Source: Thermoclostridium stercorarium subsp. stercorarium DSM 8532 (GTDB lineage Bacteria > Bacillota > Clostridia > DSM-8532). From it: a stretch of 64,000 bases of DNA. Under the pieces are notes generated by a model. The model was not told the DNA's origin, made no database searches, and saw only the letters and a list, made by a program, of their open reading frames with translations. The DNA lies in contig NC_020134.1 in assembly GCF_000331995.1 (NCBI RefSeq), forward strand, positions 248,001 through 312,000. The letters are read 5' to 3'. Positions 1 through 64,000 of the stretch are shown piece after piece. Made by a program: the position numbers and the translations under genes. Each line of letters starts with the position of its first letter. Position 1 is the stretch's first letter.

Positions 1-64
1 TTTAAAATGAAAATGTGGCTTGAGTTTTCAAAAAAACATTTTACATTATCGGGAGGAGATTTAT

Positions 65-1015
65 TTGAACGGAACGTCGTTACAGGTGGCCGGGAAAAAA
101 GGAAGCAAACCGAAGAAAATACTTACCATGATAAAAAAGGATATCTGGCTTTACATTCTGTTAATTCCCGGCGTATTGCACTATATCATATTTAAGTATT
201 TGCCGATGTGGGGTATATTGATTGCCTTTAAGGACTATAACGCGTACCTGGGTTTTTTCGACAGCCCATGGGTTGGTTTCAAGCATTTTAGTGAATTTTT
301 TTCCAATCCTGATTTTAAACGGCTTTTGTCAAATACACTTATTATATCTTTTTATAACCTGATTTTCGGATTTCCTGCTCCGATCATTATGGCTCTGATG
401 CTCAATGAGGTAAGGAAGGAATGGTATAAGAGAACCATTCAGACGCTGGTTTACATACCTCACTTCATTTCGTGGGTTATAATTGCGAGCCTGACATACA
501 CAATATTCAACTCGCAGGGAGTAATTAACAAATATATGATCCAGATGGGGCGCGAAAGTACGATACCATTCCTTACCGACAGTAGATATTTCAGAGCTAT
601 GATAGTAGGGCAGACGATATGGAAAGAGACCGGTTTCGGTACGATAATTTATTTGGCTGCTTTGTCAAATGTTGATCCACAATTGTATGAAGCTGCTATT
701 ATAGACGGCGCAAACAGATTCAGACAGTTATGGCATATTACTTTACCGGCTATCAGAAGCACGGTTGTAACGCTTTTAATATTAAGGCTCGGGCATATCC
801 TGGACAACGGGTTCGACCAGATATTCCTCATGAGCAATTCACTGAACAGAAAAGTATCCGAAGTGTTTGACACTTATGTATATATAATAGGTATTACTAA
901 AGGTGCGTTCAGTTATTCCACCGCCGTGGGTTTGTTTAAAGGAGTTATAGGTATCATACTTATTTATTCGGCAAACTGGCTTGCAAAAAAGGTCGGCGAA
1001 TCGGGAATTCTGTAA
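65..1015 (+). CDS. Sugar ABC transporter permease, LplB type
   Basis: Integral membrane subunit of a carbohydrate ABC importer. The 316-residue protein has about six hydrophobic segments. Near residues 215-235 it carries the cytoplasmic EAA loop (EAAIIDGANRF...LP), which docks the ATPase in binding-protein-dependent importers. I chose the TTG at 65 because GGGAGGAG lies 6 nt upstream at 51-58. An in-frame ATG at 20 would add 15 residues but has no ribosome site. It is followed after 66 nt by its partner permease and then by binding lipoproteins, the usual LplB-YtcP-LplA order for polysaccharide-derived oligosaccharides. No ATPase gene is nearby. The operon may begin before this window. Family assignment is firm; the substrate is unknown. 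Confidence 0.9.
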   Translation: MNGTSLQVAGKKGSKPKKILTMIKKDIWLYILLIPGVLHYIIFKYLPMWGILIAFKDYNAYLGFFDSPWVGFKHFSEFFSNPDFKRLLSNTLIISFYNLIFGFPAPIIMALMLNEVRKEWYKRTIQTLVYIPHFISWVIIASLTYTIFNSQGVINKYMIQMGRESTIPFLTDSRYFRAMIVGQTIWKETGFGTIIYLAALSNVDPQLYEAAIIDGANRFRQLWHITLPAIRSTVVTLLILRLGHILDNGFDQIFLMSNSLNRKVSEVFDTYVYIIGITKGAFSYSTAVGLFKGVIGIILIYSANWLAKKVGESGIL

Positions 1016-1081
1016 AGTATGCATCCAATGACACAGTAAAAAATACGTATAATATAATCTGACGCTGAAAGGTGATCTGAA

Positions 1082-1960
1082 ATGAAATATAAAAAGTCGC
1101 TGCTTTCAAGAATCTTTGACGTTTTTAACTATACATTCCTGGGGCTTTTTGCCTGTACGGCAATACTTCCTTTCCTGTACGTGCTGGCCTGCTCCTTTTC
1201 ATCTGAAAAGGAGATACTTGAAAGACCGTTTTACATCATACCCAGGAATGTTCAACTGGCCGCCTATAAATATATTTTTTCATCCCCTACGCTGCCAAGG
1301 GCTTTCATGATTTCGGTATTTGTCACGATAACGGGTGCCGCCACCGCAATGTTTCTTACTCTTACGCTGGCATATCCGCTGTCAAAAAAATATCTCTTAG
1401 GCAGGAAGGTGCTGCTTTCACTTATTTCGTTTACACTGGTTTTCGGCGGCGGGATGATTCCGACATTCCTGGTTATCAAGGATCTTGGAATGTTAAACAA
1501 ATTTTGGGCATTAATACTGCCGGGTGCGATAAGTACATGGAATTTGCTTGTTGTTAAAAATTTCTTCCAGGAACTTCCTCAGGAGCTGGAAGACTCAGCA
1601 AGAGTCGATGGCTGCAGTTCGCTGGGAACATTCATAAGGATTGTGCTTCCGCTCTCGATGCCGGTTATTGCCACATTCACATTGTTTTATGCGGTAGGAT
1701 ACTGGAATGATTACAGAAGTTCCCTTCTTTATATTACCGACAACAAAAAGTGGCCGCTGCAACTGGTGCTGAGGCAGATTGTTCTTATGGCTGCGGGTAA
1801 TATAGATGGTGCGACTTTTGACGCAGCATACACTCAGCCGCCTCTGGAGGCTTCGAAAAATGCGGTAATTGTTTTTGGTACAGTTCCCATTCTTGTCGTG
1901 TATCCGTTCCTGCAGAAACATTTCGTAAAAGGAATAATGATTGGAGCTATAAAGGGTTAA
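1082..1960 (+). CDS. Sugar ABC transporter permease, YtcP/AraQ type
   Basis: Second membrane subunit of the importer that starts upstream. At 292 residues it has the usual length. It shows six hydrophobic segments and the EAA loop (EDSARVDGCSS...LPLS) around residues 182-202. The C-terminus ends KGIMIGAIKG, the typical ending of this permease group. The start ATG has GAAAGGTG a few bases upstream. It sits between the LplB-type permease and a binding lipoprotein, so the three genes are very likely co-transcribed. It would form a heterodimer with the upstream permease in the cytoplasmic membrane. Substrate not readable from sequence. Confidence 0.9.
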   Translation: MKYKKSLLSRIFDVFNYTFLGLFACTAILPFLYVLACSFSSEKEILERPFYIIPRNVQLAAYKYIFSSPTLPRAFMISVFVTITGAATAMFLTLTLAYPLSKKYLLGRKVLLSLISFTLVFGGGMIPTFLVIKDLGMLNKFWALILPGAISTWNLLVVKNFFQELPQELEDSARVDGCSSLGTFIRIVLPLSMPVIATFTLFYAVGYWNDYRSSLLYITDNKKWPLQLVLRQIVLMAAGNIDGATFDAAYTQPPLEASKNAVIVFGTVPILVVYPFLQKHFVKGIMIGAIKG

Positions 1961-2021
1961 CAGCAGTGCCTAACGCACTGTGAAAAATAATAAATAAAAA
2001 TAAAAGGAGAGGGTTGTAAAG

Positions 2022-3560
2022 ATGAGAAGAAAGATCAGCATTCTTTGTCTGGTATTGGCCGTTATTTTTGCCCTGTCGGCATGTTCCGGCTCAAAAACAA
2101 GCAATTCGAACACCACGCCGACACAGGGGGCACAACAGGGCGATACCAGTCAGCCTACAAAACCGGCGGAAAAGAAAAAAGAAATCGGTATTTTGGCAAT
2201 TACTTTTACCGGAACACCGATTGCCGATAATGAACCTGCCGTGTTAGCACTGGAGGAACTTACAGGTTATGATATTAAACTGGAATTCCTTCTGAACTCC
2301 GCATATGAGGATCAGCTTAATACAAGAATGGCGGCAGGAAATCTTCCCGCGCTGGTGGTAATCACCGGAAAGACTGCAAGCGTAATAAATTACTGCCGTG
2401 CAGGAGCTTTCTGGGATATTACCGATGAATACAAAAAATATCCCAACCTTGCAAAGGCAAACGAAATTGTTATGAATAACATTTCAATTGACGGAAGAAT
2501 TTACGGAATTTACAGGGCAAGGCCTCTGGGAAGAAACGGTATATCCTACAGAAAAGACTGGCTGGAGAATTTAGGACTTGAAGAACCGAAAACTATGGAC
2601 GACCTGTACAATGTTCTTAAGGCATTTACTTACAACGATCCGGACGGAAACAATGTAAATGACACCTACGGTATGACCTGGTGCAAATACTACGGGCCGC
2701 TGGATCAGATTTCTGTAGCTTTGGGCGCGCCGAACAAGTGGAAGGTCGAAGATGACGGAACTTTTGTACCCGATTTCGATACTCCTGAGTATATGGAAGC
2801 CATGAAGTATATGAGAAAACTCTATGAAGAAGGATTAATCAACAGAGACTATGCCGCTTTGGAGACATCCGACTGGACGAAGGACTTCCAGAACGGGAAA
2901 TCGGGTGTTCATATCGACGTTAGCGACCAGGCATGGCGTTTCCAGAAGAAATTCATTGAAATGGGCATGGATGACGACATAGTATGGGTAATGGGAATGC
3001 CTGAAGGACCTTTTGGAAAGAGAATTCTGCCCACATCCGGTCACGCAGGTTTCGTAGCAATAAGCAAAGCTGGAGCTCCTACCGAAGAAGATATGAGGGA
3101 TGCGCTGAATTTCCTCGATCTTTGCAATACCAAGGAAGCTCAGAATATCCTCAACTTTGGTGTTGAAGGCATACACTATGATCTGACCGAGGAAGGATAT
3201 GTAAAGAGAAGACAGTTTGATCAGGATCCGATGGAAGGATTCAATCAGTTTATGACCAATGTGGTTGACGGGCTTCTGCTTATGGAAGAAATGACACCCG
3301 TACAGAAGCGTCGTGAAGAGGTTATCCTTGAAAATATCCCGTACTGCGTTGCAAATCCGGCAGAGCCGCTTACTTCAAGTACGTATGCCAATAAAGGTGC
3401 TCAGCTGGATCAGATGATTACCGACGCAAGGAACCAGTTCATTGCCGGACAGCTTGATGAAGCCGGATTCAAGGCTGTTGTTCAGGAATGGTACGCTCAG
3501 GGCGGTAAGCAGATTTGCGAGGAATATGCTGAGGCGTACAGAGCGGCTCACGGAAATTAA
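2022..3560 (+). CDS. Extracellular sugar-binding lipoprotein, LplA/LipO type
   Basis: Substrate-binding component of the ABC importer, anchored outside the membrane by a lipid. The protein has 512 residues. Residues 1-21 are a lipoprotein signal peptide ending in the lipobox LSAC, with Cys21 the predicted acylation site, followed by a Ser/Thr/Gln-rich linker. A Ca-binding-like DxDGNxxxDTYG loop near residue 210 is common in LplA-type proteins. AGGAGAGGG lies just upstream of the ATG. It is third in the operon after two permeases, and a strong terminator follows at 3588. It is a length-matched paralogue of the next binding protein. Family firm, ligand unknown. Confidence 0.9.
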   Translation: MRRKISILCLVLAVIFALSACSGSKTSNSNTTPTQGAQQGDTSQPTKPAEKKKEIGILAITFTGTPIADNEPAVLALEELTGYDIKLEFLLNSAYEDQLNTRMAAGNLPALVVITGKTASVINYCRAGAFWDITDEYKKYPNLAKANEIVMNNISIDGRIYGIYRARPLGRNGISYRKDWLENLGLEEPKTMDDLYNVLKAFTYNDPDGNNVNDTYGMTWCKYYGPLDQISVALGAPNKWKVEDDGTFVPDFDTPEYMEAMKYMRKLYEEGLINRDYAALETSDWTKDFQNGKSGVHIDVSDQAWRFQKKFIEMGMDDDIVWVMGMPEGPFGKRILPTSGHAGFVAISKAGAPTEEDMRDALNFLDLCNTKEAQNILNFGVEGIHYDLTEEGYVKRRQFDQDPMEGFNQFMTNVVDGLLLMEEMTPVQKRREEVILENIPYCVANPAEPLTSSTYANKGAQLDQMITDARNQFIAGQLDEAGFKAVVQEWYAQGGKQICEEYAEAYRAAHGN

Positions 3561-3587
3561 AAAGTTAATCTGCAGGATTAAATATGG

Positions 3588-3627
3588 AATGCTTTGGCAG
3601 CAGCCTAAACGCTGCCAAAGCATTTTT
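3588..3627 (+). terminator. Intrinsic terminator after the first binding-protein gene
   Basis: A perfect 14-bp stem (AATGCTTTGGCAGC, 3588-3601, against 3611-3624) with a 9-nt loop is followed by T-rich sequence. It closes the permease-permease-lipoprotein operon and separates it from the second binding-protein gene. Confidence 0.9.
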
Positions 3628-3676
3628 CATCCCTCCTGAAATTTTGCCGATGGCATGTATTTTAACCGGACCGGGA

Positions 3677-3705
3677 TTGTTTTTTGGATGTAAGGGCTAT
3701 ATAAT
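3677..3705 (+). promoter_or_regulatory. Sigma-A-type promoter for the second binding protein
   Basis: TTGTTT at 3677-3682 and TATAAT at 3700-3705 are separated by 17 bp. It lies after the terminator at 3588 and about 125 nt before the ATG at 3830, so this lipoprotein gene appears to be transcribed on its own with a moderately long leader. Confidence 0.6.
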
Positions 3706-3829
3706 AATTATTAGTACATATAATATTAACAGGTTTTGCTTTTTCTGTTTTGTCCCGGTCACCTGAGAAAAACGGAAAGAGTTGGTTTTCCTAAAAGCAC
3801 AATGGAAAGTGTTTTTCCAAGGGGGTTTT

Positions 3830-5368
3830 ATGTCGGTTTTCAGGAATAAAAGGACTGTATTATTTATTGTTTTCGTGGTTTTGCTGGCCATTTCTTTGCC
3901 AGGATGCAGGGAAGCAAATATATACGATAATAACGGTAATATGAGCGGGGAAAGTGAAAAAAAGCCTGTGGAGATGAAAATTGTCTTAGGCTATGCTGAG
4001 GAAATGCCATCAAAAGACAATCCTGTGATCCAGGAATTAAACAGGCTTGCCAATGCCAATATAATCGTGGAATGGACACCGATGGTTTCATATAATGATA
4101 AATTCAATGTTCTGATGGCTTCAAATAACATGCCTGATGTGGTACTTGTGCCCGATGTAAAGAATACAACCTTTTTATATGCCGTAAACGCAGGCATGTT
4201 CTGGGAACTTACTGATCGTATTCAAAACTTTTCCGAACTCAGGGAAATAAATCCGATATTGCTGAAAAACGCGTCGGTAAACGGAAAACTCTACATGCTT
4301 CCAAGAGAAAGGGAACTGAAGAGAAAAATGGTGGTTTACAGAGCCGATTGGGCTAAAGAGGCTGGCCTTGGACCACCCGATACAATAGAGGGTATTTATA
4401 ACATGGCAAAAGCCTTTGCGAAAGGTGATTTTGACGGAAACTCGGAAATAGATACAATCGGTTTTGCACTGGGGACAGTGAATAATGAAATTGACTGTTT
4501 TGATGCCCTTGTTGTGGCTTTCGGCGGGTTTAACAGATGGGGAATAAAGGACAATAAAATTGTCCCGTCCTTTATGACCGAGGAATACCTTGAAACCATG
4601 AAATGGCTGAGAAAAATGTACCGGGAGAATCTTATCAACCGGGATTTTGCAATAACGAAGACCACACAGATTGTTCCCGATCTGGTTGACAAGGAAAAGA
4701 CAGGGCTGTGGCTTGCTTACAGGCTGCCCACTCTTTCGGATCCGGTTTTAAAAGCGAAACAGGAACAGGATCCGTCAGTAAAAAGGGAGGATGTTTACGG
4801 ATACGCGTTTCTGAAAGATGCCACCGGAAATGAAAGAATAGCTGCAGAAACGGGTATTTCAGGAGGCTTTGCCTTTCCAAAGAAATCGGTAAAAACCGAG
4901 GAACGTCTGAATGAACTACTGGGCGTGTTTAACGTTATTCAGAGCAGGGAGGGCCAGATACTGATAAATAACGGCATAGAAGGTGTGCATTTTGAACTGG
5001 TGGAAGGCAAGTATGCAAAAGCAATTGATCCTGAAGTTTTCAACCGTGAGGTAAGCCCCATCGGCCAGTTGGGCACAGGAGGCACAAAAGCGTATATTAT
5101 AGCTGACGATGAAATTTCAATAAGACTTAACATGGACAGACGGACATATAACAATATGGTTTTTGATGTAACCGCAACGTTGTTTTCCAGTTCGTACAGT
5201 TCGAATTATACAACATTGCAGAAAATCATAAGCGACGCTCAGTTTAAGTTTATAATGGGCGAGATAGACGAAGACGAGTGGAACAAAGCCATAGAAGAAT
5301 GGCTGAAGGCCGGCGGCGAAGCGGCGATAGATGAATTCACAAACGCCTATTACGGGAAAGTTAATTAA
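3830..5368 (+). CDS. Extracellular sugar-binding lipoprotein, LplA/LipO type (second paralogue)
   Basis: Second solute-binding lipoprotein of the cluster, again 512 residues. Residues 1-26 form a signal peptide with lipobox LPGC and acylated Cys26. A DFDGNSEIDTIG loop matches the Ca-binding-like loop of the paralogue upstream. I chose ATG 3830 over the longer reading from 3782 because AAGGGGG lies 5 nt before it and the signal peptide then has normal length. It has its own promoter at 3677 and is separated from the permeases by a terminator, so it may feed the same permeases with a different ligand. Its stop codon overlaps the end of the convergent AraC gene inside TTAATTAA (5361-5368). Confidence 0.88.
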   Translation: MSVFRNKRTVLFIVFVVLLAISLPGCREANIYDNNGNMSGESEKKPVEMKIVLGYAEEMPSKDNPVIQELNRLANANIIVEWTPMVSYNDKFNVLMASNNMPDVVLVPDVKNTTFLYAVNAGMFWELTDRIQNFSELREINPILLKNASVNGKLYMLPRERELKRKMVVYRADWAKEAGLGPPDTIEGIYNMAKAFAKGDFDGNSEIDTIGFALGTVNNEIDCFDALVVAFGGFNRWGIKDNKIVPSFMTEEYLETMKWLRKMYRENLINRDFAITKTTQIVPDLVDKEKTGLWLAYRLPTLSDPVLKAKQEQDPSVKREDVYGYAFLKDATGNERIAAETGISGGFAFPKKSVKTEERLNELLGVFNVIQSREGQILINNGIEGVHFELVEGKYAKAIDPEVFNREVSPIGQLGTGGTKAYIIADDEISIRLNMDRRTYNNMVFDVTATLFSSSYSSNYTTLQKIISDAQFKFIMGEIDEDEWNKAIEEWLKAGGEAAIDEFTNAYYGKVN

Positions 5369-6226
5369 CTTCCCTGTACGCTTTTCTGAACTCTGTAGGC
5401 CTTTTCCCCATATACTGTTTAAAAACCTTTCCGAAATTTGTAAGACTCTGAAATCCGGTCTGCTCGGCAATTTCGGAAACGCTTGTATTGTATTACTTTC
5501 GGTAAGAAGCTTTTTTGCCTGCATAATTCTGTTTATGGTAATATATTCATTTATCGTAAAACCGGTGTATTTCTTGAAGGTACGGCAAAGGTGATATTTG
5601 CTTATATAGAACATTTCAGACAAATCGTCAACGCTTATGTTTTCGGAATAATGGGATGATATATAATCGGCAATTTCCTCTATTTTCCGGTTTACCGGAA
5701 CCCTGTTTTCGTCCGGGGGATTTGAACGGTTTTGGATTTCCTTTTTTCTTATGATAAACGTAAATAACTCGATTAGCCTTGCGATTACGAGACCTTTATA
5801 CCCGCTTTTCTGGCGCTGCAGTTCGTATATGACGGAATTAAGTATTTCTTCAATTTTTCTCTGATCCTCGTCTCCGAGATTCAATACTCCCGATTTTTTA
5901 AAAACGCATGTTTGAATGAACTTATTATCAAAGAAAACATTTATTTCTTCAAGAAGTGAAGGCTCAAATTCAAGAAGTATTCTTTCATGTCTCGCATCGT
6001 CGTAATTGCTGGTTCTGTGGAGCTGATTGGAATCAACTATCACCAAGTCTCCTTTTTTTACATAATAATTCCTGCTTCCGATAAAGTAATATCTTTGACC
6101 TGAAAGCAAATAATATATTTCGTAGTAATTATGGAAGTGATTTATGGGCATTGAATAGAACTTATCACGGCGGATTTGTTCTATTCTGAAACCTTTTAAT
6201 TTGCCGTTATAAACAATCTCTTCCAT
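5361..6226 (-). pseudogene. AraC-family regulator broken by a 5-bp tandem duplication
   Basis: Transcriptional regulator with an N-terminal cupin-like sensor region and a C-terminal pair of helix-turn-helix motifs. The start at 6226 (MEEIVYNG) has AGGAG 9 nt upstream. The frame is intact through the first HTH (ISVDDLSEMFYISKYHLCRTF) to LLTESNT, then breaks. On the + strand GTATT is present twice in a row (5485-5489, 5490-5494). Removing one copy restores SNTSVSEIAEQTGF...MGKRPTEFRKAYREVN and a stop at 5361-5363, giving a normal 286-residue protein. Read as it stands, translation leaves the second HTH and runs on to 5117, antisense to the binding protein. It diverges from the sugar importer at 6462, its likely target. 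Sequencing error is possible. Confidence 0.85.
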
Positions 6227-6461
6227 GGAAATGAACTCCTGTAAATCAAAATTTTTATAGCAATATTGTTTGAAAGGATGAATCAACTGAGCAATATCCG
6301 TTGAGATAATTGTATAATATTGCTGTATAATGATCAATACATAATAAAAATTTGTGCAAAATGACAATATTTTTTCATTTGCGTGGAATACTAATCTTAT
6401 GACCCTTCATTCTTGTATTCTGTTATATTTAATAAATCAAATTTTACAGGGGGTAGATATT

Positions 6462-7847
6462 ATGAAAAGGTTTATTGTTTTGTTAATTACTGCAGTGGTT
6501 ATATTGTCTTTAACAGCATGCGGAAGGACGGGACAGCAGACTCCGTCAACAACCGTCACTCCGACTGCACCGCCTCAGACGGGCACAGGCAGCGGAAGTA
6601 AGCCATATGATGTAAAAGCCAACCTGAGGATTATCTGGTGGGGCTCGCAGACGAGGCATGATTATACTCTGGCGGCAATTGATGTTTTTGAGAAAAAATA
6701 TCCTAATATAACCTTGACGGCTGAATTCACCGCGTGGGATTCATATTGGGAGAAACTGGCCGCAATGTCTGCTTCAAAAAATCTTCCTGATATTATACAG
6801 CAGGACTACAAATATATTACAAGCTATACAAACAATAACCTGATTATTGATTTATTCCCGTATGTTGAAAGAGGAGTAATAGATTTAAGCAATTGCCCTG
6901 AAGCCACATGGTCGGGCGGGATTGTTAATGACAAACTTGTTGCAATAAACCTCGGAATGAATACCCATTGCGTAATGATTGACAAAGATATTTTCGACAA
7001 AGCCGGAATACCAATCCCGGAAGATACATGGACAATTAAAGAATATCAGGAGATATGCGACAAACTTGTGGCAATGAAGGATCAACTTGGCATAGACTAT
7101 GCCGATCAGTCCAGCAAAAACGCATTTAATGAACAAATTCAGTTTGCATTCCGTGAAAAGGGGCTGTGGTTCTACAACCAGGACGGTTCGGAATCCTTCG
7201 GCTGGGATAAGGAAACGGGAAAGCAGATTATTGTCGAGTTATTAAAACGTGAGAAGGAAAATATTGAAAAGAAGAGAACTGCACCTTTGGCAGTGCGTGA
7301 AGAGAATGAAGTCAACGGTCCTGAATCGGGGCTCATTGTAAAGGGAAAGGTAGCCATGAATTCGGGTAACTGGTCCAACCAGGCAAAGTCGATTTCCAAT
7401 GCTGCAGGCAAGAAATTCGTGCTTGTCGCACTGCCCAGCGAAACAACTAAAAAGATGCAGTATATGAAACCCTCACAGTTCTTCTCAGTTTCTTCAAACT
7501 CTAAATATCCTGAACAGGCTGCATTCTTTATCAGTGAATTTATTAACAACATCGAAATGAACTATGAGCTGAAGGGTGAACGGGGAGTGCCCATTTCCGA
7601 CAAGGTGCGTGAAGCCCTGGCAGCAACCTTTGAGCCTGATTCAATTGACAAGGCTGTGTTCGATTATGTCGGAAGAATTGCTCCCATTGCCAACGACATA
7701 TGGAAACCTGAACCCAATGCAAATGCAGCTATTATAGTGCTGTATCAGAACATGCTGAAGAACGTTGTGGACGAAGGAATGGATCCCGAACAGGCCTTTG
7801 AAATATTCTACGAACAGGCAATGATTGAATTTGAAATGGCAAAATAA
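6462..7847 (+). CDS. Sugar-binding lipoprotein, MsmE/family 1 type
   Basis: Solute-binding protein of a second carbohydrate importer, 461 residues. The signal peptide at residues 1-20 has lipobox LTAC with Cys20 acylated, then a Thr/Pro/Gly-rich linker. The mature part opens with LRIIWWGSQTRHDYT, typical of the extracellular solute-binding family 1 fold. ATG 6462 has AGGGGG upstream; the longer in-frame reading from 6354 runs through promoter-like AT-rich DNA. It heads an operon with two permeases and an amidohydrolase and diverges from the broken AraC regulator. A strong hairpin follows at 7861, which often protects a binding-protein message. Confidence 0.9.
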   Translation: MKRFIVLLITAVVILSLTACGRTGQQTPSTTVTPTAPPQTGTGSGSKPYDVKANLRIIWWGSQTRHDYTLAAIDVFEKKYPNITLTAEFTAWDSYWEKLAAMSASKNLPDIIQQDYKYITSYTNNNLIIDLFPYVERGVIDLSNCPEATWSGGIVNDKLVAINLGMNTHCVMIDKDIFDKAGIPIPEDTWTIKEYQEICDKLVAMKDQLGIDYADQSSKNAFNEQIQFAFREKGLWFYNQDGSESFGWDKETGKQIIVELLKREKENIEKKRTAPLAVREENEVNGPESGLIVKGKVAMNSGNWSNQAKSISNAAGKKFVLVALPSETTKKMQYMKPSQFFSVSSNSKYPEQAAFFISEFINNIEMNYELKGERGVPISDKVREALAATFEPDSIDKAVFDYVGRIAPIANDIWKPEPNANAAIIVLYQNMLKNVVDEGMDPEQAFEIFYEQAMIEFEMAK

Positions 7848-7860
7848 CCAAGCTAAAAGA

Positions 7861-7903
7861 ACGGTAAAGGAACAGTTGCACAATTGAACTGTTCCTTTAC
7901 CGT
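7861..7903 (+). promoter_or_regulatory. Intergenic stem-loop between binding protein and permease
   Basis: A perfect 17-bp inverted repeat (ACGGTAAAGGAACAGTT, 7861-7877, against 7887-7903) has a 9-nt loop and no following T-run. It sits in the 105 bp between the lipoprotein and permease genes. This placement is typical of message-stabilising or partial attenuation hairpins that keep binding protein in excess over permease. Confidence 0.7.
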
Positions 7904-7952
7904 TAAAGAAGACATTACGGTTTTCCCTGTGAAACATGGAAAGGAGACTTTT

Positions 7953-8894
7953 ATGAAAAATAAAAGTTCCGAAGTGATGGCAAAAAAGGCCAGAAAACGC
8001 TCATTTCGTGACATAATATATCATGAAAATACCGTAGGCTATGTTTTCATTTCTTTGTTTATTGTAGGTTTTTTAGTTTTTACCGTTTACCCGCTGCTGT
8101 CATCCCTTTATTTGTCATTCACGAAATACAGCGGTCTGGGAACACCCGAATGGATAGGGCTTTTGAACTATAAACGGATGTTTACGATGGACCCCAGGTA
8201 TATAAAGTCTTTGAAAGTAACCTTTGTTTACGTATTTATCTATGTCCCCCTGAGGCTGATATTTGCGTTGCTTGTGGCAATGCTGTTCAAGGGCGGTGGC
8301 CGGATTATTGCAGCATACCGCACGATTTATTATTTGCCGTCGGTAATCGGCGGTTCTGTTGCCGTTGCTGTTATCTGGCGCCAGTTATGGGGATATGGCG
8401 GAATTATGAATCAGCTGATGATTAAATTGGGGCTTATGGAGGAACAGTTTTCCTTTATAGCAAGCAAGGATACTGCGCTTATGACAATAATCGTGCTTGC
8501 GGTATGGCAATTTGGTTCTCCGATGCTGGTTTTCCTCGCGGGGCTTAAGGATATTCCCGCCAGCCTGTATGAAGCTGCCACGGTTGACGGAGCCAACAAC
8601 TGGCAGAAATTCTGGAAAATAACTCTCCCGAGCCTGACTCCGATTATTTTCTTCAACCTGGTCAATCAGCTGATATCAGGTTTTATGGCGTTCACACAGG
8701 CTTATATTATTACAAGAGGCGGACCGAACGATGCAACGATGCTGTATGTTGTATACCTGTACGAAAAATCGTTCACAACATTCCAGATGGGATACGGTTC
8801 GGCAATGGCCTGGGTATTGATTGTCATAGTTGCTATTTTGACGGCGATACTGTTTGCTACCCAGGATAAATGGGTTTATTACGAAAACAAATAG
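7953..8894 (+). CDS. Sugar ABC transporter permease, MalF/UgpA type
   Basis: Membrane subunit with 313 residues. A basic N-terminus is followed by six hydrophobic segments, and the EAA loop EAATVDGANNWQKFW...LPSL lies near residues 208-230. The start ATG at 7953 has AAAGGAG 8-9 nt upstream. The alternative at 7884 lies inside the upstream hairpin and is unlikely. The gene is followed after 16 nt by the partner permease, so the two are translated from one message. No ATPase is encoded here. Family certain, substrate unknown. Confidence 0.9.
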   Translation: MKNKSSEVMAKKARKRSFRDIIYHENTVGYVFISLFIVGFLVFTVYPLLSSLYLSFTKYSGLGTPEWIGLLNYKRMFTMDPRYIKSLKVTFVYVFIYVPLRLIFALLVAMLFKGGGRIIAAYRTIYYLPSVIGGSVAVAVIWRQLWGYGGIMNQLMIKLGLMEEQFSFIASKDTALMTIIVLAVWQFGSPMLVFLAGLKDIPASLYEAATVDGANNWQKFWKITLPSLTPIIFFNLVNQLISGFMAFTQAYIITRGGPNDATMLYVVYLYEKSFTTFQMGYGSAMAWVLIVIVAILTAILFATQDKWVYYENK

Positions 8895-8910
8895 AGGACG
8901 AGGGTGGAAT

Positions 8911-9759
8911 ATGTCGTACAGAACAAAGAAGATAATCGGAAAAATACTGTTTCATGTTTTGGTAACGCTTTCCTGCATTTTAATGATATATCCGCTGTTG
9001 TATATGGTGTTCGGCTCATTCAAGACCCAGCAGGATATCTTTCAGAACCCTACTTCTTTGTTTCCGAAAGAGTGGTATTTCAGAAATTATATAAACGGAT
9101 GGAAGGGTTTTGGAGGTACCACCTTTGCAACTTTCTTTAAAAATTCAATTATTATCACGGTCATTGCAGTAATAGGCCAGGTAACGTCATCAGCTATTAT
9201 TGCCTACGGCTTCGGAAGGTGCAGGTTTAAAGGCAGGTCAGTCTGGTTTTCGGTAATGATTGTGATGATGCTGATGCCGGCGCAGGTGCTGATAATCCCG
9301 CAGTATATAATGTTTAATTCCTTTGGCTGGGTAAATACATGGCTTCCGCTTGTAGTACCCGGGTTTTTCGGATACCCGTTTTTTATTTTCCTGATTTATC
9401 AGTTCATCAGAAGAATTCCGGTGGAACTGGACGAATCGGCATATATAGACGGGTGTTCAAAGTACAGTATTTTCGGCAGAATTATATTGCCGCTTATAAA
9501 ACCGGCGCTGATAACGGCGATGATTTTCGCAACCTACTGGAAATGGGATGATTTCTTCGGGCCGATGATTTATCTGACTGACATTGATAAGTATACGATA
9601 TCGGTCGCGTTAAAGATGTTTACCGATCCTTCGGCCCAGTCGGACTGGGGTGCGGCATATGCAATGTCGGTGCTGTCTCTGGTGCCCGTTATAATTATAT
9701 TCTTTTCATTCCAGAAGTATCTGGTTGAGGGTATAAGCACCACCGGCATTAAAGGTTGA
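8911..9759 (+). CDS. Sugar ABC transporter permease, MalG/UgpE type
   Basis: Second membrane subunit of the MsmE-type importer, 282 residues. It has six hydrophobic segments, an EAA loop (DESAYIDGCSKYSIF...LPLI) around residues 178-200, and the typical C-terminal ending EGISTTGIKG. ATG 8911 follows GAGGACGAGGGTGG. A longer reading from 8854 would overlap the previous gene and lacks a ribosome site. It pairs with the permease directly upstream. The next gene is an amidohydrolase 50 nt downstream, apparently in the same operon. Confidence 0.9.
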   Translation: MSYRTKKIIGKILFHVLVTLSCILMIYPLLYMVFGSFKTQQDIFQNPTSLFPKEWYFRNYINGWKGFGGTTFATFFKNSIIITVIAVIGQVTSSAIIAYGFGRCRFKGRSVWFSVMIVMMLMPAQVLIIPQYIMFNSFGWVNTWLPLVVPGFFGYPFFIFLIYQFIRRIPVELDESAYIDGCSKYSIFGRIILPLIKPALITAMIFATYWKWDDFFGPMIYLTDIDKYTISVALKMFTDPSAQSDWGAAYAMSVLSLVPVIIIFFSFQKYLVEGISTTGIKG

Positions 9760-9809
9760 CATTTTGCCGCTTTAACATTACCATTAATTTTCAGGGGGGA
9801 AGAGGTTTT

Positions 9810-10721
9810 ATGAGAATAATAGATGCCCATGTACATGTGATACAGAATATTGCAGGTTTCGGTGCAAAGGGTGAGCTCAGGGCCATAGGAAACGGCCAGG
9901 CAATATGGTCGACAGGGGATATAATAAACCTGATCCCGCCTGAACTTGGTGAGTACGATGTTACCCCTGAAGCCGTTATAAAATTTATGGATCAGAACAA
10001 TATTGAAAAAGCCGTTTTGCTTCAGGGTTCGTTTTATGGTTTTCAGAACCATTACACCTACCAGGCAATTCAGAAATATCCCGACAGGTTTACCGGCGCC
10101 GCCACCTACGATCCTTTCTGTCTTGAAAAGGATAAAATACGGGATTATTTGTTCAACAAACTTGGCTTCAAAATTGTCAAGTTTGAGGTAAGCACAGGAT
10201 CAGGCCTTATGAGCTACCACGGCAGGATTGATTTGGGCGGCGAAATAATGGATGAGGTGTTCAGTGACGCTAATGAGAGAAACCTTGTTTTCGTAATAGA
10301 CATCGGCAGGCCCGGTTCTTTGAGTTTTCAGGTGGATAAGCTGAGAAATGCGATATTGCGCTATCCGGAAATGAAATTTGTGGTATGCCATCTTCTTGCG
10401 CCGGGTCTTAACGATGAAAAAGTTGTGACCGACGAACTTAAGAAACTGAATCTTCCAAATGTGTGGTTTGACCTTGCGGCACTGCCTTCAAACGTAAGGC
10501 CTGAAAAATACCCGTATCCTACAGCGCAGCAGTACCTTAAAACAGCGAAGGAAATTGTGGGCGCAGACCGGCTGATATTTGGTTCCGACATTCCGTCTGT
10601 ACTGACAAGGGACAGTTATATGAATCTGGTTGATTATATAATGCTGTCGGACGTGTTTACCGATTCCGAAAAGGAAAAGGTGTTTTTCAGGAATGCCGAG
10701 CAGGTATATTTTGGAGGATAA
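9810..10721 (+). CDS. Amidohydrolase 2-type metal-dependent hydrolase
   Basis: Predicted cytoplasmic TIM-barrel hydrolase of the amidohydrolase superfamily, 303 residues. It begins MRIIDAHVHV with the metal-binding HxH pair His7 and His9. A further His194 in VVCHL and Asp260 in FGSDIPS match the later metal-ligand positions of the Amidohydro_2 group. That group includes lactonases and decarboxylases, so sugar-lactone hydrolysis is possible but not shown. ATG 9810 has GGGGGGAAGAGG upstream. It ends the import operon that starts at 6462, with a terminator at 10798, so its substrate is probably the imported compound or a breakdown product. Fold confident, reaction unknown. Confidence 0.8.
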   Translation: MRIIDAHVHVIQNIAGFGAKGELRAIGNGQAIWSTGDIINLIPPELGEYDVTPEAVIKFMDQNNIEKAVLLQGSFYGFQNHYTYQAIQKYPDRFTGAATYDPFCLEKDKIRDYLFNKLGFKIVKFEVSTGSGLMSYHGRIDLGGEIMDEVFSDANERNLVFVIDIGRPGSLSFQVDKLRNAILRYPEMKFVVCHLLAPGLNDEKVVTDELKKLNLPNVWFDLAALPSNVRPEKYPYPTAQQYLKTAKEIVGADRLIFGSDIPSVLTRDSYMNLVDYIMLSDVFTDSEKEKVFFRNAEQVYFGG

Positions 10722-10797
10722 AACGCTTAAGCTTTTTACCGGTTACCGGAAATTAAGCCGGATTCCGGACGAATACAAATATACCGGAAATATGCGG

Positions 10798-10824
10798 ACG
10801 GGAGGAGTGTACTCCCGTTTTTTT
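10798..10824 (+). terminator. Intrinsic terminator after the amidohydrolase operon
   Basis: The stem ACGGGAG (10798-10804) pairs with CTCCCGT (10812-10818) and is followed directly by a run of T. It ends the importer-amidohydrolase operon. The rest of 10722-11007 is non-coding, AT-rich, and has several short CCGGA-containing repeats; I saw no gene in it. Confidence 0.8.
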
Positions 10825-11007
10825 ATGCTTTTTGCAACCAGATACCGTACAATCGGCGGTTGGGACAATATTAACCGGTAAAATGATTTTTCATTATGTG
10901 GAAAAATCGATTTATCTCATGATATAATAATATGTACGTGTAAAAATGAAAAAATTAACTTCTAATGCTTATGCAGGATAAACAGGCTAAATTTTGGGGG
11001 ATGAAAT

Positions 11008-11880
11008 ATGGCATTACCACTTGTCAGTATTATAGTTCCTGTATACAATGCGGAAAAGACACTGGTCCGTTGTGTTAACAGTATTTTGAAACAGCAGTAT
11101 CAAAATACCGAAATAATTCTTGTTAATGACGGAAGTACCGATAACAGCCTTTCAATATGCAGGGAATATGAGAAAATGGATTCGAGAATAAAAGTAATAG
11201 ACAAGCCGAACACCGGGGTTTCGGATACCAGAAACATCGGTATGGCTCATGCTTCGGGAGAATATTTCCAGTTTGTTGACAGTGACGACTGGATTAGTGA
11301 AAATGCTACAAAAGTTTTGGTGGACAGGATTCTTGAAACTAACTGTGATATGGTTATATCGGGCTTTTACCGGGTAATTAACGGGAAAAAATCCGAAAAA
11401 GGCCATATTCCGGACAATAAGGTTATGGACAAAAAAGAATTCATTTCCCACATGATGAAAGCACCCGCAAATTTTTATTACGGTGTTATGTGGAATAAAC
11501 TGTACCGGGCGGACATAATAAAGGCACACAGAATAACATGTTGCACCGATTTGAACTGGTGCGAGGATTTCCTGTTTAACCTCGATTACATAAGATACTC
11601 GGAATCCTTTGCTTCTCTGAATATTCCCATTTATTACTATGTTAAGACCAAAAACAGTCTTGTGGAAAAACAGTGCACTCTCAAGAATATAATAAGTATG
11701 AAAATAAAGCTTTTTGAATCCTACAAGGAGTTGTTTGAGAGCACCGAATTATATGAACAGAACAGAGCGCAGATAAGGAAATTTTTTATTGCGTATGCCA
11801 AAGACGGCGGACTGGGCTATGGCGACACATATTTCTTTGAAAACTGTATAAATCTTTTAAGGAGAAGAAAAAGCGGTTAA
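11008..11880 (+). CDS. Family 2 glycosyltransferase (GT-A fold)
   Basis: Predicted cytoplasmic transferase that moves a sugar from a nucleotide-sugar donor, 290 residues. The N-terminus LVSIIVPVYNAEKTL is the classic GT2 opening. VNDGSTDNS follows near residue 38, and the metal-binding VDSDDW lies near residue 90. There is no transmembrane segment. GGGGGATGAAAT precedes the ATG. It stands alone between a terminator upstream and a shared hairpin downstream, so the product (capsule, cell-wall glycan or glycolipid) cannot be inferred. The C-terminal part past residue 200 is less conserved. Confidence 0.85.
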   Translation: MALPLVSIIVPVYNAEKTLVRCVNSILKQQYQNTEIILVNDGSTDNSLSICREYEKMDSRIKVIDKPNTGVSDTRNIGMAHASGEYFQFVDSDDWISENATKVLVDRILETNCDMVISGFYRVINGKKSEKGHIPDNKVMDKKEFISHMMKAPANFYYGVMWNKLYRADIIKAHRITCCTDLNWCEDFLFNLDYIRYSESFASLNIPIYYYVKTKNSLVEKQCTLKNIISMKIKLFESYKELFESTELYEQNRAQIRKFFIAYAKDGGLGYGDTYFFENCINLLRRRKSG

Positions 11881-11895
11881 TTTTTAAGAAAGTTT

Positions 11896-11943
11896 AAAAA
11901 AACACAACGGGCGGAGAAAAGAAACATCCGCCCGCCGTGTTTT
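11896..11943. terminator. Bidirectional terminator between convergent genes
   Basis: An inverted repeat with a GC-rich core (CGGGCGGA against TCCGCCCG), flanked by A-rich sequence on one side and T-rich on the other, lies between the glycosyltransferase and the flavin reductase-like gene. It can end transcription from both sides. Confidence 0.75.
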
Positions 11944-11946
11944 AAA

Positions 11947-12471
11947 TCATTCCGTGTCATCGGCTTTTTTTAGTACGTTTATAATTTCGCCGACATACAT
12001 TCTGTGATAGTCCTTGTCAGGATAATGGGAATCTATCTCCGGGTCAACAAAATTACGGGGGTTTATGTCATCATAATATAATTTTTTGCATTCAAGGACC
12101 AGCCTTGCTTCATTGAAATAAACCGATCCATTTTCGGTTTCGGCGGCGGTAAGCCCGGTTTCCCTGGCTTTGTCATAATCTCTTCCTGAATGTGTGCCGC
12201 AAAAACTCAGTGCTTTTTTATATTTTCCGTCAAAGAAGCACAGTGTGAAAGTGTCGGCCTTTTCCATAAATTCATAAGTGTAACGGGTGGGTCTTATCAC
12301 GCAGAAGGCTATGTTTTTGCCCCAAAGCACCCCTAACCCGCCCCAACTGGCAGTCATTGTGTTGTATGAGCCGAGACTTCCGGCAGTAACAAGCATCCAT
12401 TCGTCTCCTATTGCTTTAAACGGATTGTCCCTTATATCCTGCGGCGATATTTTTACAAATTTTGCAGCCAT
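11947..12471 (-). CDS. Flavin reductase-like FMN-binding protein
   Basis: Predicted split-barrel flavoprotein of the flavin reductase/DIM6-NTAB group, 174 residues. The pattern NPFKAIGDEWMLVTAG...YNTMTASWGGLGVLWGK...RPTRYTYEFMEKADTFTLCFF is typical of small clostridial members that bind FMN and transfer electrons from NAD(P)H or an unknown donor. I chose the start at 12471 (MAAKFVKIS) because GGGAGG lies 7 nt upstream. A longer reading to 12519 has no ribosome site. It is single, convergent with the glycosyltransferase and divergent from the thioesterase. The physiological substrate is unknown. Confidence 0.8.
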   Translation of the reverse strand: MAAKFVKISPQDIRDNPFKAIGDEWMLVTAGSLGSYNTMTASWGGLGVLWGKNIAFCVIRPTRYTYEFMEKADTFTLCFFDGKYKKALSFCGTHSGRDYDKARETGLTAAETENGSVYFNEARLVLECKKLYYDDINPRNFVDPEIDSHYPDKDYHRMYVGEIINVLKKADDTE

Positions 12472-12677
12472 CTCTGCACCTCCCGGAAATGGTAGTGTTA
12501 TTTTATTATATATTAACACAATAATGCGGCATAAAGGGATATTTTATTCGCTAACATGGGAAATTTGTTTCCTGACCAATGGTTTTGTAGCCGGTATTGT
12601 GCTATATTTAGGCTTATAACGGGTTTTGTTGAAGTTTTACGCATGATATGAATTTTATATGCGAGGGGAAGGATTTT

Positions 12678-13058
12678 ATGGATTCAAATATAATGCATAC
12701 TGTATGTAACGACAGATTTGCGAAATACATCGGAGCTGAAATTGTGAAAGCTGAGCCTGGATATGCCGTGGTAGAAATGGAAATTACCGACAATCACATG
12801 AACGGTCTGAACATCGTTCAAGCTATTTTTACGCTGGCAGATTTCGCATTTGCAGCAGCTTCAAATAATAACGGAATTGTTACCGTGGGGGTTAACGCAA
12901 ACATATCATATTTAAAATCCCCGGAGGGGTCACGTCTTACAGCTGTGGCAAGGGAACTGAAGGCAGGCAGGAAAATATGCCATTATGATGTGGAAGTGAA
13001 CGACGGAAACGCCGATTTGGTGGCAAAGGTCCATTTTACAGGATACAGGAAGAAATAA
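12678..13058 (+). CDS. PaaI-type hotdog-fold thioesterase
   Basis: Predicted acyl-CoA thioesterase of the PaaI/4HBT hotdog family, 126 residues. The sequence GYAVVEMEITDNHMNGLNIVQAIFTLADFAFAAASN follows the PaaI pattern: the NxxGxxxGG-like helix is altered here to NGLNIVQA, with the usual ADFAFAAASN helix after it. ATG 12678 follows GAGGGGAAGG. It is a single gene directly upstream of the lacI promoter, with only 3 nt before that -35 box and no obvious terminator. Substrate unknown; a detoxifying acyl-CoA hydrolase is the common role. Confidence 0.78.
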   Translation: MDSNIMHTVCNDRFAKYIGAEIVKAEPGYAVVEMEITDNHMNGLNIVQAIFTLADFAFAAASNNNGIVTVGVNANISYLKSPEGSRLTAVARELKAGRKICHYDVEVNDGNADLVAKVHFTGYRKK

Positions 13059-13061
13059 CAC

Positions 13062-13093
13062 TTGACAGGGATTTTTAAAAAACGTACTATAAT
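13062..13093 (+). promoter_or_regulatory. Promoter of the lacI-type repressor gene
   Basis: TTGACA at 13062-13067 has two overlapping -10 candidates: TACTAT at 13085-13090 (17-bp spacer) and TATAAT at 13088-13093 (20-bp spacer). A palindromic operator begins 7 bp further on, which points to autoregulation. Confidence 0.7.
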
Positions 13094-13099
13094 TAAGGA

Positions 13100-13113
13100 T
13101 GTAACGCGTTACA
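13100..13113. promoter_or_regulatory. LacI-family operator O1, upstream of the repressor
   Basis: TGTAACGCGTTACA is a perfect 14-bp palindrome with the central CG step typical of LacI/GalR operators. It lies just past the -10 box of the repressor promoter, where bound protein would block transcription. It differs from the second site at 14403 only in its central four bases. Confidence 0.85.
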
Positions 13114-13210
13114 ATTATAATTCTGGTAATTATTGTTTCATACGAATTTATAAAAATTCAGACAATATGTAACTGTATAATATTCAAAAGAGCGGGGCAA
13201 GAGGATTTAT

Positions 13211-14260
13211 ATGAAAAAGACAAAAGTTTCAATAAGAGATATAGCCAGGGAATGTAACGTCTCGGTTGCAACGGTTTCACGGGTGATAAACAACAGCGGA
13301 GCGGTCAGGGAAGAAACGCGTAAGCTGGTGCAGAGCGTTATAGAAAAATACAATTACAGACCCAATGAGCTGGCCAGGGGGTTGTATACCCAGCGAACAA
13401 AATCCATAGGAGTGATACTTCCTGAAATAACCAACCACTTTTTCGCTAAGGTTTTTCTGGAAATAGAGAAGGCGGCGATAGAATACGGCCAGACGGTTTT
13501 TCTGTGCAATACAATGAGTGATAACGCTTTACAGGACTTTTACACTATGAGACTGAGTGAAAAACAGGTGGACGGACTGATACTTCTTGGAGGCCGTGTC
13601 AACGAAACGGTAACCAATGTTCAGTATGTTAAATTGCTTAAAAACGTAATTTATCCCACGCCCGTTGTGATAATAAACGGAAAACTGGACAATTATTACG
13701 ATAACTGTGCATCAGTGAGTTCCGATGAATATGAGGCGATGTTTCAGGCAGTTGACTATTTAACCGGTTTGGGGCACAAAAAAATCGGTTTCCTCGGTGG
13801 CATTCGGGGTATTATGTCCACCGATATTAAGCTGAATGCGCTGGAAAAGGCCAAAGATTTGTATGATTTTACTATGAAGGATGAATGGATTAAATTAAGC
13901 AGCTATACATATCAGGGCGGCGTGGAGGCAATGCTGAAACTTTTGAAAGAAAAAGAACTGCCCACCGCCATAATATCCATTAACGACGAAGTAGCGGCAG
14001 GTGTGATAAATACCTGTATTTCTGAGGGATATAAGGTGCCTGAGGATTTTTCGGTTTTGGGTTTTGACAATAGTTCCATTTCAATGATAACAATGCCAAA
14101 GCTTACTACATTGTCTCACCCGTATATGGAACTTGGATCCATGGCTGTGGATTTTCTGAATAACATGATTAATGATAAGCCTATGAAAGGTATTACAAAT
14201 ATCAGTCTGAAAATGGACCTTGTTGAAAGAGAGTCCTGCTCAGTTCCGAGAAAATGGTAG
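13211..14260 (+). CDS. LacI/GalR-family transcriptional repressor
   Basis: DNA-binding sugar-responsive regulator, 349 residues. The N-terminal helix-turn-helix and hinge (VSIRDIARECNVSVATVSRVINNSG, residues 6-30, written here as motif extent) are classic LacI. From about residue 60 a periplasmic-binding-protein-like effector domain follows (KSIGVILPEITNHFFAKVF). Identical-arm palindromes lie in front of its own gene and in front of the transport operon. The simplest reading is that it represses both and releases on binding an imported sugar. GGGGCAAGAGG precedes the ATG. The effector cannot be named; the GH2 gene at the end of the regulated operon suggests a beta-linked galactoside-type sugar. 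Confidence 0.93.
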   Translation: MKKTKVSIRDIARECNVSVATVSRVINNSGAVREETRKLVQSVIEKYNYRPNELARGLYTQRTKSIGVILPEITNHFFAKVFLEIEKAAIEYGQTVFLCNTMSDNALQDFYTMRLSEKQVDGLILLGGRVNETVTNVQYVKLLKNVIYPTPVVIINGKLDNYYDNCASVSSDEYEAMFQAVDYLTGLGHKKIGFLGGIRGIMSTDIKLNALEKAKDLYDFTMKDEWIKLSSYTYQGGVEAMLKLLKEKELPTAIISINDEVAAGVINTCISEGYKVPEDFSVLGFDNSSISMITMPKLTTLSHPYMELGSMAVDFLNNMINDKPMKGITNISLKMDLVERESCSVPRKW

Positions 14261-14303
14261 TATAAAACGGGTAATCGGTTACATCCAGGTTACCCGTTTT
14301 ATA
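14261..14303 (+). terminator. Intrinsic terminator after the repressor gene
   Basis: A perfect 14-bp stem (TATAAAACGGGTAA, 14261-14274, against 14290-14303) surrounds a 15-nt loop. The loop and 3' arm contain CGGTTACA and GGTTACC, which resemble operator half-sites but are not a full palindrome. Confidence 0.75.
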
Positions 14304-14368
14304 TTACTGTTTTTCAGTTAAAATTTGTTTATATACTCTAATTATTTTTAAATTTTTTATATTTAATA

Positions 14369-14397
14369 TTGACATATTGCATAAATAATTTTATAAT
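14369..14397 (+). promoter_or_regulatory. Consensus sigma-A promoter of the LacI-controlled transport operon
   Basis: TTGACA (14369-14374) and TATAAT (14392-14397) match the consensus exactly with a 17-bp spacer. The operator at 14403 starts 6 bp past the -10, so a bound repressor would cover the transcription start. An intrinsically strong promoter held off by a repressor suits an inducible operon. Confidence 0.9.
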
Positions 14398-14402
14398 AAC
14401 AA

Positions 14403-14416
14403 TGTAACCGGTTACA
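14403..14416. promoter_or_regulatory. LacI-family operator O2, upstream of the transport operon
   Basis: TGTAACCGGTTACA is a perfect 14-bp palindrome with the same outer arms as the site at 13100. It overlaps the predicted transcription start of the transport-GH2 operon. Confidence 0.88.
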
Positions 14417-14437
14417 ATAAACTTTTTGAGGGTTATT

Positions 14438-15364
14438 ATGAAGGGAAAAATTAAAAGAATAATTAAAAAGCGTACTCTCCTCTTCATGTGTATACCTGCG
14501 ATAGTTTACTTCTTTGTATTTTCCTATCTTCCGCTGCCCGGTGTGTGGCTTGCTTTTGTACGTTATAACTACAAAGACGGAATTTTCCGAAGTCCGTTCG
14601 TAGGGCTTGATAATTTCAGATTTCTGGTGTTATCCGGACAATTATGGACTTTGACGAGAAACACCATACTTTATAATTTGGCGTTTATCATTACCGGAAA
14701 CATACTGCAGGTCACTGTTGCCATTCTGTTTAATGAAATGGTGGGGAGAAGACTCAGTATATACAAGAAAATATCTCAGAGCATTATGTTCTTGCCGTAC
14801 TTTATTTCGTCGGTGGTTATAGGCGTTTTTGCGTACAATTTACTGAATGTGCAGACAGGTTTTATAAATTCACTTCTAAAACAGGCAGGGCGAAATACCA
14901 TCAATTTTTATTCAATACCGGAAATATGGCCATTCATTATAGTTCTTGCTTATCTCTGGCAGAACACCGGATATGGTTCCATTGTATACTTCGCGGCGAT
15001 AATGGGGATAGACTCAGAGATGTTGGAGGCCAGTGAGATCGATGGTGCAAATGCTTTTCAGCGTATACGTTACATAATTCTTCCGTGCCTGAAACCCACC
15101 TTCGTGATTCTTCTGCTTTTTGCACTGGGCGGAATAATGAAGGGGAATTTCGGACTGTTTTACAACCTTACCGGGGCAAACAACATGGCACTTTTTGAGA
15201 CAACCGACATAATAGAAACCTTTGTGTTCAGATCACTGAACGTTAATTTTAACTTTTCGATGGGAAGTGCCGTTGGGTTGTATCAGTCTCTGTTCGGGTT
15301 CATTCTTGTGATGACCGTTAACACAATAGTAAAGAAGATTGACCCCGAATATTCATTGTTTTAG
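14438..15364 (+). CDS. Sugar ABC transporter permease, LplB type
   Basis: Membrane subunit of the LacI-controlled importer, 308 residues, first gene of its operon. It has six hydrophobic segments and the EAA loop EASEIDGANAFQRIR...LPCL near residues 195-215. I chose ATG 14438 over the in-frame TTG at 14426 because that TTG overlaps the GAGGG ribosome site. The partner permease follows after 11 nt. The short leader leaves the operator at 14403 only about 20 nt before the start codon. Confidence 0.9.
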   Translation: MKGKIKRIIKKRTLLFMCIPAIVYFFVFSYLPLPGVWLAFVRYNYKDGIFRSPFVGLDNFRFLVLSGQLWTLTRNTILYNLAFIITGNILQVTVAILFNEMVGRRLSIYKKISQSIMFLPYFISSVVIGVFAYNLLNVQTGFINSLLKQAGRNTINFYSIPEIWPFIIVLAYLWQNTGYGSIVYFAAIMGIDSEMLEASEIDGANAFQRIRYIILPCLKPTFVILLLFALGGIMKGNFGLFYNLTGANNMALFETTDIIETFVFRSLNVNFNFSMGSAVGLYQSLFGFILVMTVNTIVKKIDPEYSLF

Positions 15365-15375
15365 GAGGATGCATA

Positions 15376-16326
15376 ATGCAGAACAACATAAATTCCGATA
15401 TTTTAGCGGGTATTGATGCGCGGAAATATCAGGGGGCTCATAAAGTTGTAGACAAATCCCAGAAGGTTGTCCAGGCTACAGGGGTTATTATTACCGGAAT
15501 CATGACAATATTATGCTTGCTTCCGTTTCTGCTCATAATTTCCGCTTCTTTTACAGAAGAAAAAAGCATCACATTATACGGTTTTTCGCTTATACCGAGG
15601 GCTTTGAGTGTCAATGCATACAGATTGATATTCCAGAATCCGAAGCAGATTTTGGGTTCCTATGCGGTGACTGTTGGAATGACAGTTGTCGGAACTGCTA
15701 TAGGGCTGTTTATTATAGCCATGACGGGTTATGCGCTGCAAAGGCCTGATTTTCCGTTAAGAAACGCAATATCCTTTTACATATACTTTACAACACTCTT
15801 TTCAGGCGGATTAATTCCATTTTACCTGCTGGTGACACAGGTTTTGAAACTCAAGGACAGTTATCTGGCGGTGCTTCTGCCTCTTATGATGTCACCGTGG
15901 CTGATAATCCTTATGAAAAACTTTTTAAAATCCGTTCCTCATTCCATAACTGAATCAGCTACCATTGACGGTGCAGGTGATTTTTACATATTCCTGAAGA
16001 TAATTCTTCCTACTGCCAAACCAGCCCTGGCGACTGTCGGCCTGTTTCTCGCTCTTTCATACTGGAACGAATGGTATAATTCAATGCTTTTCCTCTCGAG
16101 TAAAGTGATTTACAAACCACTGCAGCTGTTTTTGTACAACACTGTAAATGAAGCAAAGTATATCAGGGATTCAGCCGCAGCTTCCAATATTCCGGTGGTT
16201 GATATTCCCATGGAATCAATGAAAATGGCGACGGCTGTAATTGCCACAGGCCCTATTATATTTGCATACCCGTTCGTTCAGAAGTATTTTATACAGGGCA
16301 TTACCATCGGTGCAGTTAAGGGTTAG
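15376..16326 (+). CDS. Sugar ABC transporter permease, YtcP type
   Basis: Second permease of the LacI-controlled importer, 316 residues. About 40 hydrophilic residues come before the first membrane segment. Six hydrophobic segments follow, with the EAA loop ESATIDGAGDFYIF...LPTA near residues 193-215 and the typical ending QGITIGAVKG. TTAGGAGG precedes the ATG. It is separated from the binding lipoprotein by a 67-nt gap that contains a stem-loop. Function as heterodimer partner of the upstream permease is well supported by family and order. Confidence 0.9.
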   Translation: MQNNINSDILAGIDARKYQGAHKVVDKSQKVVQATGVIITGIMTILCLLPFLLIISASFTEEKSITLYGFSLIPRALSVNAYRLIFQNPKQILGSYAVTVGMTVVGTAIGLFIIAMTGYALQRPDFPLRNAISFYIYFTTLFSGGLIPFYLLVTQVLKLKDSYLAVLLPLMMSPWLIILMKNFLKSVPHSITESATIDGAGDFYIFLKIILPTAKPALATVGLFLALSYWNEWYNSMLFLSSKVIYKPLQLFLYNTVNEAKYIRDSAAASNIPVVDIPMESMKMATAVIATGPIIFAYPFVQKYFIQGITIGAVKG

Positions 16327-16327
16327 A

Positions 16328-16357
16328 ATTTCAAATAACCTTTAGGTTATCTGAAAT
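16328..16357 (+). promoter_or_regulatory. Intergenic stem-loop before the binding-protein gene
   Basis: An imperfect inverted repeat, ATTTCA-ATAACC against GGTTAT-TGAAAT with a TTTA loop, lies in the 67-nt gap between permease and lipoprotein genes. A T-rich stretch further on is interrupted. It could be an RNA processing site or a weak attenuator that sets relative expression. Confidence 0.5.
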
Positions 16358-16393
16358 AAAATTAAAAAATTCTTTAAAAAAGGGGGACTTTTT

Positions 16394-18025
16394 ATGGAAA
16401 AAAGGAAAAAAAGTCTCATAAGGCTTTTTGCACTTTTTTTCGCTGTTGTAATGGCAATTTCGGTTACAGCGTGCGGTAAGACAACTTCCGGAAATGACGG
16501 TAATGACAATAAAAACAGTAACACTTCTAAGACTGTGACTTGGGGTGGCAAGGAAATTGATATTTCAAAGTTTGTTACGATAACCCACCTGTCTCTGGGA
16601 GATAAACCTACGAACGGCCAGTATGAAGCTGTAAAGGCCGAATGGGACAAATACCTGAAAGACAAACTGAATTGTGCTCTTGAAATCGAATATGTAGGAT
16701 GGACAGATTATCTCACTAAGTATAACCTGTTACTTGCCTCAGGCGAAAACCTTGACCTTATCAATACTGCTTCCGACTGGCTTGAAATGTGGCCTAATGC
16801 GCAAAGGGGAGCTTTTTTGGCACTGAATGATCTGTTACCGGTATATGCTCCGATTACCTGGGAATCAATTCCGGAGGATCACTGGGCTGAAGTTACCTTC
16901 AAGGGCGATATTATAGCCATTCCTGAAGATATGTATAGTCAATGGATTAACCATGGTTTTATGTACAGGGGCGATTGGGCAAGGGAAATAGGTATTACCC
17001 AGCCGATAAAATCCTGGGATGAATTCCAGGTTTATCTGCAGGGAGTTAAGGATCTTTACGGTGATAAGGGCGTTATTCCCTATGACATATCAGGTGCCTC
17101 AAACATGAAAGAGATGTATGACGGCTGGACGATCTCAAAATCATCACTGATATGCATAGATCCGGTACCCGACGGGCTTGCCTATGGAAAGTCCGATGAC
17201 GAGTGGTGGGTTGTAGTATCCCGTTATTTCCCTCTTGATAACGGTTATGACATGCTTCTTGATTTTGCAACCGAAATGAAGGAATGGGCGGACGCGGGTT
17301 ACTGGAGAGATGACGTACTCAACAATACCGCCGATACCTGGACTCAGTTTAAGGCCGGGCTTACCGGAACGCGCCAGCATCATACCCAGACATACGTATA
17401 TGCATATAAGGAACTGGAAAGAGAGATACCTGGTGCAGATCTGCAGTTCTTCCCGTGGAGCGAAGAAAGCAAGAACCTGACGAAAATGTCGATTACCCAC
17501 GGAGCGACAGCAGTAGGCGCAAGATGCCAAAATCCTGAAAGGGCGCTTATGGTATATGATTTAATTCGCAATGATGAAACCATGTACAGGCTTTTCAACT
17601 GGGGTATAGAAGGCGTACAGTACATTATAAACGAAAAGGGGCAAAGGGATCTGCCAGAAGGGTATAACACTGAACAGCACAGCTTTTCATCCAATTTCTG
17701 GGGCGGACGTATGGACAAATTTGAGCTGAAGTATCCGAGCGCAACCATTATAGACAACTGGAAAGAAATATATGATAATTTCGAAAGTTATGCAAAACCT
17801 TACAGATACGGTCGTTTTGTATTTGACAAATCTTCGGTGGAAAGTGAACTGGCGGCATTAAGCGATGTAATCAACAGGTACCTCCCTGCCATCTGTGTGG
17901 GCAAGGCAGGCGATCCGGCGGCTGCGGTTGAGGCTTTCAGAAGGGAGCTTAAACTGGCCGGCTATGACAAGGTACTTGAGGAAGTCCAGCGCCAGCTTAC
18001 CGAATTCAAGAATTCTTTGGATTAA
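16394..18025 (+). CDS. Extracellular sugar-binding lipoprotein, LplA type
   Basis: Binding component of the LacI-controlled importer, 543 residues. The N-terminal signal peptide ends in lipobox VTAC with acylated Cys27, followed by an Asn/Gly/Ser-rich linker. The mature domain (WDKYLKDKLNCALEIEYVGWTDYLTKYNLLLASGENLDLI, residue range about 80-120) is typical of the LplA-type solute-binding family 1. AAAGGGGGAC precedes the ATG. It is third in the operon behind both permeases and is followed by a hairpin and the GH2 gene. Ligand unknown. Confidence 0.9.
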   Translation: MEKRKKSLIRLFALFFAVVMAISVTACGKTTSGNDGNDNKNSNTSKTVTWGGKEIDISKFVTITHLSLGDKPTNGQYEAVKAEWDKYLKDKLNCALEIEYVGWTDYLTKYNLLLASGENLDLINTASDWLEMWPNAQRGAFLALNDLLPVYAPITWESIPEDHWAEVTFKGDIIAIPEDMYSQWINHGFMYRGDWAREIGITQPIKSWDEFQVYLQGVKDLYGDKGVIPYDISGASNMKEMYDGWTISKSSLICIDPVPDGLAYGKSDDEWWVVVSRYFPLDNGYDMLLDFATEMKEWADAGYWRDDVLNNTADTWTQFKAGLTGTRQHHTQTYVYAYKELEREIPGADLQFFPWSEESKNLTKMSITHGATAVGARCQNPERALMVYDLIRNDETMYRLFNWGIEGVQYIINEKGQRDLPEGYNTEQHSFSSNFWGGRMDKFELKYPSATIIDNWKEIYDNFESYAKPYRYGRFVFDKSSVESELAALSDVINRYLPAICVGKAGDPAAAVEAFRRELKLAGYDKVLEEVQRQLTEFKNSLD

Positions 18026-18077
18026 TCCGAGTGACTGACTGCATGGCAAACCAAAAATTTAAAAATAAAAATAAAAC

Positions 18078-18114
18078 ACAGGTTCGGGCCGTTAAAGAAC
18101 GGCCTGAACCCTGT
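18078..18114 (+). promoter_or_regulatory. Stem-loop between binding-protein and GH2 genes
   Basis: A long inverted repeat (ACAGGTTCGGGCCGTT, 18078-18093, against 18098-18114) closes on a 4-nt AAAG loop with one mismatch and one bulge. The following bases are AAAAGG and not a T-run, so it is more likely a processing or stability element than a full terminator. It lies only 19 nt before the GH2 start. Confidence 0.65.
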
Positions 18115-18132
18115 AAAAGGATCAGGTGGGTT

Positions 18133-20535
18133 ATGAATAGAGAAATTTTGCATCACACAATTGATTTGTGCCTCGACTGGAAATTCAGGGAAGGCGAAGA
18201 ACAGGATGCCTGGTATAAAGGTTTTGACGACAGTTCATGGCGTACCGTGAACATACCCCATGACTGGGCTGTGGAACATGAATTTTCAACAGCGCATTCC
18301 AGTGGGACGGGGTATTTGCCCGCTGGTACGGGTTTTTACAGAAAAACTTTTTACCTTCCTGAAGAATGCAGGGGTATGCGGGTGTATGTGGTTTTTGACG
18401 GAGTGTATAACAACAGCATGGTTTGGTGCAACAGCTACTATCTTGGAAAAAGACCCAACGGTTACACGCAGTTTATATATGACATAACCGATTTTGTCTG
18501 TTTTGGCGATACACCCAATGTATTAACCGTGAAGGTTGATCACAGGTATGCAGCCGATTCAAGATGGTATACCGGTTCGGGCATTTACAGGAAGGTGACA
18601 CTGGTTCTCAAAAACCACATACTAATCCCCGTAAACGGTGTGTTTGTATCAACAAAAAATGCAGATTACGACGCAGCGGTGATTGAAATACAAACAACCG
18701 TGAAAAACGCCACCGGCGAGCGGGCGGATATATCGGTACGGCATACGCTGTATGCGGGAAACTACCCCGTTGCGTCGTCTGAAAAACAGGTTCCCGTTGA
18801 TGCGGAAGGAGAAATCTGTGATCAGCAGGAAATAAAGGTGTACTCACCGAAACTGTGGTCCACCGAAAATCCTTTCCTTTATACTTTGGTTACCGAAATA
18901 AAAAAGGACGGAAAGGTTGTTGACCGGGTTGAAACAAGAACGGGAATCAGGACCTTTTACTTCAGCCCTGACAATGGTTTTTTCCTGAACGGGAAAAACA
19001 TGAAGCTGAAAGGTGTATGTGTGCATCATGATGCAGGGTGCCTCGGTGCCGCGGTAAGGAAAAAGGTGTGGGAAAGAAGGCTCAAAGCGCTTAAAGAAAT
19101 GGGATGTAATGCAATCCGTATGAGCCATAATCCGCATATGCCCGAACTGTACGATTTGTGCGACGAGTTGGGATTTCTGGTGATAGATGAAGCGTTTGAC
19201 GAATGGGAAGGGGTTAAGAATAAGTGGGTAAAAGGACATAATGTATATCCGCCCGCTCATTACGGATATTACGAGGATTTCCCCGTCTGGCACGAGGCAG
19301 ATTTAACTCAGATGATTTTGCGGGACAGAAACCATCCGTCGGTAATATTGTGGAGTATAGGAAACGAAATTGATTATCCGAACGACCCTTATTGCCATCC
19401 AATGTTTAAGATGGTGACGGGAAACAACGATCAAAACAAGCCGGTTAGCGAAAGGCTTTATGATCCCAACAAGCCGAATGCGGAGCATCTTGTTAAAATA
19501 GCGAAAAAACTTGTATCAATTGTGAAGAAATTTGATAAAACGAGGCCTGTAACCGCAGCCCTGGCATTTCCAGAGCTGTCAAACCTTACAGGGCTTGCCG
19601 ACTGCCTGGATGTTGTGGGTTATAACTATAAAGAACATCTGTATCGGGAAGATCACAGAAAATACCCTGAAAAGATAATACTGGGTACCGAGAATACAAA
19701 GGGGCTGGAAGAATGGAAGGCAGTCGTTGAAAATGAATTCATATCCGGTCAGTTTCTCTGGACGGGCATTGATTTTCTGGGTGAAACACAGGGATGGCCG
19801 TGTCATGGTTCAGAAGCCGGACTTTTGGATGTTGCGGGCTTTGAAAAACCCCTTTATTATTTCCGCCAGAGCTTGTGGTCCGATAAACCGGTTATAAGGC
19901 TTTTTACCGTGTCAAGTGCCGGGAAGGTGGAAAATATCCACAGAGATTACAAAAAATTAAAACCGCTGTGGAACTATTCCGACGGCGAAATGGTTCAGGT
20001 TGTGTGCTTTACCAACTGTGCCGAAGCTGAACTGTTTCTTAACGGAAAATCATACGGCAGGAAAAAGTTAGCAGATTACGCTGACGGATATATAACATGG
20101 CTTGTTCCTTTTGAAAAAGGTGAGTTAAAAGCGGCAGGGTTTAATGACGCCGGGGAAGAAGTTCGGCAGTATGTTCTGAAAACTACGGGTGAGCCTTCGT
20201 TTATAAGGCTGGAGTGCACCGATGAATTTTTAAATGCCGACGGAAGGGATATCACCCATGTTATTGCCGAAATCACGGACGAAGAAGGCAATCGGGTATG
20301 CACGGCCGAAAAGGAAATTTATGTAACAGTTGAAGGAGAAGGCAGGCTTTTGGGGCTTGAGAACGGAGATCTCCGGGATACAACGCCGTATTCGGAACGG
20401 TACAGAAAAACCCATAACGGCAAACTTCTGATTTATATCGAAGCAGGAAGGACCGAAGGAAGCGTAAAGGTAAAAGCAGCTGCGGAGGGGCTGCAGGCCG
20501 CAGAGATTATAATACCTGTAAAAAACGGTTTTTAA
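18133..20535 (+). CDS. GH2 glycoside hydrolase, beta-galactosidase-like
   Basis: Predicted intracellular exo-glycosidase, 800 residues without signal peptide. The order is GH2 sugar-binding domain, immunoglobulin-like domain, TIM barrel (about 300-600), then a DUF4982-like segment and a C-terminal Ig-like domain. Candidate acid/base is Glu412 in WSIGNEIDYP. Candidate nucleophile is Glu520 in LGTENTKG. MSHNPH and DEAFDEWE are typical barrel motifs. ATG 18133 has CAGGTGGG upstream; the longer reading from 18031 crosses the hairpin. As last gene of the LacI-controlled import operon it should cut the imported oligosaccharide. GH2 also includes mannosidases and glucuronidases, but the layout favours a beta-galactosidase-type enzyme. 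Confidence 0.88.
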   Translation: MNREILHHTIDLCLDWKFREGEEQDAWYKGFDDSSWRTVNIPHDWAVEHEFSTAHSSGTGYLPAGTGFYRKTFYLPEECRGMRVYVVFDGVYNNSMVWCNSYYLGKRPNGYTQFIYDITDFVCFGDTPNVLTVKVDHRYAADSRWYTGSGIYRKVTLVLKNHILIPVNGVFVSTKNADYDAAVIEIQTTVKNATGERADISVRHTLYAGNYPVASSEKQVPVDAEGEICDQQEIKVYSPKLWSTENPFLYTLVTEIKKDGKVVDRVETRTGIRTFYFSPDNGFFLNGKNMKLKGVCVHHDAGCLGAAVRKKVWERRLKALKEMGCNAIRMSHNPHMPELYDLCDELGFLVIDEAFDEWEGVKNKWVKGHNVYPPAHYGYYEDFPVWHEADLTQMILRDRNHPSVILWSIGNEIDYPNDPYCHPMFKMVTGNNDQNKPVSERLYDPNKPNAEHLVKIAKKLVSIVKKFDKTRPVTAALAFPELSNLTGLADCLDVVGYNYKEHLYREDHRKYPEKIILGTENTKGLEEWKAVVENEFISGQFLWTGIDFLGETQGWPCHGSEAGLLDVAGFEKPLYYFRQSLWSDKPVIRLFTVSSAGKVENIHRDYKKLKPLWNYSDGEMVQVVCFTNCAEAELFLNGKSYGRKKLADYADGYITWLVPFEKGELKAAGFNDAGEEVRQYVLKTTGEPSFIRLECTDEFLNADGRDITHVIAEITDEEGNRVCTAEKEIYVTVEGEGRLLGLENGDLRDTTPYSERYRKTHNGKLLIYIEAGRTEGSVKVKAAAEGLQAAEIIIPVKNGF

Positions 20536-20567
20536 TATGCTGTTGCCGGTTTTTGTCGGTTTATTCC

Positions 20568-20587
20568 AGGCGGCGTAACTGCCGCCT
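20568..20587. terminator. Hairpin between convergent GH2 and trkH genes
   Basis: AGGCGGC (20568-20574) pairs with GCCGCCT (20581-20587) over a 6-nt loop. It lies in the 62 bp between the ends of two convergent genes and probably terminates both, although the T-runs are short. Confidence 0.6.
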
Positions 20588-20597
20588 GTTTGATTAA

Positions 20598-22049
20598 TTA
20601 AATATTTCCTCTTTTCCACGCTTCGGGTGAAATTAAGACAAAGATCGGATAGAATTCCAGCCTTCCCGCCAGCATGTCGAAACTGAAAACAAGTTTGCTG
20701 AATGCCGAAAAGTCAGAAAAGTTGCCCGTCGGTCCGACAGCTTCAAAGCCGGGGCCTATATTGGAAAGTGTTGCCAAAACCGCTGTTGCCGATGTGACCA
20801 AATCTTTGCCGTCTAAGGATATCAGCAGTACTGAAATGAAAAACAACGACATGTAAATGAAGAAATAGGACAATGTTTTATTCACGGTATTTTCATCAAT
20901 TACTCTGTTACTCACCTTAACGGTATGAACCGCCCGAGGGTGGATAATTCTCGCAATTTCACGTCTTGCAGTTTTTAGCAGTAAAAGTATTCGTATGCAT
21001 TTGATACCGCCACCCGTCGAACCTGCACAGGCACCGAATAACATGAGCATAACCAGAATGATTTTACTGAATGTCGGCCAGAGATTAAAATCGGTTGTTG
21101 AAAATCCCGTTGTCGTGATAATGGTTCCCACCTGGAAGGAGGAATGTCTTAAACTCTGACCGAGGGTGAAAAATCGGTGGGTATAGAGGTCAATGGTGAT
21201 CAGTGTTATCGAGACAAGGATTGTTCCAATATAGAAACGAAACTCCTCATCTTTGAAGAATCCACGTATATCGCCGTTTATCAGGCGGTAATACAAACCG
21301 AAATTAACTCCGAACAGTATTGTAAAAACGGTTATAATTACTTCGGCGTATACATTTCCATAGGCTCCGACGCTCAAATTCCTGTTTGAAAATCCTCCGG
21401 TGCCGGCTGACGCGAATGCGTGTACCAGCGAGTCATACAGCGGAATTCCGGCAATCAGCAGCAGAATTATCTGACAGGTAGCCATTACCACGTAAATCGT
21501 ATATAAAATCCTGACGGTTTCCTTAAGTTTCGGTACAAGTTTTTCCTTACTTGGTCCTGTGGATTCGGCGTTCATTATATGAATGGAACCCGGGGCTATT
21601 GATGGTATAACCGCTAATGTAAATACGAGTACTCCCATTCCGCCCATAAAATTGGTAAAACTGCGCCAGAAAAGTATTCCCTTCGGCAGGCTTTCAATGT
21701 CTTTTAATATCGACGAACCGGTGGTTGTGAAACCCGAAACCGTTTCAAAAAATGCATCAATAAAAGAAGGAATGGCTCCGCTTATAACAAACGGCATTGA
21801 CCCGAAAAGGGATATCGCTGTCCAGCCGAGGGCGACTGCGGCAAAACCGTCTCTGGCGTAAAATTTACCGTTCCGCACGGGTATTCTGTACAGTAAAAAG
21901 CCCGAGGCGGCGGTTATCAGTATTGAAATAAGAAACGCAATGGCATCACCCTGTGCGTATATAAGGCTGACGATAAAAGACGGCACCATGCCGGTTCCTT
22001 CAATCAGCAGTACAATGCCGACAATTCTTAAAATCATTCTGATATTCAA
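20598..22049 (-). CDS. trkH: Potassium uptake channel subunit TrkH/KtrB
   Basis: Membrane pore of a Trk/Ktr potassium uptake system, 483 residues with about ten membrane segments. Four pore-loop repeats are readable: SGFTTTGSS near residue 115, ASAGTGGFSNRN near 215, ITTTGFSTTDFN near 315, and NIGPGFEAVGPTGNF near 430. The TTG start at 22049 overlaps the upstream trkA stop in TTGA, and GGAGGG lies 9 nt before it, so translation is probably coupled. It should assemble with the RCK protein encoded upstream, which gates it in response to nucleotide. Confidence 0.93.
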   Translation of the reverse strand: MNIRMILRIVGIVLLIEGTGMVPSFIVSLIYAQGDAIAFLISILITAASGFLLYRIPVRNGKFYARDGFAAVALGWTAISLFGSMPFVISGAIPSFIDAFFETVSGFTTTGSSILKDIESLPKGILFWRSFTNFMGGMGVLVFTLAVIPSIAPGSIHIMNAESTGPSKEKLVPKLKETVRILYTIYVVMATCQIILLLIAGIPLYDSLVHAFASAGTGGFSNRNLSVGAYGNVYAEVIITVFTILFGVNFGLYYRLINGDIRGFFKDEEFRFYIGTILVSITLITIDLYTHRFFTLGQSLRHSSFQVGTIITTTGFSTTDFNLWPTFSKIILVMLMLFGACAGSTGGGIKCIRILLLLKTARREIARIIHPRAVHTVKVSNRVIDENTVNKTLSYFFIYMSLFFISVLLISLDGKDLVTSATAVLATLSNIGPGFEAVGPTGNFSDFSAFSKLVFSFDMLAGRLEFYPIFVLISPEAWKRGNI

Positions 22050-23419
22050 TCAACAGATCCCTCCGTTGAAATAATTTCGTTAAGGTCAAAGATCTGTCTG
22101 TTTTTCGCGATAAGTATTACGCTGTCGCCCCGTTTTATGGAATCGTTCCCATGTGGTATTATTATCTCATTTTTCCTTACGATGACGGCGACAAGAATGT
22201 CTTTCGAAATTTTAAGATGTTTCAGCGGTATGCCTAAAAATTTGGCCGGTTCGTTTATTGTAAACTCCAGTGCCTCTGCCTGATTGTTTACTATCCTGTA
22301 CAGTGATTTTATGGGATTGCCAAGGGCATTTTTTAAGCCGCGGACAAACATCAGAATGAGGTTTGTGGTTATCTGGCCGGGGTTTACAATACTGTCTATT
22401 CCAAGGCTTTTTATCAGGTTGACATAGTTGTTTCTGCTTATTTTTGCTATAACTTTCGGTACACCTGCCTGTTTTGCAAGGAGTGCCAGCATCAGATTAT
22501 CCTCGTCATGGCCGGTCAGGGATACAAAGGCTCCCATTTCCTGAAGGTTTTCGGAATACAGCAGTGATTCATCCGAACCGTCGCCATGAATAATCAGTGC
22601 TTCAGGCAGAAGCTCCGAAAGAGTAAGGCATCTTTCATGACTGGACTCGATGATTTTTATCCTCATACCCGATTCTTCAAGAAACTTTGCCAGGTAATAG
22701 GCAATCCTTCCGCCGCCGACAATCATTACATTTTTAATCTTTTGGGCGTAAAGGCCTATTTTCCTGCAGAATTTGGTTATACTTGCAGGTTTCCCGACAA
22801 TGTAAGCAATATCGCCGGTTTTAATCTGAAAATCCCCTTTGGGGATAATTGCTTCGTCTTCCCTCAGAACAGCGCCTATCAGAATGGAAGATGAAACAAA
22901 GTCGGATATGTCCCTGATTTTCATTCCTGAAATGGGCATATTATCGGTAATTTTTATTTCAACCATTTCAACCTGCCCTTTGGCGAAAGTTTCTATGTTT
23001 ACGGCCTCCGGGAAACGAAGAATTCTGGATATTTCACGGGCGGCGGCGCGTTCAGGGTTTATAACCATGTCAAGGCCCAGCTCGTTTTTAATAAGGGACA
23101 ATTCGTCCGCATATTCGGGATCCCTGATACGTGCCACCGTATGGGCGGCGCCGAGTTTTTTACCCGTAAGGCAGCAGACCATGTTCATCTCATCGCTGGC
23201 TGTGGCGGCTATTAAAACGTCGGCTTCGTCAATCCCCGCCTCAAACAGCACTTTGGTGCTTACCCCATTGCCCCTTATGCATAAAACGTCCAGATTCTCA
23301 TTTGCCCTTCTTAGAGCATCGGGGTCCTTGTCAATTACAATGACGTCATTGTCTTCTTTTGACAACTGTTCGGCGAGGCTGTATCCCACTTTACCGTCGC
23401 CGATTATTATGATTTTCAT
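22046..23419 (-). CDS. trkA: Potassium uptake regulator TrkA (tandem RCK domains)
   Basis: Cytoplasmic nucleotide-binding gating subunit of the Trk system, 457 residues. It has two RCK modules in tandem, each with a Rossmann N-domain and a C-domain. The first dinucleotide motif is GDGKVG (residues 7-12) followed by VIVID; the second is MIVGGGRIAYYLAKFL near residue 230, with IKIIESS after it. GGGAGG precedes the ATG. It is first of a two-gene operon with trkH, overlapping by 4 nt. This is the full-length two-module TrkA form and not the half-length KtrA. Confidence 0.93.
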   Translation of the reverse strand: MKIIIIGDGKVGYSLAEQLSKEDNDVIVIDKDPDALRRANENLDVLCIRGNGVSTKVLFEAGIDEADVLIAATASDEMNMVCCLTGKKLGAAHTVARIRDPEYADELSLIKNELGLDMVINPERAAAREISRILRFPEAVNIETFAKGQVEMVEIKITDNMPISGMKIRDISDFVSSSILIGAVLREDEAIIPKGDFQIKTGDIAYIVGKPASITKFCRKIGLYAQKIKNVMIVGGGRIAYYLAKFLEESGMRIKIIESSHERCLTLSELLPEALIIHGDGSDESLLYSENLQEMGAFVSLTGHDEDNLMLALLAKQAGVPKVIAKISRNNYVNLIKSLGIDSIVNPGQITTNLILMFVRGLKNALGNPIKSLYRIVNNQAEALEFTINEPAKFLGIPLKHLKISKDILVAVIVRKNEIIIPHGNDSIKRGDSVILIAKNRQIFDLNEIISTEGSVD

Positions 23420-23553
23420 AAAAATCCTCCCGGTTCTGCGGTAACAGTATACAGAATTATTATTGGTCTGTCTGGGTTATTTATTTAGTAGATTATATAC
23501 CTATATCTTATTATTTTCAACTTTATAAGACCTGAAAGGAGGGGATTTTTATT

Positions 23554-24582
23554 GTGTCTGCCTTGAATTTCCTTAAATGGACGGATATAATAATTAAAAA
23601 AATCTCAAGCAGGGCAAGATCGGGTATGAAGGTGAAAAGTTTTCTGAAATACGTGGAAATCCAAACGAAAACTGCGAGTATGATTCCTTTTGCATTGGGT
23701 ACGGCATATGCTTTTTACAGATTCGGCACTTTCAGTCTGAAAAATTTCGTTCTGATGCTTGTTTCACTTCTCTCCTTCGACATGACGACAACGGCAATTA
23801 ATAATTACTTTGATTATAAAAAGGCGAGGAAAAAGACGGGATATGGTTTTGAAAAGCACAATGCCATTGTCAGGGATAATATAAAGGAAGCCGAGGCGGT
23901 TGCAGTTATAGTGGTTCTTGGGCTTATAGCCGTTATTGCGGGATTTGTGCTTTATCTTAATTCAAATGCAATTGTTTTGATTTTGGGAATGATGTCCTTT
24001 GCGGTGGGAGTTCTGTATACCGCAGGTCCGGTGCCCATTTCAAGAATGCCGCTGGGCGAAGTGTTCTCAGGTTTTTTCATGGGTTTTATAATACCTTTTC
24101 TTGCGGTTTATATCCACGTGGCGGATGAGCGGATAGCTGCCCTTTCAATGCAACGGGGAATCCTGGAACTGAAGGCCAATATACCCGAAATAGTGAGGAT
24201 TTTTCTCATTTCGGTGCCTGCGGTTACGGGAATAGCCAACATCATGCTGGCCAATAATATATGTGATATAGAGGACGATTTGGAAAACCGGAGATACACT
24301 CTTCCGGTTCACATTGGCAGGGAAAAGGCGTTAATTTTGTTTAAAATACTGTATTATGCCGCATTCGCCGAGATTTTGATTTCGGCCGTTGCAGGCCTTA
24401 TTCCCGCTACTTCGCTGTTGGTTTTTGCAACTTTCATTCCGGTCCGGAAGAACATTCACAGGTTCATTGAACTGCAGACAAAAAAGGACACATTTTCCTT
24501 GTCGGTTAAAAATTTCGCAGTCATGAACATGGTTTTGATCTTAAGTACTGCAGTTGCAATTATTATTCAATGTTTTCGGTAA
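23554..24582 (+). CDS. UbiA-family prenyltransferase, MenA-like
   Basis: Membrane enzyme that transfers a polyprenyl chain to an acceptor, 342 residues with about eight hydrophobic segments. The first Asp-rich motif is NNYFDYKKARKK near residue 88 and the second is NNICDIEDDLENRR near residue 233. The pattern KYVEIQTKTASMIPFALGTAYA is seen in MenA-type proteins. The GTG start at 23554 is supported by AAAGGAGGGG 9 nt upstream; ATG 23626 would give a more typical length but has no good site. No other quinone genes are nearby, so the acceptor is uncertain. It diverges from trkA. Confidence 0.75.
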   Translation: MSALNFLKWTDIIIKKISSRARSGMKVKSFLKYVEIQTKTASMIPFALGTAYAFYRFGTFSLKNFVLMLVSLLSFDMTTTAINNYFDYKKARKKTGYGFEKHNAIVRDNIKEAEAVAVIVVLGLIAVIAGFVLYLNSNAIVLILGMMSFAVGVLYTAGPVPISRMPLGEVFSGFFMGFIIPFLAVYIHVADERIAALSMQRGILELKANIPEIVRIFLISVPAVTGIANIMLANNICDIEDDLENRRYTLPVHIGREKALILFKILYYAAFAEILISAVAGLIPATSLLVFATFIPVRKNIHRFIELQTKKDTFSLSVKNFAVMNMVLILSTAVAIIIQCFR

Positions 24583-24595
24583 AATAACATAGCAT

Positions 24596-25630
24596 TCATT
24601 CAGCCACGGGCAGTGTTATTTTTATAAATGCGCCTTCACCTGTGTTTCCTGCTGTTATTGTACCGCTGTGCTTTTCAATAATGCTTTTTGCTATTGAGAG
24701 CCCAAGGCCGAAATGTCCCCTTTTTCCTTTGTAAAACCTTGTAAATACGTTTTTTAGATCTTCGGTGTCAAACCCCGGTCCGTCGTCGGAGATTATAAGC
24801 TCGATGTTATTCTCACCGGTGATTCGGGAATTTATTTCAATCTTATGCCTGGCATACCGTATACCGTTGTCCAGTATATTTGTAATCGCACGGGAGAGTT
24901 TTTCCTCGTCTCCCGAAAGCCTGACCGATTCCGGTTCTATTTTTGTGCAGATTTCCTTTCCTGATTGCTGGGCAATTCCTTTCATCCGCATGGCAACATA
25001 ATGTAACAGTTCATGAAAGTCAAGTACTTCAAAATTGTATGGTTCCTCGATGGAATCCAGCCTTGAAAGATATAGCAGGTTTTCGACAAGCCTGGTCAGT
25101 CGCTGAGTCTCGTCAAGGATGACTTTCACTGCCTCATCGGTTTCAACGACACCGTACTCAATGCCTTCGGCGTAACTGCGTATTGACATTATCGGGGTCC
25201 GCAGTTCGTGGGAGACGTTCTGCAGGAAAGTTTTCTGGGCCAAATCGTAAGATTCAAGTTTTTCAACCATTATGTTAATATTGTCGACAAGTTCCAGAAT
25301 TTCGTCGTCAGCCGGAATTTGTATACGGTTAAACTTTCTTTCGGATATGTTTCGGATATGGGCGCAGAGCTTGGACAAAGGCGTTGAAATTTTTTTGGAA
25401 AGGTATGACGAAAACAGCGTGGCAATTAACGCGGCTACAAACAAAACAATCAGCAGGATGAGATTCATTGTCCGCTGGAGTTCCGCAATTTTGTCCATCC
25501 TTGTATAGAAAACAATCTTGCTTAAATTTGACGATGGATTGTTTACCCTGACCACAACGGCGGCATGTGCCGAAAGGGGAAGTAAACGGTTATATTCGCG
25601 CGGCTGTCGAAATGGGATATATAACTGCAA
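24596..25630 (-). pseudogene. Sensor histidine kinase, 5'-truncated
   Basis: C-terminal two thirds of a membrane histidine kinase. Present: one hydrophobic segment (LILLIVLFVAALIATLFSSYL), a HAMP-like linker, the H-box SHELRTPIMS with the phospho-His, N-box LDNGIRYARH, and G-boxes DDGPGF and GLGLSIAKSII. Missing: the N-terminal membrane helix, most of the sensor domain, any ribosome site, and the response regulator that normally sits upstream. The kinase sequence is recognisable only to about 25570. The first 20 or so codons of the open reading frame (to 25630) are antisense to an S-layer-homology domain. A deletion or misassembly joined the two. Any product would need an internal start. Confidence 0.75.
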
Positions 25631-27589
25631 TGCCTGACGGACTGTTTCATCCCAATGATTCGGTAACGTATGCTCAAATCGCCACGACTCTGGTAAAACT
25701 GCTGGGATATTCCGACGAAGATCTGACAGGATACTGGCCGTATAACTGCCTCAGTTTATTGGAAAATCTGAATGTGTTGGACGGAATAACATATAAACCG
25801 CAGGACGGTGTAACCGTGAAGGAACTGGCGGTAATAGTCGACAGACTGTTTAAAACCAGGATGAAAAACGGCTCGGAGTATTTTATCGATACAACGCCGA
25901 ATTTTAAAGAAGTGATTGTTTTGAAAACCGCGACAGTCGATTCTTCGATGGATCAAAAAAGGATTGAAACCGATAACGGAGTTTTCTACCTTGATGACGG
26001 AATATTCATGCCTGAATTGGGATATCGCTATACAGTACGTACAGAAGATAATATAATTACCGCCATGGCCGGGCAAACTTTGAGTTATGAAAAATATTCC
26101 GTAAAAGAGGTGTCAGCGGATGCAGTTGTTCTGAATAACCAGAAAAAAGTCAGGCTGAACGGAAACATATCTTACTATTATAACGGCAAGACGATTGAAG
26201 CAAGTGAGGTTTTGGGTGTTCTGAAAACAAATTCATCGGTTATAATCGCATCAAGAAACGGGAGTGAAATTTACGGGGTGGTTTTTGATCCCGTCTACTC
26301 GGCACCGAAAATAATAACTGCTTCAATGACAGGTGATGCCCTTGAAAGGCTTTATTTCGGAAAGTTTATTGACAGAAACGGTAAGAAAATAAATCCCTCC
26401 CAACTGGAAGTAAATGACGTGGTGTATGAAATTACTGATATTTGGGGTAACAACGGTTATGTGGTTGTGTATGACAATGAGGTGTCGGGGGAGATAACGA
26501 ACATATCACCGAATTTGATGGCCCCTGAGTCAATTGAACTGGGCGGGGTATCTTATCAGCTGGATTCGTCATTCCCTGTTGAGAAAATAAATAAATCGGG
26601 TACGATCGAGGTGGGCCAGACCGTAACTCTCTTTCTTGGAAAGGATAATAAGGTTGTGGATGCCGTTCTGAGCGGAACAGGCGAAAATGACAATTATGTA
26701 CTCGTTTTGAACGCCTACACCGAAAAATCCCAGGAAATTGAGAATTACGGGGAAAAATTATACTTTGTCACACTTCTTCATACAGACGGCAGTATAAAAA
26801 CTTATCTCGCCAAAAAGGATATGTCGGCCCTGAAAGGTGATCTCGCCACTTACAGCATTATAGAAACAGGGGAAGACTATGACACTGTTTCATTGACAGC
26901 GGTTGAATATCTCCCCAGGAAAACTCATGAAATATTCAAGGATGAACGAAAGATTGACAATCTGTATGTGGCGGACAACGTGGTGATATTCAATATGATT
27001 AATAATGTTTACGGAAGAAACAGTGACGCGGAAATTCTCAAATGGTCGGATTTGCCTTCAGGCAAAATTGAGGCTTCGAAACTTAAATACATTCACACAA
27101 CCGGTGATTTTATGGATATAGATGTTTTGTATTTTGATAATATTCTGGACGAGGGAATTTATTACGGCCTTGTTACCGATTACAGGACCGAGTATAAAAA
27201 AAGCGGTGAAATCAAGACGGTAACCCAGACAATTACAATGCTGGTGAAGGGCGAGGAATACACTTATGAAACCGGAGAACCCATATCGGGCATTATAAAA
27301 GGCGCTGTTTTAAAACTCAGAATGTCGGGCAATTCTGTCCGTTGAGGACATAAAGGAACCCTATGTAACTTCTGACGAAGTCCAGGCCTCGGATACGTCC
27401 AGAATACGTATAAACGACACCACATACAAATATCACAGGGATTTTGCGGTATATCAATTAAGAACAGACGGCACGTACAAGAGAGTAGGAACGGACAAAA
27501 TCACCGATGAAAATACCAAGTCGGTCTCCCTGTATCTGGACAAACCCTTGTCATACGGCGGGAAAGTGGTAATGGTGATTATAAAGTAA
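25567..27589 (+). pseudogene. SLH-domain surface protein, 5'-truncated and frameshifted
   Basis: Remnant of a secreted S-layer-homology protein. It opens in mid-domain with VNGYIRAAVEMGYITAMPDG...PNDSVTYAQIAT, the second half of an SLH repeat, followed by another partial SLH repeat and about 450 residues of repetitive beta-rich sequence. There is no signal peptide or start codon context. The frame stops with TGA at 27343-27345. One frame over, reading continues AILSVEDIKEPYVTSDEV...GGKVVMVIIK to a stop at 27587-27589. Loss of one G in the GGG around 27327 would rejoin them. The 5' break abuts a truncated kinase on the other strand near 25570. Confidence 0.75.
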
Positions 27590-27760
27590 ACCTGCATCGG
27601 ATATTTAGGAAGGCTTTGCGGGAGGAATGACATTCCGGCTCTTTCTGGACAAGATATGAGCAGTTTATGACAAATGATGATTAGTATTCGCACATGGCAT
27701 TCGGGTAGAATGGAGATGATAAAAAAGACGGTTTTAAATCGTGCACAGGGAGGGTAAGTG

Positions 27761-29908
27761 ATGGAAAACAAACCTGTTTATCTGGATCCGAGTTATTCGT
27801 TTGAAGAACGCGCAAAAGATCTTGTGTCAAGGATGACCATTGAGGAAAAGGTATCTCAGATGCTTTACAATTCACCTGCAATCGAAAGGCTCGGAATTCC
27901 TGCATATAACTGGTGGAACGAAGCACTTCACGGTGTGGCGCGGGCCGGAACGGCGACCATGTTCCCGCAGGCTATCGGAATGGCGGCTACGTTTGACGAA
28001 GAGCTTATTTATAAAGTGGCGGATGTTATTTCAACAGAGGGCAGGGCAAAATACCATGCAAGCAGTAAAAAAGGCGATCGCGGGATATATAAGGGTTTAA
28101 CATTCTGGTCCCCTAATATCAACATATTCAGGGATCCAAGATGGGGACGCGGCCAGGAAACCTACGGGGAGGATCCTTACCTCACGGCAAGGCTCGGTGT
28201 TGCCTTTGTAAAAGGCCTGCAGGGAAACCATCCGAAATACCTTAAGGCTGCGGCATGTGCAAAACATTTTGCCGTTCACAGTGGTCCCGAATCCTTAAGG
28301 CATGAATTTAATGCCGTAGTGTCCAAAAAGGATCTGTATGAGACCTATCTGCCGGCTTTTAAGGCTTTGGTTCAGGAAGCAAAAGTTGAATCGGTGATGG
28401 GAGCGTATAACCGTACAAACGGTGAACCCTGCTGCGGCAGTAAGACCCTTCTTTCCGATATTCTCAGAGGGGAATGGGGATTTAAGGGACATGTGGTATC
28501 CGACTGCTGGGCAATACGCGATTTCCATATGCACCATCATGTTACGGCAACAGCTCCCGAATCAGCCGCCCTTGCAGTACGCAATGGCTGCGATCTGAAC
28601 TGCGGAAACATGTTCGGAAACCTGTTAATAGCCCTTAAGGAAGGCTTGATCACTGAAGAGGAGATAGACAGAGCCGTAACAAGGCTTATGATTACAAGAA
28701 TGAAACTGGGAATGTTCGATCCTGAAGATCAGGTGCCTTATGCATCGATTTCGTACGACTTCGTCGATTGCAAGGAACACAGAGAGCTCGCGCTGGACGT
28801 GGCGAAAAAATCCATTGTCCTGCTAAAGAATGACGGCCTGTTGCCGCTTGACAGGAAGAAAATCAGGTCCATCGCCGTTATAGGCCCGAATGCCGACAGC
28901 CGCCAGGCTCTGATTGGAAACTACGAAGGAACGGCGTCGGAATATGTAACCGTTCTTGACGGAATCAGGGAAATGGCAGGGGACGATGTAAGGATTTACT
29001 ATTCAGTCGGCTGTCATTTATACAAGGACAGAGTTGAGAACCTCGGCGAACCCGGGGACAGAATCGCGGAGGCAGTTACCTGTGCCGAACACGCCGACGT
29101 GGTTATCATGTGCCTTGGCCTTGATTCAACCATTGAAGGCGAAGAAATGCATGAAAGTAATATATACGGTTCGGGCGACAAGCCTGATCTTAACCTTCCG
29201 GGGCAGCAGCAGGAACTGCTGGAGGCTGTTTACGCCACCGGTAAGCCGATTGTTCTTGTACTGCTTACAGGAAGTGCTCTGGCAGTAACGTGGGCCGATG
29301 AGCATATCCCGGCAATACTGAACGCATGGTATCCGGGGGCGCTGGGAGGAAGGGCAATTGCCTCGGTACTGTTCGGTGAAACCAACCCGTCAGGGAAGCT
29401 GCCGGTTACATTCTATCGTACCACCGAAGAACTTCCCGACTTTACAGATTACTCAATGGAAAACAGAACCTACAGGTTTATGAAGAATGAAGCGCTGTAC
29501 CCGTTTGGATTTGGTTTGAGCTATACGACGTTTGACTACAGCGATCTGAAGCTGTCGAAGGATACAATCAGGGCAGGGGAAGGCTTTAACGTTTCGGTAA
29601 AGGTAACGAATACCGGGAAAATGGCCGGTGAAGAAGTGGTCCAGGTTTACATCAAGGATTTGGAAGCAAGCTGGAGAGTTCCCAACTGGCAGCTTTCGGG
29701 AATGAAGAGAGTAAGGCTTGAAAGCGGTGAAACTGCTGAAATTACTTTTGAAATACGGCCTGAACAGCTGGCTGTTGTTACCGATGAGGGAAAAAGCGTT
29801 ATCGAGCCGGGTGAGTTTGAAATTTATGTCGGCGGCTCGCAGCCGGATGCAAGAAGCGTCAGGCTTATGGGAAAAGCGCCGCTGAAAGCCGTGCTGCGCG
29901 TGCAGTAA
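27761..29908 (+). CDS. GH3 glycoside hydrolase, beta-xylosidase/beta-glucosidase type
   Basis: Predicted intracellular exo-glycosidase, 715 residues with no signal peptide. The order is GH3 TIM-barrel domain, alpha/beta sandwich domain (from about 350) and C-terminal fibronectin III-like domain (from about 610). NWWNEALHGVAR near residue 48 is typical of the xylosidase-like branch. The nucleophile is Asp248 in VVSDCWAI, and KHF near residue 168 is the conserved KHF motif. ATG 27761 has AGGGAGGG 6 nt upstream; GTG one codon earlier is too close. It is followed by an AraC regulator. Substrate (xylo- or gluco-oligosaccharide) cannot be fixed from sequence. Confidence 0.9.
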   Translation: MENKPVYLDPSYSFEERAKDLVSRMTIEEKVSQMLYNSPAIERLGIPAYNWWNEALHGVARAGTATMFPQAIGMAATFDEELIYKVADVISTEGRAKYHASSKKGDRGIYKGLTFWSPNINIFRDPRWGRGQETYGEDPYLTARLGVAFVKGLQGNHPKYLKAAACAKHFAVHSGPESLRHEFNAVVSKKDLYETYLPAFKALVQEAKVESVMGAYNRTNGEPCCGSKTLLSDILRGEWGFKGHVVSDCWAIRDFHMHHHVTATAPESAALAVRNGCDLNCGNMFGNLLIALKEGLITEEEIDRAVTRLMITRMKLGMFDPEDQVPYASISYDFVDCKEHRELALDVAKKSIVLLKNDGLLPLDRKKIRSIAVIGPNADSRQALIGNYEGTASEYVTVLDGIREMAGDDVRIYYSVGCHLYKDRVENLGEPGDRIAEAVTCAEHADVVIMCLGLDSTIEGEEMHESNIYGSGDKPDLNLPGQQQELLEAVYATGKPIVLVLLTGSALAVTWADEHIPAILNAWYPGALGGRAIASVLFGETNPSGKLPVTFYRTTEELPDFTDYSMENRTYRFMKNEALYPFGFGLSYTTFDYSDLKLSKDTIRAGEGFNVSVKVTNTGKMAGEEVVQVYIKDLEASWRVPNWQLSGMKRVRLESGETAEITFEIRPEQLAVVTDEGKSVIEPGEFEIYVGGSQPDARSVRLMGKAPLKAVLRVQ

Positions 29909-29927
29909 TTGCCATGCAACATCTTGT

Positions 29928-29962
29928 CCCCTCTCTCTTTTTAATTTAGAATGAGAGAGGGG
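29928..29962 (+). promoter_or_regulatory. Stem-loop covering the ribosome site of the AraC gene
   Basis: CCCCTCTCTC (29928-29937) pairs with GAGAGAGGGG (29953-29962), a perfect 10-bp stem with a 15-nt A/T loop. The 3' arm is the ribosome-binding site for the ATG at 29969. In read-through RNA from the GH3 gene the site would be hidden. As it lacks a clean T-run it is not a simple terminator. Confidence 0.65.
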
Positions 29963-29968
29963 ATATTT

Positions 29969-30856
29969 ATGCATATAGAAAATCTTGTGGAAATGGATAT
30001 GTTTCCTGAGCCGTTTCCGGTAAGGGTTATATATAACAGGGACAAAAAGTTCACATACCCGTCCCACTGGCATAATGCCATTGAAATCGCCGTTGCGGCG
30101 AAAAAGAGCTCGGGTATTGTTATTAATAACCGTCTGTATACGTTAGAGGAAGGCGATATAGTTTATATTTCAGGCGGGGATATTCACGGCTATCCCCTGT
30201 CCCCCGGCAGTGAGCGGATATTTATTATTTTCGACCTTAACCAGCTGAATAACGGCAACATATTTCATGAAGAATATCCCTATATATCAAAAACCATTCT
30301 GATAAAAAAGGACGTCAACACCGAACTTCACTCACAGGTATACAGGCTGATAGAGGAAATGCTTAAAGAGGCGTCAAATATTGTTTTAGGTTCAAGGTTC
30401 TCAATACTTTCAAAAATATACGAAATTTTAGCCGTAATAGTGAAAGGCTCGAACGGAGCGATGGAGCTTAAAAGTGAGGGAAGGAAGGATTTGCTCTACA
30501 GAATAGGACAGGTTGTGGAATATATGGAAAATAACTATATGGAGCAGATAACCCTGTCCGACACGGCTGAAAAGTTCGGGTTCAGTGAGCATTATCTTTC
30601 ACGGCTTTTCAAAAGGGTTTTGGGAGTCCCGTTCCGGCAGTACCTGAATATAATACGTATTAAGCACGCCTCCGAAAGTATTATTCTGAATAAGGAAAGC
30701 ATTTCGGATATTGCCTTTAACTGCGGATTTAACAGCATTTCAACTTTTAACAGGACTTTCCGTGAGATAAAGGGGTGTACACCGTTACAGTATAGAAAAA
30801 TGCAATGGAATCATCAAAACGACGGAAAAGGTGGTCAGGATGAAAAACAGCGGTAA
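29969..30856 (+). CDS. AraC-family transcriptional regulator
   Basis: Sugar-responsive activator, 295 residues. The N-terminal cupin-like domain includes PSHWHNAIEIAVA and the GDIVYISGGDIHGYP turn. The C-terminal third has both helix-turn-helix motifs intact (ITLSDTAEKFGFSEHYLSRLF, then SISDIAFNCGFNSISTFNRTF), ending GCTPLQYRK. ATG 29969 has GAGAGAGGGG upstream, inside a hairpin. It follows the GH3 gene by 60 nt, which it may control. Its end overlaps the adenylylsulfate kinase start by 17 nt. It is the intact counterpart to the broken AraC gene at 5361. Confidence 0.88.
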   Translation: MHIENLVEMDMFPEPFPVRVIYNRDKKFTYPSHWHNAIEIAVAAKKSSGIVINNRLYTLEEGDIVYISGGDIHGYPLSPGSERIFIIFDLNQLNNGNIFHEEYPYISKTILIKKDVNTELHSQVYRLIEEMLKEASNIVLGSRFSILSKIYEILAVIVKGSNGAMELKSEGRKDLLYRIGQVVEYMENNYMEQITLSDTAEKFGFSEHYLSRLFKRVLGVPFRQYLNIIRIKHASESIILNKESISDIAFNCGFNSISTFNRTFREIKGCTPLQYRKMQWNHQNDGKGGQDEKQR

Positions 30857-31439
30857 TATCATTTATCATCAGGGAAAGGTTACAAAGGAAGACAGGTACA
30901 GGGTTTTGGGACAAAAAGGGCTTATTGTGTGGTTAACCGGACTTTCAGGTTCGGGAAAATCCACCATTGCCGTTGAGACGGAAAAAATCCTGAACGGCAT
31001 GGGAAAGGCGGTCTACCGCCTTGACGGCGACAATATAAGGTTTGGACTGAACAGTGATCTTGGATTCTCAGAAAAGGACAGGTTTGAGAACATACGCAGG
31101 ATTTCGGAAGTATGCGCATTATTCCAGGATGCAGGGCTGATTGTGATTGCTTCTTTTATATCGCCGTTGGCTAAAATGCGGCAGATGGCGAGAGAAAAGG
31201 GAAAGGAAAATTTTATTGAGGTTTACGTGAAGGCAGATTTGGAAACCTGCATAAAAAGGGATCCAAAAGGATTGTACTGCAAAGCTCTAAACGGCGAGAT
31301 TCAGGAATTCACCGGCATTTCGGCGCCGTATGAGGAGCCGGAGAATCCCGATCTGGTGTTGGACACACAGAGTAACTCGCCGGAAGAGTGCGTGAAAATG
31401 CTTGTTGATAAAATTCTCGAAATGTCAAAGCTTGAATAG
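30840..31439 (+). CDS. cysC: Adenylylsulfate kinase
   Basis: Phosphorylates adenosine 5'-phosphosulfate with ATP to give PAPS. At 199 residues it is of usual CysC length. The P-loop GLSGSGKST is at residues 34-42, followed by RLDGDNIRFGLNSDLGFSEKDR and the later SFISP and KALNGEIQEFTGISAPYEEP motifs that bind APS. AAAGGTGG precedes ATG 30840, within the last codons of the AraC gene. No ATP sulfurylase, PAPS reductase or sulfotransferase gene is in view, so its partner genes are elsewhere. Convergent with the lipid kinase gene 16 nt downstream. Confidence 0.92.
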   Translation: MKNSGNIIYHQGKVTKEDRYRVLGQKGLIVWLTGLSGSGKSTIAVETEKILNGMGKAVYRLDGDNIRFGLNSDLGFSEKDRFENIRRISEVCALFQDAGLIVIASFISPLAKMRQMAREKGKENFIEVYVKADLETCIKRDPKGLYCKALNGEIQEFTGISAPYEEPENPDLVLDTQSNSPEECVKMLVDKILEMSKLE

Positions 31440-31455
31440 AAAATAGCGGAATGTC

Positions 31456-32340
31456 TCATGGAAGAAGAAAATTAATCCCCTTTTTTATTATTTCAATATT
31501 CATTTCCTTAAGCGTGAAAAGCTCACCATCGGCATTTACATGCACAGGAGAAGAACAGACCATCCTTAACGACATGCATCGTCTGACGCTGACTTCTTTC
31601 ATTTTAACATGTTTGCCCTTTATAAATCTGGGAAAGAAAAGGAATATTTTCAGTCTGCCAATTCCTTCAATAAGGCAGACGTCAATAAGCCCGTCATCGG
31701 GAACGGCTGACGGAACGGCTTTCATGCCGCCACCGTAGTATTTCCCGTTGGCGAAGGCTGACAAAAGAACGCGGGGCATGTATATTTCCTCGTTATCAAT
31801 GTAGAAAGTTGCGCTGAAATTGTTAAGCCTGATAAGCGACAGAAGAATGCCGCCTATATAGGCAATTTTACCTTTAATCAGAGGAAGGCGCTTCAGGTAT
31901 CTGGTGTTTGCGACCACATCGGCGTCAAAGCCTGCGGAAGCGATATTCAAAAAATACAGGTCGTTCATTTTGCACAAATCCACCGGCACGGGTCTGGCTT
32001 TGATAATCTTTGAAAGTATCGCCAGCGGATCGGTTTCGTCGGTGAAACTCTTTAAAAAATCATTGCCAGTTCCCGACGGTATATTGCCAAGCAAGGCGTC
32101 ACTTCCGACGACTCCTTGCAAAACCTCGTTCAGCGTCCCGTCTCCGCCGACGGCGTAAACCCTCAGGTTCCTGTATTTTTTTACATATTCCCTTGCTATT
32201 TCGGTTGCATGTTTCGGCGCTTTTGTAATTTCCATGTGATAGGAAAGGGAATGCTTTTCCATTATTGACTTTATATCAGGTATAATTTTAACGGTTTTTC
32301 CTTTTCCGGCGACCGGATTGACTATAAGTAAATGTTCCAT
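31456..32340 (-). CDS. Diacylglycerol kinase-family lipid kinase (DgkB/YegS type)
   Basis: Soluble lipid kinase, 294 residues. The nucleotide-binding motif GGDGTLNEVLQGV lies near residue 62, followed by IPSGTGNDFLKS near 90, both signatures of the DAGK catalytic domain. The N-terminus LLIVNPVAGKGK is also typical. The likely role is recycling diacylglycerol to phosphatidic acid (DgkB) or a related lipid. The start at 32340 has AAAGGA upstream; the longer reading to 32415 includes AT-rich non-coding sequence. It lies downstream of ogg on the same strand with a 102-bp gap and converges with cysC. Confidence 0.85.
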   Translation of the reverse strand: MEHLLIVNPVAGKGKTVKIIPDIKSIMEKHSLSYHMEITKAPKHATEIAREYVKKYRNLRVYAVGGDGTLNEVLQGVVGSDALLGNIPSGTGNDFLKSFTDETDPLAILSKIIKARPVPVDLCKMNDLYFLNIASAGFDADVVANTRYLKRLPLIKGKIAYIGGILLSLIRLNNFSATFYIDNEEIYMPRVLLSAFANGKYYGGGMKAVPSAVPDDGLIDVCLIEGIGRLKIFLFFPRFIKGKHVKMKEVSVRRCMSLRMVCSSPVHVNADGELFTLKEMNIEIIKKGINFLLP

Positions 32341-32442
32341 GCGATAATCCTTTGCGTACTTGAATTTTGCGTAATACTTTAATATTATACATACAAAAAA
32401 CAAGTTTCTCAACAAATTACGACATTACTCGAAATCCGTGCA

Positions 32443-33315
32443 TCACAAACCGATTTTGTTCTCGCGGGCGTAGTAAAAAAGATACTGCTGCGCAATGCCC
32501 GAAAGTTCTCCGAAATAATCCCGTGAAAAGGCGCGGATTGTCTTTACATCGGTTTCCTTTTTAAAGTACAGGGTTTCCATTACCCGTTTCACCCACCTGT
32601 CAATCGGGAAGGCGTTCCTGTCAAGCCCGCTGTAAAGAAGAATACAGTCGGCAACCTTTTCTCCTATTCCTGTAAAAGACAGAAGTATTTTCCGCGCTTC
32701 AGCGGAGGGAATGCTTTTCAGTTCCCCAAGAAGCGAAGGCGATTTCGACACCTTTTCTGCCGCAGACATGATATACCCCAGGCGGTAACCCGGACGGCAT
32801 ATCTTAAGGTCTTCAATGTTTGCACGGGCAAGGGAAAAAGCGTCTGGGAAGGTGTACCTGTTGTCTGCGCCGGAAATTTTCTGCCCGTAATGCTCGCTCA
32901 GTGTTTCTATTATTTTTTTTATCCTTGGTATTTGGTTGTTCTGGGATATGATAAATGACAGCATTACCTCCCACAGATCCTGGCGCAGAAGGCGTATCCC
33001 GTAGCCGAAGGATACCGCTTCCCTTAAATGTTCATCCTTGCCGGCGAGAATTTTTTTTATTTCTCCGTAATCGGTATTAAGATCAAAATAATCCACCCAT
33101 TTTTCAATGAATTCCTTTTCGGTCATGTCAAAAAATGTGCATAATTCGCCGTCCCATTTAAGCCTAACGAAACGGCCGAGGGCAACGCCGGACCATGTCC
33201 CTTCGTCTTCCTGATTCCAGCGGAAACATTGTCCGCACAGAAAAGTATGGGAGGGATTAAAATCATCTATCCGAACCGTAAGATTATTATTGTCTGTTGA
33301 AATAATACGGTACAT
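32443..33315 (-). CDS. ogg: 8-oxoguanine DNA glycosylase, OGG1 type
   Basis: Base-excision repair enzyme that removes 8-oxoguanine and nicks the strand, 290 residues. The N-terminal OGG domain carries CGQCFRWNQEDEGTWSGV. The helix-hairpin-helix GPD region (FTGIGEKVADCILLYSGLDRNAFPIDRW, around residues 218-245) has the catalytic Lys of GEKVADC and Asp of FPID. Start 33315 (MYRIIS) has CAGGGGT 6 nt upstream; the alternative at 33333 lacks a site. It is preceded by a good promoter at 33355-33383 and diverges from the DUF6062-like gene. Confidence 0.9.
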   Translation of the reverse strand: MYRIISTDNNNLTVRIDDFNPSHTFLCGQCFRWNQEDEGTWSGVALGRFVRLKWDGELCTFFDMTEKEFIEKWVDYFDLNTDYGEIKKILAGKDEHLREAVSFGYGIRLLRQDLWEVMLSFIISQNNQIPRIKKIIETLSEHYGQKISGADNRYTFPDAFSLARANIEDLKICRPGYRLGYIMSAAEKVSKSPSLLGELKSIPSAEARKILLSFTGIGEKVADCILLYSGLDRNAFPIDRWVKRVMETLYFKKETDVKTIRAFSRDYFGELSGIAQQYLFYYARENKIGL

Positions 33316-33354
33316 AAAATTACCCCTGTTCAATGACTGGTCTTTTTATATACG

Positions 33355-33383
33355 AGTATAACACCGGTAATGGGCTTGTACAA
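33355..33383 (-). promoter_or_regulatory. Promoter of the ogg gene
   Basis: Read on the minus strand, TTGTAC (33378-33383) and TATACT (33355-33360) are 17 bp apart. This lies 40 bp before the chosen start codon at 33315 and supports that start. Confidence 0.6.
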
Positions 33384-33513
33384 TAAATAATCTGTAAGCG
33401 GGAATATCTTTTTTCCGAAACAAATGATAAAATAAAACATATAATTTGCAGTTTGCTGCGTAAAAGTCCATACATGCCGGGATTTGTAAACATTATTGAA
33501 AGGTGGTATGGTT

Positions 33514-34293
33514 TTGAAGGAACGTATATATACAATACCGGTAAACGAAGCGTTCGAGGTTGATTCCGAATGTCCGATGTGTATTCTGGAAAAGAGAGTG
33601 GAGGATGATGCGATAAGATATACCCTCGGACCTTCGATGATGGAGCCGGATACAAGGATAGAAACAAACAAAAAAGGTTTCTGCAACCGACATTTCGCAA
33701 AACTGTACAATACCCAGGAGAACCGGCTTCCGCTGGGGCTTATAATAGACACCCACCTTATGGAGCAGAACGGGATATTGCGGGACATGTACCAGAAGGC
33801 GATGCCGGGGATCCAAAAGGAAGCCGGAATCGGGGCTGTGGAAAAACTGGTCCGGGGAATTAAAAAGAAGAAAGATCATACCGACACGTTTATTCACTCG
33901 ATGATAGATAAACTCAATGAGCTTGAAAAAAGCTGCACGATATGTGAAAAAATAAATTATAACATGGATAAATTTACAGACGTGATTTTATATCTTTATT
34001 TTAAAGAACCCGAATTCAGGGAGCGCTTTGAATCAAAGAAGGGTTTCTGCCTGCCGCATTTGAAAATGCTTCTGGAAGGCTCAATGAAATATCTGAACCA
34101 CAGGCAGCGCAGCGAATTTGTTATGAATCTGATGTCTCTGGAATTAAATCATCTTGACAGAATAAAAGAAGAGGTCAACTGGTTCACCCAGATGTTTGAT
34201 TATAAGAACAGGGATGCTTCGTGGAAAAATTCAAGGGACGCCGTTCCGCGGAGCATAGAGAAGATTTGCGGGCCATGCGACCTTAAGCGGTAG
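33514..34293 (+). CDS. DUF6062-like cysteine-rich protein
   Basis: Protein of unknown role, 259 residues, probably cytoplasmic. It has repeated Cys-x2-Cys or Cys/His pairs: CPMC near residue 21, CNRHF near 62, CTIC near 140, CLPHL near 178 and CGPC at the C-terminus. Metal binding is likely. The IYTIPVNEAFE start resembles clostridial proteins I know as DUF6062, without assigned function. GAAAGGTGG at 33498-33506 is 7 nt from TTG 33514 but only 1 nt from ATG 33508, so I favour the TTG. It lies 17 nt upstream of mazG, suggesting co-transcription with it. Confidence 0.65.
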   Translation: MKERIYTIPVNEAFEVDSECPMCILEKRVEDDAIRYTLGPSMMEPDTRIETNKKGFCNRHFAKLYNTQENRLPLGLIIDTHLMEQNGILRDMYQKAMPGIQKEAGIGAVEKLVRGIKKKKDHTDTFIHSMIDKLNELEKSCTICEKINYNMDKFTDVILYLYFKEPEFRERFESKKGFCLPHLKMLLEGSMKYLNHRQRSEFVMNLMSLELNHLDRIKEEVNWFTQMFDYKNRDASWKNSRDAVPRSIEKICGPCDLKR

Positions 34294-34310
34294 CCGGGAG
34301 GAGTGATAAC

Positions 34311-35126
34311 GTGAAAAAGGAAAGATACGGATTTGAAGATTTGGTTGAAATAATGAAAAAATTAAGAAGCCCTGACGGATGTCCGTGGGACAGGGAACAA
34401 ACCCATGAATCACTGAAGGAATATTTTATTGAGGAGACCTATGAGGTCCTTGAAGCAATAGATTTAAAGAGCCCCGAAAAACTTTGCGAGGAACTGGGCG
34501 ACGTTTTGCTTCAGGTGATTTTTCACGCAACGATTGCCGAGGAAAACGGGCAGTTTACAATTTACGACGTGGTCGACGGAATAAGCAGAAAAATGGTTCA
34601 CAGGCACCAGCATGTATTCGGAAAGGAACATGCCGAAACAGCAGCGGATGTTCTGAATCTGTGGGATAAAATCAAAAAGGAAGAAAAAGGCACGAAAACC
34701 CAGACCGATATTCTGAAGAGCGTTCCTGCAAACCTTCCTGCATTAATGAGAAGTTACAAAGTGCAGGAGAAGGCTGCAAAAGTGGGCTTTGACTGGGACA
34801 ATGCCGAAGATGCCTGGAAGAAGGTTAAAGAAGAGATGGAGGAGTTTCATGAAGCCTGTCGCAGCGGGGATATGGACAAGACCGAAGAGGAATTGGGAGA
34901 TCTTCTGTTTGCGATAGTCAACGTGTCAAGATTTTTGAAAATTCAGCCCGAGCTGGCCCTTACAAAGACAATAAACAAGTTTATCAAGCGGTTTGAATAT
35001 ATTGAGACAAAAAGTTCTGAAAACGGAAAAAAGCTTACCGACATGACCCTTCAGGAAATGGACGCCTTATGGGATGAGGCAAAAAAACTGGAGGATAAAA
35101 GAGGGGATAACGATGAGAATAGATAA
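34311..35126 (+). CDS. mazG: Nucleoside triphosphate pyrophosphohydrolase MazG
   Basis: House-cleaning enzyme that hydrolyses NTPs to NMP and PPi, 271 residues with two MazG domains. The first has SPDGCPWDREQTHESLKEY, EETYEVLEAID and EELGDVLLQVIFHA; the second has EEMEEFHEAC and EEELGDLLFAIVN. These supply the ExxE and ExxD Mg ligands. The GTG start has GGGAGGAG upstream. Its last codons overlap rqcP by 14 nt. The order mazG-rqcP-yabP-yabQ-divIC matches Bacillus subtilis yabN onward, although B. subtilis YabN carries an extra methylase domain missing here. Confidence 0.92.
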   Translation: MKKERYGFEDLVEIMKKLRSPDGCPWDREQTHESLKEYFIEETYEVLEAIDLKSPEKLCEELGDVLLQVIFHATIAEENGQFTIYDVVDGISRKMVHRHQHVFGKEHAETAADVLNLWDKIKKEEKGTKTQTDILKSVPANLPALMRSYKVQEKAAKVGFDWDNAEDAWKKVKEEMEEFHEACRSGDMDKTEEELGDLLFAIVNVSRFLKIQPELALTKTINKFIKRFEYIETKSSENGKKLTDMTLQEMDALWDEAKKLEDKRGDNDENR

Positions 35127-35352
35127 ATTTCTGAAGCTGAGCCGCGTGATAAAAAGGAGAACGCTGGCTCAGGAAGCCTGCGAACGGCAGAAAGTAATAA
35201 TAAACGGTAAAATTGCAAAGCCGGGTTCCGAAGTGAAGGTGGGCGACATCGTTGAGATACAGTTTGGCGAAAGTGTGACCCGGTTCCGTGTGAAAAAAAT
35301 TTCAGAGCATGTCAGAAAAGAAGAAGCTTCCGAAATGATAGAGATTCTCTGA
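35113..35352 (+). CDS. rqcP: Ribosome quality-control S4-domain protein RqcP
   Basis: Small RNA-binding S4-domain protein, 79 residues. MRIDKFLKLSRVIKRRTLAQEACERQKVIINGK is the typical YabO/RqcP pattern, of Hsp15-like S4 type. In B. subtilis it works with RqcH in adding C-terminal alanine tails to stalled chains on 50S subunits. ATG 35113 has GAGGGG 6 nt upstream, inside the end of mazG, so translation is likely coupled. A strong terminator follows at 35354. Confidence 0.9.
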   Translation: MRIDKFLKLSRVIKRRTLAQEACERQKVIINGKIAKPGSEVKVGDIVEIQFGESVTRFRVKKISEHVRKEEASEMIEIL

Positions 35353-35353
35353 T

Positions 35354-35382
35354 AAAAAGCCCGGTTCAACCCCGGGCTTTTT
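35354..35382 (+). terminator. Intrinsic terminator after rqcP
   Basis: AAAAAGCCCGG (35354-35364) and CCGGGCTTTTT (35372-35382) form a perfect 11-bp stem with 7-nt loop and T-run. It ends the DUF6062-mazG-rqcP operon and separates it from yabP, unlike a continuous string. Confidence 0.9.
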
Positions 35383-35420
35383 CATAACTTTTCCGGCTGT
35401 CATGTCCGTTCAGCTAATAT

Positions 35421-35455
35421 AAAATAAAATACCTGTCTGCACGGTATTTTATTTT
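35421..35455 (+). terminator. AT-rich hairpin upstream of yabP
   Basis: A perfect 13-bp stem (AAAATAAAATACC, 35421-35433, against 35443-35455) with a 9-nt loop is followed by TTG. It comes 39 bp after the rqcP terminator. It may be a second, backup terminator or a structural element near the yabP promoter region; CATACTGT at 35472-35479 resembles a sigma-E -10 box but its -35 is poor. Confidence 0.45.
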
Positions 35456-35556
35456 TGTCTGTCCGGACTGGCATACTGTGTATTTCAGTTTCATATAATT
35501 TCAATGCATGGACTTGCGAGATGCGGGGAAATAGAACGTTAACGGTGGTGAGCTCA

Positions 35557-35847
35557 ATGGCTGAAGAAAAAAAGTCATTGGAACGGGAACATCAGAATAT
35601 TATTCTTAAGGACAGGAAAAAACTGCTGATTACTGGTGTACATAATGTTGAAAGCTTCAATGAGGAAAGCATTGTGGTTGATACCCAACTCGGGCTTGTT
35701 ATTATCCGGGGACTTGATATGCATATAAACAAGCTGGATGTGGAAAGCGCCACGCTGGACGTTGAAGGTGAAATAGGGCTTATTGAGTATCTGGACGGCA
35801 CCGTACCGCAGCGAAAGGGTGGATTTTTATCAGGTCTTTTTAAGTAG
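35557..35847 (+). CDS. yabP: Sporulation protein YabP
   Basis: Small protein of the YabP/YqfC family, 96 residues, beta-rich, without membrane segment. The pattern HQNIILKDRKKLLITGVHNVESFNEESIVVDTQLGLVIIRG is typical. In B. subtilis yabP is transcribed under sigma-E in the mother cell. ATG 35557 has GGTGGTGAG upstream; longer in-frame readings cross the hairpin region. It is followed after 12 nt by yabQ, and the pair appears co-transcribed. This gene supports an endospore-forming host. Confidence 0.9.
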   Translation: MAEEKKSLEREHQNIILKDRKKLLITGVHNVESFNEESIVVDTQLGLVIIRGLDMHINKLDVESATLDVEGEIGLIEYLDGTVPQRKGGFLSGLFK

Positions 35848-35859
35848 GTTTGGTAAAAT

Positions 35860-36324
35860 ATGCTGAGGGAAATAAACGTTTTTCTGAGTGCGTTGATTAC
35901 AGGCATCACCACCGGCTTTATATATGATCTTTTGAGGATGAAAAGAAAAGCGCTGAAAACCCGTGCCTTCATAGTCGGTGTGGAAGACGTATTGTTCTGG
36001 ATTTTTACCGCAATACTGGTTTTTATAACAGCATATATAAGTAATCAGGGCGAAATAAGGTTATATTTTTTTATGGCAATGGCTCTCGGCATAAGCTTGT
36101 ATTTCTGGCTTTTCTCAAGTTTGATTACTCAGTTTACGGTATTTACGGTCAAACTTGTTCTGTGGCCTTTTGCAAAACTGGTTGCTTTGCTGAAACCGCC
36201 GGTGAAACGGCTGAAGATGCTTTTTTCAAAGGTTTCGCAAAAGGCCGGCAGAAAAATGAAGGACTGCCGTTTCGTGGTCCGGCGCAGGTTCAGGTCGTTA
36301 AGAAATATAGTACGGAAAATTTAA
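35860..36324 (+). CDS. yabQ: Spore cortex protein YabQ
   Basis: Integral membrane protein needed for spore cortex formation in B. subtilis, 154 residues. Three to four hydrophobic segments lie in the first 110 residues, followed by a basic cytoplasmic tail rich in Lys and Arg. GITTGFIYDLLRMKRKALK near the start is typical of YabQ. It follows yabP closely. In B. subtilis divIC comes next, but here an oppositely oriented transporter gene lies between yabQ and divIC. Confidence 0.85.
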   Translation: MLREINVFLSALITGITTGFIYDLLRMKRKALKTRAFIVGVEDVLFWIFTAILVFITAYISNQGEIRLYFFMAMALGISLYFWLFSSLITQFTVFTVKLVLWPFAKLVALLKPPVKRLKMLFSKVSQKAGRKMKDCRFVVRRRFRSLRNIVRKI

Positions 36325-36335
36325 ATCAGAATATA

Positions 36336-37298
36336 CTATACCGGAAACATTTGAGTGGCAAAGTATATGACACCGGTCAGCGTTATCGCCGACAGAAGGG
36401 TGGCTACCATTACCACCTGGGATGCAAAATCAGGGTGATTTTTGAATTCCACACTGATTAATGCGGTATTGATGGCGGTCGGGCATCCTGAAGATATAAT
36501 TAAAACCTGTGCCATAATTCCCTTTATACCAAAAAGTAAGACAAGAATAAATGCAAAAACCGGGCCCATGATAAGCCGTGAAAATACCGAAAGATAAACA
36601 TCAGGATTTTTAAGATGAAACTTGGTCTGGGACAACTGAACGCCCATTGTTAAAAGCGCAACGGCGACAAGCCCGTTCCTGACATAGTTGAATGCCGGCC
36701 ACAGAGGAAACTGTGTCAGGTCATACGGCAAAAGCTTAAGCAGGAAAGCAGCGATGACAAAATACGGGGCCGGCAGTGTCAAGGCTTTTTTCAAAGCCAC
36801 TTTCACCCCTCCTGAAGCCTTGCTCGCATTAAATACACCAAGGTTGTTTGTCGACAGGTTTTGCACGATAAGGACAATAACCTGCACAGTAAGGGCAAAG
36901 TCCAGGTAAGGGGTTTCACCGTCGACAATGAATGGTTTGCTGGAATATATAAGTGTTATAAGCGGAACACCGAAATTACCCGAATTGTAAAACATTATCG
37001 AGTTTACAAAAGCATTCGTCATGCCTACATCAAAGCGGCGTAATTTGCCTATAACCGTTCCGTAAATCCAGTTGATTGCAAGGATAAGAATTACAACTCC
37101 CAATGCCTTCAGCATGTCAAGGGGTATTTTTGTTGTGTATATGTTTACGAATACAAATGCTGGCACGAAAAAGTACAGGTTTATTTTGGAAAGAGTGGAC
37201 ACATCAAGATGAAACTTTCTGTCGATTAAAATGCCCATGCATATCAGCGCAAATATCGGAATAATATTGTTTGTTAGAATAAATAAAAAAATCCGCAT
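36336..37298 (-). CDS. AEC-family transporter (auxin efflux carrier-like)
   Basis: Membrane permease, 320 residues with about ten hydrophobic segments in two five-helix halves. IFALICMGILIDRKFHLDVSTLSKINLYFFVPAFVF at the N-terminus and NSGNFGVPL in the middle are hallmarks of the AEC/bile-acid-arsenite-riboflavin superfamily. Bacterial members carry malate or other organic acids; the substrate here is unknown. GGCGGGGG precedes the ATG. It is a single gene inserted on the opposite strand between yabQ and divIC, with its own promoter at 37351-37380. Its end comes 11 bp after yabQ ends. Confidence 0.85.
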   Translation of the reverse strand: MRIFLFILTNNIIPIFALICMGILIDRKFHLDVSTLSKINLYFFVPAFVFVNIYTTKIPLDMLKALGVVILILAINWIYGTVIGKLRRFDVGMTNAFVNSIMFYNSGNFGVPLITLIYSSKPFIVDGETPYLDFALTVQVIVLIVQNLSTNNLGVFNASKASGGVKVALKKALTLPAPYFVIAAFLLKLLPYDLTQFPLWPAFNYVRNGLVAVALLTMGVQLSQTKFHLKNPDVYLSVFSRLIMGPVFAFILVLLFGIKGIMAQVLIISSGCPTAINTALISVEFKNHPDFASQVVMVATLLSAITLTGVIYFATQMFPV

Positions 37299-37350
37299 AA
37301 TTCCCCCGCCGTCTTTCTAAACCATGATGTAAAAAAACCGAGCTTATAAT

Positions 37351-37380
37351 ATTATAATTTATTATTTACGTAATACGCAA
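37351..37380 (-). promoter_or_regulatory. Promoter of the AEC transporter gene
   Basis: On the minus strand TTGCGT (37375-37380) and TATAAT (37351-37356) are 18 bp apart, 53 bp before the start codon. Confidence 0.45.
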
Positions 37381-37433
37381 GATGAATACACAAATACACC
37401 GGTTTCCGCCCATGAGTGTCAGGAAATGCTTTG

Positions 37434-37461
37434 TTGAACTTTTTCGGTATTATGGTACAAT
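37434..37461 (+). promoter_or_regulatory. Promoter of divIC
   Basis: TTGAAC (37434-37439) and TACAAT (37456-37461) are 16 bp apart, about 60 bp before the divIC ATG. divIC therefore seems to have its own promoter, independent of yabPQ. Confidence 0.5.
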
Positions 37462-37522
37462 ATAACTGTGGTATACCCGCAAAAAGCCTATTAATTTTTA
37501 CAAAGGAAACAGGGCTGGTAAT

Positions 37523-37804
37523 ATGCAAAAGAAAAGAAAAATAAGCATGATTTTACTGGTTTTAATGTCAGCTCTTTTGGTTTATTTTGTGATCACCTTT
37601 GTAAAGCAGCAGGAAGAAATGAACATGATTCAGAATGAAATGAAAACCCTTCAGTACAAAATAGAAAAGGAAAAGGAAACACAGGAAGAACTGCTGAAAC
37701 AGCAGGATATGATTGAGACAGACGAATTCATAGAAAAAATTGCAAGGGAAAAACTGGGAATGGTAAAAGAAGGTGAAAGGATTTACGTTGACATGGATCA
37801 ATAA
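37523..37804 (+). CDS. divIC: Cell division protein DivIC (FtsB-like)
   Basis: Single-pass division protein, 93 residues. A short basic N-terminus is followed by one membrane helix (ISMILLVLMSALLVYFVITF). A coiled coil then runs from about residue 28 to 65 (QQEEMNMIQNEMKTLQYKIE...), ending in the conserved EKIAREKLGMVKEGERIY. It would assemble with FtsL and DivIB at the septum. AAAGGAAACAGGG lies upstream. Bacillus order places it right after yabQ; here it is 1.2 kb away with its own promoter. Confidence 0.88.
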   Translation: MQKKRKISMILLVLMSALLVYFVITFVKQQEEMNMIQNEMKTLQYKIEKEKETQEELLKQQDMIETDEFIEKIAREKLGMVKEGERIYVDMDQ

Positions 37805-37957
37805 AGCAAGCCATGCGGTTAAACGCTGTTTTTTCCGGCCTGTCGGATTTCAAGGTGACGAGTCTGTAGGCCTTTCCTTTCAAAGCGGTGCCTTATAAGG
37901 CGGTCTTTTTATGATGTTTGTGAAAAACGGTAATCTGTCAAACGCTGTCTGATACCA

Positions 37958-37986
37958 TTGTTTAGTCCGCATAAATCCATTATAAT
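37958..37986 (+). promoter_or_regulatory. Promoter of the serine acetyltransferase-cysS pair
   Basis: TTGTTT (37958-37963) and TATAAT (37981-37986) have a 17-bp spacer. It lies about 110 bp before the acetyltransferase start. I looked for a T-box or other riboswitch between here and 39061 and saw none. The rest of 37805-38095 holds no gene; a GCCTTATAAGGC palindrome near 37890 followed by TTTTT may be a weak terminator for divIC. Confidence 0.6.
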
Positions 37987-38095
37987 TGAAAGAGCGTTGA
38001 ATAATGAATTTTTATGGTGCCGAAAAATGGGTATTATAAGAAATACAAGGCGTTATTATAATTAAATGATGACAGAAAATCCGGAGGAGATAGAC

Positions 38096-39019
38096 ATGGA
38101 ATTAAATGAGTGGCTTAATCACAAGCTTCCCGACATAGCAGATCAGCTGGAAGATTTTAACAAGAAATATTTCATAAACGAGAAAACGATTGGTTTTGCC
38201 GGAAAAGAACAGGTGTATCAGGTTTTAAGGAAGCTCCGTTCGGCGCTTTTCCCCGGTGTTTATGAAAAATACCCGATAGACGAGGCCGACGTAAATATTA
38301 TTATCGGGAACAATATACGGAGTGCGGCGTTGGAATTAAAAAGCCTTATAGAAAGATGCCTTATTAATGAATGCAATGATGAGGAAAAAGAGCACGGAAC
38401 CTGCAGGAAATGCATGGAAAGAGCCAACCGGATTACAATACATCTTCTTGAACAGCTTCCAAAAATAAGGGAGCTGCTGCATAAGGATATAGAAGCCGCG
38501 TACCGGGGTGATCCCGCGGCTAAAAGCAGGGAAGAAATACTTTTAAGCTATCCTTCGATAGAAGCGTTAAGCGTACACAGGATTGCCCATGTCCTTTATA
38601 AAGAGGGCGTACCGATAATTCCAAGGATAATGTCGGAGTATGCGCATAAAAGGACAGGGATTGACATACATCCAGGAGCCACCATCGGCGAATATTTTTT
38701 CATTGACCATGGCACAGGTGTGGTTATCGGAGAAACATGCGTAATAGGAAACAATGTAAAGATTTATCAGGGCGTAACCCTTGGCGCGAAAAGTTTTCCC
38801 GTTGATGAGAAGGGAAATCTGGTTAAGGGGATAAAAAGACATCCCAATATTGAAGACAATGTTGTTATATACGCCGGCGCCACTATACTGGGCGGTGATA
38901 CGGTAATAGGCCATGATTCAATTATCGGCGGAAATGTATGGCTCACACGTTCGGTTCCTCCGTACAGCAGGGTACATAACGCCCAGCCGTCGCCAATAAT
39001 CAAAAACGGAAATTATTAA
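38096..39019 (+). CDS. epsC: Serine O-acetyltransferase, EpsC type
   Basis: Makes O-acetylserine from serine and acetyl-CoA, the committing step of cysteine synthesis. The protein has 307 residues, longer than B. subtilis CysE, matching the EpsC-type form with a helical N-terminal domain. The C-terminal left-handed beta-helix shows hexapeptide repeats ([43 protein letters not shown], around residues 195-240). ATG 38096 has CCGGAGGAG upstream; ATG 38066 would add 10 residues. cysS follows after 41 nt, as in B. subtilis cysE-cysS, coupling cysteine supply with its loading onto tRNA. Confidence 0.92.
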
Positions 39020-39060
39020 TTTTTAAGCAGCATGTTAAGTAAATAAGAGGAGAGGTTTTT

Positions 39061-40449
39061 ATGAAACTGTATAATACGCTGACGAAGAGAAAAGAAGAAT
39101 TTATTCCGCTGAAACCGGGCGAAGTGAAAATGTACAGCTGTGGCCCCACAGTTTATGATTATTTCCATATAGGCAATGCCCGCCCGTTTATAATATTTGA
39201 CGTATTGAGGCGTTTTCTTGAATACCGGGGATATAAAGTGATATTTGTCCAGAATTTTACCGATATAGATGACAAAATGATAAGGCGGGCGAATGAGGAA
39301 GGAAAAACCGTTGCCGAAATTGCGGAAAAATATATCAGGGAGTACTATGTGGATGCTCACGGGCTGGGGATAAAGGATCCCACTTATGCACCGCGGGCAA
39401 CCGAAAACATAGACGCGATCATTGACATGATAAAGACACTTGTTGATAAAGGCTACGCTTATGTGGTCGACGGGGATGTTTATTTCAAAACGTCAAAATT
39501 CGAGGAGTACGGCAAACTTTCAGGCCACAGGCTGGAAGACTTGGAACTGGGGGCCAGAATTGAGGTGGACGAAAGAAAAGAGAACGCGATGGATTTTGCC
39601 CTGTGGAAGGCCCAAAAACCGGGTGAGCCTGCGTGGGACAGTCCGTGGGGGAAGGGCAGACCGGGGTGGCATATTGAGTGTTCGGCAATGGCCAACCGTT
39701 ATCTCGGTGAAACTATCGATATACACAGCGGCGGTCAGGACCTGATTTTTCCGCACCATGAAAACGAAATAGCGCAAAGCGAAGCATGCAACGGAAAACC
39801 TTTTGCAAGGTACTGGCTGCATAACGGATTTATTAACATAAACAATGAAAAGATGTCAAAATCGCGGGGGAATTTCTTCACGGTAAGGGACATTGCAAAA
39901 CATTACGACTATGAAGTAATCCGTTTCTTTCTGCTTTCGGCACATTACAGAAGCCCGATAAATTTCAGTGATGCCCTGCTGGAGCAGGCTAAGAGCGCTT
40001 TGAACAGAATATATGAATGCCGCGACAATCTCAGATTTTTCCTGTCAAAAGCCGAAAAAGACACGTTTGAAGAGGATATTTACGGCAATCTTGACATTTA
40101 CCGCGATAGATTCATAGAAGCGATGGAAGATGATTTGAACACTGCGGATGCACTGGCGGCGATTTTTGAACTGGTTAGGGAAATAAACACAAGAATTACC
40201 GCCAATGCAGGGAAAAAGACCATCTCAAAAGCCCTTGATCTGCTTGACGAACTTACCGGTGTGCTGGGGATAATGAGAAAAGAATATGAGAACGATTTGG
40301 ACGAGAATATCAGGGCTTTGATTGAAGAACGCCAGAAGGCGCGGGCCGAAAGGAATTTCAAACGGGCTGACGAAATACGCGATCAGCTCAGAAAAATGGG
40401 AATTGAGCTTCAGGATACTCCGCAGGGAGTTAAAGTGGTAAGAAAGTAG
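39061..40449 (+). CDS. cysS: Cysteinyl-tRNA synthetase
   Basis: Class I aminoacyl-tRNA synthetase that charges tRNA-Cys, 462 residues, normal length. YFHIGNARP near residue 38 is the HIGH signature and KMSKSRGN near 265 the KMSKS loop. Zinc ligands fit Cys in [17 protein letters not shown] and the HHENE pair. The C-terminal DALR-type helical domain ends with [26 protein letters not shown] precedes the ATG. It ends the cysteine operon, with a terminator at 40464. Confidence 0.97.
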
Positions 40450-40463
40450 CTTTGGTAACAAAA

Positions 40464-40500
40464 AAAAGGTGCTGTGGCTTTAATTCGCCCAGCACCTTTT
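40464..40500. terminator. Bidirectional terminator between cysS and a chemoreceptor gene
   Basis: AAAAGGTGCTG (40464-40474) pairs with CAGCACCTTTT (40490-40500), a perfect 11-bp stem with A- and T-runs outside, placed between two convergent genes. Confidence 0.88.
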
Positions 40501-40505
40501 ACATA

Positions 40506-41762
40506 TCACCGGATTTTATATCTCTTCAGCCTTTCGTCAAGATCAAATACGAGCCGTTCAAGATTCTTCGAGGTTTCAAGCAGTTCGTCAAAGGCTTTCA
40601 TCTGGGAATCGGTAGTGGCCGACATTTCCTCGCTTGCCGCAGCCGTCTCCTGGGATACGGATGAAATATGTTCAATGGCCTGTATAACTTCGTCCTTGTC
40701 ATCCTGCATTTTGTTCACAGATTCGTTAACGCTTCTAAACTTGCCCACTATGGCATAGATGGCGTCGGCTATGTCTTTGAAAGCCTGCCTTGTTTGCTCA
40801 ACCGACAGTATTTGTTCTTCCGATGTTTTTCTTAAATCCTCGAGAACCTCAATGGCGACTTTGGTTTCTTCACCGATGCTTTCAACAAGGTTTGCAATTT
40901 CAAGGTTTGACTGCCTGCTCTGATCGGCAAGCTTCCTGACTTCATCGGCAACGACCGCAAACCCGAGCCCTGCTTCTCCGGCCCGCGCCGCTTCGATCGC
41001 CGCATTCAACGCAAGAAGGTTGGTCTGTTCGGTTATGTTTTCTATGGATTCGGTGAATGAAGTGATTTGCTGGACAATCCTGAGGAATTTTTCGAAAACC
41101 GAGAAAATCTTTTCTGTGGCTTCAAAATTCTTTTCGGATTTTTCCTTGAGTGACTGAACGGCTTTTACGCCGGCGGTGTTGACCTGGGTGATTTTATCGG
41201 TTTCAACTATTATTTCATTGGAACTGTTATAAACTGAATTTATCTGATCTGCCAGTTTTTCCACTGCAAGAACTCCGTTCTGAGCTTCTTCAGCCTGGCT
41301 TGACGCTCCTTTGGCTATTTCGTTGCTGGTCTGGGATATCAGCTGAACTGCTTCGGTGGCGTTTTTTGAAACGGTATTAACAGTATAGGATGCACTTCTG
41401 ATAGAAAGTGCCAGCTGAAAAAATCCGTCTATCAGGTTCCGGATATCGCTGAGTACCGTGTTTACTGTTGCCGCGACAGGACCGAGAATGCCGTAGTCTT
41501 TGGAGGTCAGCATGACTGAAAAATCCCCGTCTTTTACCTTATCCATTTCCGCGGCAAACCTGTCTGCAAGTTTTTTCAATTCAAGTTCAAAGGCCAACCT
41601 TACAAAAATGGCTTCAACCAAAGCAAACAGGCCGACTACGATAAATATCAGAATTTCTTTGGTTTTGATGCTGAAAAAAATTCCGATACCAAAACCAATT
41701 ACCGTGGCAGCTATTATTGCCACCTGGTTCATACCGATTTTATTCTCCCTGCCGTTTTCCAT
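40506..41762 (-). CDS. Methyl-accepting chemotaxis protein without extracellular sensor domain
   Basis: Chemoreceptor signalling protein, 418 residues. Two close hydrophobic segments (about 11-30 and 35-55) have almost no loop between them. A HAMP-like linker follows and then a long coiled-coil methyl-accepting domain. The hairpin tip ([40 protein letters not shown], about residues 235-275) binds CheA/CheW. There is no periplasmic ligand domain, so it must sense from inside or within the membrane, or through a partner. GGGAGG precedes the ATG. No chemotaxis genes are adjacent. Confidence 0.9.
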
Positions 41763-41855
41763 ATGTATCCTCCCACAGTTATCATTTCTAATAATATTTT
41801 CGGCAGAAGAGTCCTGTAAAATAACAGGGGAAAGTGGCAGAAGGGCAAAAAAGAG

Positions 41856-43118
41856 TTACGATTTTTCAATGTCTTCAATTGTTATATTTCTTGTATGGAC
41901 GGTATGGGCCCATTCCTTTTTTCCGGAATCCTTAATTCCCGCGATTGTTACAGGCAGCCATGTAAGGCAGTAAAACGGATATGCGAGAAAGCCAATAAGA
42001 ATTTTGTAATCCCATTTTTTTTCATGCATGACCACAAGAGGCCCGAATAATATCTGAATTAAAACAATCAGGGACCAGAACCATGCCGGAAAGGAATAAC
42101 CTACTATGTAGAACGGTAAGGACGGGAACACCGTTTTTGACCACGTTATTAATACCGCCAGCCCGAAGCAGATAAAATGGATTGGCTGGAGGAGGTATAT
42201 ACTGCCGTCCAGAGCAGCCAGGCTTCCTTCGGTAAAGGTTTTTTTTAAAAGCTTCAGCAGATACCTTTTGGCACAGTCGGTATGCCCCTGCATCCATCGC
42301 TTCCTCTGTTTCCATGACTGAAAAAATGTCAGGGGTTTTTCATCATAAACCACTGCCTTATTGCAGAATGCCACTTTTTTGTTGTTCATAATAAGTTTCA
42401 TTGTAAATTCCAGGTCTTCGGTAAGACAGGTGACGCCCCAACCTATTTCCTTAAGGACCGATGTACGGATGCAAAAGCCTGTACCGCACAAGCCGCAGGA
42501 CAGGCCCAGATTATGCCTTGTCTGCTGGAATATTCTGTTTGAAAGCCAGAAGGCAATGGAATAGGAAAGGGAAATCCAGGAATCAAACGGATTTTTGCTG
42601 TCGATATATCCCTGGATTACTTCGTGCCCGGCATTCAGCATTTTGTTCATTTCATTCAGGTAATTGCGGGATACCACGTTATCGGCGTCAAAAACGCAGA
42701 CGGCGTCATACTGCCTGTTTAACGAAAACAGTCTTGCAAAAGCCCATTCCAGGGCAAAGCCCTTGCCTTTTTCGGTATGGTTTGTGCGCACAAGTACCAT
42801 TGCCCCGGCTTTTTTTGCCTCATGTTCGGTATTATCCGTGCAATTGTCGCAAATTACGAAAATGTCAAATAATTCTTTTGGGTACTGCTGCCTGTTAAGG
42901 CTTTTCACAATGCTTCCTATAACTTTTTCCTCGTTATGGGCCGGAATAACCAAAGCAAACCGGTGATAGCGGAAGTCCCCGTTTTTCCCCGTGTTCTCTT
43001 CAGGGAAAGGCAGCCATCCGGCAATTGTTATAACCAGGTAATATGTGCTTAATAAAAACACAATAAGCTGAATAACAAATGAAAAGGAAAACAAAAATAA
43101 ATGGATGTAGATACCCAT
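41856..43118 (-). CDS. Membrane glycosyltransferase, family 2 (processive type)
   Basis: Polysaccharide synthase-like enzyme, 420 residues. One N-terminal membrane helix (8-32) is followed by a cytoplasmic GT2 domain with FALVIPAHNEEKVIGSIV, CDNCTDNT, FDADN (metal-binding DxD) and the acceptor-site QRKRW motif near residue 270. Three hydrophobic segments come at the C-terminus. The QxxRW motif is seen in cellulose, hyaluronan and poly-N-acetylglucosamine synthases. ACGGAGG precedes the start. A palindrome at 43139 lies 21 bp before the gene. It diverges from GH127 and stands alone, so the product cannot be named. Confidence 0.85.
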   Translation of the reverse strand: MGIYIHLFLFSFSFVIQLIVFLLSTYYLVITIAGWLPFPEENTGKNGDFRYHRFALVIPAHNEEKVIGSIVKSLNRQQYPKELFDIFVICDNCTDNTEHEAKKAGAMVLVRTNHTEKGKGFALEWAFARLFSLNRQYDAVCVFDADNVVSRNYLNEMNKMLNAGHEVIQGYIDSKNPFDSWISLSYSIAFWLSNRIFQQTRHNLGLSCGLCGTGFCIRTSVLKEIGWGVTCLTEDLEFTMKLIMNNKKVAFCNKAVVYDEKPLTFFQSWKQRKRWMQGHTDCAKRYLLKLLKKTFTEGSLAALDGSIYLLQPIHFICFGLAVLITWSKTVFPSLPFYIVGYSFPAWFWSLIVLIQILFGPLVVMHEKKWDYKILIGFLAYPFYCLTWLPVTIAGIKDSGKKEWAHTVHTRNITIEDIEKS

Positions 43119-43138
43119 ATTTCCTCCGTAAGTTTTTT

Positions 43139-43156
43139 ATATGTCTACAGACATAT
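43139..43156. promoter_or_regulatory. Palindromic site between divergent GT2 and GH127 genes
   Basis: ATATGTCTACAGACATAT is a perfect inverted repeat of 8-bp arms around AC. It lies 21 bp upstream of the glycosyltransferase start and about 165 bp upstream of GH127. It could be an operator or an RNA hairpin in the GT2 leader. No regulator gene adjoins it. Confidence 0.45.
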
Positions 43157-43320
43157 TTTCTACATAAGCATCAAAATTATGATTGGTAAAACAAAGGTAA
43201 AAATCGTAAATGGAATAAAGCAAAAATATTAGCCCGACCGACGGAAAGGGCCGAACCGGGTCAATATGAGGGAGAAATTGCCCGATAAAATTTCTGATAA
43301 AAGCGTGCGAGAGGTGTAAC

Positions 43321-45279
43321 ATGTTAACCAACACGGAAAAATCACCCTATGCAAAAACCTATTCGTTGCCGTGGGATGCGGTTAACTGGACCGGCGGCAT
43401 ATGGGCGGAGGTATTTAAAACATGTGCTGAAAATACAGTACCGCATATAAGGCAAATGTTTGAAGACAGGGATATCAGTCATGTTGTGGAGAACTTCAGG
43501 ATTGCAGCCCGGGAAATTGACGGAAGTTTCCACGGAACACCTTTTGGTGACGGTGATTTTTACAAATGGATGGAAGCGGCGATTTATGTGGCATGTAAAA
43601 ACAATGACGGAAAACTGCTGAGGGAAATCGATGAATATATCGATCTGATAAGCCGTGCCCAGCTTGATGACGGGTATATTTCTACAAAACAGATAATAGG
43701 GGAGATAAAAGGCGAAAATATAACCCGTCTCGGGGACATTAACAATTTTGAAGTGTATAATTTCGGACATTTGTTTACCACCGCGTGTATTCATAAACGC
43801 CTAACCGGACTGGACAATTTACTGAATGTTGCCGTTAAAGCCGCCGAGTATCTGGAAAAAACGTATCAGGAAGCAGCCGGAACGGGAGAGGTCAAAACCG
43901 CAGTTTGCCCTTCTCATTATATGGGTCTGGTTGAAATGTACCGCACAACAGGCAATAAACGCTTTCTTGATCTTGCCCGGCTGGCAATAAATTTAAGGGA
44001 TTCAGTGAAGAACGGCACTGATGACAATCAGGACAGAATACCCCTTAAGAAACATGAAAAAATAGTGGGGCACGCTGTGCGTTCAAATTACCTGTATGCA
44101 GGAGTGTCGGATTTATATGCCGAAACCGGAGACAGCGAATACCTTGACGTGCTGCACAGGGTGTGGAAAGACCTTGTTGAACATAAAATATATATCACCG
44201 GTGGCTGCGGCGCGCTTTATAACGGAGTGTCCCCGTACGGAAACTTCTGGATTGACCAAAAGGTGCATCAGGCATACGGGCATGAATATCAGCTGCCGAA
44301 TCTCACGGCCTATAATGAAACCTGTGCGTCGGTTGGCAGTGTATTGTGGGCGTACAGAATGTTTACAGTTGAACCAAAAGCCCATTATTTCGACGTAATT
44401 GAAAAAACAATGCTTAATGTGAACCTTGCTGCGATAAGCCTTGACGGCCGGAAGTTTTTCTATGAGAATATGCTGAGAAGGGCCCGAAAACTCCCTTTTG
44501 AACTGTGCTGGCCTCTGGAGAGAAAAGAATATATATCCAGTTTCTGCTGCCCTCCGAATCTGGCCAGGCTTCTGGCGGAAACTTCGGAATACGCGTATTG
44601 CTTGTCAGACGACACGGTGTGGCTTGGAATGTACGGGGAAAATGAAGCAAGGATCAGGCTCAGAAACGGCGCCTCATTTACCGTGGCCCAGAAAACTCAG
44701 TATCCTTTCGACGGAAATATTTGTTTTTCCTTTAGGGATACAAATGGTAAAGGATTCAAACTCAACATACGCATACCCGATTGGGCTGAAAGTGGGCATA
44801 TATCGGTCAACGGCCGTGTTATTAAGGAAATTTCGGTACAGGATTCTTCAACGTATTACACTTTGAATGTTGAAAAGCCTTCGGAAACAAATGTTACTGT
44901 CCGGTTCGACATGCCTGTACGGTTAACCATTGCCCATCCTCTTGTAGAAACCGACATAAACCAGGTTGCGGTTGAAAGAGGGCCTGTTGTGTATTGTATC
45001 GAGTCGCATGACACCGAGCTTGAAACCCTTGATGATTTGATGATAGGGATTAACAGTGATTTTACGCCTGTTGAATATGAAATTACGGGCAGGAAGATTA
45101 TTGCTCTGGAAGGAGAGGCATTAAAGATAAAAAGAGACGGGGATGATTCCGGTAAATTATACCGGACGCTGAAATTCAAAGGCCTGAAACGGATACATAT
45201 CCGCCTTGTTCCGTATTTTGCATGGGATAACAGGGGATTTGGCGAGATGAAAATATGGTTGCCTGTTGCTTTCTGCTGA
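43321..45279 (+). CDS. GH127 beta-L-arabinofuranosidase-like enzyme
   Basis: Predicted intracellular exo-enzyme releasing terminal beta-L-arabinofuranose from plant glycans, 652 residues, no signal peptide. It has an alpha/alpha barrel followed by beta-sandwich domains. Active-site elements of the HypBA1 family are present: Glu322 in GHEYQLPN (acid candidate), Glu333 and Cys335 in YNETCAS, and Cys409-Cys410 in FCCPPNLAR, which supply the zinc-bound cysteine nucleophile. GAGAGGTG precedes the ATG. It is followed by a GH15-type enzyme, suggesting that both handle one imported oligosaccharide set. Exact specificity needs assay; related GH146 enzymes have a similar layout. Confidence 0.9.
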   Translation: MLTNTEKSPYAKTYSLPWDAVNWTGGIWAEVFKTCAENTVPHIRQMFEDRDISHVVENFRIAAREIDGSFHGTPFGDGDFYKWMEAAIYVACKNNDGKLLREIDEYIDLISRAQLDDGYISTKQIIGEIKGENITRLGDINNFEVYNFGHLFTTACIHKRLTGLDNLLNVAVKAAEYLEKTYQEAAGTGEVKTAVCPSHYMGLVEMYRTTGNKRFLDLARLAINLRDSVKNGTDDNQDRIPLKKHEKIVGHAVRSNYLYAGVSDLYAETGDSEYLDVLHRVWKDLVEHKIYITGGCGALYNGVSPYGNFWIDQKVHQAYGHEYQLPNLTAYNETCASVGSVLWAYRMFTVEPKAHYFDVIEKTMLNVNLAAISLDGRKFFYENMLRRARKLPFELCWPLERKEYISSFCCPPNLARLLAETSEYAYCLSDDTVWLGMYGENEARIRLRNGASFTVAQKTQYPFDGNICFSFRDTNGKGFKLNIRIPDWAESGHISVNGRVIKEISVQDSSTYYTLNVEKPSETNVTVRFDMPVRLTIAHPLVETDINQVAVERGPVVYCIESHDTELETLDDLMIGINSDFTPVEYEITGRKIIALEGEALKIKRDGDDSGKLYRTLKFKGLKRIHIRLVPYFAWDNRGFGEMKIWLPVAFC

Positions 45280-45363
45280 CCGAAGATAAACGGACTGAAG
45301 AGCATTTTAATTTAATTCATTGGAATTATAAATTCAGCCGGTATAATTTTTTCGGAGGGTAAT

Positions 45364-47316
45364 ATGGGTAAACCGTATATAAACAATGCGGTAATAGGGA
45401 ACGGCAGTATGCTCGGATGCGTTTCAGAAACAGGCGAGCTGATAAGGCTGTACTGGCCTGAGATAGATTTCCCGCAGCATATTGAAAAATTACTTACGGG
45501 CTTTTTCGACAGAAATGTTCCGAACAGCACGGTTTGGTTCAGTGAAGGGGATTATGAATATTCCCAGGCTTATATCGAAGGTACGAACATTCTTAAGACC
45601 GTCGCCAGAATAAAAAGCCTTTCCCTCGAAGTGGTACAGACCGATTTTTGTGTTCCGTGTGATGATGTGCTTGTGCGAAGGTATAGCATTAAAAATATCG
45701 GTCGAAACGGAATTCACCTGGGTGTCGGTGTTGCGTCCCGTGTTACGTCCCATACACTCGACATGGGCTGTACACTGTTTGATTTTGGACTGGATGCCCT
45801 TGTCCATTACAGACATGACAACTATTGGGCCATTGTTTCGGATGCCGGTGTAAAAGAGTTTCAGATAGGAAATGATCCGTTCCGTGCGGTATGGGAAGGA
45901 AGACTTGACGGTACGGACAGCATAGGCATGTCTCCTGACGGTGCATTGTTATGGGATTTGGGTTATGTTGAACCGGGTTGTGAGAGAAATATTACACTGT
46001 ATATGATCTTTTCCCGTAACATGAATTCGTTGAAGGAGTTGACACGGAAGATTAAATCGGTCGGGTATACCAGTCTTTTCAATACCACAAAGGAATACTG
46101 GACAGATTATTTGAGTAAATGCAGAGTTTTGAAAACCGGCAATGGGACTGTGGATCGTATTTACTTAAGATCCCTTCTTCTGTTCAGATTGATGACCGAC
46201 AGGAATACCGGTGCAATCCTCGCATCACCCGAAATAGATGAAAATTTTACCCGATGCGGAAGGTACGCCTATTGCTGGGTGAGGGACGGGGCATTCATTA
46301 CAAGCGCGCTGAACGAGGCAGGGCTCTGCAGCCTTTCAGAAAAATTTTATGAATGGTCGGTAAGGGTTCAGGACAAAGAGGGTTTCTGGCATCAGAGGTA
46401 TCATATAAACGGAAATGTGGCCCCGTCCTGGGGACTGCAGATAGACGAAACCGGTTCAATACTTTTCGGCATGTGGAATCATTTCCTGCATGTAAAAAAC
46501 GTGAGTTTTCTCGAAAAGGTATGGCCGGCGGTTTTAAAGGCCTGCGAATTTCTTGAAAACTTCATCGACGGTGATACCGGATTGCCTTTGCCCAGCTTTG
46601 ACATATGGGAAGAACGGATGGGAGAACATACCTATTCCACTGCGGCGGTTATTGCAGGATTCCGGGCGGCGGCAAATATCGCCGAAACCCTCGGTGTATC
46701 CAAAAAAACAATTGATCAATGGCGAAGTATTGCTGATAATATAAAAAAAGCCCTTGAAAGAAATTTGGTGGATAACGCAAAGGGCATTTTTCTGAGAAGT
46801 ATACGCACAAAGCTGAATCCATGGGGAAGCGAGCCGTGTGCCGATACGGTGATTATCACCGTAAATCCGAAAGGATACACGAGGGAAGTGTCAGCATTTG
46901 ACGGCAAAATGGACATAAGCCTTTTGGGAGCGGCGGTTCCGTTCGGAATTTATGAACCGAGGCACCCGGTGATGCGCAATACCGCCGAAAAGGTGGAAAA
47001 ACTTCTTTACTGCGAAAAGGCCGGAGGAATCTACCGGTATCAGGAAGACGGTTATGCCGGGGGAAACCCGTGGGTTGTTGCAACTCTGTGGCTGGCAATG
47101 TACCACATAAGAGCGGGAAATATCGAAAAGGCGAGAGAGTATTTTCACTGGAGTGTGGAATGCGCAACTCCGCTGGGATTTCTTCCCGAACAGGCCGGGA
47201 AAAACGACGGAAAACCGTGCTGGGTTATACCCCTTACATGGTCCCATGCCATGTTTGTGCTTGTGCTGAAGGAACTTGCGGAAAAAGGCGGAATAGGGGA
47301 CATGCAGAGGGGTTAA
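45364..47316 (+). CDS. GH15-type glucoamylase-like hydrolase
   Basis: Predicted intracellular glycosidase, 650 residues, no signal peptide. An N-terminal beta-sandwich (to about 250) is followed by an alpha/alpha barrel with YCWVRDGAFITSAL near residue 303. Candidate catalytic acid Glu362 lies in LQIDETGS and candidate base Glu609 in LPEQAGK, followed by PLTWSHAMFVLVL. These fit the GH15 glucoamylase/trehalase/isomaltose-cleaving group. CGGAGGG precedes the ATG. It is 84 nt after GH127 and 39 nt before radA, so all three may be on one message. The substrate is open: starch-type, isomalto- or trehalose-like sugars. Confidence 0.85.
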   Translation: MGKPYINNAVIGNGSMLGCVSETGELIRLYWPEIDFPQHIEKLLTGFFDRNVPNSTVWFSEGDYEYSQAYIEGTNILKTVARIKSLSLEVVQTDFCVPCDDVLVRRYSIKNIGRNGIHLGVGVASRVTSHTLDMGCTLFDFGLDALVHYRHDNYWAIVSDAGVKEFQIGNDPFRAVWEGRLDGTDSIGMSPDGALLWDLGYVEPGCERNITLYMIFSRNMNSLKELTRKIKSVGYTSLFNTTKEYWTDYLSKCRVLKTGNGTVDRIYLRSLLLFRLMTDRNTGAILASPEIDENFTRCGRYAYCWVRDGAFITSALNEAGLCSLSEKFYEWSVRVQDKEGFWHQRYHINGNVAPSWGLQIDETGSILFGMWNHFLHVKNVSFLEKVWPAVLKACEFLENFIDGDTGLPLPSFDIWEERMGEHTYSTAAVIAGFRAAANIAETLGVSKKTIDQWRSIADNIKKALERNLVDNAKGIFLRSIRTKLNPWGSEPCADTVIITVNPKGYTREVSAFDGKMDISLLGAAVPFGIYEPRHPVMRNTAEKVEKLLYCEKAGGIYRYQEDGYAGGNPWVVATLWLAMYHIRAGNIEKAREYFHWSVECATPLGFLPEQAGKNDGKPCWVIPLTWSHAMFVLVLKELAEKGGIGDMQRG

Positions 47317-47355
47317 ATAAATAAAGAATAATAACGAAAAGGTGGTTTTGTATTT

Positions 47356-48711
47356 GTGAAATCAAAAACGAAATTTGTCTGTTCGGAATGCGGCTATGAA
47401 ACGCGGAAATGGCTGGGCAGATGCCCTTCGTGTCTGCAGTGGAACACTTTTTTGGAGGAGCCCGAATCCGAAACTAAGGGAAATTCGGTTGAAAGAGCTT
47501 TGCCGAAAGCAATACCCCTTACCGAAATATCGTGGGAAACCGAACGGAGAATTACCACAGGAATGCAGGAACTGGACAGGGTACTGGGCGGCGGAATTGT
47601 TGACGGTTCCCTTGTGCTTGTAGGCGGGGATCCGGGCATAGGAAAGTCCACACTGCTGCTGCAGGTATGCGGAGTACTCTCCCGGAATTCGGGTATGAAA
47701 ATACTGTACGTTTCGGGTGAGGAATCGGTGAAACAGATAAAAATCAGGGCGGAGAGGCTTTCGGTCAACAGCGAAAATATCCTCATGGTTACCGAAACGT
47801 GTTTCGAGAATATAAGCAAATTAATTGAAGAAATAAATCCGCACGTGGTTATTCTTGATTCAATCCAGACCGTTTACAGTGAGCTGCTTTCTTCGGCGCC
47901 GGGAAGTGTAAGCCAGGTGAGGGAAGTAACCGGACAACTGATGCGGATTGCCAAGGGCAGGGGCGTAACCGTTTTTATTGTCGGGCATGTTACAAAGGAA
48001 GGTGCAATAGCAGGACCAAGGGTACTGGAACACATGGTTGACACCGTTTTATACTTTGAAGGGGAAAGGCATCAGAACTACAGGATTCTCAGGGCCGTGA
48101 AAAACCGTTTCGGCTCCACGAATGAAATAGGTTTGTTTGAAATGACGCAATATGGCCTGAAAGAAGTGAATAATCCTTCGGGGTTGTTTCTCGACAGCCG
48201 TGCGAAGGATCAGCCCGGTTCGGTTATTGTCGCGAGCCTTGAAGGGACAAGGCCTATGCTGCTTGAAATACAGGCGCTGGTAACCCCGACCGTTTTCGGG
48301 ATCGCCAGGCGTATGGCCACCGGAATAGACTATAACAGAATGACAATGCTGATGGCCGTTCTGGAAAAGAGAATAGGAATGCCGCTGTATAATCATGATG
48401 CCTATGTCAATGTGGTGGGGGGGATACATATTGACGAACCGGCATGTGATCTGGGTGTTGTTGCAAGCATCGCGGGAAGCTTTAAAAATCAGCCTGTGGA
48501 TCCCGATATTGTCGTGGTTGGAGAAGTCGGGCTGACAGGGGAAGTAAGGCCTGTGAACCAGGCGGACAAAAGAATAATGGAGGCAAAACGGCTCGGGTTC
48601 AGAAAATGCCTTGTTCCGTCGGGAAATAAAAGCAGCGCATTGGAGAATATAGACGGAATAGAAATTATTTTTGCTGGTACGGTGGAGGAAGCGCTGGCGT
48701 ACCTGTTCTGA
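47356..48711 (+). CDS. radA: DNA repair protein RadA
   Basis: DnaB-type branch-migration helicase in recombination, 451 residues. The N-terminal zinc finger uses Cys9, Cys12, Cys23 and Cys26 (CSECGY...GRCPSC). Walker A GGDPGIGKST is at 90-99, followed by the KNRFGS RadA signature near residue 252 and a C-terminal Lon-protease-like domain (FKNQPVDPDIVVVGEVGLTGEVRPV). The GTG start has AAAAGGTGG upstream. In B. subtilis radA is followed by disA; here a terminator and two genes on the other strand come next, and disA is not in the window. Confidence 0.96.
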   Translation: MKSKTKFVCSECGYETRKWLGRCPSCLQWNTFLEEPESETKGNSVERALPKAIPLTEISWETERRITTGMQELDRVLGGGIVDGSLVLVGGDPGIGKSTLLLQVCGVLSRNSGMKILYVSGEESVKQIKIRAERLSVNSENILMVTETCFENISKLIEEINPHVVILDSIQTVYSELLSSAPGSVSQVREVTGQLMRIAKGRGVTVFIVGHVTKEGAIAGPRVLEHMVDTVLYFEGERHQNYRILRAVKNRFGSTNEIGLFEMTQYGLKEVNNPSGLFLDSRAKDQPGSVIVASLEGTRPMLLEIQALVTPTVFGIARRMATGIDYNRMTMLMAVLEKRIGMPLYNHDAYVNVVGGIHIDEPACDLGVVASIAGSFKNQPVDPDIVVVGEVGLTGEVRPVNQADKRIMEAKRLGFRKCLVPSGNKSSALENIDGIEIIFAGTVEEALAYLF

Positions 48712-48754
48712 AAAAAGCCGCCGGACAAGGTTCATACCTCTCCGGCGGCTTTTT
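48712..48754 (+). terminator. Intrinsic terminator after radA
   Basis: AAAAAGCCGCCGGA (48712-48725) and TCCGGCGGCTTTTT (48741-48754) form a perfect 14-bp stem with T-run, starting inside the radA stop codon region. The A-run on the other side lets it also act on the convergent gene. Confidence 0.92.
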
Positions 48755-48818
48755 AGTCCCCGTTACTGACCGGTAATTCCGGCTATAAGGCCATAGCACG
48801 GACCTTTTGGACAGTATT

Positions 48819-49595
48819 TTAATTTATCGAAAACATTGGCTCATATTTGACAGATTCAATTATTTCCGAAGCCTTGGACACCTGCTCTTCGGTACCTGAG
48901 ACGGCGATATAACAGCTTCCCTCGGCTCCGCATATTCCACCCGCCGCTGCCAGTCTGGCGCGGGCGCCTGTCAATATCTCAATTGCATCCAGCTCGGTAA
49001 CGATGTTTCCGGATACGGGCATGAGCCTTGGTCCCTCGGCGTTGGGTGAATTCATGATTTCCGCCAGTTCGTCAATATCACCGCATACTCTCTTTTCAAG
49101 ACCCACGGGTATATACAGGACTGCTCTTTTACCTATAACTGCGGATAATGCCGCCTGTATCGTTCCGCCTTTCGGGTGACCTATAAGCACTCCTGCTTTT
49201 CTTTTGGCAAGATCAACCGCATTTGCGCCTTTGACAATTATGTCGCCCTTATCAAGGTTATCAGCGACATCGAAAATAGTCTTACCCCTGACATAAACTC
49301 CTTTTTCAATTATCACGTCGCCGGGAAATTCAGGCTTCTGCCCCTCATTTTTATATCCCGGAGGTAAAGTAATACCGCGGTAAAAACCTTTTGCCGAAAA
49401 GTCACCGGCAATACCGGTATGCTCCAGAAGTTCCCGGGCTATATAGCCGTTTGTTGTCCCTGCGATAATTACAACCGTATGTTCCTTTAAAGCCTTTTTT
49501 ATTTCAGGAATTTGAACAAAGGCTTTCGCAATAAGCCTTTTTCCCGCCGCGGGGGTAAGCAAAAACAATTTTGTAACCGAATTTTCAGTCATCAT
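48819..49595 (-). CDS. Uncharacterised alpha/beta protein
   Basis: I do not recognise this 258-residue protein as a named family. It is soluble, without signal or membrane segment, and has a Rossmann-like alternation of strands and helices. Glycine-rich turns are VVIIAGTTNGYIAREL near residue 41, VLIGHPKGGTIQAALSAVIG near 146, and LAAAGGICGAEGSCYIAVSG near 218. An IIEKGVYVRGKTIFDV segment lies between. The overall look suggests nucleotide or cofactor binding. GAGGATGAT precedes the ATG. It lies 12 nt downstream of another small gene on the same strand, so they are probably one operon inserted between radA and yacL. Confidence 0.55.
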   Translation of the reverse strand: MMTENSVTKLFLLTPAAGKRLIAKAFVQIPEIKKALKEHTVVIIAGTTNGYIARELLEHTGIAGDFSAKGFYRGITLPPGYKNEGQKPEFPGDVIIEKGVYVRGKTIFDVADNLDKGDIIVKGANAVDLAKRKAGVLIGHPKGGTIQAALSAVIGKRAVLYIPVGLEKRVCGDIDELAEIMNSPNAEGPRLMPVSGNIVTELDAIEILTGARARLAAAGGICGAEGSCYIAVSGTEEQVSKASEIIESVKYEPMFSIN

Positions 49596-49607
49596 ATCAT
49601 CCTCACA

Positions 49608-50015
49608 TCATCGCAGACTGTATTTTCCCAAAAGTTTTAATCTCTTTAATTCCTTTAAAATTATATCATATAAATTCAAATCAAGTATATTACACATAGC
49701 GGCAAGGTAAAAGAGGTTTCTGCCGATGTCTTTTTCCAGAAGATCGCGGCAATTCTCACACAGAGAACCTGTCAGATGGGTTTTCATATGAGCCTGTATT
49801 TCTTCGAGAGAGTCGGCATGCTCGGGTATTTCCTGTTTTTCACCGTTTATCTTTATGCAGCCGCATTGTGTTACCGCTTTTACCAGGGTTCTGGAAATTT
49901 TTGCAGATGACTCGATCATTTTTGTCATTGAATCGAGAATGCTTTTGTTTCGGATAAGAAGATCCTGTGAGGTATACTGGAATTCGTCAAGCAAGGTGTT
50001 TTCAAGCCTGGTCAT
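49608..50015 (-). CDS. Small clostridial protein, possibly DUF1573-annotated
   Basis: Protein of unknown function, 135 residues, mostly helical and soluble. MTRLENTLLDEFQYTSQDLLIRNKSILDSMTKMIESSAKISRTLVKAVTQCGCIKI is a pattern I recall from clostridial proteins sometimes labelled DUF1573; this is from memory and unverified. Cysteines occur as CGC near residue 55 and CENC near residue 95, possibly a metal site. Start 50015 is supported by GAGGTG 8 nt upstream and by the promoter at 50059-50088, which would lie inside the longer reading. It is first of two genes read away from yacL. Confidence 0.6.
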   Translation of the reverse strand: MTRLENTLLDEFQYTSQDLLIRNKSILDSMTKMIESSAKISRTLVKAVTQCGCIKINGEKQEIPEHADSLEEIQAHMKTHLTGSLCENCRDLLEKDIGRNLFYLAAMCNILDLNLYDIILKELKRLKLLGKYSLR

Positions 50016-50058
50016 ATCTCGCGCACCTCTTTTCCCCGCAACATAGAACTTCAAAATT

Positions 50059-50088
50059 ATTATAAATTTTTTCCAGTTCATTTGTCAA
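50059..50088 (-). promoter_or_regulatory. Promoter of the 49608-50015 gene pair
   Basis: On the minus strand TTGACA (50083-50088) and TATAAT (50059-50064) are 18 bp apart, 44 bp before the start codon at 50015. Both hexamers match the consensus. Confidence 0.7.
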
Positions 50089-50222
50089 ACAAAATAAACC
50101 AGGCTAATTGGTATTTTCATCGCAAAATGAAACAGAAAATGCCATAATTTTTTTATTTGATGTCTTGGATATGAATTGCAATATCGGAAGTTTTTACGGT
50201 AAAATCTTTCCTGTTTCGTGTT

Positions 50223-50251
50223 TTGACAACTGAGCTTCCTTGTAGTATACT
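50223..50251 (+). promoter_or_regulatory. Promoter upstream of the PIN/TRAM gene, with a long leader
   Basis: TTGACA (50223-50228) and TATACT (50246-50251) are 17 bp apart. It implies an untranslated leader of about 300 nt before 50562. In the gene-free stretch 50016-50561 I see this promoter, the divergent one at 50059, and a weak hairpin (CCTTTTTA near 50344 with TAAAAAAGG near 50372), but no recognised riboswitch or short gene. Confidence 0.7.
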
Positions 50252-50561
50252 AAAAATTAGCCCTTTAAATCTTAAAATGGCATGGAAAGCTTTTATATGG
50301 TTCTCCTGACTGTGTTATATGCTTGGCCTGTTTTGTATGTCCCCCTTTTTAGTTAACTTTGCGTTTGCGAGGTAAAAAAGGAACAGCGTATGTGATTGGA
50401 TGTGCTGAAGTAACATGCCAGGTGTGACCGGAACGAGAACAGCTGACACTGTCAAAACAACCAAACGGGCAGCTTGGAATACACAGACGCAGTAAACATG
50501 GAGACTAAATATTTAGAAAACATGAAAAATGGAGAATTGGGTGTCAGGAGTCGGTCTTGTA

Positions 50562-51614
50562 ATGATGGAGAAATCTCTTAAGTATGCATTTGCTATAGTT
50601 GGGGGAATAACCGGTTATACAGTTACACGCTTTGCTTTTTTAAGTATGGGATTGAATCCGTACTCGTTTTCAGGGATATGTGTCATTGTAATTGTTGCTG
50701 TTGCATTTGGTATCCTGATGCTTGTAATCGGGGCGAAAACGGTAAGTTTTGCGGTCATAGCGGTGGAAAAGGCAGAAAAAGTTTTAATGTCCCTTACACT
50801 GTATGAACTTATGATTTGTGCAGGTGGGCTGATTGCCGGCCTTATTGTTGCAAATCTTTTGTCGGTTGCATTTATGAAAATTCAGGTTATAGGAATTCCG
50901 CTTACAATAATTACAAACATTCTGTTTGGAAGTCTCGGGGTTTTTCTTGCCTTGTCAAAAAGAAACGAAAACATACTGGAGAACAAAAAATTGCAGGGTT
51001 TCAGGCGTAAAATTCTCGATACAAGCGTTATTATAGACGGAAGGATCCTGGATGTATGCCGTACAGGGTTTATTGAAGGAGAGCTTATTATACCTGATTT
51101 TGTGCTTGAAGAACTGAAACGCTTGGCTGATTCCCATGATGATCTAATAAGGACGAAAGGCCGACGGGGGCTGGATGTTCTGAATCTAATGAAAAATGAA
51201 AACCGTGTTCCTGTGAAAATATTTAAAACAAAGTATGATGTGTCCATAGGCGTGGATGGACGGCTGATGCAGTTTGCAAAAGACGAAAAGGCGTGCATTA
51301 TTACCAATGACTATAATTTAAACAAAGTAGCGTCAATATCAGGCATTTCAATACTGAATATCAATGATCTTTCCAGTGCTTTGAAGCCGCTTGCGGTATC
51401 CGGTGAAGAAATGAGAGTAAAAATTGTAAAGGAAGGAAAGGAAAACGGACAGGGAGTTGGGTACCTGGAAGACGGTACAATGGTTGTGGTGGAAGGCGCG
51501 TGCAAATATAAGGGCTGTGAAGTTGACGTAATAGTTACAAGCGTGCTTCAGACATCGGCAGGAAGAATGATATTTGCAAAATTTAAGTCGGCTAATCTGT
51601 CAATGGCTAAATGA
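50562..51614 (+). CDS. yacL: Membrane PIN/TRAM-domain protein, YacL type
   Basis: Predicted membrane-tethered RNA-binding nuclease-like protein, 350 residues. Four hydrophobic segments occupy the first 135 residues. A PIN domain follows (ILDTSVIIDGRILDV near 160; GRRGLDVLN; ITNDYNLNKVA near 260), with Asp residues in the expected metal-binding positions. A C-terminal TRAM domain (GVGYLEDGTMVVVEGA) ends the protein. I favour ATG 50562 because AGGAG lies at 50546-50550; ATG 50529 has a poor site. ispD follows after 18 nt, the same order as B. subtilis yacL-ispD. Confidence 0.88.
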   Translation: MMEKSLKYAFAIVGGITGYTVTRFAFLSMGLNPYSFSGICVIVIVAVAFGILMLVIGAKTVSFAVIAVEKAEKVLMSLTLYELMICAGGLIAGLIVANLLSVAFMKIQVIGIPLTIITNILFGSLGVFLALSKRNENILENKKLQGFRRKILDTSVIIDGRILDVCRTGFIEGELIIPDFVLEELKRLADSHDDLIRTKGRRGLDVLNLMKNENRVPVKIFKTKYDVSIGVDGRLMQFAKDEKACIITNDYNLNKVASISGISILNINDLSSALKPLAVSGEEMRVKIVKEGKENGQGVGYLEDGTMVVVEGACKYKGCEVDVIVTSVLQTSAGRMIFAKFKSANLSMAK

Positions 51615-51632
51615 GGGAGTAACGCAATATTT

Positions 51633-52346
51633 ATGAGCAATGTATATAAGGTTTCGGCAATAATTTTGGCTGCGGGGAAAGGAAGCCGGATGAAGACCGG
51701 TATAAACAAGCAGTACCTTTCGCTTGGCGGAAAACCCGTTCTGGCGCATACAATAGAAGTTTTCGATAGGGCTGAATGCATCTCTGAAATAATCGTTGTT
51801 ATTAATAAGAATGACAACGAGATTTTTATCAACTCCGTTCTTAAACCGTATGATTTCAAAAAAATAACCGCCGTGGCTGAAGGCGGTGAAGACAGGCAGG
51901 CATCGGTTTTTAACGGCCTTCGTCTGGTATGCCCGTCAGCGGATATTGTCGTGGTGCATGACGGTGCGAGACCTCTGGTTACAACCGATATCATACAACG
52001 ATCGGTGGAGGCTGCGCTTGAAACCGGTGCGGCCTGTGTGGGTGTACCTGTTAAGGATACGATAAAAAAGGTTGATAAAGAGCTTAATGTGGAATATACT
52101 CCTGACCGTTCGGAATTATGGGCCATACAGACACCTCAGACCTTCCGCAGGAGGATTCTTTTCGATGCCCATGAAAAGGCAAACCGTGACGGTTTTCGCG
52201 GTACCGACGATTCGGTTCTTGCCGAAAGGCTGGGGTATCGGGTGCGTATGGTCATGGGCAGTTACACAAATATAAAAATTACCACGATTGAAGATCTGGC
52301 CTTTGCCGAAACCCTGTTAAAGAACTTCCTCCATCGCGGAGATTAA
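51633..52346 (+). CDS. ispD: 2-C-methyl-D-erythritol 4-phosphate cytidylyltransferase
   Basis: Third enzyme of the MEP isoprenoid pathway, joining CTP and methylerythritol phosphate, 237 residues. The nucleotide-binding N-terminus is IILAAGKGSRMKTGINKQYLSLGGKPVLAHT, with later VVHDGARPLV near residue 108 and FRGTDDSVLAERLG near 190. GAGGGAG precedes the ATG. It is co-oriented with yacL. ispF, usually next, is absent. Its last 30 bp overlap the convergent hisC end. Confidence 0.95.
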   Translation: MSNVYKVSAIILAAGKGSRMKTGINKQYLSLGGKPVLAHTIEVFDRAECISEIIVVINKNDNEIFINSVLKPYDFKKITAVAEGGEDRQASVFNGLRLVCPSADIVVVHDGARPLVTTDIIQRSVEAALETGAACVGVPVKDTIKKVDKELNVEYTPDRSELWAIQTPQTFRRRILFDAHEKANRDGFRGTDDSVLAERLGYRVRMVMGSYTNIKITTIEDLAFAETLLKNFLHRGD

Positions 52347-53390
52347 TTTTCTGTTTTGCTCATGTGTACCGACGGTTATTCTGACCCAGTTGTCCATAAA
52401 CGGACGGATTATTACTCCTTTGTTAAGAAGTTTTTTAAATAATTCCTGCGAGGGCAGTTTGGTTTCCACCCATACGAAATTGGCGCGGGATTTGACATAA
52501 CGGAGGTTTAGCCTGTCAAAAGCATTGTACAGGAACTCAAGTCCTTTTTTTGTTTCATTTACGGTATTCCGGACAAAATCTTCATCATCGAGCGCGGCAA
52601 CGGCTGCCACCTGGGCAAGAGTGTTTACATTGAACGGTGGGCGGATACGGTTAAGGAAAGAAACAATTTCGGCAGAAGCAATTCCGTAACCAACTCTTAA
52701 CGATGCAAGACCATATGCTTTTGAGAAGGTGCGCAGGATTATTAAATTCGGATATTTTTCAAGCAAAGGCACCGTTTCGGGATAATCCTCCCCCCTTGCA
52801 TATTCATAATAGGCTTCGTCAAGCACTACCACTACGTTTTCGGGCACCGCTTCCAGAAAGTCATTCAGTTGCTGTGCTGTAACTATCGTACCGGTAGGAT
52901 TGTTAGGATTACATATCCATATAATTCTTGTTTTATCGGTAATGGCATTTTTCATTGCTTCAAGATCATGGGTATAATCCTTTAACGGAATTATTACCGA
53001 TTTCCCGCCCGAAACCTTTACGGCGGTGTCGTACCATACGAATGAAGGGGAGGCAAATATTGATTCATCGCCAGGATTTAAGAAAATCTGTGCTATGAGC
53101 GTTATGATTTCATTGGAACCAGCACCGAAAACAAACTGTTCGGGCTTCAGACCGTATTTTTCAGCAAGCTTTTCTCTCAGAACGGTTGCATTCCCATCAG
53201 GGTACAAAGGAATGTCTGAAAAAGCTTCTTTCAGTGCTTTGTCAACCTTCGGCGAAAACCCATACGGATTTTCATTGGAAGCAAGCTTAACAACCTCAGT
53301 AAGCCCCAATTCTCTCTGTACATCGCTTATGGGTTTCCCCGGAACGTACGGGGCAATATCCTTTAAAACATCCCTGAAAGGCAAAGACAT
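52317..53390 (-). CDS. hisC: Histidinol-phosphate aminotransferase
   Basis: PLP-dependent transaminase in histidine synthesis, 357 residues of the fold type I class. KLASNENPYGFSP near residue 37 is the N-terminal signature. WICNPNNPTGT near 160 and the Schiff-base lysine in FSKAYGLASLRVGYG near 220 are clear. Start 53390 has GAGAGG 9 nt upstream; earlier in-frame starts lie in AT-rich promoter sequence. It stands alone, without other his genes, so histidine genes are elsewhere. A related tyrosine/phenylalanine transaminase role cannot be ruled out. The 3' end overlaps ispD by 30 bp. Confidence 0.9.
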   Translation of the reverse strand: MSLPFRDVLKDIAPYVPGKPISDVQRELGLTEVVKLASNENPYGFSPKVDKALKEAFSDIPLYPDGNATVLREKLAEKYGLKPEQFVFGAGSNEIITLIAQIFLNPGDESIFASPSFVWYDTAVKVSGGKSVIIPLKDYTHDLEAMKNAITDKTRIIWICNPNNPTGTIVTAQQLNDFLEAVPENVVVVLDEAYYEYARGEDYPETVPLLEKYPNLIILRTFSKAYGLASLRVGYGIASAEIVSFLNRIRPPFNVNTLAQVAAVAALDDEDFVRNTVNETKKGLEFLYNAFDRLNLRYVKSRANFVWVETKLPSQELFKKLLNKGVIIRPFMDNWVRITVGTHEQNRKLISAMEEVL

Positions 53391-53458
53391 ATATATCATC
53401 CTCTCTAAAAATTGTTTTTTGACCGGCTGGCAAAATATGATATTTAAAATTATATTAT

Positions 53459-53487
53459 ATTTTATTTGAAAAAACAGGGCCAGACAA
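53459..53487 (-). promoter_or_regulatory. Promoter of hisC
   Basis: On the minus strand TTGTCT (53482-53487) and TAAAAT (53459-53464) are 17 bp apart, about 70 bp before the start at 53390. It supports the shorter start. Confidence 0.5.
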
Positions 53488-53715
53488 GTGAAAGACGAAA
53501 CAAACCACAATTTTACCGACAAAAAACTATGGGGCAATTCCGGAATAATTAATTAAATTGATTTAATATATTATCAGTAAATGCTGGAATTTATTTGAAA
53601 CTGTTTGTTGCAATATTATTAAAAAATTTGGTTTTATATATAAATAAACTGTGAAGTTTGATATAATACATTTGTAGGGTTTGCCAGTTTTAAGCGATTT
53701 GTTTTTTTACCTCGG

Positions 53716-53791
53716 TCATACCTGGAATTATAATGGGGTGTATTTTGTTCCCCGTTGTATGAAATAGAAATCCAGCCTGTTGGTACAGGCT
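53716..53791 (+). promoter_or_regulatory. Structured leader and possible promoter before the EF-G-2 gene
   Basis: TCATAC (53716) pairs with GTATGA (53757), and inside it GGGG (53735) with CCCC (53750). A second hairpin, AGCCTG-TTGGTA-CAGGCT (53774-53791), ends 14 nt before the GGGGG ribosome site. TATAAT at 53729-53734 with a weak TTTACC 17 bp upstream may be the promoter. Otherwise the gene-free stretch 53391-53811 is AT-rich; apart from the hisC promoter I see nothing else in it. Confidence 0.4.
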
Positions 53792-53811
53792 AAAATAAAG
53801 GGGGAATTGGT

Positions 53812-55893
53812 ATGAAGGAGTACAGCGTAGACAAAATACGCAATGTTTGCCTGCTTGGCCATGGAGGGGTGGGCAAGACAACACTTGCCGAATCAATGCT
53901 TTTCACAGCAAAGGCAAGCGACAGGTTCGGAAGTGTTGTCAGCGGAAATACCGTTATGGATTATGATCCTGAGGAAATCAAGCGGAAGATAAGCACCAAT
54001 ACGGCGCTGGCACCTTTGGAATGGCAGGGACATAAAATTAATATTATTGACACACCGGGTTATTTTGATTTTGTCGGTGAAATGAAACAGGGAATACGCG
54101 TAGCGGACGGTGTTATCATTCTTGTAGCAGCAAAGGACGGCGTTCAGGTTGGAACCGAAAAAGCATGGGATGAAGCCACATCACTGAAACTCTCAAAAAT
54201 GTTTTTTATCAGCAAGATAGACGAAGAGCATGCAGACTATTTCAAAGTCTTTGACCAGTTGCAGGAGAAATTCGGAAAAAACGTTATCGCCTATGAAATT
54301 CCCATTATGGAAAACGGAGTTTTTGCAGGGATTGTAAATATCCCGACAATGAAAGCATATCGCTTTAAAGGCAACGACATGGTTGAATCAGAAATACCTT
54401 CTTCAATGTCGGATATTATTGAGAAATACCGTGAGGATGTTTTAGAAGCCGTAGCCGAAAGCGATGAGGAACTTCTTGAAAAATACTTTGCCGGAGAAAC
54501 CTTTACCGAGGAGGAAATAATGAGAGGTTTGCAAGCCGGCATTAAATCAGGGGATATTTCTCCCGTATTTTGCGGCTCGGCCGTTAATCAAACCGGAATA
54601 AAATCACTACTGGATGCAGTAGTTAATTATATACCGGCTTTCTGTGAAAAAGGAAAAATAACGGGTAAAAAACCCAACAGTGATGAAATTATAGAGCTTT
54701 CTCCAGAGCCAAATGAAACCCTGTCAGCATTAGTTTTCAAAACAATAGTTGACCCCTTCGTAGGAAAGATTTCATATGTCAAAGTCATGTCAGGTGTTCT
54801 GAATTCAGATTCCACGGTTTACAACGTAAAAAAAGACAAAATGGAAAAAATTGGTCAGTTGTTTATACTCAAAGGCAAACAGCAGATTAATACCAATCGT
54901 CTGATTACGGGAGATATAGGAGCGGTCGCAAAACTGACGGTCACAGGAACCAATGACACTTTGTGTACGAAGGAAAAGCCCGTGATATTGCCCGAAATCG
55001 TATTCCCGACCCCGATGCTTTCGATGGCGGTGAAGCCGAAAACGAAGGGCGACGAAGAAAAAATCAGTGCCGGTCTTACACGTCTTATGGAAGAGGATCC
55101 TACGTTCAGGGTTGAGCAAAATCAGGAAACAAAACAAACTATCATTTCAGGTATAGGCGATCAGCATCTCGATTTAATCTTAAGCAAGCTGAAAACCAAA
55201 TTCAAAGTTGAGGTTGATCTTGTCAAACCCAAGATAGCATATCGCGAAACCATCCGAAAGAAAGTCAAAGTTGAAGGCAAGCACAAGAAACAGACCGGAG
55301 GCCACGGCCAGTATGCAGACGTGTGGATTGAATTTGAACCCGGTCCGACCGAAGATTTGGTGTTTGAAGAAAAAATATTCGGAGGTGCCGTGCCGAAACA
55401 ATTCTTCCCCGCTGTGGAAAAAGGGCTGAGAGAAAGCATGCAGAAAGGCGTGCTTGCAGGTTACCCCGTTGTAAACTTAAAAGCAACGCTGGTTGACGGC
55501 AAGTACCACCCTGTGGATTCATCTGAAATGGCTTTTAAAATTGCAGCAAACCTTGCGTATAAGGAAGGACTCCCCCAGGCAGATCCTGTACTTCTGGAAC
55601 CCATTTCCCATGTTGAGGTTATAGTCCCCGACGCTTATATGGGTGATGTAATAGGGGATTTAAACAAGCGCAGAGGGCGTATCCTCGGTATGAACCCGTA
55701 TCATGGGGGCATGCAACTTGTTATAGCTGAAGTACCCGAGGCCGAAATGTTTGGATATGCTACAGATTTGAGATCCATAACTCAGGACAGAGGTACGTTT
55801 ACAATGAGGTTTGAAAGGTATGAGGAAGTTCCCGCCAATGTGGCCGAAAAGATTATTGAAGAGGCCAAAAAGGAAAGGGAAGCCGAGGGATAA
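53812..55893 (+). CDS. Elongation factor G paralogue (EF-G-2 type GTPase)
   Basis: Ribosome-associated translational GTPase, 693 residues. The order is G domain (P-loop GHGGVGKT at 16-23, DTPGYFDF at 80-87, SKID as the guanine-specificity motif), domain II, then EF-G domains III, IV (AYRETIRKKVKVEGKHKKQTGGHGQYADV) and V (EVIVPDAYMGDVIGDLNKRRGRI). The usual DTPGH histidine is Tyr84, and several switch residues differ from housekeeping EF-G. I recall the same change in other EF-G-2 proteins, so this is probably not the main translocase. It is a single gene closed by a terminator. Role in ribosome rescue or slow growth is speculative. Confidence 0.88.
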   Translation: MKEYSVDKIRNVCLLGHGGVGKTTLAESMLFTAKASDRFGSVVSGNTVMDYDPEEIKRKISTNTALAPLEWQGHKINIIDTPGYFDFVGEMKQGIRVADGVIILVAAKDGVQVGTEKAWDEATSLKLSKMFFISKIDEEHADYFKVFDQLQEKFGKNVIAYEIPIMENGVFAGIVNIPTMKAYRFKGNDMVESEIPSSMSDIIEKYREDVLEAVAESDEELLEKYFAGETFTEEEIMRGLQAGIKSGDISPVFCGSAVNQTGIKSLLDAVVNYIPAFCEKGKITGKKPNSDEIIELSPEPNETLSALVFKTIVDPFVGKISYVKVMSGVLNSDSTVYNVKKDKMEKIGQLFILKGKQQINTNRLITGDIGAVAKLTVTGTNDTLCTKEKPVILPEIVFPTPMLSMAVKPKTKGDEEKISAGLTRLMEEDPTFRVEQNQETKQTIISGIGDQHLDLILSKLKTKFKVEVDLVKPKIAYRETIRKKVKVEGKHKKQTGGHGQYADVWIEFEPGPTEDLVFEEKIFGGAVPKQFFPAVEKGLRESMQKGVLAGYPVVNLKATLVDGKYHPVDSSEMAFKIAANLAYKEGLPQADPVLLEPISHVEVIVPDAYMGDVIGDLNKRRGRILGMNPYHGGMQLVIAEVPEAEMFGYATDLRSITQDRGTFTMRFERYEEVPANVAEKIIEEAKKEREAEG

Positions 55894-55928
55894 ATATAAC
55901 TTTATACAGAGAAAGGATACAAAAAGTT

Positions 55929-55972
55929 GCAAAAAAGAGCTGTGGCAGTTTGTATGCCGCGGCTCTTTTTGC
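55929..55972 (+). terminator. Intrinsic terminator after the EF-G-2 gene
   Basis: GCAAAAAAGAGC (55929-55940) pairs with GCTCTTTTTGC (55962-55972), extended inside by GGC against GCC. The T-run lies within the 3' arm. It separates this gene from the ctsR operon. Confidence 0.8.
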
Positions 55973-56097
55973 AGTCTGACAATAATGAAGAATGCGGAAT
56001 ACCGCTTATTCCGGATCAGCGGTTAAGTAATGGTTGTGCCAGGGTGCCTGAAAGAACGGATCCGGTGGTGACGGAGTCATGTACGCTACACAAACCC

Positions 56098-56126
56098 TTG
56101 AAATAATAGATCTGATAAAGTATAAT
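56098..56126 (+). promoter_or_regulatory. Promoter of the ctsR-clpC operon
   Basis: TTGAAA (56098-56103) and TATAAT (56121-56126) have a 17-bp spacer. A CtsR-type operator begins 4 bp past the -10, fitting heat-shock control by repression. Confidence 0.8.
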
Positions 56127-56129
56127 AAT

Positions 56130-56146
56130 AGTCAGAGAAAGTCAAA
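56130..56146 (+). promoter_or_regulatory. CtsR operator
   Basis: AGTCAGAGAAAGTCAAA contains two heptamers, AGTCAGA and AGTCAAA, with a 3-bp spacer. The known CtsR target is a tandem GGTCAAA-type repeat spaced by three bases. The second copy matches well and the first has one change. It overlaps the predicted transcription start of the operon that encodes CtsR itself. Confidence 0.8.
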
Positions 56147-56167
56147 GATTATAAAGTGGGTGATGTT

Positions 56168-56626
56168 ATGGCGCGATTAAGTGATTTAATAGAAGATTTT
56201 ATAAAAGAAATGATGGATGCGATGGACGGTGTTGTGGAGATTCAGAGAAATGAGCTTGCAAGCCGTTTTAATTGCGTTCCTTCACAGATAAATTATGTCA
56301 TATCCACCCGTTTTACTGCCGATAAAGGATATTATGTCGAAAGCAGGAGGGGCGGTGGAGGGTATATCACGATAAGAAGGCTGAATACCGACTCTGCAAG
56401 GGACTACCTTATGCATATCATACCTTCGATAGGTGATAAACTCACCCAGCATACCTGTGAAATATTTATTAAGAATTTTGTGGATTATGAGATAATAAAC
56501 GAGCAGGAGGCAAAACTGATGAAGGCCGCCACGTCCGACAAGGCATTGGCCGGTGTTTCTCCTGAATTAAGGGACGAGGTGAGAACAAATATTCTGAAAA
56601 ATATGCTAATGGCTTTGGTAATATAA
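56168..56626 (+). CDS. ctsR: Heat-shock repressor CtsR
   Basis: Class III heat-shock repressor, 152 residues. The N-terminal winged-helix DNA-binding part includes ELASRFNCVPSQINYVISTRFT and the glycine-rich wing ESRRGGGGYI around residues 55-65, hallmarks of CtsR. The C-terminal half is the helical dimerisation domain bound by McsB. ATG 56168 follows GTGGGTGATG. First gene of ctsR-mcsA-mcsB-clpC, with its operator 20-40 bp upstream, so it represses its own operon. Confidence 0.95.
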   Translation: MARLSDLIEDFIKEMMDAMDGVVEIQRNELASRFNCVPSQINYVISTRFTADKGYYVESRRGGGGYITIRRLNTDSARDYLMHIIPSIGDKLTQHTCEIFIKNFVDYEIINEQEAKLMKAATSDKALAGVSPELRDEVRTNILKNMLMALVI

Positions 56627-56711
56627 TGTAAGGAAACGGTTTTATGGTACATTGACCATGGAATGGGTAAAATATAGTGAGTGGATTGAATGCGAAGGGA
56701 GGGTTCGGGTG

Positions 56712-57212
56712 ATGTTGTGCCAGCTTTGCAAAATGAGAGAAGCGACGGTACACTTTACCAGAATAGTAAACCAGCAAAAAGTGGAAATGTACCTGTGCGA
56801 ACAATGCGCAAGAGAAAACAGCGATCTTAAGATAAACATCAATAAACTGTTTTCGGCAATGCTGGGATTAGATGAACCTGAGATTGAAGACGCACCGTTT
56901 ACCACGCTCAGATGCGGCTTTTGCGGAATGACAATTGAGGAGTTTAACAGGACCGGACTGCTTGGATGCGCAAAATGCTATGATGTATTCCGCGACAGTA
57001 TCCAGATCATGCTTAAGAGAATTCACGGCAACGTGAAGCATCATGGAAAAATACCGAAGAAAATATCCGGAAGAGTCAGGGATGAATATAATCTGCGCAG
57101 CCTGAAAGAAGAGCTTCAGAGATGCATAGAGAGGGAAGAATATGAGAAAGCCGCTCAGATCCGTGACAAGATAAAGGCTCTGGAGAACAACCTGCAGAAA
57201 AAAGAGGGGTGA
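56712..57212 (+). CDS. mcsA: McsA, activator of the arginine kinase McsB
   Basis: Zinc-finger adaptor, 166 residues. Two pairs of Cys motifs are present in the N-terminal half: CQLC...CEQCA (about 3-35) and CGFC...GCAKCY (about 68-95). A C-terminal UVR coiled coil (LQRCIEREEYEKAAQIRDKIKALE) follows. It binds McsB and stimulates protein-arginine phosphorylation. ATG 56712 has GGGAGGG about 8 nt upstream; the longer reading from 56652 adds an unlikely N-terminus. It overlaps no neighbour; mcsB starts 4 nt after its stop. Confidence 0.93.
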   Translation: MLCQLCKMREATVHFTRIVNQQKVEMYLCEQCARENSDLKININKLFSAMLGLDEPEIEDAPFTTLRCGFCGMTIEEFNRTGLLGCAKCYDVFRDSIQIMLKRIHGNVKHHGKIPKKISGRVRDEYNLRSLKEELQRCIEREEYEKAAQIRDKIKALENNLQKKEG

Positions 57213-57216
57213 TAGC

Positions 57217-58257
57217 ATGGATAAATGGTATATAGACAAGGGCCCTGATTCGGACGTGATTATAAGCAGCAGGGTAAGGCTGGCCAGGAATTTCAAAAAG
57301 TATCCCTTCCCGCACAAAACCACGCCCGAACAGCAGAGGCAGATTATAGAGGAAACCAAAAACGCCCTTTTCAGCGGAAACCGGACAATGAGCGAGAATT
57401 TCAGCTATATTGACTTTACAAATCTTGATTCCGTTGAAAAAGCTGTTCTTGTTGAAAAACATATTGTAAGCAAGGAACTTCTGGAGACCAACCGTATCTG
57501 CGGTGTTCTTCTGAGCAAGGACGAACGTATTTCAATAATGATTAACGAGGAGGATCATCTGCGAATTCAGTGCCTTGCCACAGGTCTGCAGCTTTCGGAA
57601 GCGTGGGAGACCTGTACCAACATTGACGATTTACTTTCTGAATCAATAGACTTTTCGTGGGACGAGAATATAGGTTATTTAACCAGCTGCCCGACCAATA
57701 TCGGAACGGCTATAAGAGCATCGGTAATGATGCATCTGCCGGCGCTCACAATGACAGGGTATATAAAGCCTGTCCTTGAGGCTTTGGGAAAACTGGGAAT
57801 GGCAGTAAGAGGCATGTACGGTGAAAACACCGAGGCTTCAGGCAACATGTTCCAGCTTTCGAACCAAATAACGCTTGGAAAAAGTGAGGAAGATATATTA
57901 CTAAGTATTAAAAACATTACTTCGCAAATCATAGAACAGGAGAGATCTTTAAGACAGCATCTTCTTACTCAGAATAAATACCAGCTGGAGGACAAAATTT
58001 TCCGCTCTTACGGAATTCTTAAAAATTCCAGGATTATCAGCACCGACGAATGTTTAAGGCGACTTTCGGATCTCAGGCTGGGTGTTGATATGGGTATTAT
58101 TGACGGTATCAGCATTGAAAACATTAACGAACTGATGCTTATGGTACAGCCGGGTAACCTTCAGAAGAGGGAAGGCAGAATTCTGGATGCGAATGAGCGG
58201 GACATAGTTCGTGCAAAGCTTGTAAGAGACATGTTGAACAAACAGAAAAATTACTGA
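57217..58257 (+). CDS. mcsB: Protein-arginine kinase McsB
   Basis: Marks damaged proteins by phosphorylating arginines so that ClpCP degrades them; it also inactivates CtsR. The 346-residue protein has the phosphagen-kinase fold: SSRVRLARNFK near residue 12, CLATGLQLSEAWE near 115, and LTSCPTNIGTAIRASVMMHLPAL near 152. RDIVRAKLVRDM near the C-terminus matches the allosteric phospho-arginine pocket. AGAGGGGTG precedes the ATG. It lies between mcsA and clpC with 4- and 9-nt gaps, so the three are tightly co-expressed. Confidence 0.96.
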   Translation: MDKWYIDKGPDSDVIISSRVRLARNFKKYPFPHKTTPEQQRQIIEETKNALFSGNRTMSENFSYIDFTNLDSVEKAVLVEKHIVSKELLETNRICGVLLSKDERISIMINEEDHLRIQCLATGLQLSEAWETCTNIDDLLSESIDFSWDENIGYLTSCPTNIGTAIRASVMMHLPALTMTGYIKPVLEALGKLGMAVRGMYGENTEASGNMFQLSNQITLGKSEEDILLSIKNITSQIIEQERSLRQHLLTQNKYQLEDKIFRSYGILKNSRIISTDECLRRLSDLRLGVDMGIIDGISIENINELMLMVQPGNLQKREGRILDANERDIVRAKLVRDMLNKQKNY

Positions 58258-58266
58258 GGTGATGGT

Positions 58267-60699
58267 ATGATTTACGGAAGATTTACCCAGAGAGCCGCAC
58301 AGGCATTAAATCTGGCAAGGGAATGCTCCAACAGCCTTGGGCATAATTATATAGGAACCGAGCATATACTTTGGGGACTTGTCAAGGAAGGCGGAGGAAT
58401 AGCGGCGAACGTGCTGATTTCCAACGGCGTAACCGCCGACAGGGTGCTGGAAAAGATTTTGTCCATTGTCGGCAGAGGTGACGGAAGCCTTCCGATAACC
58501 GGATATACCCCAAGAACAAAAAGGGTTATGGAGCTGGCATATGCTGAAACCAGAAGGATGGGGCAGAATTTCATAGGTACCGAGCATATAATGCTGGCCA
58601 TTCTCCGTGAAGGTGAAAGCGTAGCCGTTCGCATACTTATGGAACTGGGGGTTGACATAAACAAACTTTACGACAGCCTTATTACGATGCTTCAGGAAGA
58701 CACTCCGGCGGCGGTTGTGGCCAATAAGCCGAGGGCCGAGGAAATTCAGACCCCCACTCTTGATCAGTTTGGGCGGGATCTTACAGCAATGGCAAGAGAG
58801 GGTAAGATAGATCCCGTTATAGGAAGGGATAAGGAAATAGAACGTATAATCCAGATTCTTAGCAGGCGTACAAAAAACAATCCGTGCCTGATTGGCGAGC
58901 CCGGCGTAGGTAAAACGGCCATATGCGAAGGCCTGGCTCAGAAAATCATAGAAGGCAACATCCCCGAAATACTTAAAGGCAAAAGAGTTGTCGCTTTGGA
59001 TTTGTCATCGATGGTGGCGGGTGCAAAGTACCGCGGCGAGTTTGAGGAACGCCTGAAGAAATCGATAGAAGAAGTGAGGAACGCAGGAAACGTAATCCTG
59101 TTTATAGACGAACTTCATACCATTGTAGGTGCGGGTGCCGCGGAAGGCGCAATTGATGCGTCGAACATTCTGAAACCCCTGCTTGCGAGGGGGGAAATCC
59201 AGGTCATAGGTGCAACAACCATTGACGAGTACCGTAAGTACATTGAAAAGGATGCGGCGCTTGAACGCCGTTTCCAGCCGATACAGATAGGCGAGCCCAC
59301 TCAGGAAGAGGCCATTGAAATTCTGAAAGGTATTCGGGACAAATATGAAGCCCATCACAATGTAAAAATAACTGACAAGGCAATAGAAGCTGCCGTAAGG
59401 CTTTCGGTACGGTATATTACCGACAGATTCCTGCCCGACAAGGCGATTGACCTGATAGACGAGGCGGCGTCAAAAGTCAGGCTGAAGAGTTTTATAGCGC
59501 CTCCCGATTTAAAAGAGCTGGAGCAGAAGATTGAGCAGGTACACAAAATGAAGGAAGACGCAATAATAAACCAGGAATTTGAAAAGGCCGCGTCATTGAG
59601 GGATCAGGAAAATGCCCTTAAGGAACAGATGAATTCACTGAAAGAAAAATGGAGAATGAAAAACCAGACAGAAACCCAGTCGGTAACCGAAGAAGAAATA
59701 GCCGAGGTGGTAAGCAGCTGGACCGGAATACCTGTCAGCCGCCTTGCCCAGGAAGAAACAGAAAAGCTTAAGAACCTTGAAAATGTTCTGCACAAACGGG
59801 TAATCGGTCAGGACGAGGCAGTGAAGGCGGTGGCAAAGGCAATACGCAGAGGGCGCGTGGGACTGAAAGATCCGAAAAGGCCTGTGGGTTCGTTTATTTT
59901 CCTCGGACCTACCGGCGTGGGAAAAACAGAGCTGTCGAAAGCCCTTGCCGAAGCTCTGTTCGGTGACGAATCCCATATGATTCGACTGGATATGTCGGAA
60001 TATATGGAAAAGCACACCGTCTCAAGGCTTGTAGGTTCGCCGCCGGGCTATGTCGGATATGAAGAAGGCGGACAGTTAACCGAGAAGGTACGGAGAAAGC
60101 CGTATTCCGTTGTATTGTTCGATGAGATTGAGAAAGCCCACCCGGATGTATTCAACATTCTCCTGCAAATTCTTGACGACGGCAGGCTTACCGATGCCTC
60201 GGGAAGGCTTGTGGATTTCAGGAACACCGTTATTATCATGACGTCAAACATTGGCGCACGGGACATAGTTGAACCCAGAAAACTGGGATTCAGTGCGGCT
60301 TTGGAAAACGAAGCAAAAGATTACGAAGAAATGAAGAAGAACGTTATGAACGAACTGAAAAAGACTTTCAGGCCTGAATTCCTGAACAGGGTGGATGAGC
60401 TGATTGTGTTCCATCCGCTTACGAGGGAAAATATCAACGATATTGCCGGGCTCATGCTGAACGAGGTCGCAAAGAGGCTGAAAAATGTAAATATTACGCT
60501 TATAGCGGATGACCAGGTTAAGGAATTCCTTGCAGAAAAAGGTTATGACAAGGTTTACGGTGCAAGGCCTTTAAGGAGGACAATCCAAAACCTCGTGGAA
60601 GACAGAATTGCTGAAGAAATGCTGGACGGCAAAATACGCGAAGGAGATACGGTTAAAATAGTCTTAAACAACGACAGGCTGGAATTTGTAAAGGTTTAA
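58267..60699 (+). CDS. clpC: AAA+ unfoldase ClpC
   Basis: ATP-driven protein unfoldase that feeds ClpP, 810 residues. It has an N-terminal double Clp-N repeat (to about 145) that binds phospho-arginine. The first AAA domain has Walker A GEPGVGKT at 210-217. The middle coiled-coil domain includes a UVR-like segment ([19 protein letters not shown] near 440). The second AAA domain has Walker A GPTGVGKT at 547-554 and ends in the C-terminal D2 small domain. GAGGTGATGG precedes the ATG. Last gene of the ctsR operon. The final hairpin at 60831 may terminate it. Confidence 0.97.
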
Positions 60700-60799
60700 T
60701 TGAAATTGGAATGAAAACTGAAAAAATGAGAGATAACAAGAAAATAAGCGAAAAAAAGAGAGAAAAGAAGAGGTATATTAAATTCACCGAAATTTTTTC

Positions 60800-60828
60800 T
60801 TGACATGAAATGGTTAGTGTATTAAAAT
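60800..60828 (+). promoter_or_regulatory. Promoter of rplM-rpsI
   Basis: TTGACA (60800-60805) and TAAAAT (60823-60828) are 17 bp apart. The predicted start of transcription (about 60835) falls inside the hairpin at 60831-60854, so promoter and presumed clpC terminator overlap. Confidence 0.65.
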
Positions 60829-60830
60829 AA

Positions 60831-60859
60831 AAACCGCTGCGTATCCAGCGGTTTATTTT
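60831..60859 (+). terminator. Hairpin with T-rich tail, likely clpC terminator
   Basis: AAACCGCTG (60831-60839) pairs with CAGCGGTTT (60846-60854), followed by ATTTTATT. The tail is broken by A residues. It is the only stem-loop I see after clpC and lies directly after the rplM -10 box. Confidence 0.55.
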
Positions 60860-60915
60860 ATTCTGAGGAAGACAACCCGTGCAGGGAGTTGATACACATT
60901 AAGCAGGTAAAGGAG
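60860..60915 (+). promoter_or_regulatory. Candidate L13 autoregulatory leader
   Basis: The leader contains a small stem, CAACCC with GGGAGTTG (about 60873-60892), followed by GATACACATTAAG and the AAAGGAGG ribosome site. Firmicute rplM leaders often carry a compact L13-binding structure here. I cannot confirm the match to the known motif by eye. Confidence 0.3.
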
Positions 60916-60922
60916 GATTCAC

Positions 60923-61357
60923 ATGAAAACATTCATGGCAAATGAATCGAATATTGAACGAAAATGGTATGTCATTGACGTTGAGGGCAAGGTATTGGGT
61001 CGCGTAGCCAGTGAAGTTGCAAAAATACTGCGTGGAAAGCATAAACCCGAATATACTCCCCATGTTGATACCGGTGACTATGTTATTGTTGTTAACGCAT
61101 CAAAGGTTGTTCTGACGGGAAATAAACTTGACAAGAAGATTTACAGGCACCACAGCGGATGGATAGGAGGCCTTAAGGAAATCCAGGCCCGCAAATTCCT
61201 GACCGAAAAACCCGAAAAAGCTTTTGAACTTGCAGTAAAAAGAATGCTTCCTAAAAACAGGCTTGGAAGAAAAATGTTTAAGAAGCTTAAAGTTTATGCA
61301 GGTCCGGAACATAACCACCAAGCACAGAAACCTGAAGTTCTGGAACTGGATATTTAA
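60923..61357 (+). CDS. rplM: 50S ribosomal protein L13
   Basis: Large-subunit protein, 144 residues, an early assembly protein that binds 23S rRNA. Typical stretches are [47 protein letters not shown] and [15 protein letters not shown], with the C-terminal [41 protein letters not shown] precedes the ATG. It forms the conserved pair with rpsI 21 nt downstream. Confidence 0.98.
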
Positions 61358-61378
61358 TTGAGGGGGAGGCGGATTTAG

Positions 61379-61771
61379 ATGACTAAAGTACAGTATTATG
61401 GAACAGGAAGAAGAAAAAGCGCGGTAGCACGTGTAAGACTTGTACCGGGTGAAGGCAACTTCACAATAAACGGTCGTTCCATTGACGATTATTTCGGGCT
61501 TGAAACCCTGAAGGTTATAGCAAGACAACCCCTGGTACTTACAGGGATGGAAAATAGATTTGATGTTATAGTAAATGTTAAGGGTGGTGGCTTTACAGGT
61601 CAGGCAGGAGCGATTCGCCACGGAATTGCCAGGGCTTTATTGCAGGTCGATGAGGAACTGCGCCCTGCTCTTAAGAAAGCCGGATACCTGACCCGTGACC
61701 CGAGAATGAAAGAGAGAAAGAAATACGGTCTCAAAAAGGCGAGAAAAGCGCCTCAATTCTCAAAGAGATAA
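61379..61771 (+). CDS. rpsI: 30S ribosomal protein S9
   Basis: Small-subunit protein, 130 residues. The N-terminus [21 protein letters not shown] and the C-terminal tail [25 protein letters not shown] are the standard S9 signatures. The last Arg reaches the P-site tRNA in known structures. GAGGGGGAGG precedes the ATG. It ends the L13-S9 operon and is followed by tandem hairpins. Confidence 0.98.
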
Positions 61772-61826
61772 TTTTGCATGTTTTTATTACAACGGAGTTT
61801 GTAGGGTTTGCAGGATGTATTTTGTT

Positions 61827-61860
61827 AACCGCCAAAGGAGAGTGGCCTTTGGCGGTTTTT
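61827..61860 (+). terminator. Intrinsic terminator after rpsI
   Basis: AACCGCCAAAGG (61827-61838) and CCTTTGGCGGTT (61846-61857) form a perfect 12-bp stem with a 7-nt loop and T-run. It ends the ribosomal protein operon. Confidence 0.92.
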
Positions 61861-61897
61861 GTATGTGCTTTTTTAATTACTCGTTTTTATTATGGTT

Positions 61898-61962
61898 AAA
61901 CCGCCGGCTGTTTATCGCCGGCGGTTTTAATTTTCGGTGGGAAACCAGAAATAACCGCCGGC
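61898..61962. terminator. Second hairpin with an alternative third arm
   Basis: AAACCGCCGGC (61898-61908) pairs with GCCGGCGGTTT (61917-61927), followed by TAATTTT. A third segment, AACCGCCGGC at 61953-61962, can pair with the same middle arm. It is either a backup terminator or a remnant of a mutually exclusive pair of hairpins. The stretch 61772-62209 has no credible gene; it holds these hairpins and the promoter region of glycerate kinase. Confidence 0.6.
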
Positions 61963-62035
61963 ATAATGTGAATTCCGGTGCGAATTTGTACTGAACATGA
62001 AAAGCAGCCACATTTTGGTATAATTGATCTTTACA

Positions 62036-62066
62036 TTGACAGGGAATGGAAGCGCTTTTGTATAAT
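62036..62066 (+). promoter_or_regulatory. Promoter of glycerate kinase, containing a cre-like site
   Basis: TTGACA (62036-62041) and TATAAT (62061-62066) are 19 bp apart, with TG just before the -10. Between them ATGGAAGCGCTTTTGT (62046-62061) resembles a catabolite-responsive element: TGNAANCG on the left is matched and the right half has one change. CcpA bound here would block the promoter. Confidence 0.5.
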
Positions 62067-62209
62067 GAATCATGAAAATCGCCCAAATGGCCGTGACGCT
62101 GAATTCCCGAAGCAATATACACGAAAATTCGGCAATGTTACCGGACTTACCGCGGTATGATAAAATATTTATGGTTATAAATTAAAATTGAAGTTTGAGG
62201 TATACCGAG

Positions 62210-63346
62210 ATGAAAAAGGTTATTCTTGCCCCTGACTCATTTAAAGGCACAATGAGCTCGATAAAGGTATGCGATATTATGGAGGAAAAGATAAAAAAAT
62301 TTTTCCCCTTAGCCGAAGTGATAAAAATTCCGGTGGCAGACGGCGGGGAAGGAACGGTGGATTCATTTTTAAAGGCGGTTGGCGGTACAAAGGTCCGTGT
62401 AAAAGTCAGCGGCCCGTATTTTGAAACGATTGATTCATTTTACGGGATTTTGCCAGACGGGAAAACGGCGGTTATAGAAATGGCTGCCGCTGCGGGACTG
62501 CCCCTTGTGGAAAACAGAAAAAATCCTCTGGCCACCACCACATATGGTGTTGGTGAGCTTATCAGGCATGCTGTTCTGAACGGGTGCAGGAATATAATAA
62601 TAGGCCTTGGCGGAAGCTGTACGAACGACGGAGGTGCGGGATTGGCCGCGGCACTGGGTGTAAAGTTCTATGATGATGTTGGAAAAGAATTTGTCCCTGT
62701 AGGCGGAACGCTTTCAAGGATTGAAAGAATTGATATTTCTGAAATGCAGAATCTTTCGGGTTTAACGGTAACGGCGATGTGTGATGTGAATAATCCTTTG
62801 TGCGGCGAAAACGGAGCGGCGAAAGTTTTCGGCCCTCAAAAAGGGGCCGATGAGGAGACGGCGGAGTTGCTCGACAGAAATCTGAGGCATTTTGCCGATG
62901 TTATAAGATCACAGTTCGGAAAGGACATAGCGGATATCCCCGGCGCAGGTGCTGCCGGTGGTATGGGTGCGGGAGTTGCGGTATTTCTTAATGCCGGGCT
63001 TAAACAAGGTATAGATGTGGTCCTTGATACAGTGGAGTTTGACCGGCTTCTTGACCGGGCAGATTTGGTTTTTACCGGCGAAGGGAAAATCGACGGACAA
63101 AGCCTCAGGGGAAAGGTAGTATACGGAGTCGCCGCGAGAGCGAAGAAACACGGTGTTCCGGTTGTGGCGGTTGCCGGGGATATCGGTGATGATATTGAAG
63201 AAATTTATAAACTTGGGGTATCTGCGATTGTCAGCATTAACAGAATGGCGATACCGTTTGAAATGGCAAGGCATAGAAGTGAAAAAGATCTTGCTCTGAC
63301 AATGGAAACAATAATGAGACTTATAAGTCTGAATGCGGCAACTTGA
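62210..63346 (+). CDS. glxK: Glycerate 2-kinase, GlxK/GarK type
   Basis: Phosphorylates D-glycerate with ATP, feeding lower glycolysis, 378 residues. MKKVILAPDSFKGTMSS is the classic N-terminus. PVADGGEGTVDSFL near residue 43 and GLGGSCTNDGGAGLAAALG near 135 are the catalytic signatures. GAGGCGAG-type sequence is weak; TTTGAGGTATACCGAG precedes ATG 62210, so I prefer it to the TTG at 62195. It is a single gene with a cre-like site in its promoter. Which group of kinases (2- or 3-phosphoglycerate forming) cannot be told with certainty. Confidence 0.92.
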   Translation: MKKVILAPDSFKGTMSSIKVCDIMEEKIKKFFPLAEVIKIPVADGGEGTVDSFLKAVGGTKVRVKVSGPYFETIDSFYGILPDGKTAVIEMAAAAGLPLVENRKNPLATTTYGVGELIRHAVLNGCRNIIIGLGGSCTNDGGAGLAAALGVKFYDDVGKEFVPVGGTLSRIERIDISEMQNLSGLTVTAMCDVNNPLCGENGAAKVFGPQKGADEETAELLDRNLRHFADVIRSQFGKDIADIPGAGAAGGMGAGVAVFLNAGLKQGIDVVLDTVEFDRLLDRADLVFTGEGKIDGQSLRGKVVYGVAARAKKHGVPVVAVAGDIGDDIEEIYKLGVSAIVSINRMAIPFEMARHRSEKDLALTMETIMRLISLNAAT

Positions 63347-63434
63347 TGTAATCTGGATTTGTTAAATGCCCGTCATGCGATGTTTATTGCGCCCGCCTTC
63401 CCTTCAGCTTCTTTTCATCTTTGTCTTATATTTC

Positions 63435-63448
63435 CGAACAAATGTTTG
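63435..63448. promoter_or_regulatory. SOS box (LexA/DinR site) upstream of uvrA
   Basis: CGAACAAATGTTTG fits the Gram-positive SOS consensus GAAC-N4-GTTC/T. It overlaps the -35 region of the uvrA promoter, as expected for LexA repression of a DNA repair gene. Confidence 0.75.
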
Positions 63449-63474
63449 CATGTTTATATATAGTTTGATATAAT
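63446..63474 (+). promoter_or_regulatory. Promoter of uvrA
   Basis: TTGCAT (63446-63451) and TATAAT (63469-63474) have a 17-bp spacer. The SOS box overlaps the -35. The leader to the uvrA ATG is about 135 nt. Confidence 0.65.
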
Positions 63475-63617
63475 TATGAAGGATTTCAAGAAGGTTATTG
63501 CGTTTGAAAATTGGTAAAATATATTAAAAAAGGGGTTACGAGTTTTTTAGGTTTGTGAACGCAATTTAGCAGTAATGAAGACTCAAATCTTTTTTTGTTA
63601 ATATGGAGCGAAGGGAA

Positions 63618-64000
63618 ATGAAGAACTGTATTTATGTAAAGGGCGCACGGGAAAATAATTTAAAAAACATTGACGTGGAGATACCCCGTAACAAGATGGT
63701 TGTAATTACCGGCCTGAGCGGGTCGGGTAAATCTTCGCTGGCTTTTGACACTATCTACGCCGAAGGGCAGAGAAGGTATGTGGAATCACTGTCCTCATAT
63801 GCCCGCCAGTTTTTAGGGCTTATGGAAAAACCGGATGTAGAATATATAACCGGGTTGTCTCCTGCAATTTCAATAGATCAGAAGACCACAAGCCGCAATC
63901 CACGTTCAACGGTGGGAACGGTAACCGAAATATATGATTATTTAAGGCTTCTTTATGCCAGGATCGGTGTTCCCCACTGCCCAGAATGCGGAAGAGAAAT
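63618..64000 (+). CDS. uvrA: Excinuclease ABC subunit A (partial, 5' end)
   Basis: Damage-recognition ATPase of nucleotide excision repair; only the first 127 codons are in the window. [20 protein letters not shown] is the usual start. Walker [10 protein letters not shown] is at 32-40. [25 protein letters not shown] and [29 protein letters not shown] are UvrA signatures. The first two cysteines of zinc module 1 (HCPECGR) lie at the window end. ATG 63618 has GGAG 9 nt upstream. The frame is open to the edge. uvrB, often just before uvrA, is not present. The SOS box at 63435 indicates damage induction. Confidence 0.96.

What the first reader, a model, noticed from the sequence alone, without database searches (positions are those of the whole stretch)
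25555..25590. Head-to-head double truncation: kinase and SLH protein fused at their 5' ends
A histidine kinase on the minus strand loses its N-terminal half at the same point where an SLH protein on the plus strand begins in mid-repeat. The kinase's response regulator, both promoters and the SLH signal peptide are all missing. One deletion between two divergent genes, or a misassembly, explains all of it. If real, the strain lost a two-component system and a surface protein in one event.
Basis: partly seen in the sequence, partly recalled or inferred. Interest (0 to 1): 0.65.

Follow-up and report, generated by a model that had tools for sequence, protein, structure and literature searches.

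The report
Deletion scar in exporter gene cassette
One deletion of about 5.4 kb removed the middle of a gene cluster (a signalling pair, a three-gene export pump and the start of a surface protein), leaving two broken gene ends joined head to head; relatives still carry the intact cluster, so this is ordinary gene loss, although the cluster itself is an interesting lead.

Summary
An MAG of another genus in the same family (G013, contig JAAYXD010000222.1) carries the undeleted form: kinase + response regulator, divergent from a membrane-fusion protein / ABC ATPase / MacB permease / SLH-protein operon. A third genus (G041) has the same six genes in the same arrangement. The window keeps only kinase residues 146-467 and SLH-protein residues from ~105, numbered on the relative. 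The 5,388 bp between those points in G013 (5.5 kb in G041) are reduced to 18 bp or less at 25567-25585. No counterpart of the lost parts above 42% identity was found elsewhere in the single-contig genome. The SLH remnant has a second lesion, a frameshift near 27333, as expected of a pseudogene. In congeners the flanking UbiA and GH3 genes are neighbours with no cassette between them. In G013 the cassette sits at a different site that is empty in a sister species. It looks like a sporadically acquired module that was later gutted. Misassembly is unlikely, but reads were not available.

The parts
24596..25566 (-). 3' remnant of a sensor histidine kinase gene (relative's residues 146-467: TM2, HAMP, HisKA, HATPase_c); no native start, no promoter
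   Evidence: tblastn 68% identity to the intact 472-aa kinase of G013; Pfam domains; no convincing ribosome-binding site before any in-frame start
25560..25570 (.). deletion junction; exact base not resolvable, at most a few bases of possible overlap
   Evidence: base-by-base comparison with both breakpoint regions of the relative
25567..27345 (+). 5'-truncated SLH-protein gene remnant, frame 1 (starts inside SLH repeat 2; no signal peptide, promoter or SD)
   Evidence: 61% identity to residues 105-679 of the intact 768-aa protein; SLH Pfam match begins at model position 11-13
27325..27345 (+). frameshift lesion in the SLH remnant followed by a premature stop
   Evidence: homology moves to another frame and continues at 67% identity over residues 693-768
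27338..27589 (+). out-of-frame 3' end of the SLH-protein gene, down to its original stop
   Evidence: translation SVEDIKEPYV...GGKVVMVIIK* matches the relative's C-terminus
23554..24582 (+). UbiA-family prenyltransferase, left flank of the cassette site
   Evidence: Pfam PF01040; next to GH3 in G001, G002 and G012
24583..27631 (.). whole gutted cassette, lying between UbiA and the conserved leader of GH3; not present in congeners
   Evidence: empty-site comparison
27758..29908 (+). GH3 glycosidase, right flank of the cassette site
   Evidence: Pfam PF00933/PF01915; orthologues in G001/G002/G012 directly follow UbiA

Best explanation
The junction is the scar of one internal deletion of about 5.4 kb in an ancestral cassette of about 8.4 kb. 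The cassette encoded a sensor kinase and OmpR-type regulator on one strand and, divergently, a MacA-like membrane-fusion protein, a LolD/MacB-type ATPase, a MacB-type permease and an SLH-domain wall protein. Shown: the undeleted arrangement in two relatives, the collinear match of both remnants to its two ends, absence of the searched missing parts from the genome, a second inactivating frameshift, and an empty flanking site in congeners. Inferred: the join arose by illegitimate recombination between non-repeated sequences; the cassette arrived by horizontal transfer into the UbiA-GH3 interval; both remnants are unexpressed pseudogenes; the lost machine was a signal-regulated exporter of antimicrobial or cell-wall-active compounds.
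For: G013 carries intact HK-RR / MFP-ATPase-permease-SLH. G041, another genus, has the same six genes and orientation (with SLH). The gap between the two homology points is 5,388 bp in G013 and about 5.5 kb in G041 (HK point 6764, SLH point 12273), against 18 bp or less here. Own-genome searches find no MFP match at orthologous identity (best 26% over a short stretch, E 2.4; 21% at E 9e-5), permease at most 38%, regulator at most 42%, and no kinase or SLH N-terminus. SLH frameshift. UbiA-GH3 adjacent with about 135-150 bp between matches in G001, G002, G012.
Against: Breakpoints are defined against relatives at 60-70% protein identity, so the ancestral sequence is not known base by base. Only one frameshift and no in-frame stop in about 2.9 kb of remnant, and no clear excess of changes at conserved SLH positions over the intact relative (14 against 11 of 92), so decay is young and loss of function is not proven for the kinase core. 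No reads were available.
Confidence: 0.9

Rival explanations
1. Assembly or finishing error: the genome really contains the intact cassette and about 5 kb was dropped when contigs were joined.
For: Reads could not be inspected. Published genomes of the likely species were 454-based with in-silico or PCR gap closure (PMC4102724, PMC3593316).
Against: The junction has no repeat longer than a few bases on which an assembler could collapse. The missing genes are absent from the single-contig genome. The SLH remnant carries a separate frameshift.
Confidence: 0.06
2. The two remnants are functional: a short constitutive kinase started from an internal codon, and a trimmed SLH protein.
For: The kinase core has no stops and its catalytic boxes can be read (FLQNVSHELRTP, NILDN, DDGPGFD, GLGLS). 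SLH positions invariant in relatives are nearly as well kept as in the intact homologue.
Against: Promoters and the cognate regulator are lost; no plausible ribosome-binding site before in-frame starts; no signal peptide on the SLH part; a frameshift cuts off its last ~80 residues.
Confidence: 0.08
3. The join is a breakpoint of an inversion or translocation, with the missing genes elsewhere in the chromosome.
For: Would also give an abrupt double truncation.
Against: No kinase N-terminus, SLH N-terminus, MFP, regulator or permease at orthologous identity anywhere in the genome; both remnants lie together with the relative's order and orientation.
Confidence: 0.02

Closest known systems
Gram-positive MacAB-type exporters: YknWXYZ of Bacillus, SP0785-0787 of Streptococcus pneumoniae, AS-48EFGH of Enterococcus (PMC5985334)
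   Same: The lost genes encode a membrane-fusion protein, a separate ATPase and a MacB_PCD/FtsX permease, as in these systems.
   Different: Here the operon ends in an SLH-anchored surface protein of about 770 aa and faces a divergent two-component system; no such partner appears in the passages of the review that were read.
Two-component-regulated detoxification ABC systems (BceRS-BceAB type)
   Same: Kinase and OmpR-type regulator next to a MacB-superfamily transporter.
   Different: The kinase has a long extracellular domain between two TM helices rather than a short intramembrane sensor (read from the sequence); the transporter has an MFP partner.
S-layer-homology proteins (SpaA, Sap)
   Same: Residues 38-206 of the intact relative are modelled like the SpaA SLH trimer (Z 18, rmsd 2.4-2.7 A).
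   Different: The remaining ~560 residues are a beta-rich region without a Pfam family; function unknown.

Membership tests
Internal deletion scar | An intact form with intervening genes exists in relatives, collinear with both remnants | tested here: met
   G013 and G041
Internal deletion scar | Missing segment absent from the rest of the genome | tested here: met
   (kinase and SLH N-termini, MFP, regulator, permease; the ATPase alone was not searched genome-wide)
Internal deletion scar | Junction supported by spanning reads or an independent assembly | not testable with these tools
   no reads or second assembly held
Pseudogene | Additional inactivating lesion beyond the truncation | tested here: met
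   SLH remnant frameshift near 27333; none seen in the kinase remnant
Pseudogene | No expression | not testable with these tools
   RNA-seq and proteome exist for the likely species (PMC4102724), but the per-gene tables could not be read
MacAB-type exporter (lost part, in G013) | MFP with HlyD/lipoyl domains, MacB_PCD + FtsX permease, LolD/MacB-like ATPase, in one operon | tested here: met
MacAB-type exporter (lost part, in G013) | Export of a drug or peptide | not testable with these tools
   no assay
SLH wall-anchored protein | Signal peptide plus three SLH repeats forming the trimer fold | tested here: met
   Fold of the intact relative with a hydrophobic N-terminus read by eye; the window copy lacks the signal peptide, repeat 1 and the start of repeat 2

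The most novel reading that the evidence does not exclude
The gutted cassette belongs to an undescribed class of clostridial exporter in which a MacAB-type pump is co-encoded with an SLH-anchored beta-rich protein that would continue the export path through the wall and S-layer. It is switched on by its own two-component system and is gained and lost as a module. The SLH gene follows the exporter genes in five genera (G013, G041, G025, G052, G039).
Probability: 0.35. Interest if true: 0.55.

Novelty: new member of a known kind. Interest (0 to 1): 0.28.

Why it matters
It explains two odd truncated genes as one gene-loss event, and it tells annotators to call both as pseudogenes rather than as an orphan kinase and an SLH protein. 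The intact cluster bears on an open question raised for Gram-positive MacAB systems (PMC5985334): what the adaptor connects to when there is no outer membrane. A co-encoded wall-anchored SLH protein is a concrete candidate.

Tried and rejected
Inversion or translocation: rejected by own-genome searches. Repeat-mediated deletion: no repeat longer than a few bases at the junction; weak direct repeats in the region do not flank it. Relaxed constraint in the SLH remnant: only 14 against 11 departures at 92 invariant positions, not informative. Promoter scan: match counts near the shuffle mean, so no support for a new promoter. Composition: GC of the remnant (42.4%) is close to the window (43.1%), so no compositional sign of recent transfer. 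Literature: no paper found combining SLH proteins with MacB operons under the terms used; the species genome papers do not mention this locus in the passages read. PDB fold search of the SLH protein: only the SLH trimer is clear; matches of the beta-rich part (OB/SH3-like, Z 7-8) are within background.

Full report
WHERE. The window is C1:248001-312000 of a complete, single-contig genome of 2,974,379 bases. Size and gene content fit Thermoclostridium (Clostridium) stercorarium, whose published genomes are 2.96-2.97 Mb (PMC3593316; PMC4102724).

OBSERVATION. The minus-strand ORF ending at 24596 has HATPase_c, HisKA and a sub-threshold HAMP match. Its similarity to an intact kinase stops at residue 146, at window base 25567. 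The plus-strand ORF from GTG 25567 is similar to an intact 768-aa SLH protein from residue 105, inside the second SLH repeat, at 25585. The two homologies abut within 18 bp. At base level, the kinase side matches the relative up to GCGGCAT (25560-25566) and the SLH side reads AT GTG CCG AAA from about 25565, so the switch lies at 25560-25570 with at most a few bases of possible overlap. The kinase lost about 31% of its length rather than half.

UNDELETED FORM. In G013 (MAG contig JAAYXD010000222.1, another genus of the family; L049/L051) both genes are whole and lie in one cluster: kinase (472 aa) and OmpR-type regulator (233 aa) on one strand, and on the other strand a membrane-fusion protein, an ABC ATPase (225 aa), a MacB_PCD/FtsX permease and the SLH protein (768 aa), with overlapping or touching genes. 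G041, of a third genus, has the same six genes in the same orientation: kinase 47%, regulator 66%, MFP 39%, ATPase 74%, permease 67%, SLH protein 42% identity. The DNA between the kinase point and the SLH point is 5,388 bp in G013 and about 5.5 kb in G041. In the window it is 18 bp or less. One deletion removes the kinase N-terminus, regulator, intergenic promoters, MFP, ATPase, permease, SLH signal peptide, SLH repeat 1 and the start of repeat 2.

NOT MOVED ELSEWHERE. Searches of the whole genome with the lost parts give no kinase or SLH N-terminus, no MFP at orthologous identity, a best permease at 38% and a best regulator at 42%, all in other loci. The ATPase alone was not searched in the whole genome; the deleted segment has no DNA match in the window. 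Orthologues would be expected at 60-75%.

SECOND LESION. At 27325-27345 the SLH homology leaves frame 1, which ends at a TGA at 27345, and continues in another frame at 67% identity to the original stop at 27589. The site is not a homopolymer run, so it is not a typical pyrosequencing error. This independent lesion favours a real pseudogene over an assembly artefact. The kinase remnant has no further lesion, and conserved SLH positions are about as well kept as in the intact relative, so the decay is young.

HOW THE CASSETTE GOT THERE. In congeners G001 and G002, and in G012 of another genus, the UbiA gene is followed directly by the GH3 gene with about 135-150 bp between the matches, and the pre-GH3 leader (GGACAAGATATGAGCA...GACAAATGATGA) is recognisable in the window at about 27632-27690, to the right of the SLH remnant. 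The window's UbiA-GH3 distance is 3,175 bp. In G013 the cassette lies elsewhere, between fhs and a rubrerythrin-like gene; that interval is empty in sister species G017, with sequence continuing on both sides (AATTAAATTCAAG / TTTGTATATTTTTTC), and holds unrelated DNA in G008. In G041 it lies in a third context. The simplest reading is a module gained sporadically at different places. Independent loss from a common site is less likely because the sites differ. No integrase, terminal repeat or transposon was seen, so the route is unknown. Whether the deletion came before or after the arrival of the cassette cannot be told.

FUNCTION OF WHAT WAS LOST (inference). The domain set is that of Gram-positive MacAB-type exporters, which protect against antimicrobial peptides and similar compounds (PMC5985334). 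The SLH protein is the last gene of the operon in G013, G041, G025 and G052, and follows the exporter genes, in a different order, in G039. Its modelled N-terminus is a complete SLH trimer (Z 18 to SpaA-SLH), followed by a beta-rich region without a family. Other family members (G009, G014, G018, G020, G022) carry the SLH protein without the exporter next to it, so the link is frequent but not obligatory. The SLH family itself is narrow: 10 of 291 genomes of the class at E <= 1e-100.

ALTERNATIVES. Misassembly is disfavoured (no repeat at the junction, missing genes absent genome-wide, second lesion) but not excluded without reads. A functional short kinase or SLH protein is disfavoured (no promoter, signal peptide, SD or cognate regulator). 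Inversion or translocation is refuted.

VERDICT. It is an ordinary deletion scar whose extent is now known. The lasting value is in the intact cluster it points to.

Noticed in passing
L051 8066-14273; L119/L109 (G041); L059 634-6751; L120 7498-13770; L122 7286-14391: An SLH-domain protein with a beta-rich C-terminal part follows MFP, ATPase and MacB-type permease genes in five genera, which suggests a wall-anchored partner of a Gram-positive MacAB-type pump.
   Followed up: partly
L118 / L117 / L116 (fhs to rubrerythrin interval): The site that holds the cassette in G013 is empty in G017 and holds about 0.8 kb of unrelated DNA in G008, so this interval varies among sister species.
   Followed up: partly
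L102 3056-4096 (G006, UbiA-GH3 interval): In G006 the same UbiA-GH3 interval holds another gene (346 aa, looks like a GH105-type hydrolase by eye), so this slot also varies between genera.
   Followed up: no
window 27325-27345: Frameshift in the SLH remnant that removes its last ~80 residues from frame; not at a homopolymer.
   Followed up: yes
L057 3209-8918 and L058 1992-7734: In G024 and G019 the SLH protein lies next to a different MFP-ATPase-permease set (permease only 34% identical) placed after it rather than before it.
   Followed up: partly
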